Positions 1-64,000 of a stretch of DNA of 64,000 nucleotides are shown piece after piece (positions within the stretch are counted from its first letter, which is position 1; each line of letters opens with the position of its first letter). Location: the NCBI RefSeq assembly GCF_039655865.1, contig NZ_JBBYXL010000006.1:186001-250000 (forward strand), given 5' to 3'. The translations under genes and the position numbers were made by a program. The notes under the pieces are model-generated. The model was given only the letters and a program-made list of their open reading frames with translations. It did not search any database and had not been told where the DNA came from. The stretch is from Prosthecobacter sp. SYSU 5D2 (lineage in GTDB: Bacteria > Verrucomicrobiota > Verrucomicrobiia > Verrucomicrobiales > Verrucomicrobiaceae).

Positions 1-1127
1 GGAGGCGTTATGGGTTCGGCTTTTTTCACGGAGGGCTGGGTACCACCGGACGGACGTTTCTTCTTGGCAGGCCATTTCAAGGCGCTGCTCTCCAGGTGCG
101 TCCGTGCGCCGAGCATGTCCACCGCGCGTTGCAGGACGGTGTCCCGCAGGGCCGGGCGGTCATCTTCAAGCACCTCTCCGGCACTGCGACGGATGTAGGA
201 ATCGAGCTCGGGATTTTTCCGGGCGATGAGGGCCGCTTCGTTGTAGCGCAGGCGGCTGTGGTCAAACAGGCTGTCTTTGACCGGACCGGCGGCATCGAAA
301 ATCTGCCTCTTGACGCCCGCAGGCAGTTGCAGGGGAAAGTCCGGAGTCACCCCCACCCGGAATAGCGACCGATCATCTCCCAGCAGCATCTCCGCACGGG
401 CAAATCTCAGCAGCCACTGGCTGTCCAAAGGCAGGGTCTCATAGCTGACAGTGCCGCCCTTGGTCTTGCTGCCCACCAGCAGCGCCTGCTTCCGATCCTG
501 AAGCACCGCAGCTATGGTTTCTCCCAGATTGCAGGTTTCCTCATCCACCAGCAAAACCAACGGCTGCGTCCAGACCGGCTCACGGCTGGCGATGAAAAGC
601 TGAGCGTCCTCCCTGCCCACCTGCTTCAGCTTGAACAGCAGTTCGCCACGCGGAATGAAAAGGTCTAGCATGGCCGATGCGGTGGCGAAATTCCCTGCCG
701 GTGCGGCGCTGCGAAGGTCCAGGATCAGATAGGGCACTTTCTCGGCTTGGAACTTCTTCAAATGCGTCTCCATCTGCGCCACCTCGCCCTCCACAAAGTT
801 CAAAGGTCGCAGATAGGCGATCTGCGGCGTCAGCATCTCCGCCAGCAGGGTGCGTTTCATCAGCGGACGTTCCGACTCCACTTTGCTGACGAGCTCCGCC
901 CCCAGGTCCAGCCGCTCGAGCAGACCCTGAAAAGCGGCCCGGTTAAGTTCATCAAAGGTCAGTTCGCTGCCCCGGATGTATTCGCTCCGCAAGATCTGAA
1001 AGGCGGTCTGCACAGCGGTTTGCGACACCGCTTCCACCTTTTCCGGCAGGGCCACTTCTGCCGTTGGCACGGCCTCACTCGCCAGGGCAAAGCTGGCCAG
1101 GAAGGGCCATGTGAGCATCAGTTTCAT
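1..1127 (-). CDS. S41 (C-terminal processing) peptidase-like protein, 3' end outside window
   Basis: The minus-strand frame opens with ATG at 1127 and stays open to the window edge (at least 375 residues), so the C-terminus is missing. Residues 1-16 form a signal peptide, suggesting export. The middle (about 100-250) has the S41 tail-specific protease pattern: an IAYLRPLNF strand, an ILDLRS strand, a DLFIPRGE segment, and a VLLVDE...ETIAAVLQD block followed by LLVGSKTKGG. Two features are unusual. There is no room for a PDZ domain before the protease core. The nucleophile region reads TCNLGE where active members have T-A-S-A-x-E, placing Asn200 at the serine position, and the expected lysine position is Gly, with Lys223 nearby. 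I infer a degenerate, perhaps non-proteolytic, S41 fold. The last visible part is Lys/Pro-rich. The start overlaps the thiD stop in an ATGA, so the two genes are probably translationally coupled. Confidence 0.75.
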   Translation of the reverse strand, partial: MKLMLTWPFLASFALASEAVPTAEVALPEKVEAVSQTAVQTAFQILRSEYIRGSELTFDELNRAAFQGLLERLDLGAELVSKVESERPLMKRTLLAEMLTPQIAYLRPLNFVEGEVAQMETHLKKFQAEKVPYLILDLRSAAPAGNFATASAMLDLFIPRGELLFKLKQVGREDAQLFIASREPVWTQPLVLLVDEETCNLGETIAAVLQDRKQALLVGSKTKGGTVSYETLPLDSQWLLRFARAEMLLGDDRSLFRVGVTPDFPLQLPAGVKRQIFDAAGPVKDSLFDHSRLRYNEAALIARKNPELDSYIRRSAGEVLEDDRPALRDTVLQRAVDMLGARTHLESSALKWPAKKKRPSGGTQPSVKKAEPITP

Positions 1128-1930
1128 AGGCTGGAATTCTTCAGATGGTTCAAAGCATGTACGCTGCCATGGCCGCCATCCCACACATAATAATCTGCGA
1201 TTGCCGCGCTGACATACTTTTTCGCCGAGGCCACGGCTTCCTCCAGCGGCAGTCCCCTGCCCAGCCCGGTGGCGATGGCAGCCGAATACGTGCAACCCGT
1301 GCCGTGCGTCTGCACCCCGGTGATGCGTGGTGAGGTGAACCAGTTTAGCTCCCCCTTTGTACAGAGGACATCCGCCGCTTCCCCCTCCAGGTGCCCGCCT
1401 TTCAGCAGCACCGCCGTGCCATACTCTGCCGCCAGCTCCTTCACACACACCAGCATGTCCTCCAGCGTGCGCACCGCCCGCCCCCAAAGCACTCCTGCCT
1501 CATCCATGTTGGGCGTGATGACCGTGGCCAGCGGCAGCAGCCTTAGCCGCACGGCCTCAATGGCATCATCCTGCAGCAGCTTGCCCCCGCCCGTGGCCAC
1601 CATGACCGGATCCACGACCAAAGGCAACCCCGCAGCGGCCAGGGCGGACCAGCTTTCCACCACCGCCTCCACCTGCGCCCGCCCGCCCAGCATGCCGGTT
1701 TTCGCCGCCGCGATGGGATAGCCCTCAAAAAGCACGCGGATCTGGTCCGACACCAGTTCCGCTTCCAGCAGCCTCACCAGGGAAACTCTGCCAGGCGTCT
1801 CTGAAACCACGCTCGTCAGGGCATTCAGCGCGTAGCCCCCAAGGGCAGAAATTGCCTTCAAATCCGCTTGTACACCGGCCCCGCAACAAGAGTCGGAACC
1901 GGCAATGGTCAGGATAGGAGGGGGAGACAT
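1124..1930 (-). CDS. thiD: Hydroxymethylpyrimidine/phosphomethylpyrimidine kinase ThiD
   Basis: ThiD phosphorylates HMP and then HMP-P to give HMP-PP, the pyrimidine half of thiamine, in the cytoplasm. The 268-residue product has the normal family length and ribokinase-like motifs. These are the N-terminal GSDS...GAGVQADLKA substrate and nucleotide loop, VVDPVMVATGG in the middle, LLKGGH, and the catalytic anion-hole block THGTGCTYSAAIA near residue 212. The first loop reads SCCGAG where many homologues have SSGGAG, a small variation. No other thiamine gene is in view. The only partner is the S41-like gene that overlaps its stop codon by four bases, and nothing in that protein suggests a thiamine role. 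The start at 1930 is the first ATG and puts the GSDS motif at residues 11-14, as expected. Confidence 0.93.
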   Translation of the reverse strand: MSPPPILTIAGSDSCCGAGVQADLKAISALGGYALNALTSVVSETPGRVSLVRLLEAELVSDQIRVLFEGYPIAAAKTGMLGGRAQVEAVVESWSALAAAGLPLVVDPVMVATGGGKLLQDDAIEAVRLRLLPLATVITPNMDEAGVLWGRAVRTLEDMLVCVKELAAEYGTAVLLKGGHLEGEAADVLCTKGELNWFTSPRITGVQTHGTGCTYSAAIATGLGRGLPLEEAVASAKKYVSAAIADYYVWDGGHGSVHALNHLKNSSL

Positions 1931-2062
1931 GGGGAGCAGTCAACGATGGGCACCTCTCCACGTCAAGCCCACCTTGATCCAGCGTCCCAGCCTTTCATCC
2001 GCTCACACGGCCCCCAGACCCCCTCTTGACCTTTTCCCGCCTACCCTTACTCTGTATTCACT

Positions 2063-2449
2063 ATGAATGTCCGCTTCGAGCATCTGACCGGCCTCTCCGT
2101 GACTGTGGATGAGGTGCAGTATGACCCGACGCGGCCCGCCCCGCCGGACCGGCCCCATCCCTTCGTCTATCACGTCTCCATCCACAACGCCTCCCAGGAG
2201 ACCGTGAACATCTTTGGCCGCAAATGGATCGTCCGCGACACGGATGGTGATACCCTCGTTGTCGAAGGCGACGGCGTTGTCGGTCAGTTCCCCAAGCTGG
2301 AGCCCGGCCAGACTTTCAGCTACAATTCCTACCATGTGATCAAGGCGGAAAGCACCGCCTCCGGCTCCTTCTTTGGTACCACCACACAGGGCCGCCCGGT
2401 CTGCGCCCGTATCCCCGGGTTTGACATGCATCCGCCTTTGCTCGCCTGA
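2063..2449 (+). CDS. apaG: ApaG family protein (DUF525)
   Basis: A 128-residue single-domain protein, the usual ApaG length. It shows the family's fibronectin-like beta sandwich signatures: VYHVSIHNASQETVNIFGRKWIV in the first half, then D-G-D and VVGQFPKLEPGQTFSYNSY, and a GSFFG turn near residue 107. ApaG is associated with Co2+/Mg2+ tolerance in enterobacteria, but its biochemical function is not settled; related domains occur in F-box proteins and PDIP38. The gene is transcribed away from thiD and stands alone. The 170 bases after it contain no gene that I can support. Confidence 0.92.
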   Translation: MNVRFEHLTGLSVTVDEVQYDPTRPAPPDRPHPFVYHVSIHNASQETVNIFGRKWIVRDTDGDTLVVEGDGVVGQFPKLEPGQTFSYNSYHVIKAESTASGSFFGTTTQGRPVCARIPGFDMHPPLLA

Positions 2450-2623
2450 CACAGGCCTGGTAGTTACAGCCAGCATAGAAGACGGCCATGACGGCCAAGG
2501 GGATCTGCTCCAATCTTTGGCTGACGCCCAGGCCACAGCTTCTCCGTGAATAAAAGATCACTGAACACCCCAAGAGATCGGCTTGTCTCCCGTCATGCGC
2601 TTTGGTAGAACCCACCCTGCGGT

Positions 2624-5600
2624 ATGAAACATTTTCTCTGGCTCCCCCTCGTCGTCCTTCTCATGCCCACCCTCAGCCAAGCCCAGACGGTCCAAGAGAC
2701 TGAAAAGCGGATGGAGGCGCTCATCCAAGAGGGCAATCATCGCGAAGCAGCGGACCTGGGGAAAAAGACGCTGCTTTCACCAGCAGGGACTCCTCGCCTA
2801 CTTGAGCTTACCACCCAAGCCCTGCGGGATTTGCAGGCATTCCCAGAGCAAGAGGAAGTGATTGAAGGTGCCGTCAAAACGCATTCTCAAAGCTGGCAGA
2901 TGCTACTTGCAGCAGGCCAAAGTTACAGGGGTCTGCCGCATGGAGGGATGCTGGTGGATGGCAAATTTGAGCGCGGACATCATCGGTGGGTCCGGGGCGG
3001 CGGCAGCTTTGTGCAGACGCAGCTACGCGACCGGGTGCGGACCCTGCAGCTCTTTGAAGCAGCGTGGAAGGCACTGCCTGCGGATGCGGATTCTTCAGCC
3101 AAAACCACCGTGCTGATGGACCTTTCTTCGGCCCTAAGCCAGAATCAATATGGCACTCCCCAGGCGTGGACGCTGCAACATCTGACTGACTTGACCACCC
3201 TGCCGGATTATGATGACCAAAGCGGCCTGGACAGTCCAGCCAGCGGTTACCCGGTGGATGCCGAAGGGAATCCCGTTTACTTCAAAGCGGCTGAATCCTG
3301 GGCCACCGCGCAGAGTGATGGTGAGCGCCTGTTTTGGGTCATGGAAGAGCAGGCACGGATTTCAGGCGATCCCCATGCCGGGATCGCTGAACGCGCCGCC
3401 CTGGCCAAGAGCTGGTTTTCCGTACGCAGCATTGCCGAAATGGGCTTCCGGTTCAGCAACGATGAGGAAGAACCTTCCCGGCGCGATGGCATCGCGGCGC
3501 TGCAGACTTTGAATGATGATGAAACGGTAGTGAAGTTAGCAACCGGACCGAAGCGGCTGACGCTGCCGCCGGAGTGGAATTTTATGAAGCTTTTCAAAGG
3601 CCTGGCGAGTGATCCAAATGAAAAGCAAATTAAAAGAGCAGAGGCCTGGCAGACATTGGCGGACGAGTGGACCGACCGCCGTCAATACCCCAAGGCAGTG
3701 GAGGCCCTGAAGAACGGCATCTCAGTTCTTCCAAGACTAAATGAAAAAGACCAAAAGCTGCTGGATGCGCGGCTCAAGGGGGCTCAGCCAAGCCTACTTC
3801 CGCCTTTGGTGGACCCGGACTCATTCAACTCATTAGAGTCCTCCCTGGTAGCAACCCTGTCTGAGGCTATTCATCAAATCACCGCTCCGCAAGGCGACTT
3901 CGATCCTCTCCCTCCCCAGGCCGCTGGAAGCGAAGCGAAGTTGACCCTCACCTTTCGTAATGCCACGCAGATTCAAATGATCGCAAGGAGAGTGGATGTC
4001 GTCAAGCTGTTGGCAGATACGGAAGCTTACCTGCGCTCCTCTCCGCAGCAGCAGGACTGGCAGAAAGCCAACGTAGCCAATATTGGCCAGCGTCTTTTAC
4101 AAGAAGGTGGAGACAAGTATCTCATCGGTGAAGCAGTAACCTGGAAGCATAAGCTGGAACCACGTGAGAATCACTGGGACCGCCGGGTGAGCGTGCCCAC
4201 ACCACTGAAAGAAACTGGCGCTTGGCTGGTGGAGGGCAGCTTTGAAGGCGGGCACAAAACGCGCGCGCTGCTGTGGCTGGAGAGCCTGGTCATCGCACAC
4301 ACGAAACAGGAAGGTGCGGGTCATTATTACATCGCCGATGCCGTCACCGGAGCACCCGTGGCCGGAGCAACGGTGCGGTTTTTTGGCTATAAACGGGAAT
4401 GGACGGACCGCCGCCGCGATAATAGGCCAATATTAAAATACAGCTTCAAAGACTTCCAAGTGACGTCCGATGATAACGGGCAAGTCAAGGCGAAGGACAG
4501 CCAGGTGAATGAATACCAGTGGCTTATCCAGGCGAAGAGTGCTGAGGGCCGGCTGGCCTACCTGGGTTTTGAGCATCTTTACTTTGGCGGCGGGCGTGAC
4601 CGGTTCGATGAACAAACGCGGCTCTACACCATCACGGACAGGCCCGTTTACCGGCCCGGCCAGGAGGTGAAGTGGAAGGCCTGGGCACGCCGTGTGGGCT
4701 ATGATCCGAAGGTGGATACCAACAAGTATGCAGGTGCCAGCATTGAGGTCGTCATCACCGATCCGCGTGGTGAAGAGCTTTTAAAAAAAATCTACAGGTC
4801 CGATGACTCCGGGGCCATTGACGATGTACTGACGCTGGGAGATGAAGCCACGCTGGGCCAGTATCAGGTGCGGATGGAAGCGAAGCGCATGCTGCGCGGC
4901 AGCGAGTATCTGGGCAGCCATTCCTTCCGCGTCGAAGAGTATAAAAAACCGGAGTTTGAGGTGAAGGTGGATGCTCCCACCACCCCCGTGGCGCTGGGCG
5001 ACAGCTTCGAGATGAAGATCAAGGCGGACTACTACTTCGGCGGTCCGGTGAAACAGGGGAAGGTGAAGTACAAAGTGCAGCGCAGCCCGCACACGGACCG
5101 CTGGTTTCCCATGGGCCGCTGGGACTGGCTTTTCGGGGCCGGATACGGCTGGCGGGCCAATTATTACTCTTGGTATCCGGGATCGGAAAAGTGGTGCTTC
5201 TGCATTCCGCGTTATCCGTGGGTCCAGTGGCAGTCCGAGCCGCCGGAACTCGTGGCTGAAGGGGAATCGCCGCTGAATGCGGACGGTATTTTCACGGTGA
5301 AGGTTGACACCGCGCTGGCCAAGGAGCTCCATGGCAATGAAGACCACCGTTATGCCATCGAGGCCGAAGTCACGGATGAAAGCCGCCGCACCATTTTTGG
5401 CAGCGGCAGCGTGCTCGCCGCCCGGCGTCCGTTTGAAGTTTATGTCTCCCTGGACCGGGGTTATTATCAGGCTGGGGAAGAAGGAAAAGTCACTGTCCAT
5501 GCCCGCACCCTGGATGGGCGTGAGGTCAAGGCCAGCGGTGAATTGACGCTCTTCCGCATCACTTATGACAAGGATGGCAAGCCGAGTGAGGAGGCGGTTC

Positions 5601-8600
5601 ATACGGCGGAATTGAAGCTTGGGGGCGAGGAGGCCAAACCCCAGTTGGGGCCCAACTGGACTACTATCACCTTCGCCCGCAGCGGCCAGTATCGCGTCTC
5701 TGCGAAACTTAAAGACGAAGCAGGTCATGAGATCGAAGGCATCAGCTTTATCACCGTCCGGGGCGAAGGATTCGATGAGGGCAAAGACTTCCGTTTTGAT
5801 GACCTGGAACTCATCACTCAAAAGGACGAATACGAGCCAGGTGAAGAGGTGGAGATCACGCTAAACACGGACCAGCCCGGCAGTACTGTGGCCTTGTTTT
5901 TGCGCACGCAAAACGGCGTCTATCCTGATCCCGTGTGGATCAAGCTCGAGGGCAAAAGCACCACCCACCGTTTCAAGTTAAGCGAGGCCGACCAGCCCAA
6001 TATTTTCCTGGATGCCTACACCGTCAGCCAAGCCCGTGTGCATCAGGTCACCCGCCAGATCATCATCCCGCCGAAGAAACGCATCGCCACGGTGGAGCTA
6101 ACGCCGGACAGTGAAACTTACCTGCCCGGCCAGGGCTCCAAAGTGAAGGTTCTGGTCAAAGACCAGGACGGAAAACCCTTTGTGGGAAAGGTCGTCCTGA
6201 CCGCCTATGATAAGGCCCTGGAATACATCTCCGGCGGCAGCAATCAGGAAGACATCCGCCCCTTCTTCTGGGGCTGGAAGCGCAGCCACTATCCGCAGGT
6301 CAGCGATTCGCTGCATGCCTTGCAGAATGGACTGCGCAAAGGCGATGAGCCTTGGATGGCACCGCTGGGGGTGTTTGGCGGCAGTGTCGCGGATGATGGG
6401 ATTTTATTGGGCGGAGTGGGCAATGTTTATAATGGTCGCTCCCAGAGCAGCATGCGGCGCGGTGGAATGAAGTTATTAGAAGGTGGTTTGCATGAAGAAT
6501 TATCAGCCCCGATGGCCTCAGCCGCGCCTGCACCGGACTCGGCAATGCCCCCTGCCGATATGTTTTCAAAGGACAATGCCGCTGGAGGTGAAACCGATGG
6601 CCCCCAACCAATGATCCGCAGCAACCTCGCGGACAGTGCGGTGTGGATCGCGGACTTCACCACGGATGAGAAAGGCGAAGGCGAGTTCAGCTTTAACCTG
6701 CCGGATAACCTCACCACCTGGAAGCTGCGCGCCTGGGTCATGGGGCCATCTACTCAGGTCGGCGAGGCAGGTGTGGAAGTCATCACGCGGAAGAACTTGA
6801 TGGTTAGGCTTCAGGCCCCGCGTTTCTTTGTGGAGAAGGATGAGGTGGTCATCTCCGCCAATGTGCATAACGAAATGGATGTGAAGCAGAGCGTGAAAGC
6901 GGTGCTGGAATTCGAAGGCGGGGTGCTGGAGTTTGTGAACGCGGACGAGGGCGTCCGCACTTCGGTGACCATCGCTGCGCATGGCGAAAAAAGTTTCGAC
7001 TGGCGGGTCAAGGTGACGGGCGAAGGCGAGGCAAAGATCCGCGTCAAAGCTCTGGCACAAAAGGACAGCGACGCCATGGAGATGACCTTTCCGGCCTACA
7101 TCCACGGCATGTTGAAAACCGATGCCTGGAGCCTGGCCCTGCGGCCGGATCAGGCCAGCGGCAAGATCACCTTCAAAGTGCCAGCCGAGCGCAAGCCGGA
7201 GCAATCCCGCCTGGAAGTGCGCTACTCCCCCACCCTGGCCATGGCCCTGGTGGATGCGCTGCCCTATCTGGTGGACTACCCCTATGGCTGCACGGAGCAG
7301 ACGCTAAATCGCTTTGTCCCTACCATCATCACCCTGGGCGTCATCAAGGACCTTGGCGTCGATTTGAAGGACGTGCGCGACAAGCTGACCAATCTGAATG
7401 CCCAGGAGATCGGCAAACCTGAAGACCGCGCCAAACGCTGGCAAAACAGGAATCAGAAAAAGGTGCCCGTCTTTGATGAAGACGAAGTCAAAAAGATGGC
7501 CAAGACTGGCATGGCCCGGCTGGAGGCCATGCGTGGCAGCGATGATGGCTGGGGCTGGTTCCCTGGTGGTCGCCAGTCCTCACCGCACATCACGGCCATT
7601 GTCATGCATGGTCTGAAAGCAGCGGAGCGCACCGGCTTTGATATCAATGACGGCCTCCTCCGCAATGGTGCCAACTGGCTCGCCCAGCATGAGACGGAGC
7701 AACTCCGCCGCCTGGCCCTGCCGGAAAAGGACAAGCAGCACAAATCCGCCCCGGACAACCTGGATGCGCTGATCCACAGCGTGCTCGTGGAATACCAGGC
7801 GGGTAACAAGTCCATGCGCGACCAGCTTTATGAAAAACGCGACCGCCTCTCCCGCTACAACCTGGCCCTGCTTGGCCTAACCTGTCATGCGGTCGAAGAG
7901 AAAGACCGGCGCGACATGTGCCTGCGGAATTTGAAACAGTTCCTCAAGCAGGACGACGAAAACCAGACTGCCTACCTGGAACTGCCTCAGGGCGGTTGGT
8001 GGTGGTACTGGTATGAAGACCAGATCGAAACCCAGGCCGCCTTCCTGCGCCTGCTCGTCGCTGCAGAACCCAAGGGCGAAACGGCCGCCCGCATCGCCAA
8101 ATACCTGCTCAACAACCGACGCAACGGCACCTACTGGAACAGCACCAAGGACACCGCCGCCGTCATTGAGGCTCTGGCCGTTTTTGCCAAAGCCAGCGGC
8201 GAATCGAATCCTAACCAGACCGTGGAAGTCCTGGTGGATGGCAAGTCGGTGAAGAAGGTGGAGATCACCAAAGAGAACCTCTTCACCTTTGACGGCAGCC
8301 TGGTCATCGAAGGTGCCAATCTCACCACCGGCGAGCACACCGTGGAGCTGCGCAAGCTGGGTGCCTCCCCGCTGTATGCGAATGCCTACCTGACCGTCTT
8401 TTCCCAGGAAGACATGATCCCCGCCGCCGGTCTGGAAGTGAAAGCCCGACGCAAGTTTTACAAACTCATTGAGGAGAAACCCGAGCAGCAGGTCGCCGGA
8501 TCACGCGGCCAGGTGGTCACCCAGCGCGGCCTGAAATACCGCCGCGAGGAGATTGCCAGCGATGCGCCAATCAAGAGTGGCGACCTCATCGAAATCGAGC

Positions 8601-8905
8601 TCTCCATTGACAGCAAAAACGACTATGAATACGTGCTCATTGAGGACATGAAACCCGCCGGATTCGAGCCGGTGAAAGTGCAGAGCGGCTGGGTCTATGA
8701 AGGCCTGCCCGCCTACCAGGAATTCCGAGATGAAAAGGTGGCCTTCTTTGCCGAGCGCCTCCCCCGTGGCACCCACAACCTGAGCTACCGCGTGAAAGCC
8801 GAAATCCCCGGCCGCTTCAGCGCCCTGCCCACCAAAGTAGAGGCCATGTATGCGCCGGAACTCAAAGGCAACTCCGCCGAATGGAAAGCGCGGATTGGGG
8901 AGTGA
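2624..8905 (+). CDS. Bacterial alpha-2-macroglobulin family protein with intact thioester motif
   Basis: A 2,093-residue exported protein. Residues 1-21 are a signal peptide ending SQA, with no lipobox, so the product is probably soluble or loosely bound in the periplasm, unlike lipoprotein YfhM of E. coli. A helical, repeat-like N-terminal part (about 25-480) precedes the macroglobulin domains. Near residue 671 is TDRPVYRPGQ, the classic MG2-type signature. Around 1336 starts the AVWIADFTTDEKGEGEF...LTTWKLRAW block of the A2M domain. The thioester site is YPYGCTEQ, with the cysteine at residue 1556 and the glutamine three residues later, followed by the helical thioester domain to about 1870 and a C-terminal receptor-domain-like region. 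Family members trap proteases by covalent attachment. The usual partner, penicillin-binding protein 1C, is not adjacent. The neighbour is a cell-wall amidase on the other strand. Confidence 0.93.
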   Translation: MKHFLWLPLVVLLMPTLSQAQTVQETEKRMEALIQEGNHREAADLGKKTLLSPAGTPRLLELTTQALRDLQAFPEQEEVIEGAVKTHSQSWQMLLAAGQSYRGLPHGGMLVDGKFERGHHRWVRGGGSFVQTQLRDRVRTLQLFEAAWKALPADADSSAKTTVLMDLSSALSQNQYGTPQAWTLQHLTDLTTLPDYDDQSGLDSPASGYPVDAEGNPVYFKAAESWATAQSDGERLFWVMEEQARISGDPHAGIAERAALAKSWFSVRSIAEMGFRFSNDEEEPSRRDGIAALQTLNDDETVVKLATGPKRLTLPPEWNFMKLFKGLASDPNEKQIKRAEAWQTLADEWTDRRQYPKAVEALKNGISVLPRLNEKDQKLLDARLKGAQPSLLPPLVDPDSFNSLESSLVATLSEAIHQITAPQGDFDPLPPQAAGSEAKLTLTFRNATQIQMIARRVDVVKLLADTEAYLRSSPQQQDWQKANVANIGQRLLQEGGDKYLIGEAVTWKHKLEPRENHWDRRVSVPTPLKETGAWLVEGSFEGGHKTRALLWLESLVIAHTKQEGAGHYYIADAVTGAPVAGATVRFFGYKREWTDRRRDNRPILKYSFKDFQVTSDDNGQVKAKDSQVNEYQWLIQAKSAEGRLAYLGFEHLYFGGGRDRFDEQTRLYTITDRPVYRPGQEVKWKAWARRVGYDPKVDTNKYAGASIEVVITDPRGEELLKKIYRSDDSGAIDDVLTLGDEATLGQYQVRMEAKRMLRGSEYLGSHSFRVEEYKKPEFEVKVDAPTTPVALGDSFEMKIKADYYFGGPVKQGKVKYKVQRSPHTDRWFPMGRWDWLFGAGYGWRANYYSWYPGSEKWCFCIPRYPWVQWQSEPPELVAEGESPLNADGIFTVKVDTALAKELHGNEDHRYAIEAEVTDESRRTIFGSGSVLAARRPFEVYVSLDRGYYQAGEEGKVTVHARTLDGREVKASGELTLFRITYDKDGKPSEEAVHTAELKLGGEEAKPQLGPNWTTITFARSGQYRVSAKLKDEAGHEIEGISFITVRGEGFDEGKDFRFDDLELITQKDEYEPGEEVEITLNTDQPGSTVALFLRTQNGVYPDPVWIKLEGKSTTHRFKLSEADQPNIFLDAYTVSQARVHQVTRQIIIPPKKRIATVELTPDSETYLPGQGSKVKVLVKDQDGKPFVGKVVLTAYDKALEYISGGSNQEDIRPFFWGWKRSHYPQVSDSLHALQNGLRKGDEPWMAPLGVFGGSVADDGILLGGVGNVYNGRSQSSMRRGGMKLLEGGLHEELSAPMASAAPAPDSAMPPADMFSKDNAAGGETDGPQPMIRSNLADSAVWIADFTTDEKGEGEFSFNLPDNLTTWKLRAWVMGPSTQVGEAGVEVITRKNLMVRLQAPRFFVEKDEVVISANVHNEMDVKQSVKAVLEFEGGVLEFVNADEGVRTSVTIAAHGEKSFDWRVKVTGEGEAKIRVKALAQKDSDAMEMTFPAYIHGMLKTDAWSLALRPDQASGKITFKVPAERKPEQSRLEVRYSPTLAMALVDALPYLVDYPYGCTEQTLNRFVPTIITLGVIKDLGVDLKDVRDKLTNLNAQEIGKPEDRAKRWQNRNQKKVPVFDEDEVKKMAKTGMARLEAMRGSDDGWGWFPGGRQSSPHITAIVMHGLKAAERTGFDINDGLLRNGANWLAQHETEQLRRLALPEKDKQHKSAPDNLDALIHSVLVEYQAGNKSMRDQLYEKRDRLSRYNLALLGLTCHAVEEKDRRDMCLRNLKQFLKQDDENQTAYLELPQGGWWWYWYEDQIETQAAFLRLLVAAEPKGETAARIAKYLLNNRRNGTYWNSTKDTAAVIEALAVFAKASGESNPNQTVEVLVDGKSVKKVEITKENLFTFDGSLVIEGANLTTGEHTVELRKLGASPLYANAYLTVFSQEDMIPAAGLEVKARRKFYKLIEEKPEQQVAGSRGQVVTQRGLKYRREEIASDAPIKSGDLIEIELSIDSKNDYEYVLIEDMKPAGFEPVKVQSGWVYEGLPAYQEFRDEKVAFFAERLPRGTHNLSYRVKAEIPGRFSALPTKVEAMYAPELKGNSAEWKARIGE

Positions 8906-8935
8906 CCGCCGCGAAACTTCCCTTGCCTTCCCCTC

Positions 8936-10321
8936 TTACCGCGTCCGCGTCATCGCTCCGCGCAGGGCGGTGCGATAGTTCACAACGGCGTCAGCGATGG
9001 CACTGGAGACGGACTGGCGGTAGGTATCAGAAGCGATCAGGCGGCACTCGTTGCCGTTGGTGACGAAGCCGCCTTCAAAAAGAATGCCGGGGCGCTTGCA
9101 GCCTGTAAGCACACTCCACTGGGCGCGCTTGATGCCGCGATCCACAAACTTGAATTTGCTGATGACCATCGCGTGCACTGCGGTGGCCAGGGCAATGTTG
9201 GCGGAGTCATGGGAATTGCCCGTCACACCAGTGGCGTTGTAACCTCCGCCACGCTCCAGGCTGGCGGAACTGCCCTGGGGTGTGAGGGCGAAGGTTTCAA
9301 TGCCGCTGGCCGCACTGCTGGAGCCGGAGTTAAAATGCAGGCTGAGGAAGATGCAGTTCGGCGTGTTATTGGCGATAGCCACACGCCCGCTCAGGGAGAT
9401 GAAGGTGTCCGTGGTACGCGTCATGATGACCTTAAACCCGCGTTTGGTGAGCTCGGCCTTCATGACGTGCGCCATCTTCAGCGCGAAGTCCTTTTCATAA
9501 CCGTAAACGCCGCGTGCGCCCGCATCATGTCCGCCGTGACCGGCATCAATGACAACTGTGTCAAAAGGCACGGCATCAGTGATGTAGGTGGGGCGCAGCA
9601 CTGGATCAATGAGCTTGCATAGGTCAATGCGGGAAAAAACCGCCCCGCCGCCTGATTCCTGAACGGGATAACTGAGGATGAATTTGATGTTGTTGATCAG
9701 CAGTTCCTGGCTGCCGATGGTGCCCTTCAAAATCAGGTTGTTGGAGCGGAACCACACATGCTTGCCCTCCACCTTGTAAGAGCTGAAACGGTAAAACTGA
9801 TGCATGCTCTCCCCGGTGATGTAGTCGCGCCCGTTGATCTTGACGATTTTCCAGCCTGCATTGGCGGGCAGTCTGGCGGAGGCTTCGGATAATGAAGGAG
9901 CAGAAACCGTGGCCGTCTTTGCAGGCTTGTCATCATCCTTGGAATGTCCGAACTCGCCATCTCCAGACTTAGGGGCGGTGGGGGTGGCAGCAGGCTTGGC
10001 GGGTTCTGTCTTTTTGGCGGTGCTGCTGGTGGAGGTAGCAGGCTTTTTCGCCGGGGTGGAGCTTGAAGTCTTCGGCTTGGTGGTCGTCACCTTGGGTTTC
10101 GGACCGGGGGTGGCGGGTTTCGGTTTTTCCTCCACCACAGGCGCGGGCGGCGGGGGCGGGGCCTCCTTCTTTTTGCCAAAACTGAATACCCGCCCGATGA
10201 ACCCCGGTTTGTCTTCCTCAGGCTGTGCGACATCCGCGTGGGCTGCGGCAAAAGCGAAGGCCGTCAGGGCCAAAATCAGGGGCCGGACAGTTCGGTGTGG
10301 AGCGGGCAAGACAAAACTCAT
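8936..10321 (-). CDS. Exported N-acetylmuramoyl-L-alanine amidase (Amidase_3)
   Basis: Cleaves the amide bond between MurNAc and the stem peptide of peptidoglycan in the periplasm. The C-terminal 200 residues carry the zinc amidase pattern: VVIDAGHGGHDAG with the first zinc histidine, YEKDFALKMA with the zinc glutamate, FLSLHFNS with the second histidine, and the catalytic glutamate in GILFEGGFVTN. Between the signal peptide and this domain lie a Pro/Lys/Thr/Ala-rich low-complexity linker (roughly residues 40-145) and a copper-amine-oxidase-N-like or AMIN-like beta region. The ATG at 10321 gives a clean signal peptide (MSFVLPAPHR, then a hydrophobic stretch ending AHA). An upstream ATG at 10384 would add 21 residues and bury the signal sequence. 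It converges on the alpha-2-macroglobulin gene with only 30 bases between stops. Confidence 0.9.
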   Translation of the reverse strand: MSFVLPAPHRTVRPLILALTAFAFAAAHADVAQPEEDKPGFIGRVFSFGKKKEAPPPPPAPVVEEKPKPATPGPKPKVTTTKPKTSSSTPAKKPATSTSSTAKKTEPAKPAATPTAPKSGDGEFGHSKDDDKPAKTATVSAPSLSEASARLPANAGWKIVKINGRDYITGESMHQFYRFSSYKVEGKHVWFRSNNLILKGTIGSQELLINNIKFILSYPVQESGGGAVFSRIDLCKLIDPVLRPTYITDAVPFDTVVIDAGHGGHDAGARGVYGYEKDFALKMAHVMKAELTKRGFKVIMTRTTDTFISLSGRVAIANNTPNCIFLSLHFNSGSSSAASGIETFALTPQGSSASLERGGGYNATGVTGNSHDSANIALATAVHAMVISKFKFVDRGIKRAQWSVLTGCKRPGILFEGGFVTNGNECRLIASDTYRQSVSSAIADAVVNYRTALRGAMTRTR

Positions 10322-10486
10322 GGGTAGCAAAACAGCGTGAAATAAACGCGGCTGGGCCGCCAAACGATCATTCAGATTAGGCATATTTTGCGAATTGGCA
10401 ATCCCGATGTCACGGATGTCATCGGAGTATGGGATCTTGATTCATGAGAATTGACAGACTCGTCTCCTTCAGTGTGTTCTTTGACG

Positions 10487-13144
10487 ATGCGTTTTTCCAC
10501 TCTCGCGTGCCTATTATTCTGCTTCACCACCTCTGCATTCCCCCAGCAGAAGGCCAAAAAGCCCTCCTCTCCGCCCAAGCCGCCGGAGATCCCCGCCGAT
10601 ACCCCCTGGGGCGATTTTGTGGAAAAAGATTTCCCTTTTTTTAGCAGCGTCCTCGACTGCCGCCATCTAGGCGAAGTTTTCCCCAAAGACAACCTCACCC
10701 CCCGCGGTCTGATTCTCAATCTTGGCCATAATCTCTGGGCCTGCTTCGATACCGACCTCCTCCGCATCTCCGCCATCTGGGAAGGCGAAAAGGGCAAGCC
10801 CCCCCTCACCCCCGATGCCCTCGCCCCCGGCTCCTATCATGTGGCCGGTCAGAAGACCAAAGACGGCCAGGAATACCTGCCGAAACCAGTGGGCAAGGTC
10901 TGGCTGACCAACGGCATCTACCCTGGCTGGCAGGTGGGTGACAAACCGATTTTCACCGATCCACGGGAGCCTGGGATGAGCCCGGAGGAGGTGGGCCGTG
11001 GGGCTTTGCCAAATGCACAACTGATCAGCGTTGAACCTCACGAAGAAGGGGTCTCATTGAAATATCGCATTAGTACCATTGAGATCACCGAATGGTGCGG
11101 TCGTGGCGGCTACGACGGTAGCGGCATGACCCGTTGGTTTGAGATGCCCGCACACACCGAAACATTGACTCTAGTTCTCGGTAAAATTGCACTTAAAAAC
11201 ATCACTTTCGACACCCAAGCCGATTTAAATGTTAAAACTGGCGACAAGGATGACCGCACTATTTCGCTCAAACCAGCTTCCACTCCATATAGTTTTGGAG
11301 TCAGCTTTTTTCCTCTTCCGGTAAATAATGAAGGTGAAACGATCATTGCCCGAAAAGAGGGTTTGGCAGATCACTGGCCTAAAACCGTCTCCACCCAAGC
11401 CGTCCTCTCCAAGTCCCCTGACGCCTATGTCCTGGATGAAATTCCCCTGCCCGTACCGAATCCCTGGAAGCGCAATGTCCGCCTCGCCGACATCGCCTTT
11501 CTCAATGACCAGGGCGATGCCGCCGGCGTGACCTTTGACGGCGACGTTTGGCTCATCTCCGGCCTCAAGGGCGACCTGGAAAAAGTTACCTGGAAGCGCT
11601 TCGCTTCCGGCCTGCATGAGCCGATGAGCATCGTGTCCCGAAAGGACGAACTGTTTGTCTATGACCGCAGCGGCATCTGGAAACTGGTGGATACCAATGG
11701 CGACCAGGAGGCCGACCGTTATGAAATGTTCTGCAACCTCTTCGCCCAGACAGCCGAGACCCGCGAGTTCCCCAACTCCATGAAACTCGGCCCCGACGGC
11801 TCCCTGTATATCTCCAAAGGCGGCCAGGAAGGCACCACCCGTGGCAAGCACAACGGCACCGTCATCAAGGTAGCCCCCGATGGCAAATCCTTCGCGGTCA
11901 TCGGCTACGGCCTACGCCAGCCCTTCATCGGCGTGAACCCCAAAACCGGCCTCGTCACGGCCAGCGACCAGCAGGGCAATTACGTCCCCTCCACGCCCAT
12001 CCAGATCATCCGGGATAATCAATTTTACGGTCACCTGCCCACCATCGCACCGGAAGAGGTTTATCCTGCCACGATTGCGGAGCCGATGGTATGGCTGCCG
12101 CATCCGGTGAACCCCAGCGGGGCCACGCAGACCTGGCTCATCGGGGCCAAAATGGGCCCGCTCAATGACGAACTCATCCACGTGGGCTACAACCGGCCTG
12201 AGCTTTTCCGCGTGCTGATGAACGACCGCTTTCAGCGCCCCCAAGCCACCGTCATGAGCTTTGAACGCGACTTCGATTTCGGTCCGCTCAATGCCCAGGT
12301 GAACCCGGCGGACGGCCAGCTTTACGTCGTCGGTTTCCAGGTCTGGGGCACGACGGCGAAGAAGCTTAGCGGCCTCATCCGCCTGCGCTACACCGACCAG
12401 CCGCGCGTTCTACTGAAGGAGATGACGCCGATGGACAAGGGCCTGCTGCTGCGCTTTAACGCCAAGCTTAATGAGAAGCTGGCCACCGACCCTGCCAGCT
12501 ACAGCGCCGAGCGGTGGAACTACCAGCGCACCGCCAAATACGGCTCGCCGCACCTGAAGCTGGACGGTGCCACCGGCCAGGAGTGGATGACCGCCAGCAG
12601 CGCTTATCTTAGCAAGGACGGCATGAGCGTCTTCGTCGGGATTCCCGATATGCAGGCTGGCGTGCACCAGATGCGCATCGGCTGGGGCCTTGAAAGTGCC
12701 GATGGCCTGGAGGCCGCCAACACCGCCTACTTCAGCCCGTGGGAGCTTCTCAAATTCGATCCGGCCAAAGAAGGCTTCGGCGATATCACCGTGGACCTCA
12801 CCCCGCGCCAGGCCGAGATGGTCACGACGGTCAAGCCCACCATCGAAGAAGGGGCCAAGCTCTACCAGATGATCGGCTGCATGGCCTGCCACAGCATTGA
12901 CGGCAGCACCGTCGGCAAAGTCGGCCCCAGTTGGAAAGGCATCTGCGGCACTGAGCGCATTCTCGGCAAAGGCGGCAAGTCCGCCCTCGCCGATGAAGCC
13001 TACCTCCGCGAATCCATCACGGACCCGAATGCCAAGGTGGTGAAGGGCTTTGAAAAATTCGACACCGGCATGCCCATCTACGCCGGCATCCTCAATGAAT
13101 CCCAGATCGAGAGCCTGGTGCTGTACATCAAGAGTTTGAAGTAG
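10487..13144 (+). CDS. Exported PVC-type heme-binding CxxCH protein
   Basis: An 885-residue secreted protein with a signal peptide (MRFSTLACLLFCFTTSAF), which is why I prefer the ATG at 10487 over the TTG at 10451. The N-terminal 300 residues match nothing I can name beyond a domain common in Verrucomicrobia and Planctomycetes (DUF6797-like). The middle is a beta-propeller-like sugar-dehydrogenase type region, with blocks such as DGDVWLISGLKGDL, PNSMKLGPDGSLYISKGG and TASDQQGNYVPSTPI. The C-terminus is a monoheme cytochrome c: heme site CMACH at 798-802, with a likely axial methionine at 862 in TGMPIYAG. Such proteins are thought to oxidise sugars or pass electrons in the periplasm, but their substrates are generally unknown. 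It stands alone, divergent from the amidase. Confidence 0.85.
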   Translation: MRFSTLACLLFCFTTSAFPQQKAKKPSSPPKPPEIPADTPWGDFVEKDFPFFSSVLDCRHLGEVFPKDNLTPRGLILNLGHNLWACFDTDLLRISAIWEGEKGKPPLTPDALAPGSYHVAGQKTKDGQEYLPKPVGKVWLTNGIYPGWQVGDKPIFTDPREPGMSPEEVGRGALPNAQLISVEPHEEGVSLKYRISTIEITEWCGRGGYDGSGMTRWFEMPAHTETLTLVLGKIALKNITFDTQADLNVKTGDKDDRTISLKPASTPYSFGVSFFPLPVNNEGETIIARKEGLADHWPKTVSTQAVLSKSPDAYVLDEIPLPVPNPWKRNVRLADIAFLNDQGDAAGVTFDGDVWLISGLKGDLEKVTWKRFASGLHEPMSIVSRKDELFVYDRSGIWKLVDTNGDQEADRYEMFCNLFAQTAETREFPNSMKLGPDGSLYISKGGQEGTTRGKHNGTVIKVAPDGKSFAVIGYGLRQPFIGVNPKTGLVTASDQQGNYVPSTPIQIIRDNQFYGHLPTIAPEEVYPATIAEPMVWLPHPVNPSGATQTWLIGAKMGPLNDELIHVGYNRPELFRVLMNDRFQRPQATVMSFERDFDFGPLNAQVNPADGQLYVVGFQVWGTTAKKLSGLIRLRYTDQPRVLLKEMTPMDKGLLLRFNAKLNEKLATDPASYSAERWNYQRTAKYGSPHLKLDGATGQEWMTASSAYLSKDGMSVFVGIPDMQAGVHQMRIGWGLESADGLEAANTAYFSPWELLKFDPAKEGFGDITVDLTPRQAEMVTTVKPTIEEGAKLYQMIGCMACHSIDGSTVGKVGPSWKGICGTERILGKGGKSALADEAYLRESITDPNAKVVKGFEKFDTGMPIYAGILNESQIESLVLYIKSLK

Positions 13145-13189
13145 AGATTGAGAAAATGACCTCCGAACGCCGGAACGCTGCCTTCAGAG

Positions 13190-13207
13190 GACCGCATTCA
13201 TGCGGTC
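13190..13207. repeat. Inverted repeat between convergent genes
   Basis: GACCGCA and TGCGGTC form a perfect 7-bp stem around a TTCA loop, in the 150-base gap where the cytochrome-like gene and the GNAT gene converge. A second short palindrome, CCGCATGCGG, lies about 35 bases further on. Neither is followed by a T-run, so they may act as mRNA 3' ends or be small intergenic repeats. No other copy was noticed in the window. Confidence 0.35.
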
Positions 13208-13294
13208 TGGGTAGGTGCCCTCAGCCTCGGAGATGCCGATCCGCATGCGGGCGGGATTTACAGCCGATGCCGTGATCAATCGCGGAATCTGGCT

Positions 13295-14380
13295 TCACAG
13301 CATCTTCTCCATCCGGAAATCATCCATCACAAAACCGTTCCCGATGTCTGAGCATACGTCCTCCACAAAACGGAATCCCGCCCGCTGATAGGCACGGATG
13401 GCCGTCGCATTGCGCTTGTTCACGCGCAGTTGCACACTGCGGCAGCCCAGCTCCGCAGCCCGATCATACGTCCATTTCAAAGCCGCCGCGCCCACGCCAT
13501 GACCATGCATGTCCGGCTGCACATACAGCTTGTTGATGAACAGCACCTCCCCCGGATACTTCTCAAAGGAAAGGTAGCCAACCGGCCCGTGAGATTCCAC
13601 CTCGATCAAGGCAAACCAGGTGTCGCGCGACTGCATCTCCCGGGCCATCGCAGCCGGCTGATACCACACGCTCAGCATGTACTCGATCTGAGCCTCAGAG
13701 ATGATGGCCGGGTAATACTTCCTCCAAATTTGATGCCCCAGCTTCTGCACCACCGGCAGTTCATCCTCGCCAATGCGGCGCACCCGCACCGGCAACGTCT
13801 GCCGTGCAGCATGGCCTAACTGATGATGTGTCCACGCCAGCGCCGCCTGCCACCGCGCCAGGTCATCTGCCGGGGACAGGCGGGTCAGATTGGCCACAAT
13901 GTCCGCATGCATCGGCTCCACCACACCCTCCTCACGGATCTGCTCAAGGTCCGCCGGATACTCCGCCTCCGGCAGGATCTCCTTGGCCAGATACCAGCAG
14001 GCCCAGGCTCGCCAGGTTCGCAGCTCCTTATGCGGCTCCACCATGCGCGTGGCCAGGTGCTGCCAGTGGCGGCGCGGATTGCCGATGAACTGCCCCTCCG
14101 GCCGGTGAATCAGCAGCCAGGCCATTGCCTGATAAGGCAACGGCAGCTTTTGAAAAACCGGTTCCGTGCCCGGCATGGGGGAAGACAGCGCCCGGTTCAG
14201 CAGCAGGATGCACTTGGCCGGAAAACCGATCCTCCACAAGCTCTGCGCATACAGGTGGCAGGTTTCATAAAATGCCGCTCCCCGGTCCTTGCCAAACGCA
14301 TTGATCTCCTCCGCCCGATACAGGCGGTCAATTGGCGGCAGCAGAGGATGAGGTTCATTGATGAACGGCAGGGCGGGCAT
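13295..14380 (-). CDS. GNAT N-acetyltransferase with a helical N-terminal extension
   Basis: A 361-residue cytoplasmic protein. Residues about 200-361 are a GNAT domain: VRVRRIGEDELPVVQKL at its start, LYVQPDMHGHGVGAAAL as the acetyl-CoA binding loop (the Q/R-x-x-G-x-G/A motif), and RVNKRNATAIRAYQRAGFRFVEDV as the terminal motif. Residues 1-195 are alpha-helical, rich in Trp, Leu and Ala, and show no family I recognise. The spacing resembles a tetratricopeptide-like or four-helix module (YETCHLYAQSLWRIGFPAKCILLLNRAL). The acyl acceptor cannot be told from sequence. It is the last gene of a same-strand run that starts with the YkvA-like gene at 17167, but the 49-base gap upstream makes operon membership uncertain. 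Confidence 0.8.
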   Translation of the reverse strand: MPALPFINEPHPLLPPIDRLYRAEEINAFGKDRGAAFYETCHLYAQSLWRIGFPAKCILLLNRALSSPMPGTEPVFQKLPLPYQAMAWLLIHRPEGQFIGNPRRHWQHLATRMVEPHKELRTWRAWACWYLAKEILPEAEYPADLEQIREEGVVEPMHADIVANLTRLSPADDLARWQAALAWTHHQLGHAARQTLPVRVRRIGEDELPVVQKLGHQIWRKYYPAIISEAQIEYMLSVWYQPAAMAREMQSRDTWFALIEVESHGPVGYLSFEKYPGEVLFINKLYVQPDMHGHGVGAAALKWTYDRAAELGCRSVQLRVNKRNATAIRAYQRAGFRFVEDVCSDIGNGFVMDDFRMEKML

Positions 14381-14429
14381 GGACCCAAGTTAAGCCGCAT
14401 TCTTCCCTCCCGCGCAAGTCTGCGGCAGT

Positions 14430-15215
14430 TCACTCCAGGGTATTCATCCCCCGTTCCAGTCCGTGCATCATTGGTTCGATGAACCGGTATCCCTGGGGCA
14501 GCTCGATGCGTGCCAGCTCCCCCGCCTCCGTAAAATACAGCCGGATTTCCTCCATCTGCATGATCTCCAGGGTGACAATATAACAACGACGCTGCTTGCC
14601 AGCCAGATCCATCAGACCTTCCCGCGCGGTGAGCGGCACACTTTTGGCCTGCTGCTGCACTTGGGATAGCTGGGCCAGCCAGTCCGTCTCCCCGCCGTCA
14701 AAGGCCCCTTTCATGGCCATCATCGTCTGGATAAACTGTGTGTTCATCACCAGTTGCCCGCCCTTCTTAACCTCAATGGCCGGTAATTTGTTCCCCTCTT
14801 TCCAACTGATCGTGGCCAGCGTGTCGGCAGAGATGGATTTCACCTCCAGGTCGAGGCTGGTCCAGCGCTCCGCGTCCGCCAGTTCTCCGTTCAAGCGGAA
14901 GCTGAGGTCATGACCCGCCTTTTTTCCCGCCTGCAGATCCACCACGCCGGAGGCCAGGACCGCATACACCGGCGGCGCGGCCTCGTCCCCGTCCCGCCGG
15001 ATCGTAAAAGTCGTGTGGCCGATCTTCTCCTTCTCCCGGTAAAGGTGCAGCGTGTTGTTAAACGCCGCCGCCTCCGTCAAAAAGAGGTCAAACACAAACC
15101 TCGGCGGCACCACCGCAAAGCGCGAATGGTCCGGGAAATACGTGTCCCGGATAATGAGCCCGGTCATCACCGCCCAAAAGAGCACAATGACCGCCGATAG
15201 AATGCGCCACAGCAT
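14430..15215 (-). CDS. Hypothetical membrane-anchored protein
   Basis: I do not recognise this 261-residue protein. Residues 4-24 are a single hydrophobic segment (ILSAVIVLFWAVMTGLIIR), with a charged tail that predicts an N-terminal anchor and an exported body. The remainder looks like alternating beta strands with a Glu/Lys-rich surface: KIGHTTFTIRRDGDE, then a DLEVKSISADTLATISW block and a C-terminal YIVTLEIMQMEEIRLYFTEAGELARIELPQGY. The last block reads like the end of a lipoprotein-carrier or DUF3108-like beta sheet, which is only an impression. It lies between the GNAT gene and a DUF1501 gene on the same strand with gaps of about 40-50 bases. Confidence 0.65.
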   Translation of the reverse strand: MLWRILSAVIVLFWAVMTGLIIRDTYFPDHSRFAVVPPRFVFDLFLTEAAAFNNTLHLYREKEKIGHTTFTIRRDGDEAAPPVYAVLASGVVDLQAGKKAGHDLSFRLNGELADAERWTSLDLEVKSISADTLATISWKEGNKLPAIEVKKGGQLVMNTQFIQTMMAMKGAFDGGETDWLAQLSQVQQQAKSVPLTAREGLMDLAGKQRRCYIVTLEIMQMEEIRLYFTEAGELARIELPQGYRFIEPMMHGLERGMNTLE

Positions 15216-15254
15216 GAACAGGATACTGACGCCGAACCGCTACGGATGTAAAGA

Positions 15255-16670
15255 TCAGGCGATCAGCTTCTTCACTAAATTTCCCGCCACTCCCGTCAGC
15301 CGCACATCCAGGCCCTGGAATTTCACCGTCAGCCGTTTGTGATCAATGCCCAGCAGGTGCAGCATCGTCGTGTGCAGGTCATGCACATGCACCACATCCT
15401 CCACCGCCCGGTAGCCAAGCTCATCCGTGGCCCCGTAGCTGAAGCCCGGCTTCACCCCGCCACCGGCCATGAAGACATTGAAGGCCAGGATGTGATGGTC
15501 CCGCCCCGTGCCCTGGCCCATCGGCGTACGGCCAAATTCACCGCCCCACAGGATCAGCGTGTCCTCCAGCATGCCGCGTTGTTTCAGGTCCTTGATCAGC
15601 CCCGCCGTCGCCCGGTCCACATCCAAAGCGGAAGTCGTCATGCCCGCCTCAATGCCGCCATGGTGGTCCCAGGCGCGGTGGTAGAGCTGGATCATCCGCA
15701 CCCCGCGCTCCGCCATGCGGCGGGCCAGCAGGCAGTTGGAGGCGAAGCTCCCGTCCCCCGGCTCCTTGACCCCATAGAGGTCCAGGATATGTTGCGGCTC
15801 GCTCTTCAGATCCGTCAGCTCAGGTACGCTGGCCTGCATCTTAAAAGCCATCTCATACTGGGCGATGCGCGTCTGGATCTCCGGGTCCAGCTTCTCCTCT
15901 GCCAGCATCCCGTTCAGCCGTTTCACCTCCTCGACCACCTGCCGCTGCGTGCTCTGGCAAACGCCCTCCGGGCTGCCCAGGTAATGCACCGGCTGGCCCT
16001 TGGCCTGAAACTGGATGCCCTGGTACTTGCTGGGCAGGATGCCCGCCGACCACTGCCGCGCCGACACCGGCTGCTGCCCGGTTTTCCCCGCCGAGGTCAG
16101 CACCACAAATCCCGGCAGATCACTCGTCTCACAGCCCAGCCCATACAGCAGCCATGAGCCCATGCTGGGTCGCCCCTTGATGATGCTGCCCGTGTTCATA
16201 AAGGCATGCGCCGTGTCATGATTGATCTGCTCCGTCTGCATGGAGCGGACGATGCACAGATCATCCGCCACGCTGCCGATGTGCGGGAACAACTCCGAAA
16301 TCTCCTGCCCGCTCTGCCCCCATTTCTTGAAGCCGCAAAACGCCCCCCGCGCCGTCAGCTCCGCCCCCTGCAGCTGCGCCAGTTGCTGCCCCTGGGTAAA
16401 GGAGGCCGGGAAGGGCTTGCCATCCAACTCCTTCAGCTTCGGCTTCCAGTCAAAGGTCTCCAGATGCGACGGCCCGCCAGCCATGCAGAGAAAGATCACC
16501 CGCTTCGCCTTCACCGGCAGATGCGGTCGCAACATCGCTCCCGCCACGTCGCCTTGCGCCTGCTGAGCCAGCCCGGCCAGCGCCATGCCCCCCAGACCAT
16601 AGGCCGACTGCGTCAAAAACGCGCGCCGGTTCACACTCAGGGCATGGGCAGTGGGGTCCATCGGTTTCAT
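15255..16670 (-). CDS. DUF1501 family protein (Tat-exported, sulfatase-like fold)
   Basis: A 471-residue protein with a Tat signal: VNRRAFLTQSAYGLGG near residues 13-28, then a hydrophobic Ala/Gly stretch. DUF1501 proteins have an alkaline-phosphatase/sulfatase-like fold and are greatly expanded in Planctomycetes and Verrucomicrobia. Most lack a proven activity. Family markers are RVIFLCMAGGPSHLETFDWKPKL near the mature N-terminus, the HDTAHAFMNTG block, GVRMIQLYHRAWDHHGG, and GGEFGRTPMGQGTGRDHH followed by a terminal LGYRAVEDVVHVHDLHTTMLHLLGID. These genes usually follow a DUF1549/DUF1553 cytochrome partner, but none is present here. A second DUF1501 gene lies at 59977-61383. The start ATG at 16670 has an alternative three codons later. 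Confidence 0.9.
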   Translation of the reverse strand: MKPMDPTAHALSVNRRAFLTQSAYGLGGMALAGLAQQAQGDVAGAMLRPHLPVKAKRVIFLCMAGGPSHLETFDWKPKLKELDGKPFPASFTQGQQLAQLQGAELTARGAFCGFKKWGQSGQEISELFPHIGSVADDLCIVRSMQTEQINHDTAHAFMNTGSIIKGRPSMGSWLLYGLGCETSDLPGFVVLTSAGKTGQQPVSARQWSAGILPSKYQGIQFQAKGQPVHYLGSPEGVCQSTQRQVVEEVKRLNGMLAEEKLDPEIQTRIAQYEMAFKMQASVPELTDLKSEPQHILDLYGVKEPGDGSFASNCLLARRMAERGVRMIQLYHRAWDHHGGIEAGMTTSALDVDRATAGLIKDLKQRGMLEDTLILWGGEFGRTPMGQGTGRDHHILAFNVFMAGGGVKPGFSYGATDELGYRAVEDVVHVHDLHTTMLHLLGIDHKRLTVKFQGLDVRLTGVAGNLVKKLIA

Positions 16671-16786
16671 GGGTCAGATAACAATAAACAATACGGCTGA
16701 AATACCACAGACTTGCCCCGTATGGCCAGCTTTCAGCCATGGAGGATTCCGTCGCGTGCTTTTGTTCGCACCCCTCCCCCTCCAGC

Positions 16787-17167
16787 TCAAGGCACATCAA
16801 TGATCACCCCGTTGCCCTTGCCGCCAGAATTCGCCGCCTTCCAGTCCTTGTACTTCTGCAGTTCCCGCTCGATCAGCTTCAGACAAAAAGCCAGGATCGC
16901 CGCATCATCCAGATAGCCCACGCCCAGCAGCACATCCGGAATGATATCCGCCGGATTCAGCACATATAGCAGCGCCAGCGCCGCCGTGCTGATGACCCAG
17001 TATGGTACCTCCCGGTACCGCCCGGCCCAGTAATCCTTCACCAGTTCCAGGATCAGCTTCCCCTGCTCGGCCCAGTGACGCAGCTTCGGCAGCTTGTCCT
17101 CAATGTCACGGGACCGTTGGCTCACCTTGGCGATGTCAATGTCATGCTGATTGTCTGGCGTTGGCAT
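16787..17167 (-). CDS. YkvA family (DUF1232) small membrane protein
   Basis: A 126-residue protein with the DUF1232 signature: a helical N-terminus, then YWVISTAALALLYVLNPADIIPD, where the NP.D..PD pattern is the family hallmark, and GYLDDAAILAFCLKLIERELQKYK. One or two membrane-inserted helices cover about residues 60-105. The function is unknown. The ATG at 17167 is preferred to an upstream TTG at 17185. The tail after residue 110 is Gly/Asn-rich. It may be the first gene of the run that continues into DUF1501, but the 116-base gap argues for a separate promoter for that gene. Confidence 0.82.
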   Translation of the reverse strand: MPTPDNQHDIDIAKVSQRSRDIEDKLPKLRHWAEQGKLILELVKDYWAGRYREVPYWVISTAALALLYVLNPADIIPDVLLGVGYLDDAAILAFCLKLIERELQKYKDWKAANSGGKGNGVIIDVP

Positions 17168-17304
17168 GATGGTAAAATGGGTCAAAAGTGCATCGCTGGC
17201 GATGACGAAAAAAAGTCTATTTTAGAATCCTGCCCAGCAAAAAATATGCCCGTCGTGCCAAAAGCCAGATTGCCCTCTGCCCCGCCATCCGCTTGGATAG
17301 CCAG

Positions 17305-18969
17305 ATGTCAAAAGACGCCGCTCCTCACTTTCACAAACGCTGGCGCAAGGAGCTCGTCATCGTCGGGGCGCTGCTCATCACTCTGCTCACGCCCTTCCTG
17401 CTGAAGCCCGCCCAGTCCACCTCTTCCTCCGGGGCCGACCGCCGCCTCGTCATCCTCACCCCGCACCCGGAGCGCCTGCGTTCCGAATTCGGCCAGGCCT
17501 TCGTCCGCCACTGGAAGGAAAAAACCGGCCAGACCGTCGCCATGGACTGGCGCGTGCCCGGCGGCACCTCCGAAATCGCCGTCATGCTGAAGTCCGAATA
17601 CAGTGCCGCCTTTCAGCAGCATTGGACCCGTCAGACCGGTCAGCCATGGACCTCGGCCATCGCGCAGAATTTCATGAGCCCCAAGACACCGGCAGCCGAT
17701 CCCGCCCGGAAAGCCTTCCTCGATTCCAGCGTCGGCATCGGCGTGGACATCTTCTTTGGAGGCGGGGCCTATGACCTCCAGATGCAGGCCGAGGCCGGCA
17801 CCCTCGTGGCTCAAAACCAGTCTGGCACCGGCATCGCCGCGCTCAGGCAAAAACACCCGTCCTGGTTCAGCGATAAAGGCATTCCCGAAATGGTCAGCGG
17901 CGAGCCCTTTCGCGACTCCAAGGACCGCTGGGTGGCCTGCTGCCTGTCCAGCTTCGGCATCGTGTACAACCGCGATGTCCTGAAGCGTCTCGGCATTGAA
18001 AAAGAGCCCACCCAATGGCGCGACCTGGCCGATCCGCGCCTCTTCGGCCAGCTCGCCCTCGCTGATCCCGGCCGCAGCGCCACCGCCACCAAGGCCTTTG
18101 AAATGCTCATCCAGCAGGAGATGCAGGAGGCCCTCCAGCGCCTCACCGCAAATCCCGGCCAGCTCAAAACACCCGCTGAGATCGAAGCCGCCGCCATCCG
18201 CACCGGCTGGCGCAGCGGGCTCAATCTCATCCAGCGCATCAGCGCCAATGCCCGCTACTTCAGCGACAGCTCCAGCAAGATCCCCCTGGACGTCGCCCGT
18301 GGCGATGCCGCCGCCGGCATGTGCATAGACTACTACGGCCGCTCCACTGAGGAGGAAACCCGCCGCGCCGATGGCAGCTCCCGTGTCCGTTTCATCATGC
18401 CCGTCGGTGGCAGTTCCGTCAGCGTGGATCCCATCGGCCTGTTCCGTGGCGCACCGGATTCCGAGCTGGCCACCGCCTTCATCGAGTTTGTGCTCAGCGA
18501 TGCCGGGCAGAAGATCTGGTCCTACCGCACCGGCACACCCGGCGGACCCGCCCGCAGCGCCCTGCGCCGCCTCGCCGCGCGCCAGGATTTTTACACCCCG
18601 GAGCACCTCGCCCACATGAGCGACCCCGATGAGCTGCCGTATGAAAAGGCCAAAGCCTTCACCTATCATCCGGAGTGGACCGCCGCCGCCTTCAGCACCC
18701 TGCGTTTCCTCATCCGCGTCATGTGTGTGGATACCCACAGCGAGCAGAAAACCGCCTGGAAAACCCTCATCCAGACCGGCCAGCCGCCCCGCGCCACCGA
18801 GGCCTTTGATGAGCTCAACAGCGTCCGTTACGAGACCGCCCTCGGCAGCATCACCAAAACCGTCCGCGCCCGTGACAAAGTGGCCGAGACCCGCCTGGCC
18901 CGCACCCTGGGCGAAGACTTCCGCCACAATTACGAGCTCTCCCTCCACCTGGCCAAAAAAGGCGAATAA
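17305..18969 (+). CDS. Iron-type ABC transporter substrate-binding protein, membrane-anchored
   Basis: A 554-residue extracytoplasmic binding protein of the Fe3+/2-aminoethylphosphonate/thiamine (type II) class. An N-terminal transmembrane anchor (ELVIVGALLITLLTPFLL) replaces the usual cleaved or lipoprotein signal. The binding-protein core follows: RRLVILTPHPERLRSEFGQAF, GVDIFFGGGAYDLQMQAEAGTL, WVACCLSSFGIVYNRDVLKRLGI, DLADPRLFGQLALADPGRSAT, and FIEFVLSDAGQKIWSYRTGTPGGP. About 120 extra residues at the C-terminus (from roughly 435) are not part of the standard fold and look helical. The ATG at 17305 is preferred to a TTG at 17293. The permease gene begins 77 bases downstream. The substrate cannot be fixed from sequence; iron or an organic solute are both possible. 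Confidence 0.82.
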   Translation: MSKDAAPHFHKRWRKELVIVGALLITLLTPFLLKPAQSTSSSGADRRLVILTPHPERLRSEFGQAFVRHWKEKTGQTVAMDWRVPGGTSEIAVMLKSEYSAAFQQHWTRQTGQPWTSAIAQNFMSPKTPAADPARKAFLDSSVGIGVDIFFGGGAYDLQMQAEAGTLVAQNQSGTGIAALRQKHPSWFSDKGIPEMVSGEPFRDSKDRWVACCLSSFGIVYNRDVLKRLGIEKEPTQWRDLADPRLFGQLALADPGRSATATKAFEMLIQQEMQEALQRLTANPGQLKTPAEIEAAAIRTGWRSGLNLIQRISANARYFSDSSSKIPLDVARGDAAAGMCIDYYGRSTEEETRRADGSSRVRFIMPVGGSSVSVDPIGLFRGAPDSELATAFIEFVLSDAGQKIWSYRTGTPGGPARSALRRLAARQDFYTPEHLAHMSDPDELPYEKAKAFTYHPEWTAAAFSTLRFLIRVMCVDTHSEQKTAWKTLIQTGQPPRATEAFDELNSVRYETALGSITKTVRARDKVAETRLARTLGEDFRHNYELSLHLAKKGE

Positions 18970-19046
18970 AACGCACACCCCAGCTTCAGCTTCACTTTCA
19001 GTTTCCCGCACCCGCATCCGCTTCCGCCCGCGCTCCCTCCCACGCC

Positions 19047-20738
19047 ATGTCACGCACCGTCGCCATCTTCATGTTCGGCATCATGGCCGTCTTCTTCGGC
19101 TGCTTCTTCGCCTGGCCCATCTGGACCACCGTGGAGCTGGCCTTCATGACGCCCGACCACCATTTCACGATGGAGTTCGTCTTCGAGGTCTTCATGAATC
19201 CTTTGTATCGCGAGGGCCTTTTCAATTCCTTCCTCATCGCCCTCTGGACCACCCTCGGCTGCCTGCTCATCTCCCTGCCGCTTGCCATCTTTTTTGTTAG
19301 GTATGCCTTTCCTGGGAAAACGCTGCTCAACAGCCTCGCCCTCACCCCCCTCGTCCTGCCGCCCTTCGTCGGCGCCATCGGCATCAAGGCCATCCTCGGC
19401 CAGTCCGGCGCCCTGAATGCCCTGCTCATAGACCTCGATTTCATGGACCCCCTGCACCCCACCGACTGGCTCGGCCAGGGGCAGATGTCCGGCATCATCA
19501 TCATTCAGGTGCTGCATCTTTATCCCATCCTGTATCTGAACGTCGCCGCCGCCCTGGCCAATCTGGACCCCGCCATGGAGGAGGCCGCCGCCAGCCTCGG
19601 CTGCCCGCCCTTCCAGCGTTTCTGGCGCATCACCCTGCCCCTCATCATGCCCGGCATCTTTGCCGGCGGCACCCTCGTTTTCGTCTGGGCCTTCACCGAG
19701 CTGGGCGTCCCCCTCGTCTTTGACTTCGACCGCGTCACCTCCGTGCAGATCTTCCGCTCCCTGAATGACCTCAGTGACAATCCCTTCCCCTATGCCCTCG
19801 TGGTCGTCCTGCTCTTTTTCAGCACCCTTTTTTACACCTTTGGCAAGCTCCTCTTCGGCCGGGCCGATGCCACCGGCGGCGGCCGCGCCACCACCGCCCG
19901 CACCACCACCCGCCTCCCTTACGGCCTCGGCCTGCTCTGCTCCCTCGCCTTCCTCGCCGTCACCTTCCTCGCCATCATCCCCCACCTCGGCGTCGTCCTC
20001 CTCAGCTTCGCGGACGACTGGTACGCCACCGTCCTCCCCCAGGCCTACACCCTGGACCATTACAGCGAGGCGCTCGGCCACGAGCTCACCCTCAGCTCCA
20101 TCGCCAACAGCCTCAAATACTCCGTCCTCGCCATCGCCTTCGCCCTCGTCCTGGGCGTCGGCGTCGCCTACGTCAATGTCCGCACCCGCCTCTTCGGCCG
20201 CCAGATTTTGGATGCTATGGCCATGCTGCCGCTCGCCGTCCCCGGCGTCGTCCTCGCCTTCGGCTACCTGGCCATGACCCGCCCCGGCCAGCCGTTCGAC
20301 TGGCTCATCCTCGGTGAAAATCCCTTCCTCATCCTCGTCATCGCCTACGCCGTCCGCCGCCTCCCCTTCATCGTCCGCTCCGCCACCGCCGGCTTCCAGC
20401 AGGTGAATCCCGCCCTGGAAGAAGCCGCCCGCAACCTCGGTGCCACTCCTGAGCGCGCCCTCTGGCGCATCACCCTCCCGCTCATCACCCCGCATCTCCT
20501 CGCCGGCAGCCTCCTCGCCTTCGCCTTCGCCATGCTGGAGGTCAGCGATTCCATGATCCTCGCCCAGCAGTCCGCCCACTTCCCCATCACAAAAGCCATC
20601 TACTTCCTCGTCATGGCCCTCGGGAACGGCCCCAGCCTCGCCTCCGCCCTCGGCGTCTGGGCCATGCTCTTCCTCACCATCACCCTCACCGGCGCCGCCC
20701 TCCTCCTCGGCAAAAAACTCGGCACCCTCTTCCGCTAA
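19047..20738 (+). CDS. ABC transporter permease, two fused BPD domains (FbpB-type)
   Basis: A 563-residue inner-membrane protein with about 12 transmembrane segments. It is a tandem fusion of two binding-protein-dependent permease domains, as in FbpB/SfuB iron permeases. Each half has its own EAA loop for contact with the ATPase: EEAAASLGCPPFQRFWRITLP near residue 180 and EEAARNLGATPERALWRITLP near residue 460. A low-complexity Ala/Gly/Thr stretch joins the halves near residue 275. The gene is extremely C-rich at third positions, like the preceding binding-protein gene, which opens long antisense frames that should be ignored. No ATPase gene follows, so the pair must use an ATPase encoded elsewhere. 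Confidence 0.9.
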   Translation: MSRTVAIFMFGIMAVFFGCFFAWPIWTTVELAFMTPDHHFTMEFVFEVFMNPLYREGLFNSFLIALWTTLGCLLISLPLAIFFVRYAFPGKTLLNSLALTPLVLPPFVGAIGIKAILGQSGALNALLIDLDFMDPLHPTDWLGQGQMSGIIIIQVLHLYPILYLNVAAALANLDPAMEEAAASLGCPPFQRFWRITLPLIMPGIFAGGTLVFVWAFTELGVPLVFDFDRVTSVQIFRSLNDLSDNPFPYALVVVLLFFSTLFYTFGKLLFGRADATGGGRATTARTTTRLPYGLGLLCSLAFLAVTFLAIIPHLGVVLLSFADDWYATVLPQAYTLDHYSEALGHELTLSSIANSLKYSVLAIAFALVLGVGVAYVNVRTRLFGRQILDAMAMLPLAVPGVVLAFGYLAMTRPGQPFDWLILGENPFLILVIAYAVRRLPFIVRSATAGFQQVNPALEEAARNLGATPERALWRITLPLITPHLLAGSLLAFAFAMLEVSDSMILAQQSAHFPITKAIYFLVMALGNGPSLASALGVWAMLFLTITLTGAALLLGKKLGTLFR

Positions 20739-20903
20739 AAAAAGTACCACGGGCATTCGCTTCGCGGCTTCGCACCTGCCCGCGCTGCCCTCCTCCTCGC
20801 GGCGCAGCCGCCATCCTCCTCCCCGACCTCACCCCTCACCCACCCGCCATCCTCCCTCCACCTTTTCACTTTCCCTTTTCGCATCCTCGCCATCATACCC
20901 ACC

Positions 20904-21071
20904 ATGTCCCGCCGCCGCCGCCTTTCCCCGCCCTGGCTTCCAGGCTTCTGGCCCATGGTGGCCTTCCTGCTCCTCCTAGGCAGCGTCGCCGGTTATTTTT
21001 ACGGCCTGGCCCGGTTCACCACCTTTGAAAAAAGACCCCTGGAGCCCGCTCCCAAAACCGCCCCCAAATAA
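20904..21071 (+). CDS. Small single-pass membrane protein (55 residues)
   Basis: ATG at 20904 to TAA at 21069-21071 encodes 55 residues: a basic start (MSRRRRLSPPW), one transmembrane helix (FWPMVAFLLLLGSVAGYFYGL, about 15-35) and a Pro/Lys tail. The positive-inside rule predicts the N-terminus in the cytoplasm. It lies 165 bases after the ABC permease on the same strand and before the Dabb gene. Its function is unknown. It could be a small subunit or regulator of the transporter, or unrelated. Support rests on intact reading frame, good topology and plausible start. Confidence 0.5.
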   Translation: MSRRRRLSPPWLPGFWPMVAFLLLLGSVAGYFYGLARFTTFEKRPLEPAPKTAPK

Positions 21072-21154
21072 TCCTTTCCCGCGTCTCCTCACCGGTGGAT
21101 AAAGTCCCTTGCTGATTGACGCCCCCATCCACTCCGTGCCATCATGCCGCCACC

Positions 21155-21463
21155 ATGATTCACAACGTTTATTTCTGGCTGAAACAGGACCTCAGCGCCG
21201 GACAGGTCGAAACCTTTGAGAACGAGCTCATCGCCCTCAAAACCATTGATTACCTCGAGCATGGCTTTGTCGGCAAGCCCGCCCCCACCGACGAGCGCCC
21301 TGTCACCGATCACACCTTCAGCTACTCCCTGACCCTCCACTTCAAGAACCTCGAAGACCACAACTTCTACCAGGCCGAATGCCCCAAGCACAAACGCTTC
21401 GTGGACATCTGCAAACCCTTCTTCGAGCGTGTCATCGTGTACGATACGTCCCCCATTCATTGA
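21155..21463 (+). CDS. Dabb (stress-responsive alpha/beta barrel) domain protein
   Basis: A 102-residue cytoplasmic protein with the dimeric alpha/beta-barrel pattern: MIHNVYFWLKQDLSAGQVETFENELIAL (beta-alpha), FVGKPAPTDERPVTDHTFSYSLTLHFKNLEDHNFYQ and a terminal helix-strand ending FFERVIVYDTSP. In this family the first strand begins I-x-H-x-V-x-F, as here. The biochemical role is unknown. The ATG at 21155 matches the domain start; the longer frame from 21116 adds 13 unlikely residues. Its 3' end abuts the IS630 remnant. Confidence 0.85.
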   Translation: MIHNVYFWLKQDLSAGQVETFENELIALKTIDYLEHGFVGKPAPTDERPVTDHTFSYSLTLHFKNLEDHNFYQAECPKHKRFVDICKPFFERVIVYDTSPIH

Positions 21464-21690
21464 CGTAAGTGCAGAAGATAGCGCGGGCGCGATTTGAACC
21501 ACTTTTCCACTTTGGGGATTTGTGCTTCGCGTAGTTGTCCATCACCAGATGGATCTCCATGCCGGCGGGAACGGAGGCGTCTATCTTTTTGAGGAAGTGC
21601 AAAAACTCCTGATGACGGTGCTGCCTGTGACATTGGCCGATGACTTTGCCAGTGGCCACCTCCACTATGGCGGAGCGTGCAGGAAGAGGC
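21457..21690 (-). pseudogene. IS630-family transposase fragment, frameshifted
   Basis: On the minus strand a fragment translates as [20 protein letters not shown], then LHFLKKIDASVPAGMEIHLV and MDNYAKHKSPK. This is the central DDE region of IS630-family transposases, and the D of VMDNYA is a catalytic aspartate. Around 21510-21517 the frame breaks: continuing homology (VEKWFKSRPRYLLHLRQ) is in the next frame, consistent with a one-base deletion. The fragment then stops at 21457-21459. The first catalytic Asp region, the last Glu region and both inverted repeats are missing, so about three quarters of a normal element has been lost. It sits between the Dabb gene and the 3' end of the helicase gene. 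It is a dead relic. Confidence 0.75.
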
Positions 21691-21774
21691 GAGAGCGGAG
21701 ATGCAAGCGGTGAGGGCTGCTGGCTGAGGTCCGATGGGGCCCAGGGGATGTCAGCGCCGGCTCAGCGTGCGCTT

Positions 21775-23790
21775 TTACCAGCCGCTGCGCACGTTCCATT
21801 TTTCCATCAGCTCCATGGGCAGCTCGGTGATGAAGCGGCTGGGTTTCATGAGGATGTCGCCATCGCGGGCTTGGTGGTTGATGAGCGGATAGGTGAGGTA
21901 GAGCTCATCCTTGGCGCGGGTGACGGTGACATAAAACAGGCGGCGTTCTTCCTCCAGGCCGGCGTCGCTTTCCTCAACGGCGCGGGCATGGGGGAACATG
22001 CCGTCGGCCATCCAGACGGCGAAGACCGTGTGCCACTCCAGCCCTTTGGCCTGGTGGGCGGTGGTGAGGGTGACGGCATCACGGTCCTGGGTCTGCTGGT
22101 CCGGCTTGTTGTCCGTATCCACGCCGCTGAGCAGGGAGAGCTGGCTGAGGAATTCCAGCGGATCCGTAAACCGCACGCTGTAGTTGCTGAGCTGCTCCAG
22201 GTCCTGCTGGCGCTGCTCGGCATTTTTAAATTTGGACTTCATGTATTCCTCATACACGCCGTCATAGATGCTGCGGATCATCTCCGGCGGAGTGGCGACC
22301 TTGCCGTCCACGATGAGCTCATCCAGGGTATAGGCGAACTGGTCCCAGGTCTCGCGGGACTTCTTCGGGACGGACATGGGTATCAGCAGATCGGAGAACT
22401 TGCCGGTCATCACCTCGGCCTGGGCGGCATCGCTTTTCAGCCATTCGTTCCAGACCTTGGTGGCGCTGGCTCCGCCGATGCCGGGGATGAGCTTCACCAT
22501 GCGCATGAAGCTTACCTCATCCCGGCGGTTGACGGCGAATTTCATGAACGCAGCCACGTCTTTGACATGGGCCTGCTCAAAGAAGCGCAGGCCGCTGGTG
22601 ATCTGGAACGGGATACCTCGGTTGGTCAGCTCCATCTGGATTTCCATGCTGTGGAAATGGGCGCGATAGATGACGGCGACCTCATTGAGCTCAACGCCCT
22701 CGTCCTGAAGCTCAAGGATGCGCTGGGCGATGAAGGAGGCCTGGGCGCTGCCATTGTCCAGAGGCACGAGTGCCGGAAGCTGGTTCTTGAGCGGGCGGGC
22801 GGGCTGGAGGTTTTTGCGGATCTGGGTGTGGTTATTGGCGATGGAGGCATTGGCCAGCTCCAAGACCTCTGGCACGCTGCGATAGTTGACCTCCACTTTA
22901 TGCACCGTGGCCCGGGGCCAGTATTCGTGGAATTCCAGGATATTTTTCACATCCGCCCCGCGCCAGGAGTAAATGGACTGCGCATCATCCCCTACGACCA
23001 TCAGGTTGCCATCACGGCCGGTGAGCAGCTCAATGAAATTGCATTGGAGGCTGTTGGTGTCCTGGTATTCATCCACCAGGACGAATTCAAACTGGCTACG
23101 GTAGCGTTCTTGAAGATCCTCGTTTTCCTGCAAGAGCCGGACGGACTGGGTGAGCAGGTCGTCGAAATCCATGCAGTTGGTTTCGACCTTCTTTTGCTGG
23201 TAGAGCTTGCGGATGAGGAGGAGCTGCTCGGTGATTTTTTCGAAGTATGGATAACGGGTCAGGATGATTTCCTCCAGCCGGGTGCTGGTATTGTCAGCCA
23301 TGGAAAAGATGTCTCCCACGACCTCCGCTTTGGGGAAACGGAAACCGGTAGTGTCAATGCCGCTGCTGCCGATCACGGTCTCCATGAGGTCCTTCTGGTC
23401 CTCACGATCCATGATGGAGAAGCCTTTGCGATAGCCCAGGCGCTCAGCATTCCAGCGCAGCAGTTTGTTGCCGATGCTGTGGAAGGTGCCGCTCCAGAGC
23501 CGTTGCGTGTCCAGCGGAACCAGGGAGGTGACGCGCTCCAGCATCTCCCGCGCGGCTTTGTTGGTGAAGGTCAGCAGGAGGATCTGCTCCGGCAGGACGC
23601 CATTGTCCAGCAGCCAGGCTACGCGATAGGTCAGCGTGCGGGTTTTTCCAGAACCAGCTCCGGCGATGACCAGTGTCTGTCCCGGAGGGGCGGTGACGGC
23701 GGCATACTGCTGCTCATTCAGCTCCGCCTGATAATCAATGCGGGAAGCAGCATGGGGGGCGGCAGTGTGCAGGGTGTATTCGCGGGGCAT
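21775..23790 (-). CDS. UvrD/Rep/PcrA-family ATP-dependent DNA helicase
   Basis: A 671-residue SF1A 3'-5' helicase. Visible motifs: Q motif [12 protein letters not shown], Walker A GAGSGKT at 44-50, motif Ia [11 protein letters not shown], Walker [11 protein letters not shown], motif [19 protein letters not shown], motif IV VNYRS, motif [12 protein letters not shown] and motif [20 protein letters not shown]. This is the complete core set. The length matches Rep/PcrA (650-730) but the C-terminal extension seen in UvrD and PcrA is short, so I do not assign a symbol. Members unwind DNA in nucleotide excision or mismatch repair and at stalled forks. The gene is divergent from hppA and is followed by the IS630 relic. 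Confidence 0.93.
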
Positions 23791-23899
23791 GGAAAAGGAA
23801 CGTGCTCAGTGGTCAGGCGGGAGTGCGGAGTCAACCAGGAACTTGCCTGGAGGATTGGGTGCTTCAGCATGGATCAACAACAGTTGCGTGAAAAGGCTG

Positions 23900-23927
23900 T
23901 TGCCATACAAAAGGCAACCGCTAGACT
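23900..23927 (+). promoter_or_regulatory. Possible sigma-70-type promoter for hppA
   Basis: TTGCCA at 23900-23905 and TAGACT at 23922-23927 with 16 bases between resemble -35 and -10 boxes, 50 bases before the hppA ATG at 23977. If hppA starts at the in-frame ATG at 23869, this would fall inside the gene and be meaningless. Confidence 0.3.
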
Positions 23928-23976
23928 CGCGCGCTTTATCCCCCGGCCCAACCACCGGTTTTTTAGACATACTCCC

Positions 23977-26028
23977 ATGAACTCGTTCCTTCTCGACCAA
24001 GGCATCCTGTTGTCCATCGCGCTCGCCGTGCTAGGACTGGCATTTGCCGTCCTGCTCATCCGTCAAATCCTGGCCTGTTCTCCGGGCAACGACAGGATGG
24101 CCGTGATTGGCGATGCCATCCAGCAGGGAGCAAAAGCCTACCTAAATCGGCAGATCCGCGCCGTCAGTCTCATCGCCATCGTGGTCCTCGTCGTCGTCTG
24201 GTTCACCCGGGGTAGCCTGGCCAGCGCAGGTTTTGTCGTCGGTGCTGTCTGCTCCATGGTGGCCGGATATATCGGCATGATGATCGCCGTGCGGGCTAAC
24301 GTTCGCACCGCCTGGGCGGCCAGCATTGGTTCCCACCCGGCGTTGAAGGTGGCCTTTAACGGCGGGGCGGTGACAGGCCTGCTGGTGGTGGCCCTGGGAC
24401 TGCTTTCCGTCGGCGTTTTCTACATCGCGGTGGAAAAAATGGCCGGTGCCAAAGCCGCCATCGATGCCCTCATCGGCCTGGCTCTCGGCAGTTCCCTCAT
24501 CTCTGTGTTCGCCCGTCTGGGTGGCGGTATCTACACCAAGGCGGCCGATGTCGGCGCGGATCTGGTGGGCAAGATCGAGCAGAACTTGAACGAAGATGAT
24601 CCCCGCAATCCGGCCACCATTGCCGACAACGTGGGTGACAATGTGGGCGACTGCGCCGGCATGGCGGCGGACGTGTTTGAAACCTACGCCGTGAGCCTAA
24701 TTGGCGGCATTTTGGTGGGCCACCTCACTGGTCCCGAAGGGAATCATGCCGTGCTGACCTATCCTTTCGTTCTATGCGGTCTTTCCATCCTTTCCTCCCT
24801 GCTCGGCATTGGCTGGGTGAACTTTGTGAAGCAGAAGGCCACCGCCTCCCTGGTGAGCGGTGTGGCCGTCGCAGGTATCGTTTCCGCAGGCCTCTTTAAA
24901 TGGGCCACGGATGCCATGTTCCCCGAGGCCATTGTCATGGCAGGCAAGACAGTCTCTTCCAACGAGTTGTTTTACTGCGCTCTGATCGGCATCGTGCTGA
25001 CATTTGTCGTCGTCTGGATCACCAACTACTTCACCAGCACCGCCCATGCGCCTGTGCGCCGGATTGCCAAGGCATCTGAAACAGGTCACGCCACTAACAT
25101 CATCGCCGGCATCAGCGTCGGCCATCACGCCACGCTCCTGCCGGTGCTGGCCATCGCCGCATCCATCTGGGGTTGCTGGGAACTGGGCGGGCTGTATGGC
25201 ATCGCCATCGCCGTGGTCTCCATGCTCAGCCTGAGCGGCATCATCATCTCCCTGGACGCTTTCGGACCCATCACCGACAATGCCGGTGGCATCGCGGTGA
25301 TGTCCGGCCTGCCGGATGAAGTGCGCAAGATCACGGACGATCTGGACGCAGTAGGCAACACGATGAAGGCCGTGACCAAAGGTTACGCCATCGCCTCCGC
25401 CGGTCTGGCCGCCATGGTGCTGTTTGGCTCTTATGTGGAGGAACTCAAAGCCTTCTTGAAGCTGGACACCATCGCCTTTGACCTCATGAACCCGCAGGTC
25501 ATCATCGGCATGTTCATCGGCGGACTGCTGCCTTACTTGTTCACCGCCTTTGGCATGGATGCCGTGGGCAATGCGGCCGGCGCTGTTGTTCGCGAAGTCC
25601 GCCGTCAGATTCAGCTTAAGCCGGGAATTCTGACCGGCCAGGACGTGCCCGAGTACGGCCAGTGCGTGGACATCGTGACGAAAGCCGCCCTGCGCCAGAT
25701 GATCGTCCCGGCGCTGCTGCCCATCGTTTTTGTGGTCGGCGTCGCCTTCCTGGGTAAAGAAGCCCTCGGCGGCTTGCTGATCGGAACGATCGTGACAGGC
25801 CTGTTTGTCGGCATTGCCATGACAAGCTCCGGCGGTGCCTGGGACAATGCCAAGAAGTATGTCGAAGAAGGCCACCATGGCGGCAAGGGCAGCTTCGCAC
25901 ACGCCGCAGCGGTCACGGGTGATACCGTAGGCGACCCCTATAAAGACACCTCCGGTCCTGCGGTGAACCCGATGATAAAGGTGGTGAACGTGCTGGCGAT
26001 CCTGGTGATCCCGCTGTTCTTCAAGTAA
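23977..26028 (+). CDS. hppA: Membrane H+-translocating pyrophosphatase, K+-independent type
   Basis: A 683-residue multi-pass pump that couples pyrophosphate hydrolysis to ion transport. The substrate site is intact: [11 protein letters not shown] at 191-201, then [19 protein letters not shown], and a C-terminal [10 protein letters not shown]...[21 protein letters not shown]. The key position after GNT is Lys464 ([13 protein letters not shown]), where K+-dependent enzymes have Ala, so this should be the K+-independent, proton-pumping class. I chose ATG 23977 because the first transmembrane helix follows at once. An in-frame ATG at 23869 would add 36 basic residues with no membrane character. 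The very long frame running in from 21640 is an artefact. A strong terminator follows at 26049. Confidence 0.93.
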
Positions 26029-26048
26029 GCCTGCGTTTAGAAATTCAA

Positions 26049-26081
26049 AACGGGCTGTCCGCGAGGGCAGCCCGTTTTTTT
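26049..26081 (+). terminator. Rho-independent terminator after hppA
   Basis: AACGGGCTGTCC and GGGCAGCCCGTT form a 12-bp stem with one G-T wobble around a GCGA loop (26049-26076). A run of seven T residues ends at 26081. This is a textbook intrinsic terminator, starting 21 bases after the hppA stop. Confidence 0.92.
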
Positions 26082-26177
26082 ATGCCTGGTGAGGGGATCT
26101 GCTACGACAAAGCGGTGGCGTATAGCCCCGGATCGCCGATTTTATACACACTGACCGCTGCTCCTATTCTTTATCCC

Positions 26178-26918
26178 ATGAAGACTGTGCAAACACCCCA
26201 GGGCGACGTTTACCTACACGAGCCGACTTTGGAACTGCTGCGGGCGGTTCGGGAATTCCTGCCGTTTGGAGCGGTGCGCTATGCCAGCACGCAAAAGGGG
26301 GCGGACTATGGACTGGTGATGCAGTGCGGTGAGGCGGAACTTCGTGGGGTGAAACAACAGCCGGTGGACTGTGATGAAGCCCAAAGCCGCGTTTCCTACC
26401 AGGCGCATTCGATGCTCATCGCCCACAGTCTGGGCAGCTACCGGCAATGCGGCTTTGCAGGGCTGTTTATCCCCTGCCCTTACATGCGGGCCAAGGAAGG
26501 CGGCCGCCATGAATCCGGCATCGCTTATTTTGGATATCCTTCCACGCGCGGTCATGAGTCTCAGGAGTATCCGTATGAGCCCGCTTTTGATGGTAAGTTT
26601 GGCCATGGATTTACCACGATGATGACCACCTTCATCCGGACGCTGCAAGCAAGCTCCAAGGAGATGGGCATCAGCATGGCGCGGCCCATCGGCATGGACA
26701 TTCGCAACCGAATGCAACTCGGCTCGCTGGGTTTTGGTTTCATGGTGCTGGGGCCGCATATCTTCAGCCTGAAGACGGTCATCTCTGAGCAGGACCCCGT
26801 CTGGACCGTGCTGCGCAGCACCGGGGTGACCGACATTTATCACCTGCCCAGTGTGCCCATGGCCATTCGTGAGGAAGATCTGCACCTAGCCAAACCGGCG
26901 GGTCCAGGCACCCTATGA
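26178..26918 (+). CDS. Unrecognised 246-residue protein
   Basis: I do not recognise the family. There is no signal peptide or membrane helix, so it is probably cytoplasmic. It has motifs with a purposeful look: YASTQKGADYGLVMQCGEAEL near residue 35, QAHSMLIAHSLGSYRQCGFAG near 75, IPCPYMRAKEGGRHESGIAYFG near 98, and a repeat of paired glycines and aromatics toward the end. The start at 26178 is chosen because the longer frame from 26082 begins inside the hppA terminator. The gene is bounded by terminators at 26049-26081 and 26923-26948, so it must have its own promoter in the roughly 95-base leader. Codon use matches its neighbours. Confidence 0.7.
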   Translation: MKTVQTPQGDVYLHEPTLELLRAVREFLPFGAVRYASTQKGADYGLVMQCGEAELRGVKQQPVDCDEAQSRVSYQAHSMLIAHSLGSYRQCGFAGLFIPCPYMRAKEGGRHESGIAYFGYPSTRGHESQEYPYEPAFDGKFGHGFTTMMTTFIRTLQASSKEMGISMARPIGMDIRNRMQLGSLGFGFMVLGPHIFSLKTVISEQDPVWTVLRSTGVTDIYHLPSVPMAIREEDLHLAKPAGPGTL

Positions 26919-26922
26919 AAAG

Positions 26923-26948
26923 GGCCGGTTCCCGCGAAGGAACCGGCC
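26923..26948. terminator. Bidirectional terminator hairpin between convergent genes
   Basis: GGCCGGTTCC and GGAACCGGCC form a perfect 10-bp stem around CGCGAA. On the minus strand the stem is followed by CTTTTC; on the plus strand by ACTCATTT. It starts 4 bases after the stop of the gene at 26178 and lies just past the stop of the oxidoreductase on the opposite strand, so it probably serves both. Confidence 0.75.
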
Positions 26949-26971
26949 ACTCATTTAGATCGCCTTGAGAC

Positions 26972-29317
26972 TTACTTTTTGATCACCTGCACGGCATCCA
27001 GGTGCACGTTGCCCTCGGAACCATCGGTGCGGAAGATGACGGCAGCTTCCTCGCCTGCATTGAATTTATAAGTGCCGATGCTGTGAGCACCGTTGGCCTC
27101 TGCCGCAGGTTTGGTCTGGTCCACCCGGACAGTCTTTTCGCCATCGGCGCTGAGCACGGTCACCGGGGCTTTTTTGGCACGGTTTTCATGTGGCTGCCAA
27201 TAGACGCGCACATCGTATTCGCCGCTCTCTTTGACAGCAAAGGAGAAGCGGGCACTGGCACCCTCACCCCGGCCGTAGCTGTAATGCTCGCCCACGAAAG
27301 GTTTGAGGCCTTCGCCGGTGGTCCAGTTACCGACGAGTTCGGCATCCGTATCATCAATGACGATGCCTTCGAGCTTCTTGGGATCAAGCGAATCACTGAC
27401 CACCTCAGGCAGTTTCTTGGCATTGGCAGGCATGTAAAGAGGGCCTTCCAGGCTGTCGCGGCGCATGGCACCGGGCTGGCTCATGAGGTCCTTCAGGATG
27501 TCCAGATACTGCTCATAAACACCGCGCGGAGTGGTGTGGTGACGGACGCTGATCCAGGCGGCCTTGCCAACCACTTCGCCAAACATGCCGCAGGTGCGCA
27601 TCACACGGGTGCTGCCCAGGGCGTAACGGTCCACGCTGATGTTGCGGCCGGCCATGAACAGGTTGCTGATGTCCTTGGAATACAGGCAGCGGTAAGGCAC
27701 GGGATAGCCGTTTTTACGGTCCGTATGCTTACCAAACTGGGCGCGAGAGATGAACGGGTTTTCAGGGAACTTCACCGCATACTGCTCTTTCGGGTAATGC
27801 AGGTCCTGGTCCCAGGTGGTTGGCACGCAGGCATCAGGATGGATGACGCCATTGACCATATCTTCACCAGGGAGGATGAGGTCACCGACGATGCGGCGGG
27901 ACTCACGGGTGCCGCCGACAAAAGCCAGCCAGGTCATGTCGTAGTTGCCGTATTCATCAGGCGCGTACTTTTTCATGGCGCTGACGGCACCATAGACGGC
28001 GCGGAAGTTCCAGTCACGGATGCGCTCCAGGCCATTGATGGGGTCCTGGTCGAAGCCGCTCTCCCAAAACCAAGGGCCGTGGAGGTAGTCTTCATAATTT
28101 TCAGCCGGGGTATAACCCAGGTCATAACCAATCATGTTGGGTTTGTTCTTCACACCCACTGGATCCATCGGACGGGGCAGAGGGAAGTCTTCAAGGGTGA
28201 GGTCCAGCGCCCAAGGGGTTGGCGGCCATGGTTTGGGATGGGCGGTCTTTTTCAGCACCCACATGTTGCTCATGCCCATGCGGCCTTTTTCTTCCTGCAG
28301 GATGGTGGCTCCGGCCAGATAACCGACACTGCCGTGCCCTGTGCAGTCACTGAAGAATTTGCCACGAAAGCGGGTCTCTTTGCCCGTGCGGGTGTCCAAG
28401 CCGGTCACGCTGCGGATCTTCTTGTCATCCGCCTTTTCCATTTCCACGGCATACACGTGGGTGTTGAGGAAGAGGTCAATGTTCACTTCGGCCTTCACGA
28501 CTTCCTCCTTCAGCTTGTCGTTGTATTCCTCTGGGGAAGGTGCCGGGCTGTTGCTGGCGCGGTCGGCGAATTCCTCGACGATTTCACCAAGATGCGGATA
28601 CAGGCCGCGACGGGTGCCGCCCATGGCCCAGACCTGCACTTCGCTGGAGCCGTTGCCACCCAGGACCGGACGGTTCTGGATGAAGGCCACTTTCAGGCCC
28701 TGACGTGCGCCAGAGATGGCGGAGCCCATACCGGCATAACCGCCACCGACGACGACCAGATCATATTCTTCCGTTTCAGGAGCCACTTCAGGCAGGCCCA
28801 GGAGTTTTTTGCGCAGCATATTCGTGGCTGCCAAATCTGCGGGAGGGGTAAAGGAAGCGTCTTTGCTGAGGACGATGGCGTCCACCCGGCCGTCGAAGCC
28901 GGTTTTGTCCACCAGGCCCAGAGTGGCCTTGCCGGAAAGCTCCACCGTGCCGGCTTCTTCCCAAAGCCAGTCTTTGCCTTCAGTGCCGAGCACTTTGTCC
29001 AGAACCTTGCCATTGACACTGACCTGGAATTTACCAGGAGCCCCCGGGGCATCCCAAGGTCCGACCCAGTTTTTCGTGCGCACCCAGACCTTGTAGTTCC
29101 CAGGTTCGGCAATGGTGATTTCGGTCTCCGCATCCTTCACTGGCGAGCCCATGCCATGGGCCAGGAGGTAGGGCGAGCCCATGATGTCAATAAACTGGGT
29201 GTCCAGCATCCAGCCTCCATGGTTGGCAAAGGATTCGGCCTCCACCCAGACCTGCTGGGCGTGACTGGAGAGTGCGGTGGCCGCAAGCGCGGCAAGCAAT
29301 GTACGAGGTAACTTCAT
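26972..29317 (-). CDS. Exported FAD-dependent oxidoreductase with flanking beta domains
   Basis: A 781-residue secreted flavoprotein. Residues 1-20 are a signal peptide ending SHA. Residues 21-150 form a beta-sandwich (VWVEAESFANHGGWMLD..., YKVWVRTKNWVG), of the kind used for carbohydrate or surface binding. The FAD-binding Rossmann motif VVVGGGYAGMGSA is at 188-200, followed by an FAD_oxidored-type body with GGNGSSEVQVWAMGG and a terminal GRNISVDRYALGSTRVMRTCGMFGEVVGKAAW block. The last 130 residues (from about 650) form a second beta domain like the golvesin C-terminal module (IDDTDAELVGNW...YSYGRGEGASARFSF). Related proteins in Verrucomicrobia and Bacteroidetes occur with polysaccharide degradation. 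The substrate is unknown. It is divergent from argB. Confidence 0.87.
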   Translation of the reverse strand: MKLPRTLLAALAATALSSHAQQVWVEAESFANHGGWMLDTQFIDIMGSPYLLAHGMGSPVKDAETEITIAEPGNYKVWVRTKNWVGPWDAPGAPGKFQVSVNGKVLDKVLGTEGKDWLWEEAGTVELSGKATLGLVDKTGFDGRVDAIVLSKDASFTPPADLAATNMLRKKLLGLPEVAPETEEYDLVVVGGGYAGMGSAISGARQGLKVAFIQNRPVLGGNGSSEVQVWAMGGTRRGLYPHLGEIVEEFADRASNSPAPSPEEYNDKLKEEVVKAEVNIDLFLNTHVYAVEMEKADDKKIRSVTGLDTRTGKETRFRGKFFSDCTGHGSVGYLAGATILQEEKGRMGMSNMWVLKKTAHPKPWPPTPWALDLTLEDFPLPRPMDPVGVKNKPNMIGYDLGYTPAENYEDYLHGPWFWESGFDQDPINGLERIRDWNFRAVYGAVSAMKKYAPDEYGNYDMTWLAFVGGTRESRRIVGDLILPGEDMVNGVIHPDACVPTTWDQDLHYPKEQYAVKFPENPFISRAQFGKHTDRKNGYPVPYRCLYSKDISNLFMAGRNISVDRYALGSTRVMRTCGMFGEVVGKAAWISVRHHTTPRGVYEQYLDILKDLMSQPGAMRRDSLEGPLYMPANAKKLPEVVSDSLDPKKLEGIVIDDTDAELVGNWTTGEGLKPFVGEHYSYGRGEGASARFSFAVKESGEYDVRVYWQPHENRAKKAPVTVLSADGEKTVRVDQTKPAAEANGAHSIGTYKFNAGEEAAVIFRTDGSEGNVHLDAVQVIKK

Positions 29318-29386
29318 TTAGACAGGGTTGGTTCTTTCGAGCCTCTCATAAACGCCGGTAATGATCTATTACAATCATTTGATGAC

Positions 29387-29399
29387 TGTTACAGTAACA
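29387..29399. promoter_or_regulatory. Candidate operator: 13-bp palindrome
   Basis: TGTTACAGTAACA is a perfect palindrome around a central A, 70 bases upstream of the oxidoreductase start and 127 bases upstream of argB. It lies in the 208-base divergent intergenic region and is AT-rich like its surroundings. It resembles a dimeric repressor site, but I cannot name the regulator. Confidence 0.35.
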
Positions 29400-29525
29400 T
29401 TGCGCAGGAGGCAATTTTGTGAGACCTGATTGGAAAGACATGGCTCATTTTTTTCAGAAAATTTCCGTCGAATTGCTTGACGCTGCGTGTGGGTGCCTAT
29501 CCTTCCCACCTTTCCCCCTTTGCCA

Positions 29526-30377
29526 ATGAACGAAAACCAGATCAAGAAAGCCGATGTCCTTTTGGAAGCCCTGCCCTACATGCAAGGATTCCGAGGCTGC
29601 ACCTTTCTGATCAAGGTGGGCGGCAGTGCCATGGAAGACCCGGCGGTGGTGGACACCTTTCTTAAAGACGTGGTCTTTCTGGAAGCCGTGGGCATCAATC
29701 CCGTCATCGTCCATGGCGGCGGCAAGGCCATATCCAAGGCGATGAAAGACAGCGGCCTGGAGGCTAAGTTCATCAACGGCATGCGCGTGACCGATGAGGA
29801 GACCATCAAAATCGTGGAGCAAACCCTGGCCCGCGTGATCAATCCGGACATCGTCAACAAAATCAATGCCTTTGGAGGCAAGGCTGTTGGCGTGCCCGGC
29901 ACGGAAGTCTTCACCGGAGAAAAGATGAAGGGCGACCTCGGCTGGGTGGGCGAGGTGAATGACTGCAAGCTGGGGCTCATCCAGGCGGCAGTGGCGGGGG
30001 AATTTGTACCAGTCGTCTCCCCTGTCGCGCGCGAGAACGAAAGCGGCAAGACCCTGAATGTGAATGCCGACCTGGCCGCCTGTGCATTGGCCACGCGGCT
30101 GAAGGCGACGAAGCTCATTTTCCTGAGCGATGTGCGCGGCGTCATGCGTGACTTCAAAGACGAAAGCACGCTAATTCCCAGCCTGAATCCGGCGGCCATC
30201 GAAGAGCTGAAAAAGGAAGGCATCATCAGCGGCGGCATGATCCCCAAGGTGGACTCCAGCCTGGAATCGCTGCGAGGAGGCGTGGGCAAGGTGCACCTCA
30301 TTGACGGGCGCATCCCCCACGCACTGATTTTGGAGATTTTCACCGATGTGGGGATCGGCACGGAGATTCATCTGTGA
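29526..30377 (+). CDS. argB: Acetylglutamate kinase ArgB
   Basis: A 283-residue cytoplasmic kinase for the second step of arginine synthesis (N-acetylglutamate to N-acetylglutamyl phosphate). Motifs: FLIKVGGSAM near residue 28 (amino-acid kinase glycine loop with catalytic Lys), VIVHGGGKAISKAM near 62, NVNADLAACALA (substrate and nucleotide site) near 178, and IISGGMIPKVDSSL (second catalytic Lys) near 238. The ATG at 29526 gives the normal length; the longer frame from 29487 adds a proline-rich leader. It is the first gene of an argB-argD-argF run. A weak promoter-like pair (TTGACG at 29477, TATCCT at 29498, 15-base spacer) precedes it. Confidence 0.95.
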   Translation: MNENQIKKADVLLEALPYMQGFRGCTFLIKVGGSAMEDPAVVDTFLKDVVFLEAVGINPVIVHGGGKAISKAMKDSGLEAKFINGMRVTDEETIKIVEQTLARVINPDIVNKINAFGGKAVGVPGTEVFTGEKMKGDLGWVGEVNDCKLGLIQAAVAGEFVPVVSPVARENESGKTLNVNADLAACALATRLKATKLIFLSDVRGVMRDFKDESTLIPSLNPAAIEELKKEGIISGGMIPKVDSSLESLRGGVGKVHLIDGRIPHALILEIFTDVGIGTEIHL

Positions 30378-30454
30378 CCCTCCGAGCGCGAGCGGAGTAT
30401 GGATGAAAACGGAAAGCGGATTTTAAAGACCAACAGATTTCAGGATTTAACAAA

Positions 30455-31756
30455 ATGGACAGAATGAACGACTTCGACCCGGCGTGGATGGACCAGTATG
30501 TGATGCCCAATTACGGGCGTTTTCAGATCTGGCCGCAACGCGGCGAAGGTCCCTACCTATGGGACAACGAGGGGAAAAAATATCTCGACTTTGCCGGTGG
30601 CGTCGCCGTGTGCCCGCTGGGCCATGCCCACCCGGAGGTGGCAGATGCCATCGCAGCGCAGGCGCACAAACTGATGCATGTGTCCAACTGGTACTGCATC
30701 CAGGGTCAGGCACAGCTCGCCCGCATCCTGGTGGAGGAGATTGTCAAAATTCCCGGCAAATGCTTCTTTTGCAACAGCGGTGCGGAGGCCAATGAAGGCA
30801 TGATCAAACTGGCCCGCAAATACGGCGTGACCAAGCCCCTGCCGGACGGCAGTCCCCGTTATGAGATCATCACCTTTGCCGGCAGCTTCCATGGCCGGAC
30901 CTTTGGAGCCATGAGCGCAACCGCGCAGGAGAAGATCCATGGCGGTTTTGGTCCCATCGTGCCCGGTTTTGTTTATGTTCCTTTCAATGACCCGGCGGCA
31001 CTGAAAAACGCCATCACGGAAAAGACCGTGGCCATTCTTTTTGAACCCATGCAGGGGGAAAGTGGCGTCAACCCCGCTACACCGGATTTCCTGCGCACCG
31101 TGCAGTCCCTGTGCCAGCAGCACGACCTGCTCATGCTGCTGGATGAAGTACAATGCGGCCTGGGCCGGACCGGCGAAACCTGTGGCTGGCGCTCCATCCT
31201 GCCGGGCGATGAAATCCAGCCCGATGCCATCAGCTGGGCCAAGTCCATCGGCAGCGGCTTTCCCCTGGGCTCCTTCTGGATCAAGGAACGGCCGCTTAGC
31301 GATGCCAACGAAACGAAGCTTTGCGATCTCCTCGGCCCCGGCACCCACGGCACCACCTATGGCGGCAGCCCCCTGGCCTGCGCCGCCGGGCTTTCCACAC
31401 TGAACGTCATCCTGCGTGACAACCTGCCCGCGCACTCCGCCAGCCTGGGCCGCAAGATCGCCGGAGAAGTAGCCTCATGGAAACAGCCGTTGATCACGGA
31501 TATCCGCGCCTTTGGCATGATGATCGGATTTGAACTTGATGAGGCCACTCTGGCCTCCAAAGAAGCTGTGAAGGCTTCAGGCAAAATTGCCTCCATTTAT
31601 GTGGCCAAAGCCATGCTCGACGCGGGTCTGCTCGTCGTCCCTGCCGGGCCAAAAGTGGTACGCTGGCTGCCGCCGATGAATCTCACCGAGACCCAGGCTG
31701 CGGAGGCGCTGGACATCTTTAAAACTACCCTCGCCGCGATGGCGAATCTTGAATAA
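30455..31756 (+). CDS. argD: Acetylornithine aminotransferase (class III, PLP)
   Basis: A 433-residue PLP enzyme converting N-acetylglutamate semialdehyde to N-acetylornithine. Motifs: FCNSGAEANEGMIKLARK (phosphate-binding region) near 108, FAGSFHGRTFGAMSAT near 142, LMLLDEVQCGLGRTG (PLP aspartate) near 227, and the Schiff-base Lys263 in SWAKSIGSGFPLG. The C-terminal LLVVPAGPKVVRWLPPMN is typical of ArgD-like enzymes. An alternative ATG lies three codons into the frame. The placement between argB and argF supports ArgD over other class III aminotransferases. The gap to argF is only nine bases. Confidence 0.93.
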   Translation: MDRMNDFDPAWMDQYVMPNYGRFQIWPQRGEGPYLWDNEGKKYLDFAGGVAVCPLGHAHPEVADAIAAQAHKLMHVSNWYCIQGQAQLARILVEEIVKIPGKCFFCNSGAEANEGMIKLARKYGVTKPLPDGSPRYEIITFAGSFHGRTFGAMSATAQEKIHGGFGPIVPGFVYVPFNDPAALKNAITEKTVAILFEPMQGESGVNPATPDFLRTVQSLCQQHDLLMLLDEVQCGLGRTGETCGWRSILPGDEIQPDAISWAKSIGSGFPLGSFWIKERPLSDANETKLCDLLGPGTHGTTYGGSPLACAAGLSTLNVILRDNLPAHSASLGRKIAGEVASWKQPLITDIRAFGMMIGFELDEATLASKEAVKASGKIASIYVAKAMLDAGLLVVPAGPKVVRWLPPMNLTETQAAEALDIFKTTLAAMANLE

Positions 31757-31765
31757 TTTTCTCCC

Positions 31766-32665
31766 ATGAAACATCTCCTTTCCATCAAGCAGCTCAGCGC
31801 CGCCGAAATCGAAAACCTGATTGAGCAGGCGGCTGTGCTGAAAAAGAACCGCAAGAGCTGCCCCCAGGTGCTGGCGGGCCAGAACTGGGCGCTCATTTTC
31901 AGCAAGTCTTCCACCCGCACACGAGTCAGTTTTGAGGTGGGCGTGCGCGAACTCGGCGGCCAGGTGATGTTCCTTTCCTCAGCAGACATCCAGTTAGGCC
32001 GGGGCGAACCCATCAAGGACACCGCCCGCGTCATGGGCCGCATGATTGACGGTGCCATCATCCGCACCTTTGCCCAGCAGGATGTGGTGGACTTTGCCGA
32101 ATACAGCGGCATCCCCACCATCAATGCCCTCACCGATGACGAGCATCCCTGCCAGATCCTGGCGGACCTGCAAACCATCAATGAGCGCTTCGGCAGCTGG
32201 AAAGGCCGCCGCGTCGCCTTCCTCGGCGATGGCGATTGCAACGTTGCCCGCTCCTGGATCTGGGCGAGTGCGCGGCTCGGTTTTGAACTGGTCATCGGTG
32301 CACCGAAGGAATTTCAGCCCGCAGCGGACTTCATGGCGCAGATTCCCGGCAAAACCGTCACCGTCACCGATGACCCCAAGTCCGCCGTCGAAGGCATTGA
32401 TGCCATTTACACGGATGTCTGGGTGAGCATGGGCAAGGAAGAAGAGGCTACCGGTCGCATCGAAACCCTGCGCCCCTGGCAGATCAATGCCGCCCTCCTC
32501 AAGCACGCCAAGCCCGAGGCCATTATCATGCACTGCCTGCCCGCCTATCGTGGCAAGGAAATCACCGAAGAAGTTCTCGAAGCCCAGGCTGACGTCATCT
32601 TTGACCAGGCAGAAAACCGCCTCCACGCCCAAAAAGCCGTGCTCGTCGAACTGGTCAAAAACTGA
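31766..32665 (+). CDS. argF: Ornithine carbamoyltransferase ArgF
   Basis: A 299-residue enzyme joining carbamoyl phosphate and ornithine to give citrulline. The carbamoyl-phosphate motif KSSTRTR is at 47-53, the ALTDDEHPCQILAD block is near 120, and the ornithine-side HCLPAYRG is near 256. Family length and order are normal. It closes the arg run (argB-argD-argF) and is followed 36 bases later by a thioesterase gene that may be read through. No terminator is visible between them. Confidence 0.95.
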   Translation: MKHLLSIKQLSAAEIENLIEQAAVLKKNRKSCPQVLAGQNWALIFSKSSTRTRVSFEVGVRELGGQVMFLSSADIQLGRGEPIKDTARVMGRMIDGAIIRTFAQQDVVDFAEYSGIPTINALTDDEHPCQILADLQTINERFGSWKGRRVAFLGDGDCNVARSWIWASARLGFELVIGAPKEFQPAADFMAQIPGKTVTVTDDPKSAVEGIDAIYTDVWVSMGKEEEATGRIETLRPWQINAALLKHAKPEAIIMHCLPAYRGKEITEEVLEAQADVIFDQAENRLHAQKAVLVELVKN

Positions 32666-32701
32666 GCACTGCGAACTGAGCACTCCTTCCCTTTCCCCGC
32701 C

Positions 32702-33163
32702 ATGTACCGCCACACCCTCTCCGACCGCGTCCAGTTTGCCGATACGGACATGGCGGGCATCGTCCACTTCTCCAATTTTTTCCGCTATATGGAACGGGTG
32801 GAGCATGATTTCTTCCGGGCACTGGGTATGTCCATTTGGGACAAGTCGAATGAGATTCCGGTTGAGGAACGGGTGGGCTGGCCACGGGTCCACATTTCCT
32901 GCGATTTCAAGGCACCGCTGGTGTTTGAGGAGGAATTCACCATGGAACTGCTGGTGGAGGAGATCCGCGCCAAAACCATCCGTTATGTGATCCGCTTTTG
33001 GAAAAACAATGGGGAGCTTTGTGCCGAAGGAAAACTAGTGGCCGCGAGTGTGCGGAGAGATCCCGTGACTGGAAAAATGAAGGCGGTCAACATCCCGGAG
33101 AGAATCCGCGACCGCATCACGGTGGCTCCTGCGGAGCTGCTGGCACTGCCACAGATTGGATAG
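32702..33163 (+). CDS. Acyl-CoA thioesterase, 4HBT/YbgC type
   Basis: A 153-residue hot-dog-fold thioesterase. The 4HBT signature is clear at the N-terminus: VQFADTDMAGIVHFSNFFRYME, in which Asp is the catalytic residue and HF-S-N-F-F precedes the long helix. HISCDFKAPLVFEEEF is the second strand pair. YbgC proteins hydrolyse short acyl-CoA or acyl-ACP thioesters and often sit with tol-pal genes, which are not seen here. The specificity is unknown. Confidence 0.88.
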   Translation: MYRHTLSDRVQFADTDMAGIVHFSNFFRYMERVEHDFFRALGMSIWDKSNEIPVEERVGWPRVHISCDFKAPLVFEEEFTMELLVEEIRAKTIRYVIRFWKNNGELCAEGKLVAASVRRDPVTGKMKAVNIPERIRDRITVAPAELLALPQIG

Positions 33164-33290
33164 CAGGGGGCAATCGAAGCAGCGAACTTCCTTGGATTTT
33201 CGACTAGGCATTGACAAGCATCGTACCTTGTTCATTTGGATGGGCGCGTTCTTTTTAACCGCTGTCTTTTCCGTCTCCTGAATCTGTCTC

Positions 33291-33914
33291 ATGAATCCAT
33301 ACTTCGTCGCTCCCAATGGCCAGCAGCAAGGGCCTTACAGTTTGAAGCAGCTCGAGGACATGATGCGGTCCGGCCACATCAAAGATTCTGACCTGTGCTG
33401 GCGTGAAGGCATGAGAGACTGGCAGAGCATTTCCACAGCCATTCCCTCTTTGCTGGTCACTGCCAATTCCGATCCCCTCAATCCCTATGCACCGCCAACG
33501 AGCCCCTGGGAGACGGCGGCTTCGCGTGGAGTGCGTAATTATTATGGAGGCATCGGCAGGCTGGCCTATTTTGGCATCAGTTTCGTGCTCGGCATTGCGA
33601 ATGCATTTCTGGCCACCATGACTCAGAATCAAGATGCCATGGCGGGATTTGTGATTCTCATTTTAGTCGTTGTAGCCTCAGTGGTGACCGTTTTTCAACG
33701 CCTCAAAAACATAGGCATGAATCCCTGGTGGTGTCTGCTGATGTTTATACCCATCGCCAACCTTTTTATCGGATTCCGCTGCCTGGCCTGCCAGGAGGGA
33801 TATGCGAATATCGGACGGCTGGACACTGCGGGGAAAATCATCGCCTGGATCTTTGGGCTTCTGCTCCTGCTGATGGTATTCGCCATCGGTGTCACTCTGG
33901 TGGCGGCCAAATGA
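33291..33914 (+). CDS. GYF_2 / DUF805-like membrane protein
   Basis: A 207-residue protein with two parts. Residues 1-55 are a GYF_2 domain (YFVAPNGQQQGPYSLKQLEDM...WREGMRDWQSI), a proline-peptide-binding or regulatory module common in bacterial membrane proteins. The remainder has about four transmembrane helices with the DUF805 pattern, including FQRLKNIGMNPWWCLLMFIPIANLF near residue 130. The function is unknown. A TTGACA at 33211 could be part of its promoter, although no good -10 box sits at the right distance. The preceding 127 bases hold no gene. Confidence 0.85.
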   Translation: MNPYFVAPNGQQQGPYSLKQLEDMMRSGHIKDSDLCWREGMRDWQSISTAIPSLLVTANSDPLNPYAPPTSPWETAASRGVRNYYGGIGRLAYFGISFVLGIANAFLATMTQNQDAMAGFVILILVVVASVVTVFQRLKNIGMNPWWCLLMFIPIANLFIGFRCLACQEGYANIGRLDTAGKIIAWIFGLLLLLMVFAIGVTLVAAK

Positions 33915-34022
33915 TCCAGGCAGCGAAAACGAACAAAAGCTTTGTCCTGGCAGGTTTTTGATCCACATAAGGGGTTTCCAACGTTTTTCTACGGCGTGAA
34001 TCCTCCAACCCAAAAATCCAAC

Positions 34023-34571
34023 ATGACCTGGCTCACCTTTGCCCTGCTCACCGTGCTCTCCTGGGGCGTTTATGGCATCATTCTTCACAAGGGCCGCGGG
34101 CTGATGCCGGACGGCACCCTGCCGGGACCTGAGACGGCCAATGCCAGTCTGAAAGCCTTCCTGTTTGTCGGCATCGCCTACTTTGTCGTGGCCGTGCTGG
34201 GTCCGGTTCTGGTGCTCTGGCAGCGGGGCACGAACTGGAGCTTCACCGGCAGCGGCATGACCTGGAGCTTCATCGCTGGCGTGGCGGGTGCCCTGGGTGC
34301 CTTCACCCTGGTACTGGCGCTCGGCGCTGCGGCGGCCATTTATAAAGGGGCGGCACCGGCGGCTGTGATGCCCATCGTTTTCGCCGGTGCTCCGGTGGTA
34401 AATACCGTGGTGGCCATGCTGCTGCATCCGCCAGCGGGCGGGGTGAAGTCGCTGCCGTGGCAGTTTGTCGTCGGCATTGTGCTGGCCGCCTGCGGGGCCT
34501 TCATGGTGGCCAAGTTTGCCCCGACCAACCGGCCTGCGGCCAAGCCGGCAGGTGTGGCCGCCAAGCACTGA
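34023..34571 (+). CDS. Small EamA/DMT-like membrane protein
   Basis: A 182-residue integral membrane protein with about five hydrophobic helices: WLTFALLTVLSWGVYGIIL at the start, then AFLFVGIAYFVVAVLGPVL, a central helix pair around GVAGALGAFTLVLALGAAAAIYKGAAPA, VMPIVFAGAPVVNTVVAML and FVVGIVLAACGAFMVAKF. The G-x-A-x-F-T-L-x-L-A-L pattern and size suggest half of a drug/metabolite transporter (EamA) that would work as a dimer. Substrate unknown. The ATG at 34023 is preferred to the frame from 33942, which would add 27 residues of non-membrane sequence. The stop is four bases before the cca start, so the two are probably cotranscribed. Confidence 0.75.
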   Translation: MTWLTFALLTVLSWGVYGIILHKGRGLMPDGTLPGPETANASLKAFLFVGIAYFVVAVLGPVLVLWQRGTNWSFTGSGMTWSFIAGVAGALGAFTLVLALGAAAAIYKGAAPAAVMPIVFAGAPVVNTVVAMLLHPPAGGVKSLPWQFVVGIVLAACGAFMVAKFAPTNRPAAKPAGVAAKH

Positions 34572-34575
34572 ACGG

Positions 34576-35886
34576 ATGCTCCATGCCGCCACCCAGGTCA
34601 TCCTGACGCTGCGTGAGCAGGGTCATCAGGCGCTGCTGGCCGGCGGCTGTGTGCGTGACTATGTGCTGGGCAAGGAGCCAAAGGACTATGATGTGGCCAC
34701 CAATGCCACCCCGGCCCAGGTCGTGGCCCTGTTCCCCGGCGCACAAACCGTGGGTGCGCATTTCGGCGTGGTGATCGTCAGACTGAACGGCCATCACATT
34801 GAAGTGGCCACCTTCCGCACTGACGGCAGTTACAAGGATGGCCGACGGCCTGAAAGCGTGACTTTTGCCACCGCTGAGGAAGATGCCCAACGTCGTGATT
34901 TCACCGTGAACGGTCTGTTTCGCGATCCGGTGGAAGATCGCATCATTGACTATGTGAACGGCCAGCAGGACCTGGAAGCCAAAATTCTGCGGGCCATTGG
35001 CGATGCCTCTCAAAGGTTTGCCGAGGACCGCCTGCGCATGCTGCGTGCGGTGCGCTTTGCCACCGTGCTGGACTTTGAGATCGAAATCGGGACCTGGGCC
35101 GCCCTGTGCGAGCATGCAGATGCCATCAGCACGGTGAGTGCGGAGCGCATCCGTGATGAACTGATCAAAATCTTTCTGCATCCCAACCGCCTGCGCGGAT
35201 TTGACCTGCTGGTGGACAGCGGCCTCATGGCCCAGGTGCTGCCGGAAATCCTCGTGCTAAAAGGTGTGGAGCAACCGCCACAGTGGCACCCGGAGGGTGA
35301 TGTATTCGTTCACACACGCCTCATGCTTAGTCTGCTGCCGGAGCAGGTTTCCCTGCCCCTGGTGCTGAGTGTGCTGCTGCATGACATCGCCAAACCGGCC
35401 ACATTCACCGTGGATGAGGACACGGGCCGCATCCGTTTCAACGGCCACGACAAGCTCGGCGCGGAGATGACCGGCGACATTTTGCGCAGGTTGAAATTCC
35501 CCAACGATGTCATTGAGCCGACCCAGGTGGCCGTGGAGCATCACATGGTTTTTAAGGATGTGAAAAAAATGCGCAACAGCACGCTGAAGCGCATGATGGC
35601 ACGCCCCACCTGGGACGATGAACTGGCACTTCATCGCGTGGACTGCCTGGGCTCCAACGGGCTGCTGGACAACTATGAATTTATGAAGGAAAAGGCGGAG
35701 GAGTTTTCCCACACTCCGCTGATCCCCCAGCCGCTGATCAATGGCCGGGACTTGATGGAGCTGGGCTGGGAGCCTGGCAAACAGATGGGCGCAGCGCTGA
35801 CAGCAGTGCAGAACGCGCAGCTCGAAGGCCTGGTCAGCACCCGCGAAGAAGCCCTGGAATGGGTGCGGGTGAACTGCCAGGCCTAA
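34576..35886 (+). CDS. cca: CCA-adding tRNA nucleotidyltransferase / poly(A) polymerase family
   Basis: A 436-residue class II nucleotidyltransferase that builds or repairs tRNA 3' CCA ends. Motifs: GGCVRDYVLGKEPKDYDVAT at 23-42 with the catalytic DxD at 37-39, RRDFTVNGLFRDP near 113, and RLRMLRAVRFA near 153 (motif B region). An HD domain follows with LLHDIAKPA (His269, Asp270), as in bacterial enzymes with metal-dependent phosphohydrolase activity. The ATG at 34576 is preferred over the longer frame from 34465, which overlaps the preceding gene. Confidence 0.93.
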   Translation: MLHAATQVILTLREQGHQALLAGGCVRDYVLGKEPKDYDVATNATPAQVVALFPGAQTVGAHFGVVIVRLNGHHIEVATFRTDGSYKDGRRPESVTFATAEEDAQRRDFTVNGLFRDPVEDRIIDYVNGQQDLEAKILRAIGDASQRFAEDRLRMLRAVRFATVLDFEIEIGTWAALCEHADAISTVSAERIRDELIKIFLHPNRLRGFDLLVDSGLMAQVLPEILVLKGVEQPPQWHPEGDVFVHTRLMLSLLPEQVSLPLVLSVLLHDIAKPATFTVDEDTGRIRFNGHDKLGAEMTGDILRRLKFPNDVIEPTQVAVEHHMVFKDVKKMRNSTLKRMMARPTWDDELALHRVDCLGSNGLLDNYEFMKEKAEEFSHTPLIPQPLINGRDLMELGWEPGKQMGAALTAVQNAQLEGLVSTREEALEWVRVNCQA

Positions 35887-35898
35887 CGACTGATCGTA

Positions 35899-36669
35899 TC
35901 ACAGCGCCCGTGCATACGCGCCGCCATCCACCAGCAGAGCCTCGCCGGTGATGTAGCTGCCGGCTTCGCTCGCAAGCATGAGGGCCGGGCCCACCAGCTC
36001 ACGCGGCAGCCCCCAGCGCTTCAAGGCGGTGCGGTTGGCAAAGGCTTCCTTTTCAGGATCACTCAGCAGGCTCATTGGCAGGTCCGTCAGGAAAGGTCCC
36101 GGGCACAGGCAATTGACGGTGATGTTGTAAGTGCCCAGGTCAATGGCGCTGGCCTTGGCCATGCCGATCAGGCCCGCTTTGCAGGCGGAATAAACATTGC
36201 GCTTTTCCTTCGAACCCACACCCAGCACGGAGGAAATGTGGATCACCCGACCCCATTGCCGCTCCTTCATCCCTGGCACCAGATAGCGCGTCATCGCCAT
36301 GCAGGAGGTCAGGTCCAGCTCCACGATGCGGTCCCAGGCTTCATCCGTGATCTCGTCAATGGCCTGCGGCTGGTTGGACCCGGCATTGTTAATGAGGATG
36401 TCCACCTTTCCCAGGCGTTTCACCGCTTCATCCGCCAGTGTCTTCACCTGCGCACGGTCAATCATGTCCGCCACCATCCACTCCACTTTGACATTTAAAC
36501 CTTCGCCGATTTCAGCAGCGGCGGCTTTGAGTTCAGCTTCGCTCCGGCTGGAAATCATGACATTGGCTCCGGCTTCAGCAAAGCCGCGCGCCATTGCCTT
36601 GCCCAATCCTTTGCTGCCGCCTGTGACGAGTGCTGATTTGCCGGTGAGATCAAAAAGTGGATGCATCAT
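35899..36669 (-). CDS. Short-chain dehydrogenase/reductase
   Basis: A 256-residue classical SDR. The cofactor loop is TGGSKGLG (15-22), NAG at the end of strand 4 (LINNAGSN), catalytic Ser in HISSVLG and Tyr/Lys in YSACKAG. Arg after the first strand (ISSRSEAEL) suggests NADP(H) or a mixed preference. Many members of this group are gluconate 5-dehydrogenase or 3-oxoacyl-ACP reductase-like, but the substrate is not evident. The stop is 12 bases from the cca stop (convergent), and the start lies six bases behind the NUDIX gene, so it belongs to the LysR-NUDIX-SDR run. Confidence 0.9.
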   Translation of the reverse strand: MMHPLFDLTGKSALVTGGSKGLGKAMARGFAEAGANVMISSRSEAELKAAAAEIGEGLNVKVEWMVADMIDRAQVKTLADEAVKRLGKVDILINNAGSNQPQAIDEITDEAWDRIVELDLTSCMAMTRYLVPGMKERQWGRVIHISSVLGVGSKEKRNVYSACKAGLIGMAKASAIDLGTYNITVNCLCPGPFLTDLPMSLLSDPEKEAFANRTALKRWGLPRELVGPALMLASEAGSYITGEALLVDGGAYARAL

Positions 36670-36675
36670 GAGACC

Positions 36676-37215
36676 TCAACCAAGCCGGGCCTGCACTTCT
36701 TGCAACCTCCGCACAGCTTCCACATTCGATTCGAAGGCAAATTCATCCAAATTGATGTCGTTCAGGGATAGCGTGAAGGTCTCTGACACCTCATCAAGGC
36801 TGACCTCAACCGCTGAAAAGTCGGGAACCTTGACGATATAAAAAAGGTCAATCGTCGGCCACAGATAATCCTGAAACAGGTACAGGTTAGGCAAAGAGGC
36901 GAAATATTTGAAATCGGCCACCGGGATGCTCAGCCCCACCTCCTCATGTGTTTCACGGGCAGCAGCCTCTTCACCAGTCTCACCCGGCTCAATCACACCG
37001 CCCGGCAATCCCAGCTTGCCCAGCCCTGGCTCATGCGCGCGCCGTGTCACCAGGAGACGCTTTTGCGAATCCATGATCAAGGCACAGGCTGCGGGAAAGG
37101 GGGTCACAAAATGACGGTAGCCGCACTCATCGCAAACAAACTCCCGCCCGCTGGCAGGCACCATGGATTCGCTGCCGCAACGGGAACAGTATTGATAAGG
37201 GGAACCGGTGATCAT
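36676..37215 (-). CDS. NUDIX hydrolase with N-terminal zinc ribbon
   Basis: A 179-residue hydrolase of nucleoside diphosphate derivatives. Cys10, 13, 28 and 31 (CSRCG and CDECG) form a zinc ribbon of the type seen in NudC-like and related NUDIX proteins. The NUDIX box is complete (GGVIEPGETGEEAAARETHE then EVGL), matching G-x5-E-x7-R-E-x2-E-E. The substrate is unknown. It follows the LysR gene by 25 bases on the same strand, and the SDR gene follows six bases later, so the three are probably one transcript. Confidence 0.9.
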   Translation of the reverse strand: MITGSPYQYCSRCGSESMVPASGREFVCDECGYRHFVTPFPAACALIMDSQKRLLVTRRAHEPGLGKLGLPGGVIEPGETGEEAAARETHEEVGLSIPVADFKYFASLPNLYLFQDYLWPTIDLFYIVKVPDFSAVEVSLDEVSETFTLSLNDINLDEFAFESNVEAVRRLQEVQARLG

Positions 37216-37240
37216 GAATTGAACAGGACAGGGATTGAGT

Positions 37241-38152
37241 TCAGTTCATCCGCCGTCCCACTTCCTCACATAAGCCCACAAAGGTTCTTTCTGCCAGATT
37301 TAAGGGACGCCCTTTTAAAGATGATGTTACCCATCGCCTCTTCAGTTTCGCCTTGGGCAGGGGGACCGGCACAAGCTGGCCGGCCTCAATCTCCGCACGG
37401 GCGATCCAGCGTGCCGCAATGGCAATGCCCAGTCCCAGCTTGGCCAGCTCCTTGATCGCCTCGCTGCTGCCCAGTTCGATGAAGTGATTGAGCCGCACGC
37501 CCTGCTTCAAGAAGAACTCCTGGATCATGGAAAAGTTAAGGCTGCTGCGGCTGGAGACAATGAACGTCTCCGCCGTGGCATCTTTGACCTTCGGTGCCTT
37601 GGTGGCCCAGGCGTGCAGGGGCGATACGAGAAACTCCAGCTCATCTTCAAAGATGCCGTGACACTCCAGCCGTGTCACATCCGGTGGGCGCAGCGTCACC
37701 GCCAGATCCACTTCATTGTTCAGCAGCCGCTCGATGGTCTGCGGCGTCTCCCCCGGCAGCACACGGATTTCATATTGCGGAAAGCTTTCCTTAAACTCGC
37801 GGAACACGGTCGGCAGGATAAACTGCGAGGCAGCCGGTGTACAACCTATGGTTAGGCGCCCCCGTGGCGTCTTGTCCAGGGCACCTAATGACGCACGCGC
37901 CTGGTTCATCGCCTGCATGATCGTTTCCGCATGAGGCAGCAGCTCACGGCCATGGTGCGTGAGGTGTACGCTCTTTCCCTGGCGATGGAAAAGCTGGCAG
38001 GCGAGATCCGTCTCCAGGGCCTTGATGCCGTGGCTGATCGCAGACTGCGTGAGATGCAGCTCCCGCCCTGCCTGGGTAAAGCTGCCGCTGCGGGCAAGTG
38101 AAAGGAAGGCGCGAAGCTGCCGGGTATCGAGCGGTTGGTCCATGAATTCCAT
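37241..38152 (-). CDS. LysR-family transcriptional regulator
   Basis: A 303-residue DNA-binding regulator. The N-terminal winged helix-turn-helix is canonical (LRAFLSLARSGSFTQAGREL then HLTQSAISHGIKALE), followed by the long linker helix and a periplasmic-binding-like effector domain. It is divergent from the nitrate-assimilation operon, 76 bases away. In cyanobacteria the LysR protein NtcB occupies a similar position next to nrt genes and responds to nitrite. I infer a comparable role here, not proven. The start is either ATG 38152 or ATG 38143. Confidence 0.88.
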   Translation of the reverse strand: MEFMDQPLDTRQLRAFLSLARSGSFTQAGRELHLTQSAISHGIKALETDLACQLFHRQGKSVHLTHHGRELLPHAETIMQAMNQARASLGALDKTPRGRLTIGCTPAASQFILPTVFREFKESFPQYEIRVLPGETPQTIERLLNNEVDLAVTLRPPDVTRLECHGIFEDELEFLVSPLHAWATKAPKVKDATAETFIVSSRSSLNFSMIQEFFLKQGVRLNHFIELGSSEAIKELAKLGLGIAIAARWIARAEIEAGQLVPVPLPKAKLKRRWVTSSLKGRPLNLAERTFVGLCEEVGRRMN

Positions 38153-38168
38153 TCATACAACATGTGAA
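38152..38168. promoter_or_regulatory. Possible LysR binding site (TTCAT-N7-GTGAA)
   Basis: TTCAT at 38152-38156 and GTGAA at 38164-38168 form an imperfect inverted repeat (one mismatch) with the T-N11-A spacing typical of LysR sites. It covers the LysR start codon and is 60 bases upstream of the nitrate operon's first gene. The region between holds no other obvious element. Confidence 0.35.
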
Positions 38169-38228
38169 AAGGATTGCGCGTGGTTTCTGCATGAACCTGG
38201 CACGCTGGCACCACGGCTGCTGATGTGA

Positions 38229-39347
38229 ATGGCTGCCATGCCGAAGTCAGCACTCATCTCCACCCCCACCCTCACCGGTGTTATCCAGCCGGTCCGCATC
38301 GGATTTATTCCGCTGGCGGACTGCGCCCCGCTGCTGGTGGCACGGGAGAAGGAGCTGTTTCGCAAACAAGGAGTCAGGGTCGAACTCAGTTGTGAGGTCG
38401 GGTGGGCCACCATCCGGGAAAAGCTGCTCTATGGCCAGGTGGACGCCGCACACGCCATCGCCGGGCTGGCGCTTGCGATGCGTCTGGGACTGAGCACTCC
38501 CCCGTCAAGGATGGTGGCCCCATTCGTCTTCAATCTGCACGGCGATGCCATCACCCTCAGCCGCGATCTTTGGAACCGTGGTGTGCGTGATGCATTCACC
38601 TTGAAGAAGCTGATCCGCAGCACCACCTCTCGCCGCCTCACCTTTGGCATGGTCTCTCGCTATGCCTCTCATCACTTCCTGCTCCGTCGCTGGCTGGCAA
38701 CAGGCGGCATCAATCCTGACCAGGACGTCCGCATCGTGGCCCTGCCTCCCACCCAGATGGCCGCCAACATGGCCGCCGGGCTCATTGACGGCTATTGCGT
38801 CGGCGAACCATGGAACTCCGTCGCCGTTGAAAAAGGCATCGGCTGGGTCGCAGCCACCAGCGAAGACCTCGCTCCCAATCATCCAGAGAAAGTACTGCTG
38901 ATGAACGAGACCTTCATTGAGCAGCACCTGGACCAGGCGCAGGCCATCACCGCCGCCCTACAGGAAGCCTGCAAGTTCTGCGACGAAATGGACAACCGTC
39001 CGGAGGTGGCCCGCATCCTGGCCGACAGCGGCTTCTTCAGCAATGGCGAAGCAATCATGCGCAAATCCCTCGTCGGCCCCTTTGACCTGGGCACCGGCAA
39101 GTCGGCGGATGCCGCCAGCTTCCACATTTTTCACCGCCGCGAAGCCAACATTCCCACCAGCGAACGTGGCCGCTGGCTGCTGGAGGAGTTCATCACCCAC
39201 GGCCTCCTCCTGCCATCCCAGCGCGCCGAAGCCTCGGAGGCCATGCGTGCCTGCTGGACCTCCGATTCCCTCCTTTTTACCGCCCCTCAAACCATCTCCC
39301 CAAAACCACGCAAATCCAGCAAACGCGCCACCCCCGTCCAAGCATGA
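38229..39347 (+). CDS. NrtA/NasS-like protein without export signal
   Basis: A 372-residue member of the CmpA/NrtA nitrate-binding family: VRIGFIPLADCAPLLVARE, GWATIREKLLYGQVDAAHA, PPTQMAANMAAGLIDGYCVGEPWNSVA. It shares this layout with the downstream NrtA but has no signal peptide or Tat motif, so it should be cytoplasmic. In Azotobacter and Paracoccus a cytoplasmic NrtA-like protein, NasS, senses nitrate or nitrite and controls an antiterminator, NasT. No NasT-type gene is next to it here. Alternatively it may stand in for the NrtA-like C-terminal domain that cyanobacterial NrtC carries and that the NrtC here lacks. The stop overlaps the nrtA ATG (ATGA), showing tight coupling. Confidence 0.8.
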   Translation: MAAMPKSALISTPTLTGVIQPVRIGFIPLADCAPLLVAREKELFRKQGVRVELSCEVGWATIREKLLYGQVDAAHAIAGLALAMRLGLSTPPSRMVAPFVFNLHGDAITLSRDLWNRGVRDAFTLKKLIRSTTSRRLTFGMVSRYASHHFLLRRWLATGGINPDQDVRIVALPPTQMAANMAAGLIDGYCVGEPWNSVAVEKGIGWVAATSEDLAPNHPEKVLLMNETFIEQHLDQAQAITAALQEACKFCDEMDNRPEVARILADSGFFSNGEAIMRKSLVGPFDLGTGKSADAASFHIFHRREANIPTSERGRWLLEEFITHGLLLPSQRAEASEAMRACWTSDSLLFTAPQTISPKPRKSSKRATPVQA

Positions 39348-40630
39348 AATCCCACACCTCCACCATCTCACGCCGCAGCCTTCTTCAACGTTCCACCGCT
39401 GCCGGTCTCGGCACACTTCTCTCCGGCCTGCCCCAGGGCTGGGTCGGCAGTGCCTACGCCGATGATTCTCCGGAACGGTCCGACCTCAACTTTGGCATGA
39501 TCGCCCTGACCGATTGTTCCAGCATCGTAATCGCTCATGAGAAGGGTCTATTTAACAAGTATGGCATCAAGTCCACCGTCACCAAAGGTGCCAGCTGGGC
39601 TGCCATTCGCGACTCCCTGAGCAACAACGACCTCCAGGCCACGCACATGCTCATCGGCATGCCCATCGCCAGCACCATGGGCCTGGGAGGCGCTCCGAAA
39701 AAACCGATGGTCATCCCTTGGCTGATCAACCGCAATGGTCAGGCCATTACACTGAAAAAGGAACTCAAAGGCAAAGTAGCCGATGATCCTAAAGCGCTGA
39801 AGCCCTTTGTGGACGAAGCCAAAGCTGCCGGCAGACCGATGACCTTCGCCATGACCTTCCCGCCCGGCACGCATGCCATGTGGATGCGTTATTACCTGGC
39901 CGCTGGCGGCATCCATCCAGGAGATGCCAATGGAGCCGATGCCGATATCTCCCTCATCACCATCCCGCCTCCACAGATGGTGGCCAACATGAAGGTGGGC
40001 CAGATGGACGGCTTCTGCGTGGGCGAGCCCTGGAACGCCCGCTCCATCACAGACGACATCGGTTTCACCTCCATCACCACCCAGGCCATGTGGAAGGATC
40101 ACCCTGAAAAAGTCTGCGCCTTTACCGAGGAGTTTGCCGATAAAAACCCGAAGACCGTCAAGGCCGTGCTCAAGGCCCTGCATGAGTCCAGCATCTGGCT
40201 GGACAAAATGGAAAACCGCGAAGAGCAGGCCAACATCGTCAGCGCACCAACTTACATCAACTGCCCCCCCGAGACCATCCTCGGCCGTCTGCAGGGCAAG
40301 TATGACATGGGCGACGGACGCCGCTTCCGCGACCCGGATTACATGATCTTCAGTGATCGCAACTGCAACTACCCGCAGGCCAAATACTGCCAGTGGTGGC
40401 TCACGCAGCTCCGTCGCTGGGGCTTTACCGAAGGCGCACCTGACTACGAAGCAGTGACCAAAAAAGTCATGCGTGCTGACATCTACGAAGAGGCCATGAA
40501 GGAGATCGGCTACGCCCACGGCGGTGCTGATGACAAGCCCGAATCCCTCTTCGACGGCAGCGTCTTCGACCCCAAAGGCGACATGGAAGCCTACGCCGCC
40601 AGCTTCGCCATCAAAAGCCTCAAAGCCTGA
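39344..40630 (+). CDS. nrtA: Nitrate-binding protein NrtA, Tat-exported
   Basis: A 428-residue periplasmic binding protein for nitrate/nitrite. The Tat signal SRRSLLQ lies at 9-15, followed by an Ala/Gly/Leu stretch and SAYA before the mature protein. Core blocks: NFGMIALTDCSSIVIAHEKG, GASWAAIRDSLSNNDLQATH, PPPQMVANMKVGQMDGFCVGEPWNARSI, and a C-terminal WWLTQLRRWGF segment. The length is close to cyanobacterial NrtA, which is however a lipoprotein. A 434-bp cassette separates its stop from nrtB. Confidence 0.92.
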   Translation: MKSHTSTISRRSLLQRSTAAGLGTLLSGLPQGWVGSAYADDSPERSDLNFGMIALTDCSSIVIAHEKGLFNKYGIKSTVTKGASWAAIRDSLSNNDLQATHMLIGMPIASTMGLGGAPKKPMVIPWLINRNGQAITLKKELKGKVADDPKALKPFVDEAKAAGRPMTFAMTFPPGTHAMWMRYYLAAGGIHPGDANGADADISLITIPPPQMVANMKVGQMDGFCVGEPWNARSITDDIGFTSITTQAMWKDHPEKVCAFTEEFADKNPKTVKAVLKALHESSIWLDKMENREEQANIVSAPTYINCPPETILGRLQGKYDMGDGRRFRDPDYMIFSDRNCNYPQAKYCQWWLTQLRRWGFTEGAPDYEAVTKKVMRADIYEEAMKEIGYAHGGADDKPESLFDGSVFDPKGDMEAYAASFAIKSLKA

Positions 40631-40633
40631 GTC

Positions 40634-40666
40634 ATTTATGATTGATGATTTACGATTTATGATTTG
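40634..40666 (+). repeat. Left terminal inverted repeat of the cassette
   Basis: AT-rich and built from ATTTATGATT-like units with the core TGATTTACGATTTATGA (40646-40662). It begins four bases after the nrtA stop. Its inner part contains the stop codon and the last codons of the four-helix-bundle gene. Confidence 0.75.
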
Positions 40667-41021
40667 GCCGTGCACGGCGCTTGGTCGTGCTGCGGGTGGC
40701 ATTGAAGATCTTCGTGAGTTCTTCCGCTTCTTGCTGCAAAGCTTTCAAACGCTTGCCAGGAAGCAGTTTAGCCCGCTCAGCCAGTTCTATCCAGAACCCG
40801 CTTTCGTCAGCCTCTTCAAGAACGATCGTGATCTTGTTGATGAAGTCCGCATCGGACTTTGCTCGAAGAGCCGATCTGTAGTTCGCAGCCACTGAAGTTC
40901 CGCTTCTGGCGATCTGGCCTCCCACCGTCTTGCCCGCCGTGGTCTGCGGTAACGAGTCCACCAGTTTCAAAATTCGCACCGCAAATTCCATCGTCCGATC
41001 CTTCATCTCTTGGTTCGTCAT
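40650..41021 (-). CDS. Four helix bundle protein (23S rRNA intervening-sequence family)
   Basis: A 123-residue helical protein of the IVP/S23 family: helix 1 (EFAVRILKLVDSLPQ), GGQIARSGTSVAANYRSAL (the family's most conserved block), helix 3 (DFINKITIVLEEADESGFWIELA) and helix 4 (RLKALQQEAEELTKIFNAT). The basic tail (TKRRARPNHKS) runs into the left repeat, which supplies the stop. Members were first found in 23S rRNA insertions and also occur as stand-alone chromosomal genes; related folds include Avd of diversity-generating retroelements. The molecular role is unknown. It opposes the nrt operon, and a TATGAT box at 41043-41038 in the right repeat could be its -10. Confidence 0.88.
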   Translation of the reverse strand: MTNQEMKDRTMEFAVRILKLVDSLPQTTAGKTVGGQIARSGTSVAANYRSALRAKSDADFINKITIVLEEADESGFWIELAERAKLLPGKRLKALQQEAEELTKIFNATRSTTKRRARPNHKS

Positions 41022-41034
41022 AGGACACTGATTT

Positions 41035-41067
41035 CAAATCATAAGTCATAAATCGTAAATCATAAAT
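41035..41067 (-). repeat. Right terminal inverted repeat of the cassette
   Basis: Read on the minus strand it matches the left repeat at 29 of 33 positions. It ends two bases before the nrtB ATG and 13 bases upstream of the four-helix-bundle ATG, so it occupies the leader of both divergent genes. Confidence 0.75.
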
Positions 41068-41069
41068 TC

Positions 41070-41954
41070 ATGCACTTTATAACTCGCTACAAACTCGACA
41101 CCGTGCTCCTGCCTCTGGCAGCCATCCTGGTCTGCTGCCTCCTTTGGTACAGCATTGCAGGCAAATCGGTCACCACCGTCAAGAAAGATGACTGGGGTGA
41201 CATGGTCAAAGAAACCAAACGCTTCGGCGTCTCCAAAGATCTGCCCACTCCGGCGGAGACCTGGACCGCCAGCAAGCTTTATGTCGTGGAGCCCTTCGCC
41301 AAGCGTGGCGAGCTGGATCAGGGCATCTTGAGGTTCACCTGGCTGTCGCTCAAACTGGTCGCCCAGGGTTACTTCCTGGCGCTCATCATTGGCACGCCCA
41401 TTGGGTTCTTCCTGGGTCTGTCCAAGAAGTTCACCATCGCGTTTGACCCGATCATTCAGGTCTTGCGACCCGTCTCGCCGCTGGCCTGGCTGCCATTGGG
41501 AATGATCCTCTTCAGCGGGGTACAGATCGTGGACGCAGGTGGCCGCACCACGTTCGGAGCCTCGGATGCCGCCGCGCTCTTCACCATCGCCATCTGCGCC
41601 ATGTGGCCCACGGTCATGAACACCGCCGTTGGCGTGCGTGCTGTGCCGCAGGATTATCTGAATGTGGCCAAGGTGCTGAAGCTCTCCAAAAACAAGACAC
41701 TCTGGAAGGTCCTCGTGCCATCCACCCTGCCCTACATGTTTACCGGCTTCCGGCTCAGCCTCGGCATCGCCTGGCTGGTCATCGTTGCTGTGGAAATGCT
41801 CACCGGGCGCCCCGGCATCGGCGGCTTCCTTTGGCAGCAATACAATGCCAACAGCTTCGCCCACATCATCCTCTGCATCCTCACCATCGGCGTCATCGGC
41901 TACGTGCTGGACCGCCTCATGAGCATGATCGAGGGCCGCTTCAAAACCGCTTAA
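41070..41954 (+). CDS. nrtB: Nitrate ABC transporter permease NrtB
   Basis: A 294-residue inner-membrane permease with about six transmembrane helices. The EAA loop lies near residue 190 (VRAVPQDYLNVAKVLKLSKN), and the block GMPYMFTGFRLSLGIAWL-like sequence that follows is typical of the nitrate/sulfonate/bicarbonate subfamily. Residues 40-75 form a loop before the main membrane domain. The ATG sits right against the cassette's right repeat and has no Shine-Dalgarno sequence; nrtC follows after 20 bases. Confidence 0.92.
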   Translation: MHFITRYKLDTVLLPLAAILVCCLLWYSIAGKSVTTVKKDDWGDMVKETKRFGVSKDLPTPAETWTASKLYVVEPFAKRGELDQGILRFTWLSLKLVAQGYFLALIIGTPIGFFLGLSKKFTIAFDPIIQVLRPVSPLAWLPLGMILFSGVQIVDAGGRTTFGASDAAALFTIAICAMWPTVMNTAVGVRAVPQDYLNVAKVLKLSKNKTLWKVLVPSTLPYMFTGFRLSLGIAWLVIVAVEMLTGRPGIGGFLWQQYNANSFAHIILCILTIGVIGYVLDRLMSMIEGRFKTA

Positions 41955-41974
41955 CCGGAGGAACTTCATTCGAT

Positions 41975-42895
41975 ATGCCGCTCATCGAAATTAAAAACGC
42001 TTCCAAAGGCTTCGGTTCCCCAGGGGACCGCAGCGAGGTCCTCAAGGACATCAACCTGTCCGTCGAGGAAGGCGAGTTTGTCGTCATTGTTGGTTATTCC
42101 GGGTCAGGAAAAAGCACCTTGATCAACCTCATCTCAGGCCTGGTCAAACCGGACACCGGCGTGGCCATGATTGAAGGCAAGCCCATCACCGAGCCCGGAC
42201 CCGACCGTGGTCTGGTGTTCCAAAACTACTCCCTTCTTCCCTGGCTGACCGTGGCGGAAAACATCTCCCTCGCCGTGGATGAAGTCTTCAAGGACTGGAG
42301 CAAAGAACAGCGTGCTGCCCACGTCGCCAAATACATCGGCATGGTGAAGCTCACCCCTGCAGCCCACAAGCTGCCCAAGGAGCTCTCCGGTGGCATGAGG
42401 CAGCGCGTTTCCGTCGCCCGCACCCTGGCCATGAACCCCAAAGTGCTGCTCATGGACGAACCCCTGAGCGCCCTGGATGCACTTACCCGCGCCCAGCTTC
42501 AGGACGAGATCGCTGAGATCTGGCTGAACAACAAGACCACCGTCATCTGGATCACCAATGACCCCGATGAAGCCATCCTGGTGGCCGACCGCGTCATCCC
42601 CCTCCTGCCTACCTCCCCTGCCACGCTGGGTGAATCCATCACCGTGGACATCGAGCGGCCACGCGACCGCAAGGCCATCAATCACGACCCAAAATTCAAG
42701 AAATTGCGCGCCCATCTGATCACCACCCTGCTGGATGCCAAAGGAAAAAACAAAGTGAAGTCCAGCCGCAAGCTGACCCTGCCGGACATCCTGCCCGAAG
42801 ACCTGACCCAGGCAAACAGCTTCCAATTCCTGAATCGCCGGGGACCGAAGCGCCGCAACGAAATCAAACACGAAGAAGTGGAGGTGACCGCATGA
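41975..42895 (+). CDS. nrtC: Nitrate ABC transporter ATPase NrtC-like, single domain
   Basis: A 306-residue ATPase. Walker [10 protein letters not shown] near residue 40, Q loop, signature [13 protein letters not shown] near 134, Walker [13 protein letters not shown], and the switch region where the usual His of THD reads N in ITNDPDEA. It has a GGAGG ribosome-binding site at 41957-41961. Cyanobacterial NrtC carries an NrtA-like regulatory domain at its C-terminus. Here there is only about 60 basic extra residues, so it is the short form. The longer frame from 41603 is spurious. It overlaps nrtD by ATGA, suggesting a heteromeric pair of ATPases. Confidence 0.9.
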
Positions 42896-43779
42896 GTGTG
42901 ATGAACCCAAAAATGCTGGAACTGGACCGTCTGTGGAAGATCTACGACACCCCCAAAGGTCCGGCCACCATCGTCAAGAACTTCAATCTGAAGCTCAAGG
43001 AAGGCGATTTCGCCACCCTCATCGGGCATAGCGGCTGCGGTAAAAGCACCGTACTCATGATGGTCGCCGGTCTCAGTGACGTCAGCAAAGGCAACATGAT
43101 TCTCGCAGGCAAAGAAGCCGTCGGCCCTGGCCCGGATCGAGGCATCGTTTTCCAGTCCCCTTGCCTGCTTCCCTGGATGACCGCCTTTGAAAACGTCATG
43201 CTTGGCGTGAACCAGGTGTATTTCACCGCCAGCAAGGCCGAGCGCCGCCAGGTGGCCGAGTATTATCTCAGCATCGTCGGTCTCGCCGAGGCCATGCACA
43301 AGCTTCCGTCTGAGCTTTCCCAGGGCATGAGACAGCGCGTCGGCATTGCCCGCGCCTTTGCCCTGCAGCCCAAGATGCTGCTGCTGGACGAGCCCTTCGG
43401 CATGCTGGATTCCCTCACCCGTTACGAGCTTCAAGAGGTGCTCCTGGACCTGTGGCGGCGCAACAGCATCACCACGCTCATGGTCACCCATGATGTGGAT
43501 GAGGCCATCTTCCTTTCGGACCGTGTCGTCATGATGACCGACGGCCCCGAGGCCGAAGTGGGGGACATTTTAAACATCCCCTTCGAGCGTCCACGCAACC
43601 GCAAGGAGATCATGGAAGACCCGCGCTACTACGAGCTGCGCGAGCGTCTCATCACCTTCCTCAACGACCGCTCACACATCCGCCCCAGCCGTGAGCCGGA
43701 GTTCCAGCCATCCCCGGACATGGCTGCCGAAATGGCCGCCCATGCCCACACCTACCCTTTCCCGACAGCCGCCGCTTAG
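42892..43779 (+). CDS. nrtD: Nitrate ABC transporter ATPase NrtD
   Basis: A 295-residue ATPase with Walker [10 protein letters not shown], signature [13 protein letters not shown], Walker [12 protein letters not shown] and the switch histidine in VTHDVDEA. The [17 protein letters not shown] segment is typical of the nitrate/taurine-type ATPases. Unlike the NrtC partner it keeps the histidine, so it may be the main catalytic subunit. It overlaps nrtC by four bases, and a porin gene begins 38 bases later. Confidence 0.92.
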
Positions 43780-43817
43780 CCGAGAAAAAACAACGCATCC
43801 ATACTCCCATACACTGA

Positions 43818-45197
43818 ATGAAAAGGCTAGCACTCCTCCTGGCAACGGTCTCCATGGCCCAAGCAGGCACCCCCACCCCACCACCGGCGGCCCCAGCTCC
43901 CCTGCCCCCGCCGGGCTACGCACCCATCACCCTCTTCGACGGCAAGATCACCGTCGATATCCAGGAAAAGATGCGTGCTGAGATCCGTGAAAACAACTTT
44001 GACTTCAACAGTGACGTCAATGGCCCTCAAGACGCCTCCTGGCTCTTGCAGCGCTTCCGGTTAGGCATTGGCTATAGCATGACTCCCTGGCTCAAACTTT
44101 ACGTCCAGGGTCAGGATGTGCGTGAGATCGGCGGCAGCCGGCCCAACGAAATCGGCGTCTTTGCAGCCGAAGGTGACGACACCTTTGACGTCCTCAAGGC
44201 CTACATCCAGGCCGGGGATCTGAAGAAAGGCATCAGCGCCACCGTTGGCCGCCAGTTCCTCAGCTACGGCGACCAGCGTCTGGTCGGTCCGCTCGAGTGG
44301 CTGAATCAGGCCCGCACCTTTGATGCCGTCAAACTCCGCTATGCCTCGGATTCCTGGGCCCTGGATCTCTTCAGTTCCAGCCCCGTGGTTTTCCGGGACC
44401 ACAAATGGAACCAGTCCACCCTGCTGGATGATGACACGCAGTTGAATGAAGTCTTCAGCGGCATCTATCTCAGCAGCAAGTGGATCCCCATTAACACAAC
44501 CACGGACTTCTATGTCTTCCATAAGCGTGACGATGGCACCGGTGCCTTTGGCCCACGTCTTGGCGAGACCAGTTTCTTCACCTTCGGCACCCTCTGGAAG
44601 GGCGATCCAAAGAAACTTGGCGGCTGGGATTATGAGACCGAAATGGCCTTCCAGACCGGTGAAGTCAATGGCCGCGACCTGACCGCTTTCGCCGGTCACT
44701 GGGGCCTTGGTTACAATTTCAATCATGCATGGAAGCCGCGCTTCGGCCTTCAATACAACTATGCCACCGGCGACCAGGATCCCGCAGATGGCGATATCGA
44801 AACCTTCCAGAACCTGTATCCCACCAACCATCTGTTCTACGGATACATGGACACCACCGGCTGGCTGAACCTCCACAATCCCCAGCTTAATTTCAGCTTC
44901 ACTCCCACGCCCAAGCTGAAGGTCATGCTGGACTATCACCTCTACTGGAACGCCAGTAACGATGACGCCTGGCGTCGTGTGAATGGCGTCACCGCCGTCC
45001 GCCCGGTGAATGCCGCCGCCCGTGATGCCAGCAGCTTTCGTGGCCAGGAGTTTGACCTCACCGCCATCTACAAGCTGAACCCTCACGTGGCCTTCCAGGC
45101 CGGTTACAGCCTCTACGTCGCCGGTGATTACCTGTCCGATACCGGGGCCGCCGACAATGCGCACTTCGGCTACGTCCAGGTGCAGATCGATTTCTAA
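43818..45197 (+). CDS. Outer-membrane porin, alginate-export-like
   Basis: A 459-residue protein with a signal peptide (MKRLALLLATVSMAQA) and a proline-rich mature start, then long runs of alternating beta strands and a C-terminal aromatic (VQVQIDF) as expected for an outer-membrane beta barrel. Blocks such as WLLQRFRLGIGYSMTPWLKL, VGRQFLSYGDQRLVGPLEW and NQARTFDAVKLRY are typical of the Alginate_exp family. Its place between nrtD and the reductases suggests a channel for nitrate or nitrite, but this is inferred from context. Confidence 0.87.
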   Translation: MKRLALLLATVSMAQAGTPTPPPAAPAPLPPPGYAPITLFDGKITVDIQEKMRAEIRENNFDFNSDVNGPQDASWLLQRFRLGIGYSMTPWLKLYVQGQDVREIGGSRPNEIGVFAAEGDDTFDVLKAYIQAGDLKKGISATVGRQFLSYGDQRLVGPLEWLNQARTFDAVKLRYASDSWALDLFSSSPVVFRDHKWNQSTLLDDDTQLNEVFSGIYLSSKWIPINTTTDFYVFHKRDDGTGAFGPRLGETSFFTFGTLWKGDPKKLGGWDYETEMAFQTGEVNGRDLTAFAGHWGLGYNFNHAWKPRFGLQYNYATGDQDPADGDIETFQNLYPTNHLFYGYMDTTGWLNLHNPQLNFSFTPTPKLKVMLDYHLYWNASNDDAWRRVNGVTAVRPVNAAARDASSFRGQEFDLTAIYKLNPHVAFQAGYSLYVAGDYLSDTGAADNAHFGYVQVQIDF

Positions 45198-45218
45198 AAC
45201 CTCCACTTCTCAGCCGTC

Positions 45219-46868
45219 ATGCCACAAGTCCCCCTCATCCCAGAAAACGCTCCATTCACGTCTGAACAACGTGCCTGGCTGAACGGATTCCTCGCCGGTA
45301 TCCTCAGCCGGGGGGAGTCAGCAGGATCTGCGGCATTGACGGCCCCGGTGGAGACACGGCCGCTGCTGATTGCCTTCGGCAGTCAGAGCGGCAATGCAGA
45401 AAGTTTGGCCAAGCGGCTGGCCAGGGAAGCGACGGGCCGGGGCTTTGCTGCGCGCGCAGCAGGCCTCGACTCGTTGCAACCGGCCGACCTTGTCCGCGAA
45501 CAAAATGTGCTTCTCATCACCAGCACCTGGGGTGAAGGCGACATGCCGGACAATGCCATGTCGTTTTGGGACAGCATCAATCAAAACGGCAGCAGCCCCG
45601 CCCTCACCGGCGTAAAATACAGCGTACTTGCCCTCGGCGATAAAAATTACGGCGACACCTTCTGTCTCGCCGGCAAAAAAATAGACGCCCGTCTTGCCGA
45701 ACTTGGTGCCATGCGCGTGGTCCAGCGCGTGGACTGCGACGTGGAGTTTGACGACCTTGCCAAAACCTGGAGCAGCTCCGCCTTCGCCGCCCTGGAAAGC
45801 ACCACCCCCCTTTCACTGCCCGCCTCTTCAGATCCCATCGTCACTGCTGAAACCGTCGAAGAATCCGGTTACTCCAAAAAGAATCCCTTCCAGGCTCCGC
45901 TCATTGCCAACCTGGAGCTCAATGCCACCGGCAGCGCCAAGGATACCCGCCACATCGCATTCTCACTCGCCGGCTCCGGTCTAGATTATGAAGTCGGAGA
46001 CGCCCTCGGTGTCCATGTCAAAAATTGCCCTGAAGTGGTGGATTCCATCATCACCGCGCACGGCTTTGATCCCCAAACCGAAGTCTCGCTTCCAGACATC
46101 GGCACCGCCTCTCTGCGCGATGCCATGATCAGCCATTATGACGTCCGTCACCTGCACGGGGTCACGCCCGGCAATCCTGGACCTGTGACCGATTTCGTCA
46201 CCAATCTGCGCAAGCTTCAGCCGCGTCTTTACTCCATCGCCTCCAGCCTCAAGGCCCATCCGGAAGAGGTCCATCTCTGCGTTGGAGCCGTCCGTTATGA
46301 GGTCCACGGGATCGTTCATAAAGGCGTCGCCAGCACCTTCCTTGCGGAGCGTCTGCCGCTCGGTGAAACCACCGGCATCTTCTTCCACGTCGCCAAGCAT
46401 TTCCGCCTGCCCACCGACCGCACCAAGCCAGTCATCATGGTCGGCCCCGGCACCGGCATCGCCCCCTTCCGCGCCTTCCTGGAAGAACGCGAAGCCACCG
46501 GCTCCCCGGGCAAAAACTGGCTCTTCTTCGGCGACCAACGCCGCGCCACCGACTTCCTCTACCACGATCAGATCATCGAGTGGGTGCAAAAAGGCGTCCT
46601 CAGCCGCCTCGATACCGCCTTCTCCCGCGACCAGGAAGAAAAAGTGTACGTCCAGACCCGCATGCTCACCGCCGCCGCCGAGCTGTGGCAATGGCTCGAA
46701 GAAGGTGCCCATTTTTATGTCTGCGGCGATGCCAAACGCATGGCCAAAGATGTGGACGCCGCCCTCCACGAAATCATCCAGACCGCTGGTGGCAAAAGCG
46801 CCGATGAAGCTACCGCCTACGTCGCCGACATGAAGAAAAATAAGCGCTACCAACGGGATGTGTATTGA
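45219..46868 (+). CDS. CysJ-like diflavin reductase in the nitrate operon
   Basis: A 549-residue NADPH-type diflavin reductase. Residues 13-28 carry FTSEQRAWLNGFLAGI, shared with the downstream NirA. A flavodoxin-like FMN domain follows (LLIAFGSQSGNAESLAKRLA near 48), then the FAD domain (RLYSIASS near 337) and NADPH pocket (VIMVGPGTGIAPFRAFLEER near 407). The terminal aromatic residue is characteristic of these proteins. In E. coli CysJ feeds electrons to CysI. Here the partner is presumably NirA, which begins 42 bases downstream, so it probably drives nitrite reduction with NADPH. A role in sulfite reduction remains possible. Confidence 0.88.
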   Translation: MPQVPLIPENAPFTSEQRAWLNGFLAGILSRGESAGSAALTAPVETRPLLIAFGSQSGNAESLAKRLAREATGRGFAARAAGLDSLQPADLVREQNVLLITSTWGEGDMPDNAMSFWDSINQNGSSPALTGVKYSVLALGDKNYGDTFCLAGKKIDARLAELGAMRVVQRVDCDVEFDDLAKTWSSSAFAALESTTPLSLPASSDPIVTAETVEESGYSKKNPFQAPLIANLELNATGSAKDTRHIAFSLAGSGLDYEVGDALGVHVKNCPEVVDSIITAHGFDPQTEVSLPDIGTASLRDAMISHYDVRHLHGVTPGNPGPVTDFVTNLRKLQPRLYSIASSLKAHPEEVHLCVGAVRYEVHGIVHKGVASTFLAERLPLGETTGIFFHVAKHFRLPTDRTKPVIMVGPGTGIAPFRAFLEEREATGSPGKNWLFFGDQRRATDFLYHDQIIEWVQKGVLSRLDTAFSRDQEEKVYVQTRMLTAAAELWQWLEEGAHFYVCGDAKRMAKDVDAALHEIIQTAGGKSADEATAYVADMKKNKRYQRDVY

Positions 46869-46910
46869 GCCCGCACTCATCATTTTCTCACCCTTGTCCC
46901 CCTTTCATCT

Positions 46911-48662
46911 ATGACCGCCCTTGCCGCCCCACCTTCGCCTGGCAAAGACTTTTCGCCGGAGCAACAACGCTACCTCGAAGGATTCTTCGCGGGCATCTCC
47001 GCCGGTGGTGTCAGCTTTGGAGATCTGTCCTCCGCCCCCGCCGCCAAGGCCCCCATTTCTGAAGGCCCCTCGCTCGATGACCTCACCAAAGAGGAGCGAA
47101 TCAAACGCGAACTCCATCCCTTTGATGCCATCGAGCAACTGGTCATGGATGCACGCTGGAATGCCAAGCCCGAACCAGAATCCGTTTTCCGTTACAAATG
47201 GAACGGCCTCTTCTGGCTCAATCCCGTCAAGGATGGCTACATGTGCCGGCTGCGCATCCCGGGCGGCGTGGTGAAAAGCTATCAACTCCGCGAACTCGCC
47301 TCGATCGCCAGTGACCTAACCACAGGTTATATCCAAATCACTACGCGGAACAATTTTCAAATCCGCCTCATCGAGCCCAAAAACTGCCCCGAGGTTCTGC
47401 GACGCATCCAGTCATGCGGCCTGCATTCCAAAGGCGCAGGCGCGGATAACATCCGCAACATCACTATGAATCCCTGTGCGGGTTATGATCCGCATGAGTT
47501 GATTGATGTCCGCCCGCTGGTCAATGAACTGGCCACGCTCATCATCGCCTCCAAAGAGTTCTATGACCTGCCTCGCAAGTTCAACATCGCCTACGACGGC
47601 GGCGGCTTGATCAGCGCTGTAGAGGATACCAATGACATCGGTGCCAGCGCTGTCCGCATTCTTGAAAACGGCGATAGCATTGAGCCAGGCATCTATTTCC
47701 GCATTGCCCTGGGTGGCGTCACCGGCCACCAGACTTTTGCCAGCGACTGGGGCGTCATCGTCAAGCCCGAGCAGCTCAATGATGTCATGGTGGCCCTGCT
47801 GCGGGTCTTCATCAAACACGGTGACCGCACCAACCGCAAAAAGGCCCGATTCAAATACGTCGTCGAAGGCATGGGCCTGGAAGGCGTGCTTGCCGAAACG
47901 GAGAAACTGCTTCCCTTCAAACTCACCCGCCTTGCCCCCACCTCCCCCATCCAGGAAATGCGGAGCTTCTCCCAGCAAGGCCACTCCCACGTCGGCACCT
48001 ATCCGCAAAAGCAGGAAGGCCTGGTCTATGTCGGAGCCAGCGTGCCGGTCGGGCAGCTCACCGCCCGGCAGCTTGATCGCATCGCAGATCTTGCCGACAG
48101 CTACGGCTCCGGCGAGGTCCGCCTCACCGTGTGGCAGAACCTGATCATCCCGAATGTCAAAGCCGCCTATGCCGCCACCCTGGCCAAATCCCTCCGCAAG
48201 CTGGGACTCCCCTGTGAGCAGTCGAATTTGAAAAGCGGTTTCGTCGCCTGCACGGGTAACCGCTATTGCAAATTTGCCGCCACCGACACCAAAGGCCACG
48301 CCATCGCCATCATGGAGTATCTGGACAAGCGGGTGAAGCTGGACCGGCCCGTCAACATCCACTTCACCGGCTGCGCCCACAGTTGCGCCCAGCACTTCAT
48401 GGGGGACATCGGCCTGCTCGGCACCAAGGTGAAATCCGAGTCCGGCGAAGGTTATCACATCACCGTCGGTGGAGGCTTCGGCGAGAACCGCAAAATCGGC
48501 CGCCAGATCTTCAGTGGCGTCCCTTTTGAATCCCTGGGCAGCACGCTGGAGACCATGCTGAAAGGCTACCAACAGAAGCGCGAAGCCGACGAATCCTTCC
48601 ATAGCTTCTGCAACCGCCACACGGTGGGCCAGCTCCAGGAAATCTTCTGTGAAGCCGTCTAA
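46911..48662 (+). CDS. nirA: Siroheme nitrite (or sulfite) reductase, NirA-type
   Basis: A 583-residue enzyme that reduces nitrite to ammonia with six electrons. The siroheme/4Fe-4S cysteines are Cys447 and Cys453 (CTGNRYC) and Cys488 and Cys492 (CAHSC). TRNNFQIRLIEPKN near 145 and the MNPCAGYDPHELID block near 185 fit the ferredoxin-type nitrite reductase halves. Residues 14-30 carry FSPEQQRYLEGFFAGIS, which parallels the N-terminus of the preceding diflavin protein and precedes the main fold. Preference for nitrite over sulfite is inferred from the operon. Confidence 0.9.
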   Translation: MTALAAPPSPGKDFSPEQQRYLEGFFAGISAGGVSFGDLSSAPAAKAPISEGPSLDDLTKEERIKRELHPFDAIEQLVMDARWNAKPEPESVFRYKWNGLFWLNPVKDGYMCRLRIPGGVVKSYQLRELASIASDLTTGYIQITTRNNFQIRLIEPKNCPEVLRRIQSCGLHSKGAGADNIRNITMNPCAGYDPHELIDVRPLVNELATLIIASKEFYDLPRKFNIAYDGGGLISAVEDTNDIGASAVRILENGDSIEPGIYFRIALGGVTGHQTFASDWGVIVKPEQLNDVMVALLRVFIKHGDRTNRKKARFKYVVEGMGLEGVLAETEKLLPFKLTRLAPTSPIQEMRSFSQQGHSHVGTYPQKQEGLVYVGASVPVGQLTARQLDRIADLADSYGSGEVRLTVWQNLIIPNVKAAYAATLAKSLRKLGLPCEQSNLKSGFVACTGNRYCKFAATDTKGHAIAIMEYLDKRVKLDRPVNIHFTGCAHSCAQHFMGDIGLLGTKVKSESGEGYHITVGGGFGENRKIGRQIFSGVPFESLGSTLETMLKGYQQKREADESFHSFCNRHTVGQLQEIFCEAV

Positions 48663-48682
48663 CCAATAATCATCCTAATCAT

Positions 48683-50311
48683 ATGTTGTTTGATCTTGCC
48701 GACCCTGTCCCTGGCAGCCGAAAGGCTGCCAACGGCAGCGGTCCTCATGCATCAACCACCTTGGATGCCCTGCTGCTGGAGAACTTGCTGGAAGAACAGC
48801 AGACGTTACGAACCCCCGTCACCCTATTCTCAGAGGCCTACGATCAGGCCACCCCGGCCACTCGCTTCTCCCATCTCATTCCGTTGACCCAACCGCAGCC
48901 GGGGGAGCAATATTCCTTTGAGGTCAATCTGGATGCTTGCACCGGTTGCAAGGCCTGCGTGGCCGCCTGCCATTCTCTCAACGGCCTGGATGACCATGAA
49001 TCCTGGCGCGACATGGGCCTGCTGGTCGGCACACGCAAGCAGCCTTATTTGCAGACCGTCACCACCGCCTGCCATCACTGCGCAGATCCGGCCTGTGCGG
49101 AGGGCTGCCCCGTCCTGGCTTATGACAAGGATCCCGTCACCGGCATCGTCCGTCATCTGGATGACCAGTGCATCGGCTGTAGTTACTGCATCCTGAAATG
49201 CCCGTATGACGTCCCCAAGTTTAACCTGAAGCGTGGCATCGTCCGCAAGTGCGACATGTGCCAGGGCCGCCTGGCCGAAGGCGAAGCCCCTGCTTGTGTG
49301 CAAGCCTGCCCCAATGAAGCCATCAAAATCGTTGCCGTCAAAGTATCAGACATCCCCCGGCGCGGCAGCATCATCACCGGTGCCTTTGACAGCAGCTACA
49401 CCGGCCCCACCACCCGTTACGTCAGCAAGCGTTCCATGCCCGACTATGCACGCGCTGCTGATGCCGGCCATCTGGAGCGCGACCATGCGCATACCCCGCT
49501 CTCCTGGATGCTGGTGATGACGCAGATGAGCGCCGGAGCCTTCATCGCCTGTGCAGTTGCCCTTTGGATGGATGCTCTCACGCTGCACCAGGCCGGCATC
49601 ACCAGTGCCGTGGCCTTTTTCGTCGGTTTCATCGGCATCCACCTCAGCGTCCTTCATCTCGGCCAGCCGTTGAAAGCCTGGCGCGCTTTCATGGGTTGGA
49701 GGAAGTCCTGGCTCTCACGTGAGATCCTGGCCTTCGGTGGCTTCGCAGGTGCGGGCTCCGCCGTCATGGCCGCCTGGTGGTGGGGCGATCTTCAATTGCT
49801 GAAGCTCACCGTCACCGGCACCGCCCTCATGGGCCTGGTGGCCGTCATCACCTCCATCATGGTCTATGTGGATACCCGCCGCCCTTACTGGTCGCTCCAC
49901 CTCACCGCAGGCAAGTTCATCGGCACCATGCTGCTCCTGGGCACCGGTCTGGCAGGTGTCGTCTGGAGCTGGATGGACCTCCCCATGATGTGTACCGCCA
50001 TTGCCTGCACACTCGGCTTTCGCTGGCTGGTCTCACTGTTTGAGATGAAGCAAAACGCCATAGCCCTGGCGGATGAAAAAAGCTCCTGGCATCGCTCCGC
50101 CCGCATCCTGGAGGAGCTCCACCCCAGGCACCTCGAGGCAAGACGCTTCCTGCTTGCTGCAACGGGCTTCCTGTTTCCGGTCATGATTTTTGGAGGCCTT
50201 CACGCACCCGTTCTTTTCACCCTCTCCGTCACACTGACCTTCTCAAGCCAGATCCTTGAACGGCTGTATTTTTTCACCGCCTCAGCAGGCTCCAAGATGC
50301 CAGGAAACTGA
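48683..50311 (+). CDS. Fused DmsB-type iron-sulfur and DmsC-type membrane anchor protein
   Basis: A 542-residue fusion. Residues 78-215 hold four 4Fe-4S clusters: CTGCKACVAAC (86-96), CHHCADPACAEGCP (130-143), CIGCSYCILKC (163-173), and CDMC plus CVQAC (190-209). From about 272 to the end there are roughly eight transmembrane helices of the DmsC/NrfD-like quinol-oxidising anchor (TPLSWMLVMTQMSAGAFIA). Such pairs carry electrons from the quinol pool to molybdoenzymes. It lies six bases before nasA, so I infer that it is NasA's electron donor. The 80 residues before the first cluster are helical and unassigned. Confidence 0.88.
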   Translation: MLFDLADPVPGSRKAANGSGPHASTTLDALLLENLLEEQQTLRTPVTLFSEAYDQATPATRFSHLIPLTQPQPGEQYSFEVNLDACTGCKACVAACHSLNGLDDHESWRDMGLLVGTRKQPYLQTVTTACHHCADPACAEGCPVLAYDKDPVTGIVRHLDDQCIGCSYCILKCPYDVPKFNLKRGIVRKCDMCQGRLAEGEAPACVQACPNEAIKIVAVKVSDIPRRGSIITGAFDSSYTGPTTRYVSKRSMPDYARAADAGHLERDHAHTPLSWMLVMTQMSAGAFIACAVALWMDALTLHQAGITSAVAFFVGFIGIHLSVLHLGQPLKAWRAFMGWRKSWLSREILAFGGFAGAGSAVMAAWWWGDLQLLKLTVTGTALMGLVAVITSIMVYVDTRRPYWSLHLTAGKFIGTMLLLGTGLAGVVWSWMDLPMMCTAIACTLGFRWLVSLFEMKQNAIALADEKSSWHRSARILEELHPRHLEARRFLLAATGFLFPVMIFGGLHAPVLFTLSVTLTFSSQILERLYFFTASAGSKMPGN

Positions 50312-50317
50312 CCGCTC

Positions 50318-52504
50318 ATGATCACCCTGCCCGCACCCACCTTTCGCGAATGGAACGGCCCGCTGACCACGGATCTTGTACGTGAGCCGTCACGCTTCGG
50401 GTTAGGCCCGCTTCCCCGGCGTTTGCAACCCAATGGCACGGCCAAATCCGTCTGCGGATTCTGCTCCACCGGCTGCGGGTTAAAGCTGCATCTCAAAGAC
50501 GGCATCGCCATCAATGCCACCCCGGATCCGGATTATCCCGTCAATCTCGGCACCGCCTGCCCGAAAGGCTGGGAGGCATTGACTCCCCTCGATTCCCCCG
50601 ACCGCGCCACCACCCCGTTGCTCAATAACCAACCCGTTGACTGGCCAACCGCTATGCAGGTCTTTTGCGACCGCATGAAAGCCGTCATGGCCGAGCATGG
50701 ACCCGAGTCCGCCGCCTTCATCAGCACCGGCCAGATCATGTGTGAAGAAATGGCCTTCCTCGGCTCCCTGGCCAAGTTTGGCATGGGCATGATCCATGGC
50801 GATGGCAATACCCGCCAGTGCATGGCTACGGCCGTGACAGCCTATAAAGAAAGCTTTGGATTTGATGCCCCGCCCTTCACTTATACTGATTTTGAGGAGA
50901 GCGACGTGCTCGTTTTCATCGGGGCCAATCCCTGCATTGCCCATCCCATCATGTGGCAGCGCGTGTTGAGGAACAAGCGCCAGCCCGAAATCATCGTGGT
51001 GGACCCCCGCATGACGGAGACCGCCATGGCCGCCACCCAGCACTACGCCATCAAGCCAAAAAGCGACCTCACCTTGCTATACGGCATCGCCCATTTGCTC
51101 ATCCGGGATGGAGCCCTGGATACCGCCTTTGTCACCTCTCATACCACCGGCTTCGACGAATTTGCCACCTTCATTCAAACCTATACCCCAGAGCATGTCG
51201 CCGCCGAAACAGGCCTGAGCACGGAGCAGTTGCAGCGGTTTGCCGATACCATCCGCAGCGGCACGCCACGTGTCTCCTTCTGGTGGACCATGGGGGTGAA
51301 CCAAAGCCATCAGGCCACCCGCACCGCCCAGGCCATCATCAATCTGGCACTCATGACGGGCAACATCGGCAATCCTGGCACCGGTGCCAATTCCATCACC
51401 GGCCAGTGCAATGCCATGGGTTCCCGCCTCTTTTCCAACACCACCAACCTCATCGGCGGACACGACTTCAAAAATGCCGCCCATCGCGAAAAGATAGCTG
51501 AGGCCATGAGCATCCCCGTGGCAAGCATCCCGGACCAGCCCAGCCTCGCCTACGACCAGATCTTGGAAGGCATCGAAAGCGGAAAGATCAAAGCCCTCTG
51601 GATCATCGCCACCAACCCCAGCCACTCCTGGATTAACCAAAACCGTTTCAACGACCTGCTGTCGAAGCTCGATTTCTTCGTCGTGCAGGACATGTATGCC
51701 ACCACGGAGACCGCCCGGCGCGCCCACCTCTTTCTGCCCGCCGCCGCCTGGGGTGAGAAAGAAGGCACTTTTATCAATTCCGAACGCCGCATCGGCCTCA
51801 GCCGCCAGGTGCGCCGCGCTCCCGGCCAGGCCCTCAGCGATTTCCGCATCTTCCGTCTCATCGCCCATGCCTGGGGCCTGGATGACATGTTTGCTGAATG
51901 GACATCCCCTGAGGCTGCCTTCCAGGTCATGAAGCGCTGCACCCAGGACCAGCCCTGCGACATCACCGGCATTCAGGACTATGCCATGATCGAATCCAGT
52001 GGCGGCGTGCAGTGGCCGCTTAAAGAAGCCTCATCCTCCTTTGAAACCGAGCGTCGTTTGTTCTCCGACGGCCTTTTCTATACCCCAGACCAACGTGCCA
52101 GGTTTATCTTTGACGTTTCTACAGAGTCACCGGAAATGCCCGACCAGGACTATCCTCTAGTCCTCCTGACCGGCCGTGGAACCAGTGCCCAATGGCACAC
52201 CGAAACGCGCACCGGCAAATCCAAAGTCCTGAGCCTGCTGGCTCCTGAAGAGCTCTTCCTGGACCTGCATCCGCAAGATGCCGCCACGCTCCGTATTCGC
52301 GACAATGATCAAGTCATCGTCACCTCCCGCAGGGCATCCTTGACCACCAAGGCCCGCCTCTCTCCCGCTGTCGGCGAGGGGCAGGTCTTCCTGCCTATGC
52401 ACGATGCCCGCGTAAACCAGCTCACCCTTTGGGTCGTGGATCCGCACAGCCGGCAGCCCAGCTATAAACACTGTACAGTAAGAGTGACCCTGGCACCCAA
52501 ATGA
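50318..52504 (+). CDS. nasA: Assimilatory nitrate reductase catalytic subunit (molybdopterin)
   Basis: A 728-residue molybdopterin enzyme. The N-terminal 4Fe-4S site is C-x2-C-x3-C-x27-C with Cys46, 49, 53 and 81 ([13 protein letters not shown] ... ACPKGWEAL). Other marks: [56 protein letters not shown] and the C-terminal [27 protein letters not shown]. There is no Tat signal, so it is cytoplasmic, consistent with assimilation. The NasA of many bacteria is accompanied by a flavoprotein NasB or takes electrons from ferredoxin; here the adjacent protein is the DmsBC-like fusion. The C-terminal 2Fe-2S domain of long NasA forms is absent. Confidence 0.92.
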
Positions 52505-52564
52505 AGGAAACATTCACACGTCCAGACTTGCCCTCACTCACGATCTGGGGCACAGACAGGGACC

Positions 52565-53518
52565 GTGATTTCTCCTTCGTCCCGTCTTCAAGCTGCCCTA
52601 TGGGGGCAATTCGTTGGCGATGCTGCCGCACTCGGCACGCATTGGATTTATGATTTGGACGACCTGGCCAAAAAGCACCCGAATATTCAGGGCTTCGAGA
52701 CCCCAAAAAAAGGCCATTATCACGAAGGCAAGCAGTCCGGCGACCAGACCCACTATGGTGATGCCGCCCTGCTCTTGCTGGAATCTCTCGCCGCCTGCGG
52801 AGGACGTTTTCGTGAAAGCGACTTCGGCATGCGTTTTGAAAGCCATTTCAGCAGCCCTTCATGCCGCAGCTACCTTGACCATGCCACCCGTGAGACCCTG
52901 GAGCATCTTCAAAAAGAGCCCGGCAATTTCCAAAACGGTGCCGATGACGATCAGCTCGCCACCGTCAGCCGCCTGGCTCCAGTTGTCATTTCCTATCTGC
53001 AAGATGACTTTATTCAAACCGCAGACGCCATCCGCAGGCTGACCCTCGTCACCCAAAACCATCCCACCGCCATCGCTTGTGCTACCGCCCACGCAATGCT
53101 GCTGCGCACCCTGCTTCAGGGCACCCCTTTTCGCGATGCCTTTGAGCTCACCCGTAAATCACGTGAAGTGAGCTGCGACGGCTCGGACTACTTTGAATTT
53201 GCCTATATGCTGCGGGAGATGGACGTCATCACCGCCACCGGCCGTTATGGCCAGAGCTGCCCGCTGCCACAAAGCTTCCCCTCAGCCCTCCACGCCGCCT
53301 GGCGGCACCACGATTGCTTTGAAGTCGCTGTCCTGAGCACCATCAAGGCAGGCGGTGACAATGCCGGACGCGCCAGCATGGTCGGTGCCTGGCTGGGCGC
53401 TGCCACCGGCATGGAAGGCATTCCAGAAGCCTGGATGGAGAAGCTCACCGCCAGGGATCGAATCACCAAGGCCATTGAGCAGCTCTTCTCCCATCTGGAC
53501 GGGCAAAAGCAGGGTTGA
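52565..53518 (+). CDS. ADP-ribosylglycohydrolase-fold protein with altered metal motifs
   Basis: A 317-residue protein of the DraG/ADP-ribosylglycohydrolase fold. Family landmarks: LWGQFVGDAAALGTHWIYD at 12-30, THYGDAALLLLESL at 62 on, and GGDNAGRASMVGAWLGAATG at 263 on. Active members have a T-D-D-S/T cluster in the second place and G-G-D-T-D-T in the third. Here these read THYGD and GGDNAG, so one metal-ligating aspartate pair is altered. The start is GTG at 52565. The gene lies 60 bases after nasA. DraG regulates nitrogenase reductase by removing ADP-ribose, so a nitrogen-related control role is conceivable, but this is speculation. Confidence 0.8.
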   Translation: MISPSSRLQAALWGQFVGDAAALGTHWIYDLDDLAKKHPNIQGFETPKKGHYHEGKQSGDQTHYGDAALLLLESLAACGGRFRESDFGMRFESHFSSPSCRSYLDHATRETLEHLQKEPGNFQNGADDDQLATVSRLAPVVISYLQDDFIQTADAIRRLTLVTQNHPTAIACATAHAMLLRTLLQGTPFRDAFELTRKSREVSCDGSDYFEFAYMLREMDVITATGRYGQSCPLPQSFPSALHAAWRHHDCFEVAVLSTIKAGGDNAGRASMVGAWLGAATGMEGIPEAWMEKLTARDRITKAIEQLFSHLDGQKQG

Positions 53519-53552
53519 CGCACGCCTGAGCGCATCCGACTCTGGATGCCCT

Positions 53553-54371
53553 ATGCGCTTTGCGATCTGTAACGAAACCTACCCGAACTGGCCCTTTGAA
53601 AAAGTGTGCGAAGATGCCGCAGCCGCCGGTTATCACGCCCTGGAACTGGCCCCCTTCACTCTTAAAGAGGACCCGCGTGAACTCACCGAAGCCGATGCCC
53701 TCCGCCTCAGCCACATCGCCTCCTCCTTTGGCCTGGAAATTCTCGGCCTTCACTGGCTGCTGACCAAGCCCACCTGGTTTCACATCACCACCCCGGATGC
53801 ACTTCAGCGCAAAGAGACCGCTAAATTTGGCCAGCACCTAGCTCGTTTTTGCGCCACCACCGGCGGCCGCATCATGGTCTGGGGCAGCCCCAAAGCCCGC
53901 AACACCCTGCCTGAATGGGAATACGAAGACGCCTTCAAACGTGCCGCCGATTCCGTCCGTGCCGTCGCTGAGGAAGCTGGCAAATACGGCGTCATCATCG
54001 CCATGGAACCCCTGGGTCGCAAAGAAACTAACTTCCTGAACAACGCCGAGGAAACCATCCGCTTATGCAAGATGGTGGACCACCCAAGCTGCAAGCTGCA
54101 CCTGGACGTCAAAGCCATGAGCGATGAAGGCAAACCCATTGCGGACATCATCCGCGACAGCAAAGACTGGTTCGTCCACTTCCACGCCAACGATCCCAAC
54201 CTCCTCGGCCCCGGCATGGGTGAGGTGAAGTATGAACCCATCATCTCCGCCCTGCGCGAGGTGGACTACCAGGGCTACCTCTCCGTCGAAGTCTTCGACT
54301 ACAGCCCCGGCCCGGAAAACATCGCCCGCAAGAGCATCAGCTATTTGAAGGAAGTCATGGGCGTGGAGTGA
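53553..54371 (+). CDS. Sugar phosphate isomerase/epimerase-type TIM barrel
   Basis: A 272-residue AP-endonuclease-2/xylose-isomerase-like TIM barrel. Metal-binding residues appear as MEPLGRKETNF near 151 (Glu), HLDVKAM near 184 (Asp), FVHFHANDPN near 206 (His) and SVEVFDY near 247 (Glu). Substrate cannot be named. The ATG at 53553 starts directly at the first strand (RFAICNETYPNWPF); the longer frame from 53355 lies in the previous gene. It follows the glycohydrolase-like gene by 34 bases, so it is the last gene before the terminator at 54428. Confidence 0.85.
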   Translation: MRFAICNETYPNWPFEKVCEDAAAAGYHALELAPFTLKEDPRELTEADALRLSHIASSFGLEILGLHWLLTKPTWFHITTPDALQRKETAKFGQHLARFCATTGGRIMVWGSPKARNTLPEWEYEDAFKRAADSVRAVAEEAGKYGVIIAMEPLGRKETNFLNNAEETIRLCKMVDHPSCKLHLDVKAMSDEGKPIADIIRDSKDWFVHFHANDPNLLGPGMGEVKYEPIISALREVDYQGYLSVEVFDYSPGPENIARKSISYLKEVMGVE

Positions 54372-54427
54372 TACCAGCGCAAGCCGCCCTGGAAGGGTGT
54401 GAGAAATTAGATATGGCACCCGGAATA

Positions 54428-54451
54428 ACGCTGCCGCAGGCGCGGCAGCGT
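54428..54451 (+). terminator. Hairpin at the end of the nitrate operon
   Basis: ACGCTGCCGC and GCGGCAGCGT form a perfect 10-bp stem around AGGC, 57 bases after the last stop. The following bases, CTCTTCTTTGATTTTTT, are pyrimidine-rich with a T6 run after a short gap. It is a probable intrinsic terminator for the long operon. Confidence 0.7.
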
Positions 54452-54479
54452 CTCTTCTTTGATTTTTTGGGTTCATGGC

Positions 54480-54500
54480 CACCGGCTTTGTTTGCCGGTG
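54480..54500. terminator. Second hairpin, possible terminator
   Basis: CACCGGC and GCCGGTG pair around a seven-base T-rich loop, followed by TCATGCTTTTTG. It could end any read-through from the nitrate operon. For the minus-strand gene beyond it, the U-tract would be poor. The rest of the 257-base gap between 54371 and 54628 holds nothing else I can support. Confidence 0.4.
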
Positions 54501-54627
54501 TCATGCTTTTTGAGTCAACGTCTTGTTTTACCCCTCCGGGTGTCAAAAACTATAGAGGCAACAGGCATGCGGCACGGTCACCCCGCAAAGCGACACTTTC
54601 ATACAATAAAGGGTTCGCCGGAAATCA

Positions 54628-56784
54628 TCACTCCAGGCTTAACAAGCGCTGTGATTCCGCCAGCAGAAAACCGGTGTCTGAAAACGGTTCCCAACTGACA
54701 TCCCACCAGCGCAGCCTGCCTTGGGCATCCACCAGAACAGCAGCGTGCAGCGGCTCCTCTTCAAAGTCATCGTAGGCGCGGAAGCTCTTGAACATCTCCA
54801 GCCCTGGATTGCAATAGATGGGAAAAGCAGGCAGTTGCCCTGTTTTCATCTGCTCCGTGATGCGGCCGGCCAGGGACATGGGTTCCAGGGTGACAGCGGC
54901 AAGCTGGATGCCCGCTTTTTCATAATCCTGAGCGACCTTGTTAAAGGCATTCACCTGCTCCATGCAATGGCCGCAAGCACTGCCAAGATAGAAGAGGAGT
55001 ATGTGCGGCTTTCCTGCGAAGACAGAACTGTCCACCGGCTTGCCATCCAGGGTCAGCGCTTCCCATTTGGGAGCCCCGGGCGGCTGCCAGTGCATCGGCC
55101 CCAGGGTGTCTAGCGCCGGACGTTCACCGCTGTCATCGCGTTTGGGTGCGGGTCCACGCCAGCCGTCCTTGAGGCCGAGTCGAGAGGCAAGCGCATCAAA
55201 ACGTCCGCCCACGGCCAAGTCCGCATCCATGGAGAACGCCAGCTTGCCAGCCTGCTTGAGGGTCTTTTTAGCCTCTTCCATTTTGCCAAGGGCCGCCTGA
55301 GTTTCCGCCTTGGCCGCCAGGCCTGGGATGTCCTCCGGCATGCCTTTCAGGCTGGCCTCCGCCTGTTTTTTGTCTCCCAGTTTCAGCCACAGGACAGCGG
55401 CTCTCTCTTTGGGCATTTCAGTGGCGGCCTTGAGTTTTGCCGAGGCATCTTTGGTGCCCGCCAGGACCGCCCTCAGAGCGCGCAGTTCGGCCGCAGCCGA
55501 AGCGGCGGCTTCAGGTTTTTTCGCCCCTTTGCTGGCGCCGATTTTCGGCTTCTTAGCCGCCTGCTTTTTGGCTTTCCACTGCCATTCATCAAGATGAGCG
55601 ATGTTGATGTCGAGGGATTTGAGGTCGCCCTTTTCATAAAAGGCGATGCCGCGGGCACGACGGCGCGTGACCTCATGGCTGGCATCGTCCACAGCAGCGA
55701 TTAGCGGACTGTCCGTGACGGCCAGAAGCTCGTCCCACATCTCCCATTTAAGCAGTGTCTCGATCAAGCGGGTGCGCCCGTAGCTGGCGCTGCCTTTGGC
55801 CAGGGTGTTGTATTTGGGATGCCGGGGGTTCGCGATCAGGCTTTTGGCCAGGGCGATGGCTTCTTTGGCACGGCCAAGCTCATTGAATGTGCGGACAAGC
55901 CACTCCTCATTATGCGCGTAGTTGTGAATCTGGTCCGGCAGCACCCAGTTTTTGATCATATACGCATGGTCGGCACGGGTGCTGGCTTCCTGCTGCCAGG
56001 CGGCATCGTCGTATCTTTTCAGTTTGGAAAAGGTATGTCCTGGCATGTGCCACATGTGGGCGATGCCCGGTGCAGCCTGGCCATTTTGGGCGGCGGATTT
56101 CAGAGCTCGGGCGGGCTTGCTGCCATCCCAAAGATGGATGCGGTAATGATGGGCCGGATGCTCAGGATTCGCGGCGAAGACTTGGTCTAGCAGAGCGTCC
56201 ACAGCCTGCGGGCTGCTGATGGGGGCCTCGCCTTTGGCATGCCAGATTTTCCACGCCAGGAAGGCCTTTGCCTCGACGTCCTCAGGGTGCTCCTGGACGA
56301 TGGCTTCCAGGTCCCGGATGAAATCCAGGGCACGTTGTTTTTTGTCGCGCTTGTCCTCTTTATAAAAATTCTCCAGCGTGGTCAGCCAGAGCTTTTCATG
56401 GGCACTGGCCTTGCCTTTTAAAGCGACCGCTTTTTTGACGAATCCTTTGGCACGGGCGTCGTTGTTCACATTGGCCATCGCCATGCCCCAATAGGCCATG
56501 GCACATTCAGGATCCAGCACCGCCACCTGGCGGAAGGAGCGCTCGGCCTCATAATACCAGAATCCATGAAGCTGGCCGATGCCCTGATTGAAGAACTTTT
56601 TGGCTTCGGCGTTTTTCGAAGAAATGGCGAAGTCCACCTTTCCGGTGCCAGGAATGAGCACCGCAGCCTGACGAGGCCCCTCATTGAAGGCCTCGCCATG
56701 CAGGGAGTGGCCAGGCAAGGGATCTGCCGCCGGGCTGAGGCAGGCGGCACTGAGGAAGAGAAAACTGGATAAACGAAGGTGCAT
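54628..56784 (-). CDS. Exported TPR-repeat protein with C-terminal thioredoxin-like domain
   Basis: A 718-residue protein. A signal peptide (MHLRLSSFLFLSAACLSPAA) makes it extracytoplasmic; a TLSAAC-like segment could be a lipobox but is not clear-cut. Residues about 50-530 are helical repeats, beginning FNQGIGQLHGFWYYEAERSFRQ, of the kind found in tetratricopeptide proteins. A Lys/Ala-rich stretch interrupts them near residue 400. From about 570 is an AhpC/TSA-like thioredoxin fold with ACGHC (Cys604 and Cys607) in FYLGSACGHCMEQVNAF, so it may act on disulfides or peroxide. The ATG at 56784 is preferred to a GTG at 56811. It is the last gene of a minus-strand cluster. Confidence 0.82.
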   Translation of the reverse strand: MHLRLSSFLFLSAACLSPAADPLPGHSLHGEAFNEGPRQAAVLIPGTGKVDFAISSKNAEAKKFFNQGIGQLHGFWYYEAERSFRQVAVLDPECAMAYWGMAMANVNNDARAKGFVKKAVALKGKASAHEKLWLTTLENFYKEDKRDKKQRALDFIRDLEAIVQEHPEDVEAKAFLAWKIWHAKGEAPISSPQAVDALLDQVFAANPEHPAHHYRIHLWDGSKPARALKSAAQNGQAAPGIAHMWHMPGHTFSKLKRYDDAAWQQEASTRADHAYMIKNWVLPDQIHNYAHNEEWLVRTFNELGRAKEAIALAKSLIANPRHPKYNTLAKGSASYGRTRLIETLLKWEMWDELLAVTDSPLIAAVDDASHEVTRRRARGIAFYEKGDLKSLDINIAHLDEWQWKAKKQAAKKPKIGASKGAKKPEAAASAAAELRALRAVLAGTKDASAKLKAATEMPKERAAVLWLKLGDKKQAEASLKGMPEDIPGLAAKAETQAALGKMEEAKKTLKQAGKLAFSMDADLAVGGRFDALASRLGLKDGWRGPAPKRDDSGERPALDTLGPMHWQPPGAPKWEALTLDGKPVDSSVFAGKPHILLFYLGSACGHCMEQVNAFNKVAQDYEKAGIQLAAVTLEPMSLAGRITEQMKTGQLPAFPIYCNPGLEMFKSFRAYDDFEEEPLHAAVLVDAQGRLRWWDVSWEPFSDTGFLLAESQRLLSLE

Positions 56785-56840
56785 GAAAGGCTGGGCTATC
56801 AACGCTTCCACAGTGCCCGATCATGCCAGGGAATGGCAAT

Positions 56841-58115
56841 TCAGATCTTTCTCCAGCGGCGTGCCTTAAATTCATGACGCGGCAGGCTGTCCGGATCTGC
56901 CAGGCGCACGGGGATGCGCATGGAAAAGGTGTCGCGCAGTTTTGATTCAAGACGTTTGAGCAGTGTCTTGGGGACGTTGCCAGGAACTTCGATCAGCAGT
57001 TCAATCTCGTCCATGGCATCCACTTTGCGCTGCTCCACCATGAATTCGATGATCTCGCTGAACTGGCGGACGACGGCTTCCACGGCGCTGGGATAGACAT
57101 TCACCCCGCGCACGACGACCATGTCATCCACCCGGCTGAGCACCCCGCCCTCCAGGGCAAGTCGGCCATTCCAAAGACGTTTTTTCACCCAGTCGCCTGT
57201 GCGATAGCGCAGCAAGGGCCCCGCAGCGCGGTCGAGTGTGGTGAGGACGAGTTCTCCGTGCTCACCATCGGCCACTTCCAGGCCGCTGGCGGGATCAATC
57301 ACCTCCGCCAGGTAAGCTTCTTCAAGGACCATCAAGAGCCCCGGTGCCTCGGTGAGCTCGTAACTGACAGGGCCCACCTCCGTCATGCCATGATGGTCAT
57401 ACACACGGGCATTCCACAGCTTTTCAATACGGGCGCGCACCTCCGGGATGCTCCCTCCAGGCTCTCCGGCAACGATGATTTTGCGGATGCGCAGGGACTC
57501 CAGGAATACGCCGCTGACTTCACCAATGAGCTCTCCGAGACGAAGAGCATAGGTGGGCGTGCAGCAGAGAACCGTAGCCTCATAACGGGCCATCATTTCT
57601 AACCGGGCCTGGCTGGAAAGACCGCCGCTGGGAAGTGACAGGTAGTGACCGCTGGCGGCCTCATAAGCAGTCCAAAAACCGAGAAAGGGGCCGAAGGAAA
57701 AGGCGAAGAAAATACGGTCCACTCCCTTCACCAGATCGGCGGCCTCATAAACCCGCCGCCAGCAGGCCAGCATGGACTCCCAGCTTTCACAGGTATCCAG
57801 CCAGGCCACAGGCTGACCGCTGCTGGTGCCGCTGGTCTGGCAAAAGCGCGTGTAATTTTGCAGTGGTTGAGTCAGGTGGGTGCCAAAGGGTGGATGGGCC
57901 ACACGGTCCGCCAGCAGTTCGTCTTTGGTGGTAAAAGGAATCTGGCGGATGAAATCTTCCACCCCGTCCATGGCGGAGACGACGACACCTGCGGCCTTGA
58001 ATTTGGGCACGTAAAAGCCGTCCGCCGCCGTCACGGCCAGCAGGATGGAGCGCAGCTTGCGCCACTGGCCGGCGCAAAGGCGGTCACGGTCTAGGAGGTT
58101 GGTTTCTTCGTCCAC
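56841..58115 (-). CDS. AMP-forming ligase of the phenylacetate-CoA ligase type
   Basis: A 424-residue adenylating enzyme related to PaaK. Motifs: FCQTSGTSSGQPVAW (phosphate loop) near 91, IIVAGEPGGSIPEVR near 211, YDHHGMTEVGP near 242 and PLLRYRTGDWV near 303, with a small C-terminal lid domain that includes RVDDMVVVRGVNVYPSAVE. Carboxylate substrate unknown; aryl or acyl acids are typical. The frame begins with GTG at 58115; the next in-frame ATG lies about 50 codons in and would remove conserved sequence. It sits between the TPR-redoxin gene and the ROK gene. Confidence 0.85.
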   Translation of the reverse strand: MDEETNLLDRDRLCAGQWRKLRSILLAVTAADGFYVPKFKAAGVVVSAMDGVEDFIRQIPFTTKDELLADRVAHPPFGTHLTQPLQNYTRFCQTSGTSSGQPVAWLDTCESWESMLACWRRVYEAADLVKGVDRIFFAFSFGPFLGFWTAYEAASGHYLSLPSGGLSSQARLEMMARYEATVLCCTPTYALRLGELIGEVSGVFLESLRIRKIIVAGEPGGSIPEVRARIEKLWNARVYDHHGMTEVGPVSYELTEAPGLLMVLEEAYLAEVIDPASGLEVADGEHGELVLTTLDRAAGPLLRYRTGDWVKKRLWNGRLALEGGVLSRVDDMVVVRGVNVYPSAVEAVVRQFSEIIEFMVEQRKVDAMDEIELLIEVPGNVPKTLLKRLESKLRDTFSMRIPVRLADPDSLPRHEFKARRWRKI

Positions 58116-58181
58116 GCAGAAGGGTTGGCGAGCGGTGAGAATGGGTCAAACAGAGATGCAGGTAAGGAATGCCATCCCCCA

Positions 58182-59090
58182 TCAAAGTAAGCTGCGGACT
58201 GCACCCACAGCCCCGGCCTCGTCCCCCAGGCTGGCCAGGGCCAGGCGCACCCGGTGCCCTCCCGGTCGCCATTCATAAATATCCAAATAGGTGGCCAGCG
58301 GATTCAGCAGGCGGTCCCCTGCCCCGGTAGCAATTCCACCACCCAGAATGACAAGCTGCGGATCGAGCACGTTAATGAGGCTGCCGATGGCGGCAGCCAG
58401 GCAGCGCACGGATTCCCCCCACACTTTTTCAGCGTGGGCATTTCCAGCGGAGACGGCATCCAGCAAGGCGTGGGTGGTGGCGTAGCGGCCTTCGCCTCGC
58501 GCCTGGATGGTATTGTTTCCAATCGCTGCCTCCAGACTGCCAGGGTTGCCATAAAGATCCACTGGCGCATTCACATCGGTGGCGATGTGGCCCAAGTGCC
58601 CGGCGCGGCCAATGGCCCCTTTGAGCAGGCGGCCATCGCTGAAAACCGCCCCGCCGACGCCCGTGCCGAGGGTAATCATAAAGACATCCTGGCAGCCTTT
58701 TGCCGCCCCTGTCCAAACCTCCCCGAGCAGGGCGGCATGGGCATCATTCAGCACATTGACGCGCCGTTGGAGAAAGGCGGGCCAGTCCAGCTTTTCCAGG
58801 CCATGCATGCGCCCAGGCATCCAGTCAATGCAATGGCCCGCAGGATTTGCGAGCCCGGGAGCAGACAGGCCGACGGGCAGGTTTGACTGGCCGGCACGGC
58901 TTTCAAATTCCTCGATGATGTCCCGGATTGTCAGGGCAAACCGCGGCACCTTATCTTCAAACTCACCGTCCAGGGTGGGTCGGGACAGACTGGTGATGAG
59001 CTGGCCGCTGCCGCAGTCAATGAGGGCCGCTTTGATGTTGGTTCCGCCAAGGTCAATACCAATGGCGAGGTTGCTGGAAAGATGGGTCAT
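58182..59090 (-). CDS. ROK family protein, sugar kinase-like, lacking zinc cysteines
   Basis: A 302-residue ROK protein. The ATP site is GIDLGGTNIK at 11-20, and the phosphate-binding TLGTGVGGAVF lies near 136. Catalytic Asp is expected in the VLNDAHAALLGE block near 110. ROK proteins normally bind zinc with G-H-x-x-x-x-x-x-G-x-x-C-x-C-G-x-x-G-C-x-E. Here the same region reads GHLGHIATDV, then DLYGNPGSLEA, so all three cysteines are replaced. The function may be a glucokinase or N-acetylmannosamine kinase, with no direct evidence. ATG 59090 is preferred to TTG 59117. Confidence 0.87.
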   Translation of the reverse strand: MTHLSSNLAIGIDLGGTNIKAALIDCGSGQLITSLSRPTLDGEFEDKVPRFALTIRDIIEEFESRAGQSNLPVGLSAPGLANPAGHCIDWMPGRMHGLEKLDWPAFLQRRVNVLNDAHAALLGEVWTGAAKGCQDVFMITLGTGVGGAVFSDGRLLKGAIGRAGHLGHIATDVNAPVDLYGNPGSLEAAIGNNTIQARGEGRYATTHALLDAVSAGNAHAEKVWGESVRCLAAAIGSLINVLDPQLVILGGGIATGAGDRLLNPLATYLDIYEWRPGGHRVRLALASLGDEAGAVGAVRSLL

Positions 59091-59123
59091 ATTTGAAAAT
59101 AAAGAGGCAAAAAGCAAAGGCGG

Positions 59124-59918
59124 TCATTCCCTGCCTTCAGAGACCGTCCAGCCGCCATCCACGGCCAGCACCTGGCCAGTGATGAAGCGGGAAGCCCGCG
59201 AAAGCAGGAAGAGCGCGGCGCCTTCCACATCCTCCGGCGCGCCCACACGTCCCCCATCCAGCGGCTGTTTCGCCGAAATGAAGCGGACGATGCCCTCATC
59301 TCCCACAGCGCGCTGGGACATGGGTGTCTCCACCAAAGCGGGAGCGATGACATTCACACGGATGTTTTGGGGTGCATAATAACTGGCGATGGATTTGCTA
59401 AATCCAATGATGCCCGCCTTGGCCGCCGCATAGGCATGACTGGCGAAGTATTGAGGCGACGGCGACCAGCCGAGAACGCTGCCCATGTTCAAAAGGCAGC
59501 CGCCACCTCCCTGTTGAAGAAACTGGCGCACGGCGGCGCGGTTGGAGGCGATCAGGGAGGCAAGGTTTAAATTGAGGGTGTATTGCAACCCTTCATCGGT
59601 GATCTCGTGAAGTGGCCCGTCCCCTCGCGAGCGACCGCTGCCGCCAGCCACATGGTAAAGGGCATCCAGCCGGCCAAAAGATTCCACCGCCAGCGCCACG
59701 GCCCGGTCAGCCGCCTGAGGCTGGCTGGCATCTGCGGCAAATCCGCGCGCCTTCGGCCCGAGCAAATCTAGTGCGGCGCGGACATTGGCCTCGCTGCGGC
59801 TGGTCACGACTACGCGCGCGCCATTGGCAATGAGCGCCTGTGCAGCCGAGAGACCGAGCCCGGTGGTGCCGCCCATGACAACGACGGAGAGTCCTGCAAC
59901 ATCGTAACGTGTGTTCAT
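59124..59918 (-). CDS. Short-chain dehydrogenase/reductase
   Basis: A 264-residue classical SDR. The cofactor loop reads GGTTGLG (residues 14-20) with a Met where Thr normally precedes it, the NAG-equivalent is HVAGGSGRSRG, catalytic Ser is in NMGSVLG and the Tyr/Lys pair in YAAAKAG. VIAPALVETPMSQ and a terminal VLAVDGGWT are typical. The substrate is unknown. ATG 59918 starts just before the Rossmann fold; the frame from 59954 begins with TTG. It is the second gene of the cluster that starts with DUF1501, and the ROK gene follows 33 bases later. Confidence 0.87.
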   Translation of the reverse strand: MNTRYDVAGLSVVVMGGTTGLGLSAAQALIANGARVVVTSRSEANVRAALDLLGPKARGFAADASQPQAADRAVALAVESFGRLDALYHVAGGSGRSRGDGPLHEITDEGLQYTLNLNLASLIASNRAAVRQFLQQGGGGCLLNMGSVLGWSPSPQYFASHAYAAAKAGIIGFSKSIASYYAPQNIRVNVIAPALVETPMSQRAVGDEGIVRFISAKQPLDGGRVGAPEDVEGAALFLLSRASRFITGQVLAVDGGWTVSEGRE

Positions 59919-59976
59919 CAAGGGCCAGTATCCCGAAGGCAAGAAGGCTGGCAAGTGCGGGAGCGGTCTTCGCTAA

Positions 59977-61383
59977 TCAAGCAAGGATCTCCTTCACCAC
60001 ATGCCCGTGCACATCGGTGAGGCGGAAGTCGCGGCCGGCATAACGGTAAGTCAGTTTTTCGTGATCCAGCCCGAGCATATGGAGAATGGTCGCGTGGAGG
60101 TCATGCATGTGGACTTTGCCATCCACAGCCATGAAACCGATGTCATCCGTGGCCCCGTGGGCGAAGCCTGCCTTCACCCCGCCGCCGGCGAGCCAGACAG
60201 TGAAACCCAGTGGATTGTGGTCACGTCCGGTGCCATTTCTTTCTGCATACGGCGTGCGGCCAAATTCGCCTCCCCACCAGACGATGGTGTCTTCCAAAAG
60301 GCCACGCTGTTTCAGGTCGGTCAGCAAGCCGGCTATGGGCTTGTCCACGGCAGCCGCGTGATCGCCATGTTTGGGCAGGTTGCTGTGCTGGTCCCAGGCG
60401 GGATTGTTGGAGTTGTCCCCGTAGTTGACCTGGATGTAACGCACGCCCTGTTCGGCCATGCGGCGGGCCATGAGGCACTGGCGGCCGAAGTTGTCCGTGG
60501 TCTTGTCACCGATGCCGTATAGCTGGAGGGTGGACTCCGATTCCTGCGCGAGATCCAGGGCGTCCGGAGCCTTGTTTTGCATGCGCCAGGCGAGTTCATA
60601 ACTCTGGATGACGGCTTCGATCTCATTGTCCCCGGGCCGGAGTTGCTGCGAGTTCAGCGCGCCTAGCAATTCATACTGCCGCCGCTGCTGCTCGGGCGTC
60701 CAAGTGCTGTTGACGATGTTTTTGATGGTGGCCTCCTTGCTCGGCAGGCCGCTGCGGCCCAGCGGGGTGCCTTGATAAAGGGCAGGCAGAAAGGCATTGC
60801 CGTAATTGCGGGGGCCGCCATTGCCCAGGCTGGGGCTGATGGTGACAAAACCGGGCAGATTTTCATTCTCCGAACCCAGGCCATACATCACCCAGGCACC
60901 CATGCTGGGGCGAATGAAGCTGGTGGTTCCGGTGTGCAGAAAGAGGGTGGCAGGGCCATGGGCCACCCCCTCCGTATGCATACCGTGGAGGAAGCAGAGG
61001 TCATCCACGTGCTTGTTGATGTTCGGAAACAAATTGGAGGCCCAGCGCCCGGTTTCACCATGCTGGGCGAAGTCCCACAATGGCTTTTTGATCCTCTGAG
61101 GGGAGCCTTTGCCGGTCTTGGCGACCGTGCGCGGATCGGCGATATCAATGATCTTCTCGTCGTCCTTTAACAGGCGCGGTTTGTAATCAAACGAGTCCAC
61201 ATGACTGACGCCGCCCTGCATGAACAGGAAAATGACCCGCTTGGCGCGCGGTGCATGATGAGGCTGCGGACCTGGGAGGGGACTGCCTGCAGCCCAGGCC
61301 TGCTTCTGCGCGAGCGCAGACGCTGCGAGGTATCCGAAACCACAGCCCGTGGTCTGGAGAAAGGAGCGTCGGGAAGAGAACAT
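59977..61383 (-). CDS. DUF1501 family protein (Tat-exported), second copy
   Basis: A 468-residue DUF1501 protein. The Tat signal starts SSRRSFLQTTGCGFGYLAAS, and the mature protein begins after AQKQAWA. Characteristic blocks: RVIFLFMQGGVSHVDSFDYKP, the HGMHTEGVAHGPATLFLHTG block, GVRYIQVNYGDN, WGGEFGRTPYAERNGTGRDHN and a final HMHDLHATILHMLGLDHEKL. It is similar in layout to the DUF1501 at 15255, but DNA-level similarity was not obvious. As before, no DUF1549/DUF1553 partner is next to it. It heads the five-gene minus-strand cluster; the function is unproven. Confidence 0.9.
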   Translation of the reverse strand: MFSSRRSFLQTTGCGFGYLAASALAQKQAWAAGSPLPGPQPHHAPRAKRVIFLFMQGGVSHVDSFDYKPRLLKDDEKIIDIADPRTVAKTGKGSPQRIKKPLWDFAQHGETGRWASNLFPNINKHVDDLCFLHGMHTEGVAHGPATLFLHTGTTSFIRPSMGAWVMYGLGSENENLPGFVTISPSLGNGGPRNYGNAFLPALYQGTPLGRSGLPSKEATIKNIVNSTWTPEQQRRQYELLGALNSQQLRPGDNEIEAVIQSYELAWRMQNKAPDALDLAQESESTLQLYGIGDKTTDNFGRQCLMARRMAEQGVRYIQVNYGDNSNNPAWDQHSNLPKHGDHAAAVDKPIAGLLTDLKQRGLLEDTIVWWGGEFGRTPYAERNGTGRDHNPLGFTVWLAGGGVKAGFAHGATDDIGFMAVDGKVHMHDLHATILHMLGLDHEKLTYRYAGRDFRLTDVHGHVVKEILA

Positions 61384-61554
61384 GGGGTTAGAACGGGCCG
61401 AGCATGAGCTTTTTTGCTTAAAGAACCAAGATCATTTGATCATGAATTGGGAAAATTTGATCTGGAAGCAGCCATCCAATCCTGGCGAGCCAGCCGATTA
61501 AGTCATGTCTCGACATTTTGACCCCGGCGTTATTTGATGGACGAGAATTGATCC

Positions 61555-62280
61555 ATGACTCTCGCGAACTCCCTCTTCCGTTCATTCCTCTTCGTCGTCT
61601 GTCTTGGAACTGCACTGAGCAGTTGCAGTTCCACGTCGAACGAAGAGTCTGCCGCGCAGCCTGAACGCAAAAGCGACGCCTTTTGGATCGGCGACCAGGT
61701 ATCCGGCAGCCCGCGGCTGGTGATTGACCTCAGCGCCCAGCGCATCCGTTATTATAAGGGAGAAAAGCTGGTCGGGGTCTCCCCGATATCCTCTGGACGG
61801 GAAAGTCATTCAACCGTTACTGGCAGTTTCAGGATTTCCCAGAAATCCCGCTACCACCGTTCATCTCTGTACGGGGATTATGTGGATGATGCAGGCAATG
61901 TGGTGGTCTCCGATGTGGATGTGAGGAAGGATCCGCGCCCGCCTGGGACGCGCTTTCTCGGAGCCAAAATGAATTATTTTATGCGTGTGGTCGGGGCGAT
62001 CGGCATGCATGAAGGCTACTTGCCTGGCTACCCGGCCTCCCATGGCTGCATCCGCCTGCCCACGGACATGGCGGCCCATTTTTACAATGCCACGCCGCAT
62101 GGTACGCCGGTAAAGATTGTGGGCAATGCGGCGCTGGCTCCTTATGAGCAGCCGGTCACCGTCCCCGCCCCCGCTGAGCCTGCCAGTATACCCGGCTCCA
62201 GCAACTGGCTGCGGCCCGAACGCCGTTCCAAGATCCCCAAACGCCAGGCTCTGGCTCCCGGAACCACCTTGTATCTGTAA
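61555..62280 (+). CDS. L,D-transpeptidase (YkuD) lipoprotein
   Basis: A 241-residue lipoprotein: hydrophobic N-terminus and lipobox LSSC with the modified Cys24. The YkuD domain (about 52-190) has the catalytic Cys165 in SHGCIRLP, with His and Ser nearby (MHEGYLPGYPASHGC). L,D-transpeptidases cross-link peptidoglycan 3-3 or attach lipoprotein to peptide stems in the periplasm. A Pro-rich tail follows. The 170-base upstream region is AT-rich, with repeated GATC motifs, but no clear promoter was found. Confidence 0.92.
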   Translation: MTLANSLFRSFLFVVCLGTALSSCSSTSNEESAAQPERKSDAFWIGDQVSGSPRLVIDLSAQRIRYYKGEKLVGVSPISSGRESHSTVTGSFRISQKSRYHRSSLYGDYVDDAGNVVVSDVDVRKDPRPPGTRFLGAKMNYFMRVVGAIGMHEGYLPGYPASHGCIRLPTDMAAHFYNATPHGTPVKIVGNAALAPYEQPVTVPAPAEPASIPGSSNWLRPERRSKIPKRQALAPGTTLYL

Positions 62281-62336
62281 TCAGGCGGACAATCCGTTCT
62301 GCTTGTGCGGAGGCGCAATTTCGCAACGGTGATCGG

Positions 62337-63437
62337 ATGACAAGAACCGAAGCTTACCTGGCCCTGAACCTCATCCCGCAAGTGGGGCCGGTGCGCATCA
62401 GGCGGCTTCTTCAGGCCTTTGGCTCCCCGGAGCGGGTGCTGACGGCCAAGGCAACGGAACTGGCCCGGGTAGAAAGCATTGCCATGGCCCAGGCGGAGGC
62501 CATCGCGGCCTGGGACGCTCGAGGTCAGGTGGAAGTGGAGTTGAAAAAAGTCCGTGACCGGGGCCTGACGCTGCTGACGCAGGAGGATGAGCTGTTCCCG
62601 CCGCTGCTGAAGCAGATCTATGACGCGCCAGTCCTGCTCTACGTGTGGGGCCAGCTCCAGAAGCGGGATCACCAGGCCATCGGCGTGGTGGGCAGCCGCC
62701 ATGCCACCCTCTACGGCATGAATGCCACCAAGAAGCTGAGCTACCAGATTTCTTATGCGGGCTACACTGTCGTCAGCGGCCTGGCCCGGGGGATTGACAC
62801 CGCTGCGCATGAGGCTGCCCTGGCTGCAAAAGGCCGGACGGTGGCGGTGATTGGCTCCGGCATGGGCAAGCTCTACCCGCCGGAAAACCTGGCCCTGGCG
62901 GAGCGCATTGCCCAGAACGGGGCGGTCATCAGCGAATACCCGGTGGACCGGATGGCTGACCGGCAGACTTTTCCGTACCGGAACCGCATCGTGGCGGGAT
63001 GGTGCAGCGGTCTTCTGGTCGTCGAAGCGCCCATCAAGAGCGGATCTCTGATCACGGCCCAGCAGGCAACTGAGCAAGGCCGGACAGTATATGCGGTGCC
63101 AGGGCCCATTGACAAACCCACCTCCACCGGTTGTAACAGGCTGATCCAGCAAGGAGCCAAGCTGGTGATGGATGGGGCGGACATCCTGGATGACCTGATG
63201 GCCCTCTTCCCCACCGCGCCGATGCCCCCAAAGGTGGAAGCTCTCCCGCCTGCGGCCAATCTGACCCTGGATGAGCAGATCCTCTTTGATGCCATGACGA
63301 CGGAGGAGGTCCATATTGACGAGCTGACCTCACGCTCCGGCCTGGCGGCAGGCACGGTGAATGTGAACCTGATGCGGCTGGAAATGAAACGGCTAATCCG
63401 TGCGCTGCCTGGAAGGCGATATGTGCGCGTGGCCTGA
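62337..63437 (+). CDS. dprA: DNA-processing protein DprA
   Basis: A 366-residue protein that loads RecA onto incoming single-stranded DNA in natural transformation. An N-terminal helix-hairpin-helix-like region (LIPQVGPVRIRRLLQAFGSPE) precedes the Rossmann-like DprA core: GVVGSRHATLYGM near 118, VVSGLARGIDTAAHEAAL near 144, GSGMGKLYPPEN near 174, SEYP, RNRIVAG and KSGSLITA...EQGRTVYAVPGP. A winged-helix DprA_WH domain closes the protein (from about 305). All core motifs are intact. It starts 56 bases after the transpeptidase gene. Confidence 0.94.
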   Translation: MTRTEAYLALNLIPQVGPVRIRRLLQAFGSPERVLTAKATELARVESIAMAQAEAIAAWDARGQVEVELKKVRDRGLTLLTQEDELFPPLLKQIYDAPVLLYVWGQLQKRDHQAIGVVGSRHATLYGMNATKKLSYQISYAGYTVVSGLARGIDTAAHEAALAAKGRTVAVIGSGMGKLYPPENLALAERIAQNGAVISEYPVDRMADRQTFPYRNRIVAGWCSGLLVVEAPIKSGSLITAQQATEQGRTVYAVPGPIDKPTSTGCNRLIQQGAKLVMDGADILDDLMALFPTAPMPPKVEALPPAANLTLDEQILFDAMTTEEVHIDELTSRSGLAAGTVNVNLMRLEMKRLIRALPGRRYVRVA

Positions 63438-63516
63438 TTTCAGAGGAATGATTCCATGGGCCTTGCCGATGCGTATCCCATGCGTTAAACATCGCGCCCC
63501 TCTTTGTCCTGACCCT

Positions 63517-64000
63517 ATGCGCATTCTCCATCTCACCCCCGGAACTGGCAACTTTCACTGCGGAAGCTGCCTGCGGGACCATGCGCTCATCAAAGCCCTG
63601 CGCTCCCGAGGCCACGATGCCATCATGGCACCGCTTTATCTGCCGCTGGTGACGGACCGGGAGGTTTCCAACCCGGAAATCGGCATCCGGGTGGGCGGCA
63701 TATCGTTGTATTTGCAGCAGAAATTTCCGTGGTTCCGGCACCTGCCGCGCTTCATCCACCGGTGGCTGGACAAACCGGAGAGGCTGCGCTTTGCCGCCCG
63801 GTTCATGGGCATGACCAGTGCGCGGGATCTGGGGGAAATGGCCCTGGGCGCACTGCAGGGAGAAGCAGGCCGCCAGTGGCCGGAGTGGCAGCGGCTGATC
63901 GAATGGATCCGTACAGAAGGCAAACCGGATGTCGTGTCCCTGTCCAACAGCCTGCTCATCGGCCTGTGCCCGGTGATCGAGCGGGACCTGGGCATTCCCG
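63517..64000 (+). CDS. Glycosyltransferase (GT4-like), 5' part
   Basis: ATG at 63517 opens a frame running off the window (161 residues visible). MRILHLTPGTGNFHCGSCLR with HALIKALRSRGHDAIMAPLY matches the N-terminal domain of family 4 glycosyltransferases, including the G-x-G acceptor loop and a conserved R-G-H. The nucleotide-sugar domain and its E-x7-E motif are outside the window. The VVSLSNSLLIGLCPVI region near the end is the next strand-helix pair. Substrate unknown. Confidence 0.7.
   Translation, partial: MRILHLTPGTGNFHCGSCLRDHALIKALRSRGHDAIMAPLYLPLVTDREVSNPEIGIRVGGISLYLQQKFPWFRHLPRFIHRWLDKPERLRFAARFMGMTSARDLGEMALGALQGEAGRQWPEWQRLIEWIRTEGKPDVVSLSNSLLIGLCPVIERDLGIP

What the first reader, a model, noticed from the sequence alone, without database searches (positions are those of the whole stretch)
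40634..41067. Four-helix-bundle gene in a compact inverted-repeat cassette inserted into the nrt operon
Seen: 33-base gapless inverted repeats (29/33 identical) flank a single reverse-oriented IVP-family gene, and the unit separates nrtA from nrtB, which otherwise sit in a tight operon. No transposase is inside. The 17-base core TGATTTACGATTTATGA occurs in both repeats. Known: IVP/S23-family genes were first found inside 23S rRNA insertions and occur as stand-alone chromosomal genes, with no agreed function. Inference: this is a non-autonomous mobile unit in which the helical protein, or the repeats, is recognised by a recombinase encoded elsewhere. A hairpin transcript of the palindromic ends is another possibility.
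Basis: partly seen in the sequence, partly recalled or inferred. Interest (0 to 1): 0.78.

Follow-up and report, generated by a model that had tools for sequence, protein, structure and literature searches.

The report
Gene cassettes ended by inverted tandem repeats
A small helical-protein gene wedged between two nitrate-transport genes belongs to a widespread kind of genetic unit whose two ends are mirror-image runs of 4-5 copies of a 7-base word, and the same words, without the gene, lie scattered through the genome, which may explain several puzzling families of scattered bacterial repeats.

Summary
In detail: 33-bp inverted repeats (29/33) flank one antisense IVP (PF05635) gene between nrtA and nrtB, with no transposase. 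That is general. Flanking inverted repeats, mostly of period 7, 8 or 10, surround 110 of 121 IVP genes in related genomes and 56 of 76 in named genomes of many phyla (controls 4 of 138 and 0 of 144). They also surround 25 of 29 genes of an unrelated family, GxxExxY (PF13366), most often with period 9. RAYT genes (ordinary REPs, no period) and DUF559 genes differ. The unit word follows the protein lineage, not the host, also when near-identical genes sit at different sites. The cassette is absent from the nearest relatives; orthologues sit at nrtB-nrtC in nine others, and gene-less arm pairs sit at nrtA-nrtB in four. Single and paired arms are dispersed; the pairs seen share one polarity. All 81 confidently scored cassettes (of 129) lie between co-directional genes. 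Xanthomonas GGGAATC repeats are arms of this kind. Best reading: a REPIN-like mobile system whose pentameric IVP reads its own array. Mobility is well supported, binding is inferred, the moving enzyme is unknown.

The parts
40634..40666 (+). Left arm: about 4.6 degenerate heptamers (ATTTATG ATTGATG ATTTACG ATTTATG ATTTG), inverted with respect to the right arm; overlaps the last codons of the IVP gene
40650..41021 (-). IVP / S23-family four-helix-bundle gene, 123 aa, antisense to the nrt operon; fold close to 2rld and 2gsc, more distantly Avd 4dwl
41035..41067 (-). Right arm: inverted copy of the left arm, heptamer array of period 7
40634..41067 (.). Whole cassette (434 bp), insertion between the nrtA stop and the nrtB start; absent from the nrtA-nrtB junction of the 24 related operons examined
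39344..40630 (+). nrtA-like nitrate-binding protein gene, host operon
   Evidence: PF13379, E 6e-90
41070..41954 (+). nrtB permease gene, host operon; start codon 2 bp after the right arm
   Evidence: TIGR01183 over cut-off
41955..41974 (+). nrtB-nrtC junction: empty here, but the site of the orthologous cassette in 9 relatives and of a GxxExxY cassette in one

Best explanation
The 434-bp unit is one member of a widespread class of array-ended cassettes: a single small gene (IVP here, a GxxExxY PD-(D/E)XK protein in others) between two inverted arrays of a short tandem unit. SHOWN by comparison: the unit is a heritable module in which the array word belongs to the gene lineage. It occurs at different sites and has empty sites. 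The same arms exist without the gene, as inverted pairs with short loops (all 15 pairs examined in one polarity) or as single arrays, dispersed in the genome. The protein is under purifying selection. INFERRED: the cassette is a mobile system that works like REPIN-RAYT. The pentameric ring-shaped IVP recognises its own array, roughly one unit per subunit (IVP arms hold about 4.5 units whether the unit is 7, 8 or 10 bp). This marks the cassette, and in trans the gene-less arm pairs and single arms, for copying into gaps between co-transcribed genes. The enzyme that cuts or copies is not identified. For GxxExxY cassettes the payload itself keeps nuclease-like residues; for IVP cassettes a partner (HUH transposase, reverse transcriptase or host repair) must be supposed.
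For: Flanking inverted repeats above the 99th percentile of shuffles: 110 of 121 IVP genes, 25 of 29 GxxExxY genes, control windows 5 of 192. Named genomes: 56 of 76 against 0 of 144 controls, best lag 7 or 14 in 60 of 76 and 8 in 11. Arm similarity follows protein identity (0.92 at >=80%, 0.63 at 60-80%, 0.22 below 40%; 0.20 for unlike copies in one genome). It also holds for >=80% pairs at different sites (0.90, 32 pairs; 27 of these 32 within the nrt-type lineage). At the nrt operon, in 25 loci including this one: IVP cassette at nrtB-C in 9, GxxExxY cassette in 1, 15 empty; at nrtA-B, IVP cassette only here, gene-less arrayed hairpins in 5. Sister pair G028 filled and G029 empty, nrtB 95.0% identical. 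15 of 15 array pairs have the same polarity, 13 of them with gaps too short for the gene. GATTTAY pattern hits outside the cassette: median 13.5 in 12 carriers, 0.5 in 36 non-carriers, p 4e-4. GGGAATC pattern: 193-499 hits in 5 genomes whose IVP has GGGAATC- or GGGATTC-type arms, 0-19 in 20 others. 81 of 81 confidently scored cassettes (33 of 33 sites) between co-directional genes (background 27 of 40 gene pairs). dN/dS median 0.066. Units per arm 4.57, 4.56 and 4.35 for periods 7, 8 and 10; GxxExxY 2.76.
Against: No transposition event, target duplication or enzyme was seen; filled junctions show no clear target-site duplication. Many IVP copies are orthologous at one site (21 genomes at one junction), so movement is rare and loci are not independent; most of the different-site evidence is one lineage (27 of 32 pairs). 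The dosage result is not corrected for kinship. Eight non-carriers have 8-45 hits (G007 36, G009 45), and assuming 8 hits per cassette weakens it to p 0.07. In one search the 20 comparison genomes include 8 whose IVP did not pass the inverted-repeat threshold, and the reversed-pattern control itself gave 98 hits in one of the 20 and up to 19 in others. The second IVP of this genome has few other copies of its word. 20 of 76 named and 11 of 121 related IVP genes did not pass the threshold. Without the confidence filter 121 of 129 cassettes, not all, score as co-directional. Invariant positions do not cluster within the unit, so a simple core-plus-spacer binding code is not evident. Units per arm differ slightly between periods (p 0.006), the period-10 arms come mostly from one site, and the range of units is wide. 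Protein binding was not tested.
Confidence: 0.55

Rival explanations
1. IVP is a global regulator of RNA or DNA. The dispersed arrays are its binding sites between operon genes, the arms around its own gene are autoregulatory sites, and nothing moves except by recombination.
For: Cassettes lie in operon gaps; words co-vary with the protein; purifying selection. Papers on single heptamer families proposed regulation (PMC4679880, PMC2700814, passages). A ring-shaped pentamer suits multi-unit binding.
Against: Does not explain whole cassettes with empty sites and the same arms at new sites, inverted pairing around the gene in many phyla, or a second, nuclease-like payload with the same architecture.
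Confidence: 0.2
2. A HUH (Y1/RAYT) transposase encoded elsewhere moves the cassettes, as in REPIN systems; IVP and GxxExxY are passengers.
For: Y1_Tnp genes occur in 47 of 48 genus genomes, 10 hits in this one; architecture parallels REPIN-RAYT.
Against: RAYT genes of the same genus carry classical palindromic REPs, not arrays (21 of 29 with inverted flanks, lags flat). Array words are specific to the IVP or GxxExxY lineage, odd for mere passengers.
Confidence: 0.12
3. It is a 23S-rRNA-type intervening sequence that moved into an mRNA: the arms form an RNA stem cut by RNase III and the element lives at RNA level.
For: The same protein family and tandem heptamers at one end of the Coxiella IVS (PMC4990558, passages); cassette strand folds with arms paired, z -5.07; placed between co-directional, probably co-transcribed genes.
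Against: No rRNA at 20 loci scanned. Arm differences show no wobble bias (105 vs 124). Single arms without a partner are common (41 of 71 arrays).
Confidence: 0.1
4. Passive origin: arrays arise by slippage anywhere and the gene was shuffled between arrays by ordinary recombination.
For: Arrays vary in unit number; the same arms surround different or no loops at one junction.
Against: Inverted orientation, fixed polarity (15 of 15), lineage-specific words at unrelated sites and absence of arrays around 12 DUF559 genes are not expected from slippage.
Confidence: 0.08

Closest known systems
23S rRNA intervening sequences with an S23/IVP ORF (Coxiella, Leptospira)
   Same: Same protein family; 428-444-nt unit with terminal inverted repeats; Coxiella's has tandem GACAGAT heptamers at one end (PMC4990558, passages); ORF-less insertions occur at the same rRNA sites as ORF-bearing ones (PMC11270868, passages)
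   Different: Not in rRNA; in operon gaps, here antisense; arms are full arrays of varying words; dispersed copies; second payload family
REPIN-RAYT (REP-associated tyrosine transposase) systems
   Same: One conserved gene flanked by inverted copies of a genome-dispersed repeat, with paired and single repeats elsewhere (REPIN description recalled)
   Different: Gene is not a HUH transposase (Pfam); repeats are tandem arrays, not palindromic REPs
Dispersed heptamer arrays: GGGAATC of Xanthomonas, TAACTGA of Beggiatoaceae, GGGACCG of Geobacter
   Same: Same kind of array, often 4-5 units, inverted pairs in Xanthomonas (PMC4692102, abstract and passages; PMC4679880, passages; PMC2700814, passages); Xanthomonas IVP genes carry GGGAATC arms
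   Different: In the passages read none was tied to a gene family; the Xanthomonas paper reports generally no association with mobile elements. The tie to IVP is tested here only for GGGAATC
Avd of diversity-generating retroelements
   Same: Same fold: 4dwl TM 0.75, 8ub7 TM 0.74, with weak Foldseek E (0.02, 0.01); homology noted in PMC10053308 (passage)
   Different: No reverse transcriptase seen by eye among the window ORFs translated (36-48 kb); stand-alone gene with array arms
Foldback (FB/Galileo-type) transposons of insects (recalled)
   Same: Inverted ends built of short tandem repeats around a payload
   Different: Eukaryotic, different enzymes; resemblance recalled, not tested

Membership tests
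IVP / S23 four-helix-bundle family (PF05635, TIGR02436) | Profile match over curated cut-off | tested here: met
   62 bits vs 33.8; 86.6 vs 24
IVP / S23 four-helix-bundle family (PF05635, TIGR02436) | Four-helix fold like 2rld / 2gsc | tested here: met
   pLDDT 95; TM 0.84 and 0.81
IVP / S23 four-helix-bundle family (PF05635, TIGR02436) | Homopentameric ring | not tested
   Known for Xcc0516 (quoted in PMC4990558); assumed for this copy
23S rRNA intervening sequence | Located inside an rRNA gene | tested here: not met
   Between nrtA and nrtB; no Rfam hit at 20 related loci
23S rRNA intervening sequence | Self-complementary ends around an IVP ORF | tested here: met
23S rRNA intervening sequence | Excised from the transcript by RNase III | not testable with these tools
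   needs RNA
REPIN-RAYT system | Gene encodes a Y1 HUH transposase | tested here: not met
   Only PF05635 found
REPIN-RAYT system | Flanking repeat is dispersed in the genome, singly and as inverted pairs | tested here: met
REPIN-RAYT system | Repeat is a short palindrome (REP) | tested here: not met
   Tandem arrays of period 7; RAYT genes of the genus have palindromes instead
DGR with Avd | Adjacent reverse transcriptase and template repeat | tested here: inconclusive
   Translated ORFs at 36-48 kb show none by eye; no RT profile search was run
Insertion sequence or MITE | Transposase inside, or target-site duplication | tested here: not met
   No transposase; no duplication visible at filled vs empty sites
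Array-ended cassette (class proposed here) | One small gene between inverted tandem arrays of a short unit, word shared by its protein lineage, gene-less copies elsewhere | tested here: met

The most novel reading that the evidence does not exclude
A new class of bacterial mobile system, in many phyla. A non-catalytic pentameric ring protein (IVP, kin of Avd) reads its own 4-5-unit tandem array, one unit per subunit, and spreads the gene cassette, gene-less array hairpins and single arrays into operon gaps. A nuclease-like family (GxxExxY) runs a parallel version with about three units. The long-unexplained dispersed heptamer repeats of bacteria would be its products, and rRNA intervening sequences one habitat of it.
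Probability: 0.3. Interest if true: 0.93.

Novelty: new variant of a known kind. Interest (0 to 1): 0.82.

Why it matters
IVP/S23 proteins have been known for some three decades without an agreed function, and dispersed heptamer arrays in Xanthomonas, Beggiatoaceae and Geobacter have been reported separately as regulatory or quadruplex elements. Tying the arrays to the gene lineage supplies a candidate reader for the repeats and a candidate substrate for the protein, so both questions become testable with one binding experiment. It would also explain an IVP gene reported between two cas genes (PMC3936711, passage) as a cassette resident in an operon gap. Annotation pipelines could use the arms to mark such units.

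Tried and rejected
(1) RNA-stem selection: sought as a bias toward G-U-tolerant arm differences; none (IVP 105 vs 124, GxxExxY 29 vs 22).
(2) rRNA residence: Rfam scan of 20 loci, no hit.
(3) Core-plus-spacer structure of the unit (clustering of variable positions): not found (observed -0.116, permuted -0.158, 120 of 272 arrays above expectation).
(4) RAYT genes as a third payload: they have REPs, not arrays. DUF559 as a third payload: no tandem arrays seen at 12 loci tested of the 27 fetched; 2 of these 12 score 31-32 for an inverted repeat, and no shuffle threshold was computed there.
(5) Target-site duplication: none seen.
(6) One search folded a stretch chosen with wrong coordinates and is not used. 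The gene calls ignored strand and were replaced. The codon model was trained with one of 11 genes (nrtC) out of frame; one search repeats both with the right frame (82 of 82 and 32 sites became 81 of 81 and 33 sites; background unchanged at 27 of 40).
(7) PHROGs: no match at E up to 0.1.
(8) Not done: kinship-corrected dosage test; a family-wide repeat of the Xanthomonas test; a reverse-transcriptase profile search.
Sampling notes: IVP loci were the best hits of different genomes plus 60 more taken from the listing (40 in listing order; 20 weaker ones picked by hand); one (L136, contig end) was dropped. One GxxExxY locus (L190), one RAYT locus (L311) and 4 of 80 named loci were dropped for short or missing flanks. 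The named set is the best 80 of at least 581. Arm comparisons used loci with score 25 or more (130 of 150).

Full report
WHAT IS THERE. The window holds a nitrate-transport operon in which a 434-bp unit separates nrtA from nrtB. Its 33-bp ends are inverted repeats with 29 of 33 positions identical; chance does not give this (score 46; maximum of 5000 shuffles 30). The only gene recognised inside is an antisense IVP/S23-family gene of 123 aa (PF05635, TIGR02436). Its predicted structure (pLDDT 95) matches 2rld (TM 0.84), 2gsc = Xcc0516 (0.81) and, more distantly, Avd 4dwl (0.75; Foldseek E 0.02). There is no transposase.

THE CLUE. The same genome carries the array word at about 11 other places that look intergenic (31 pattern hits in all, 1 in the reversed control). 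One of these is a gene-less hairpin between genes that look like atpD and atpC (by eye). The genome's other IVP gene also has inverted heptamer arrays, of an unrelated word (GGGGCAA).

GENERALITY. I tested gene flanks for an inverted repeat against dinucleotide shuffles (99th percentile). IVP genes passed in 30 of 32, 25 of 30 and 55 of 59 cases; control windows in the same loci passed in 2 of 62, 1 of 60 and 1 of 16; flanks swapped between genomes passed in 62 of 320, 19 of 300 and 56 of 590. GxxExxY (PF13366) genes of the same genus passed in 25 of 29 (controls 1 of 54, swaps 57 of 290). The strongest lag was mostly 7, 8 or 10 for IVP and most often 9 for GxxExxY (14 of 29), with shuffles flat. 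In named genomes from many phyla 56 of 76 IVP genes passed, controls 0 of 144, with best lag 7 or 14 in 60 and 8 in 11. Positive and negative controls behave: RAYT genes of the genus have inverted flanks (21 of 29), but these are ordinary REP palindromes without a period, and 12 DUF559 genes show no arrays. Many loci are orthologous, so the counts are not independent events.

THE WORD BELONGS TO THE GENE. Arm similarity is 0.92 for proteins at least 80% identical, 0.63 at 60-80%, 0.26 at 40-60% and 0.22 below. It is 0.20 for unlike IVPs within one genome and 0.23 between IVP and GxxExxY arms in one genome. Pairs at least 80% identical at different genomic sites keep 0.90 (32 pairs; 27 of them in the nrt-type lineage and 5 GxxExxY pairs). 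So arms and gene travel or descend together, and the host does not set the word.

PRESENCE, ABSENCE, RELOCATION. Of 48 same-genus genomes 30 have an nrtB match. I read the 25 close ones, this genome included (L093-L117), and left five distant matches (43-45% identity) aside. At nrtB-nrtC the orthologous IVP (80-86% identical) is present antisense in 9, a GxxExxY cassette with inverted CGCAAAG-type arrays in 1 (G014), and the gap is empty in 15. At nrtA-nrtB only the window genome has the IVP cassette; 4 have a gene-less GATTTAY hairpin and 1 a hairpin of another heptamer; 9 have a spacer of 23-30 bp and 10 another spacer without arrays by eye. The two nearest operons (G001, G005; nrtB 94% and 90%) lack it at both junctions. 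G028 (filled) and G029 (empty) have nrtB 95.0% identical, and the cassette sits between stop and start; no target duplication is visible. The same IVP lineage also sits at a different locus, beside a gene that looks like an alcohol dehydrogenase, in three genomes, one of which (G035) has both.

SOLO COPIES. In the listing for five genomes (G007, G009, G011, G012, G014), 71 GATTTAY arrays form 15 close pairs, all with the same convergent polarity; 2 span the IVP gene, 13 have gaps of 11-161 bp, and 41 arrays are single. Outside the cassettes, 12 carriers of the cognate IVP have a median of 13.5 pattern hits and 36 non-carriers 0.5 (p 4e-4). Eight non-carriers have 8-45, kinship is not corrected, and a harsher subtraction gives p 0.07. 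The pattern GGGAATC x3 has 193-499 hits in five genomes (Xanthomonas x3, Luteimonas, Dokdonella) whose IVP arms are of GGGAATC or GGGATTC type, and 0-19 in 20 others: 12 whose IVP has other arm words and 8 whose IVP did not pass the inverted-repeat threshold. The reversed-pattern control was 0 in those five, but 98 in one of the 20 (G214) and up to 19 in others, presumably other array families. GGGAATC is the repeat family described by Rehm et al. (PMC4692102; abstract and passages): 84 + 102 repeats in one Xanthomonas, 70 inverted pairs, a preference for four units, and generally no association with mobile elements.

WHERE IT SITS. 81 of 81 confidently scored cassettes (of 129) lie between co-directional genes, 33 of 33 distinct sites, 30 in sense and 3 antisense; without the confidence filter 121 of 129 are co-directional, 6 convergent and 2 divergent (which corrects). 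The background in the window is 27 of 40 gene pairs (p 2e-6 for sites). Junctions seen by eye include livG-livF, pheS-pheT and cytochrome-DUF1501 pairs (names recalled from the translations).

PROTEIN AND ARM PROPERTIES. Among 11 members of the nrt-type lineage the median dN/dS is 0.066 (46 of 55 pairs usable; dS is near saturation); one copy has a stop codon (G046). IVP arms hold a median of 4.57, 4.56 and 4.35 units at periods 7, 8 and 10, while their lengths are 32, 36.5 and 43.5; GxxExxY arms hold 2.76. The unit numbers still differ slightly between periods (p 0.006), and the period-10 arms come mostly from one site. The inward strand is richer in G than C at 145 of 157 IVP loci that differ (GxxExxY 13 of 21). 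IVP is a pentameric ring in Xanthomonas (quoted in PMC4990558), so one unit per subunit is an attractive inference, not a result. GxxExxY proteins keep D, ExK and QxxxY residues in all 14 aligned, a nuclease pattern I recall from RecB/Cas4-like enzymes; the profile search of solved structures gave only Cas4 at E 0.48.

MECHANISM. Shown: a heritable array-gene module, empty sites, placement at different junctions within and outside the operon, and gene-less derivatives of one polarity. Inferred: the protein reads its own array, and a partner enzyme copies or inserts the unit. The nearest working analogue is REPIN-RAYT; the nearest kin by protein is the 23S rRNA intervening sequence, whose Coxiella example also has heptamers at one end (PMC4990558, passages). 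MacGregor (PMC4679880, passage) suggested for TAACTGA repeats that an unidentified binding protein might be the mobile element; IVP is a candidate, and one IVP in my sample (L267) has TCAGTTA-type arms.

PRIOR WORK. Searches of the open-access library listed no paper that I could see linking IVP or GxxExxY genes with flanking short tandem arrays outside rRNA. Subscription journals and preprints are not covered, so priority is not certain. I read listings, abstracts and passages, not whole papers.

Noticed in passing
L111 (G014), nrtB-nrtC junction: A GxxExxY (PF13366) cassette with inverted CGCAAAG-type arrays occupies the same junction that holds IVP cassettes in relatives, and a CTGATTC-armed hairpin sits at nrtA-nrtB.
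   Followed up: partly
L001 (G000:C8:106226-106540): The genome's second IVP gene lies between two co-directional genes (DUF1501-like downstream, by eye) with GGGGCAA heptamer arms; the word has few other copies, apart from one long array of a variant on contig C19 (11 of 18 hits).
   Followed up: partly
L309-L338: Y1_Tnp/RAYT genes are abundant in the genus (47 of 48 genomes, up to 27 copies) with classical REP palindromes; a second, separate dispersed-repeat system.
   Followed up: partly
L041, L043, L047, L049, L050, L053-L056, L059, L061, L062, L123, L128, L130, L134, L137, L144, L145, L150, L152: One IVP lineage with mostly period-10 arms groups at a single junction in 21 genomes, suggesting long residence and perhaps a useful function.
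   Followed up: no
nrtA-nrtB spacers of L094, L095, L105, L108 and others: Relatives without arrays often seem to have an ordinary stem-loop (by eye) between nrtA and nrtB, where the cassette or the gene-less hairpin sits in others; hairpins may be favoured there.
   Followed up: no
L267 (Phycisphaerae MAG): IVP arms are TCAGTTA/TCAGTTG heptamers, the complement of the TAACTGA repeats described in Beggiatoaceae.
   Followed up: no
L292, L224: Very long arms around the IVP gene (162 nt and 97-108 nt) in a Planctomycetota and a Desulfosoma MAG, showing that unit number can expand strongly.
   Followed up: no
L018, about 1411-1480: Besides the GATTTAY word, another apparent heptamer-like run (CATTCTT/CATTCGC type) lies next to an array in the window's own genome, hinting at further array families without a known gene.
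   Followed up: no
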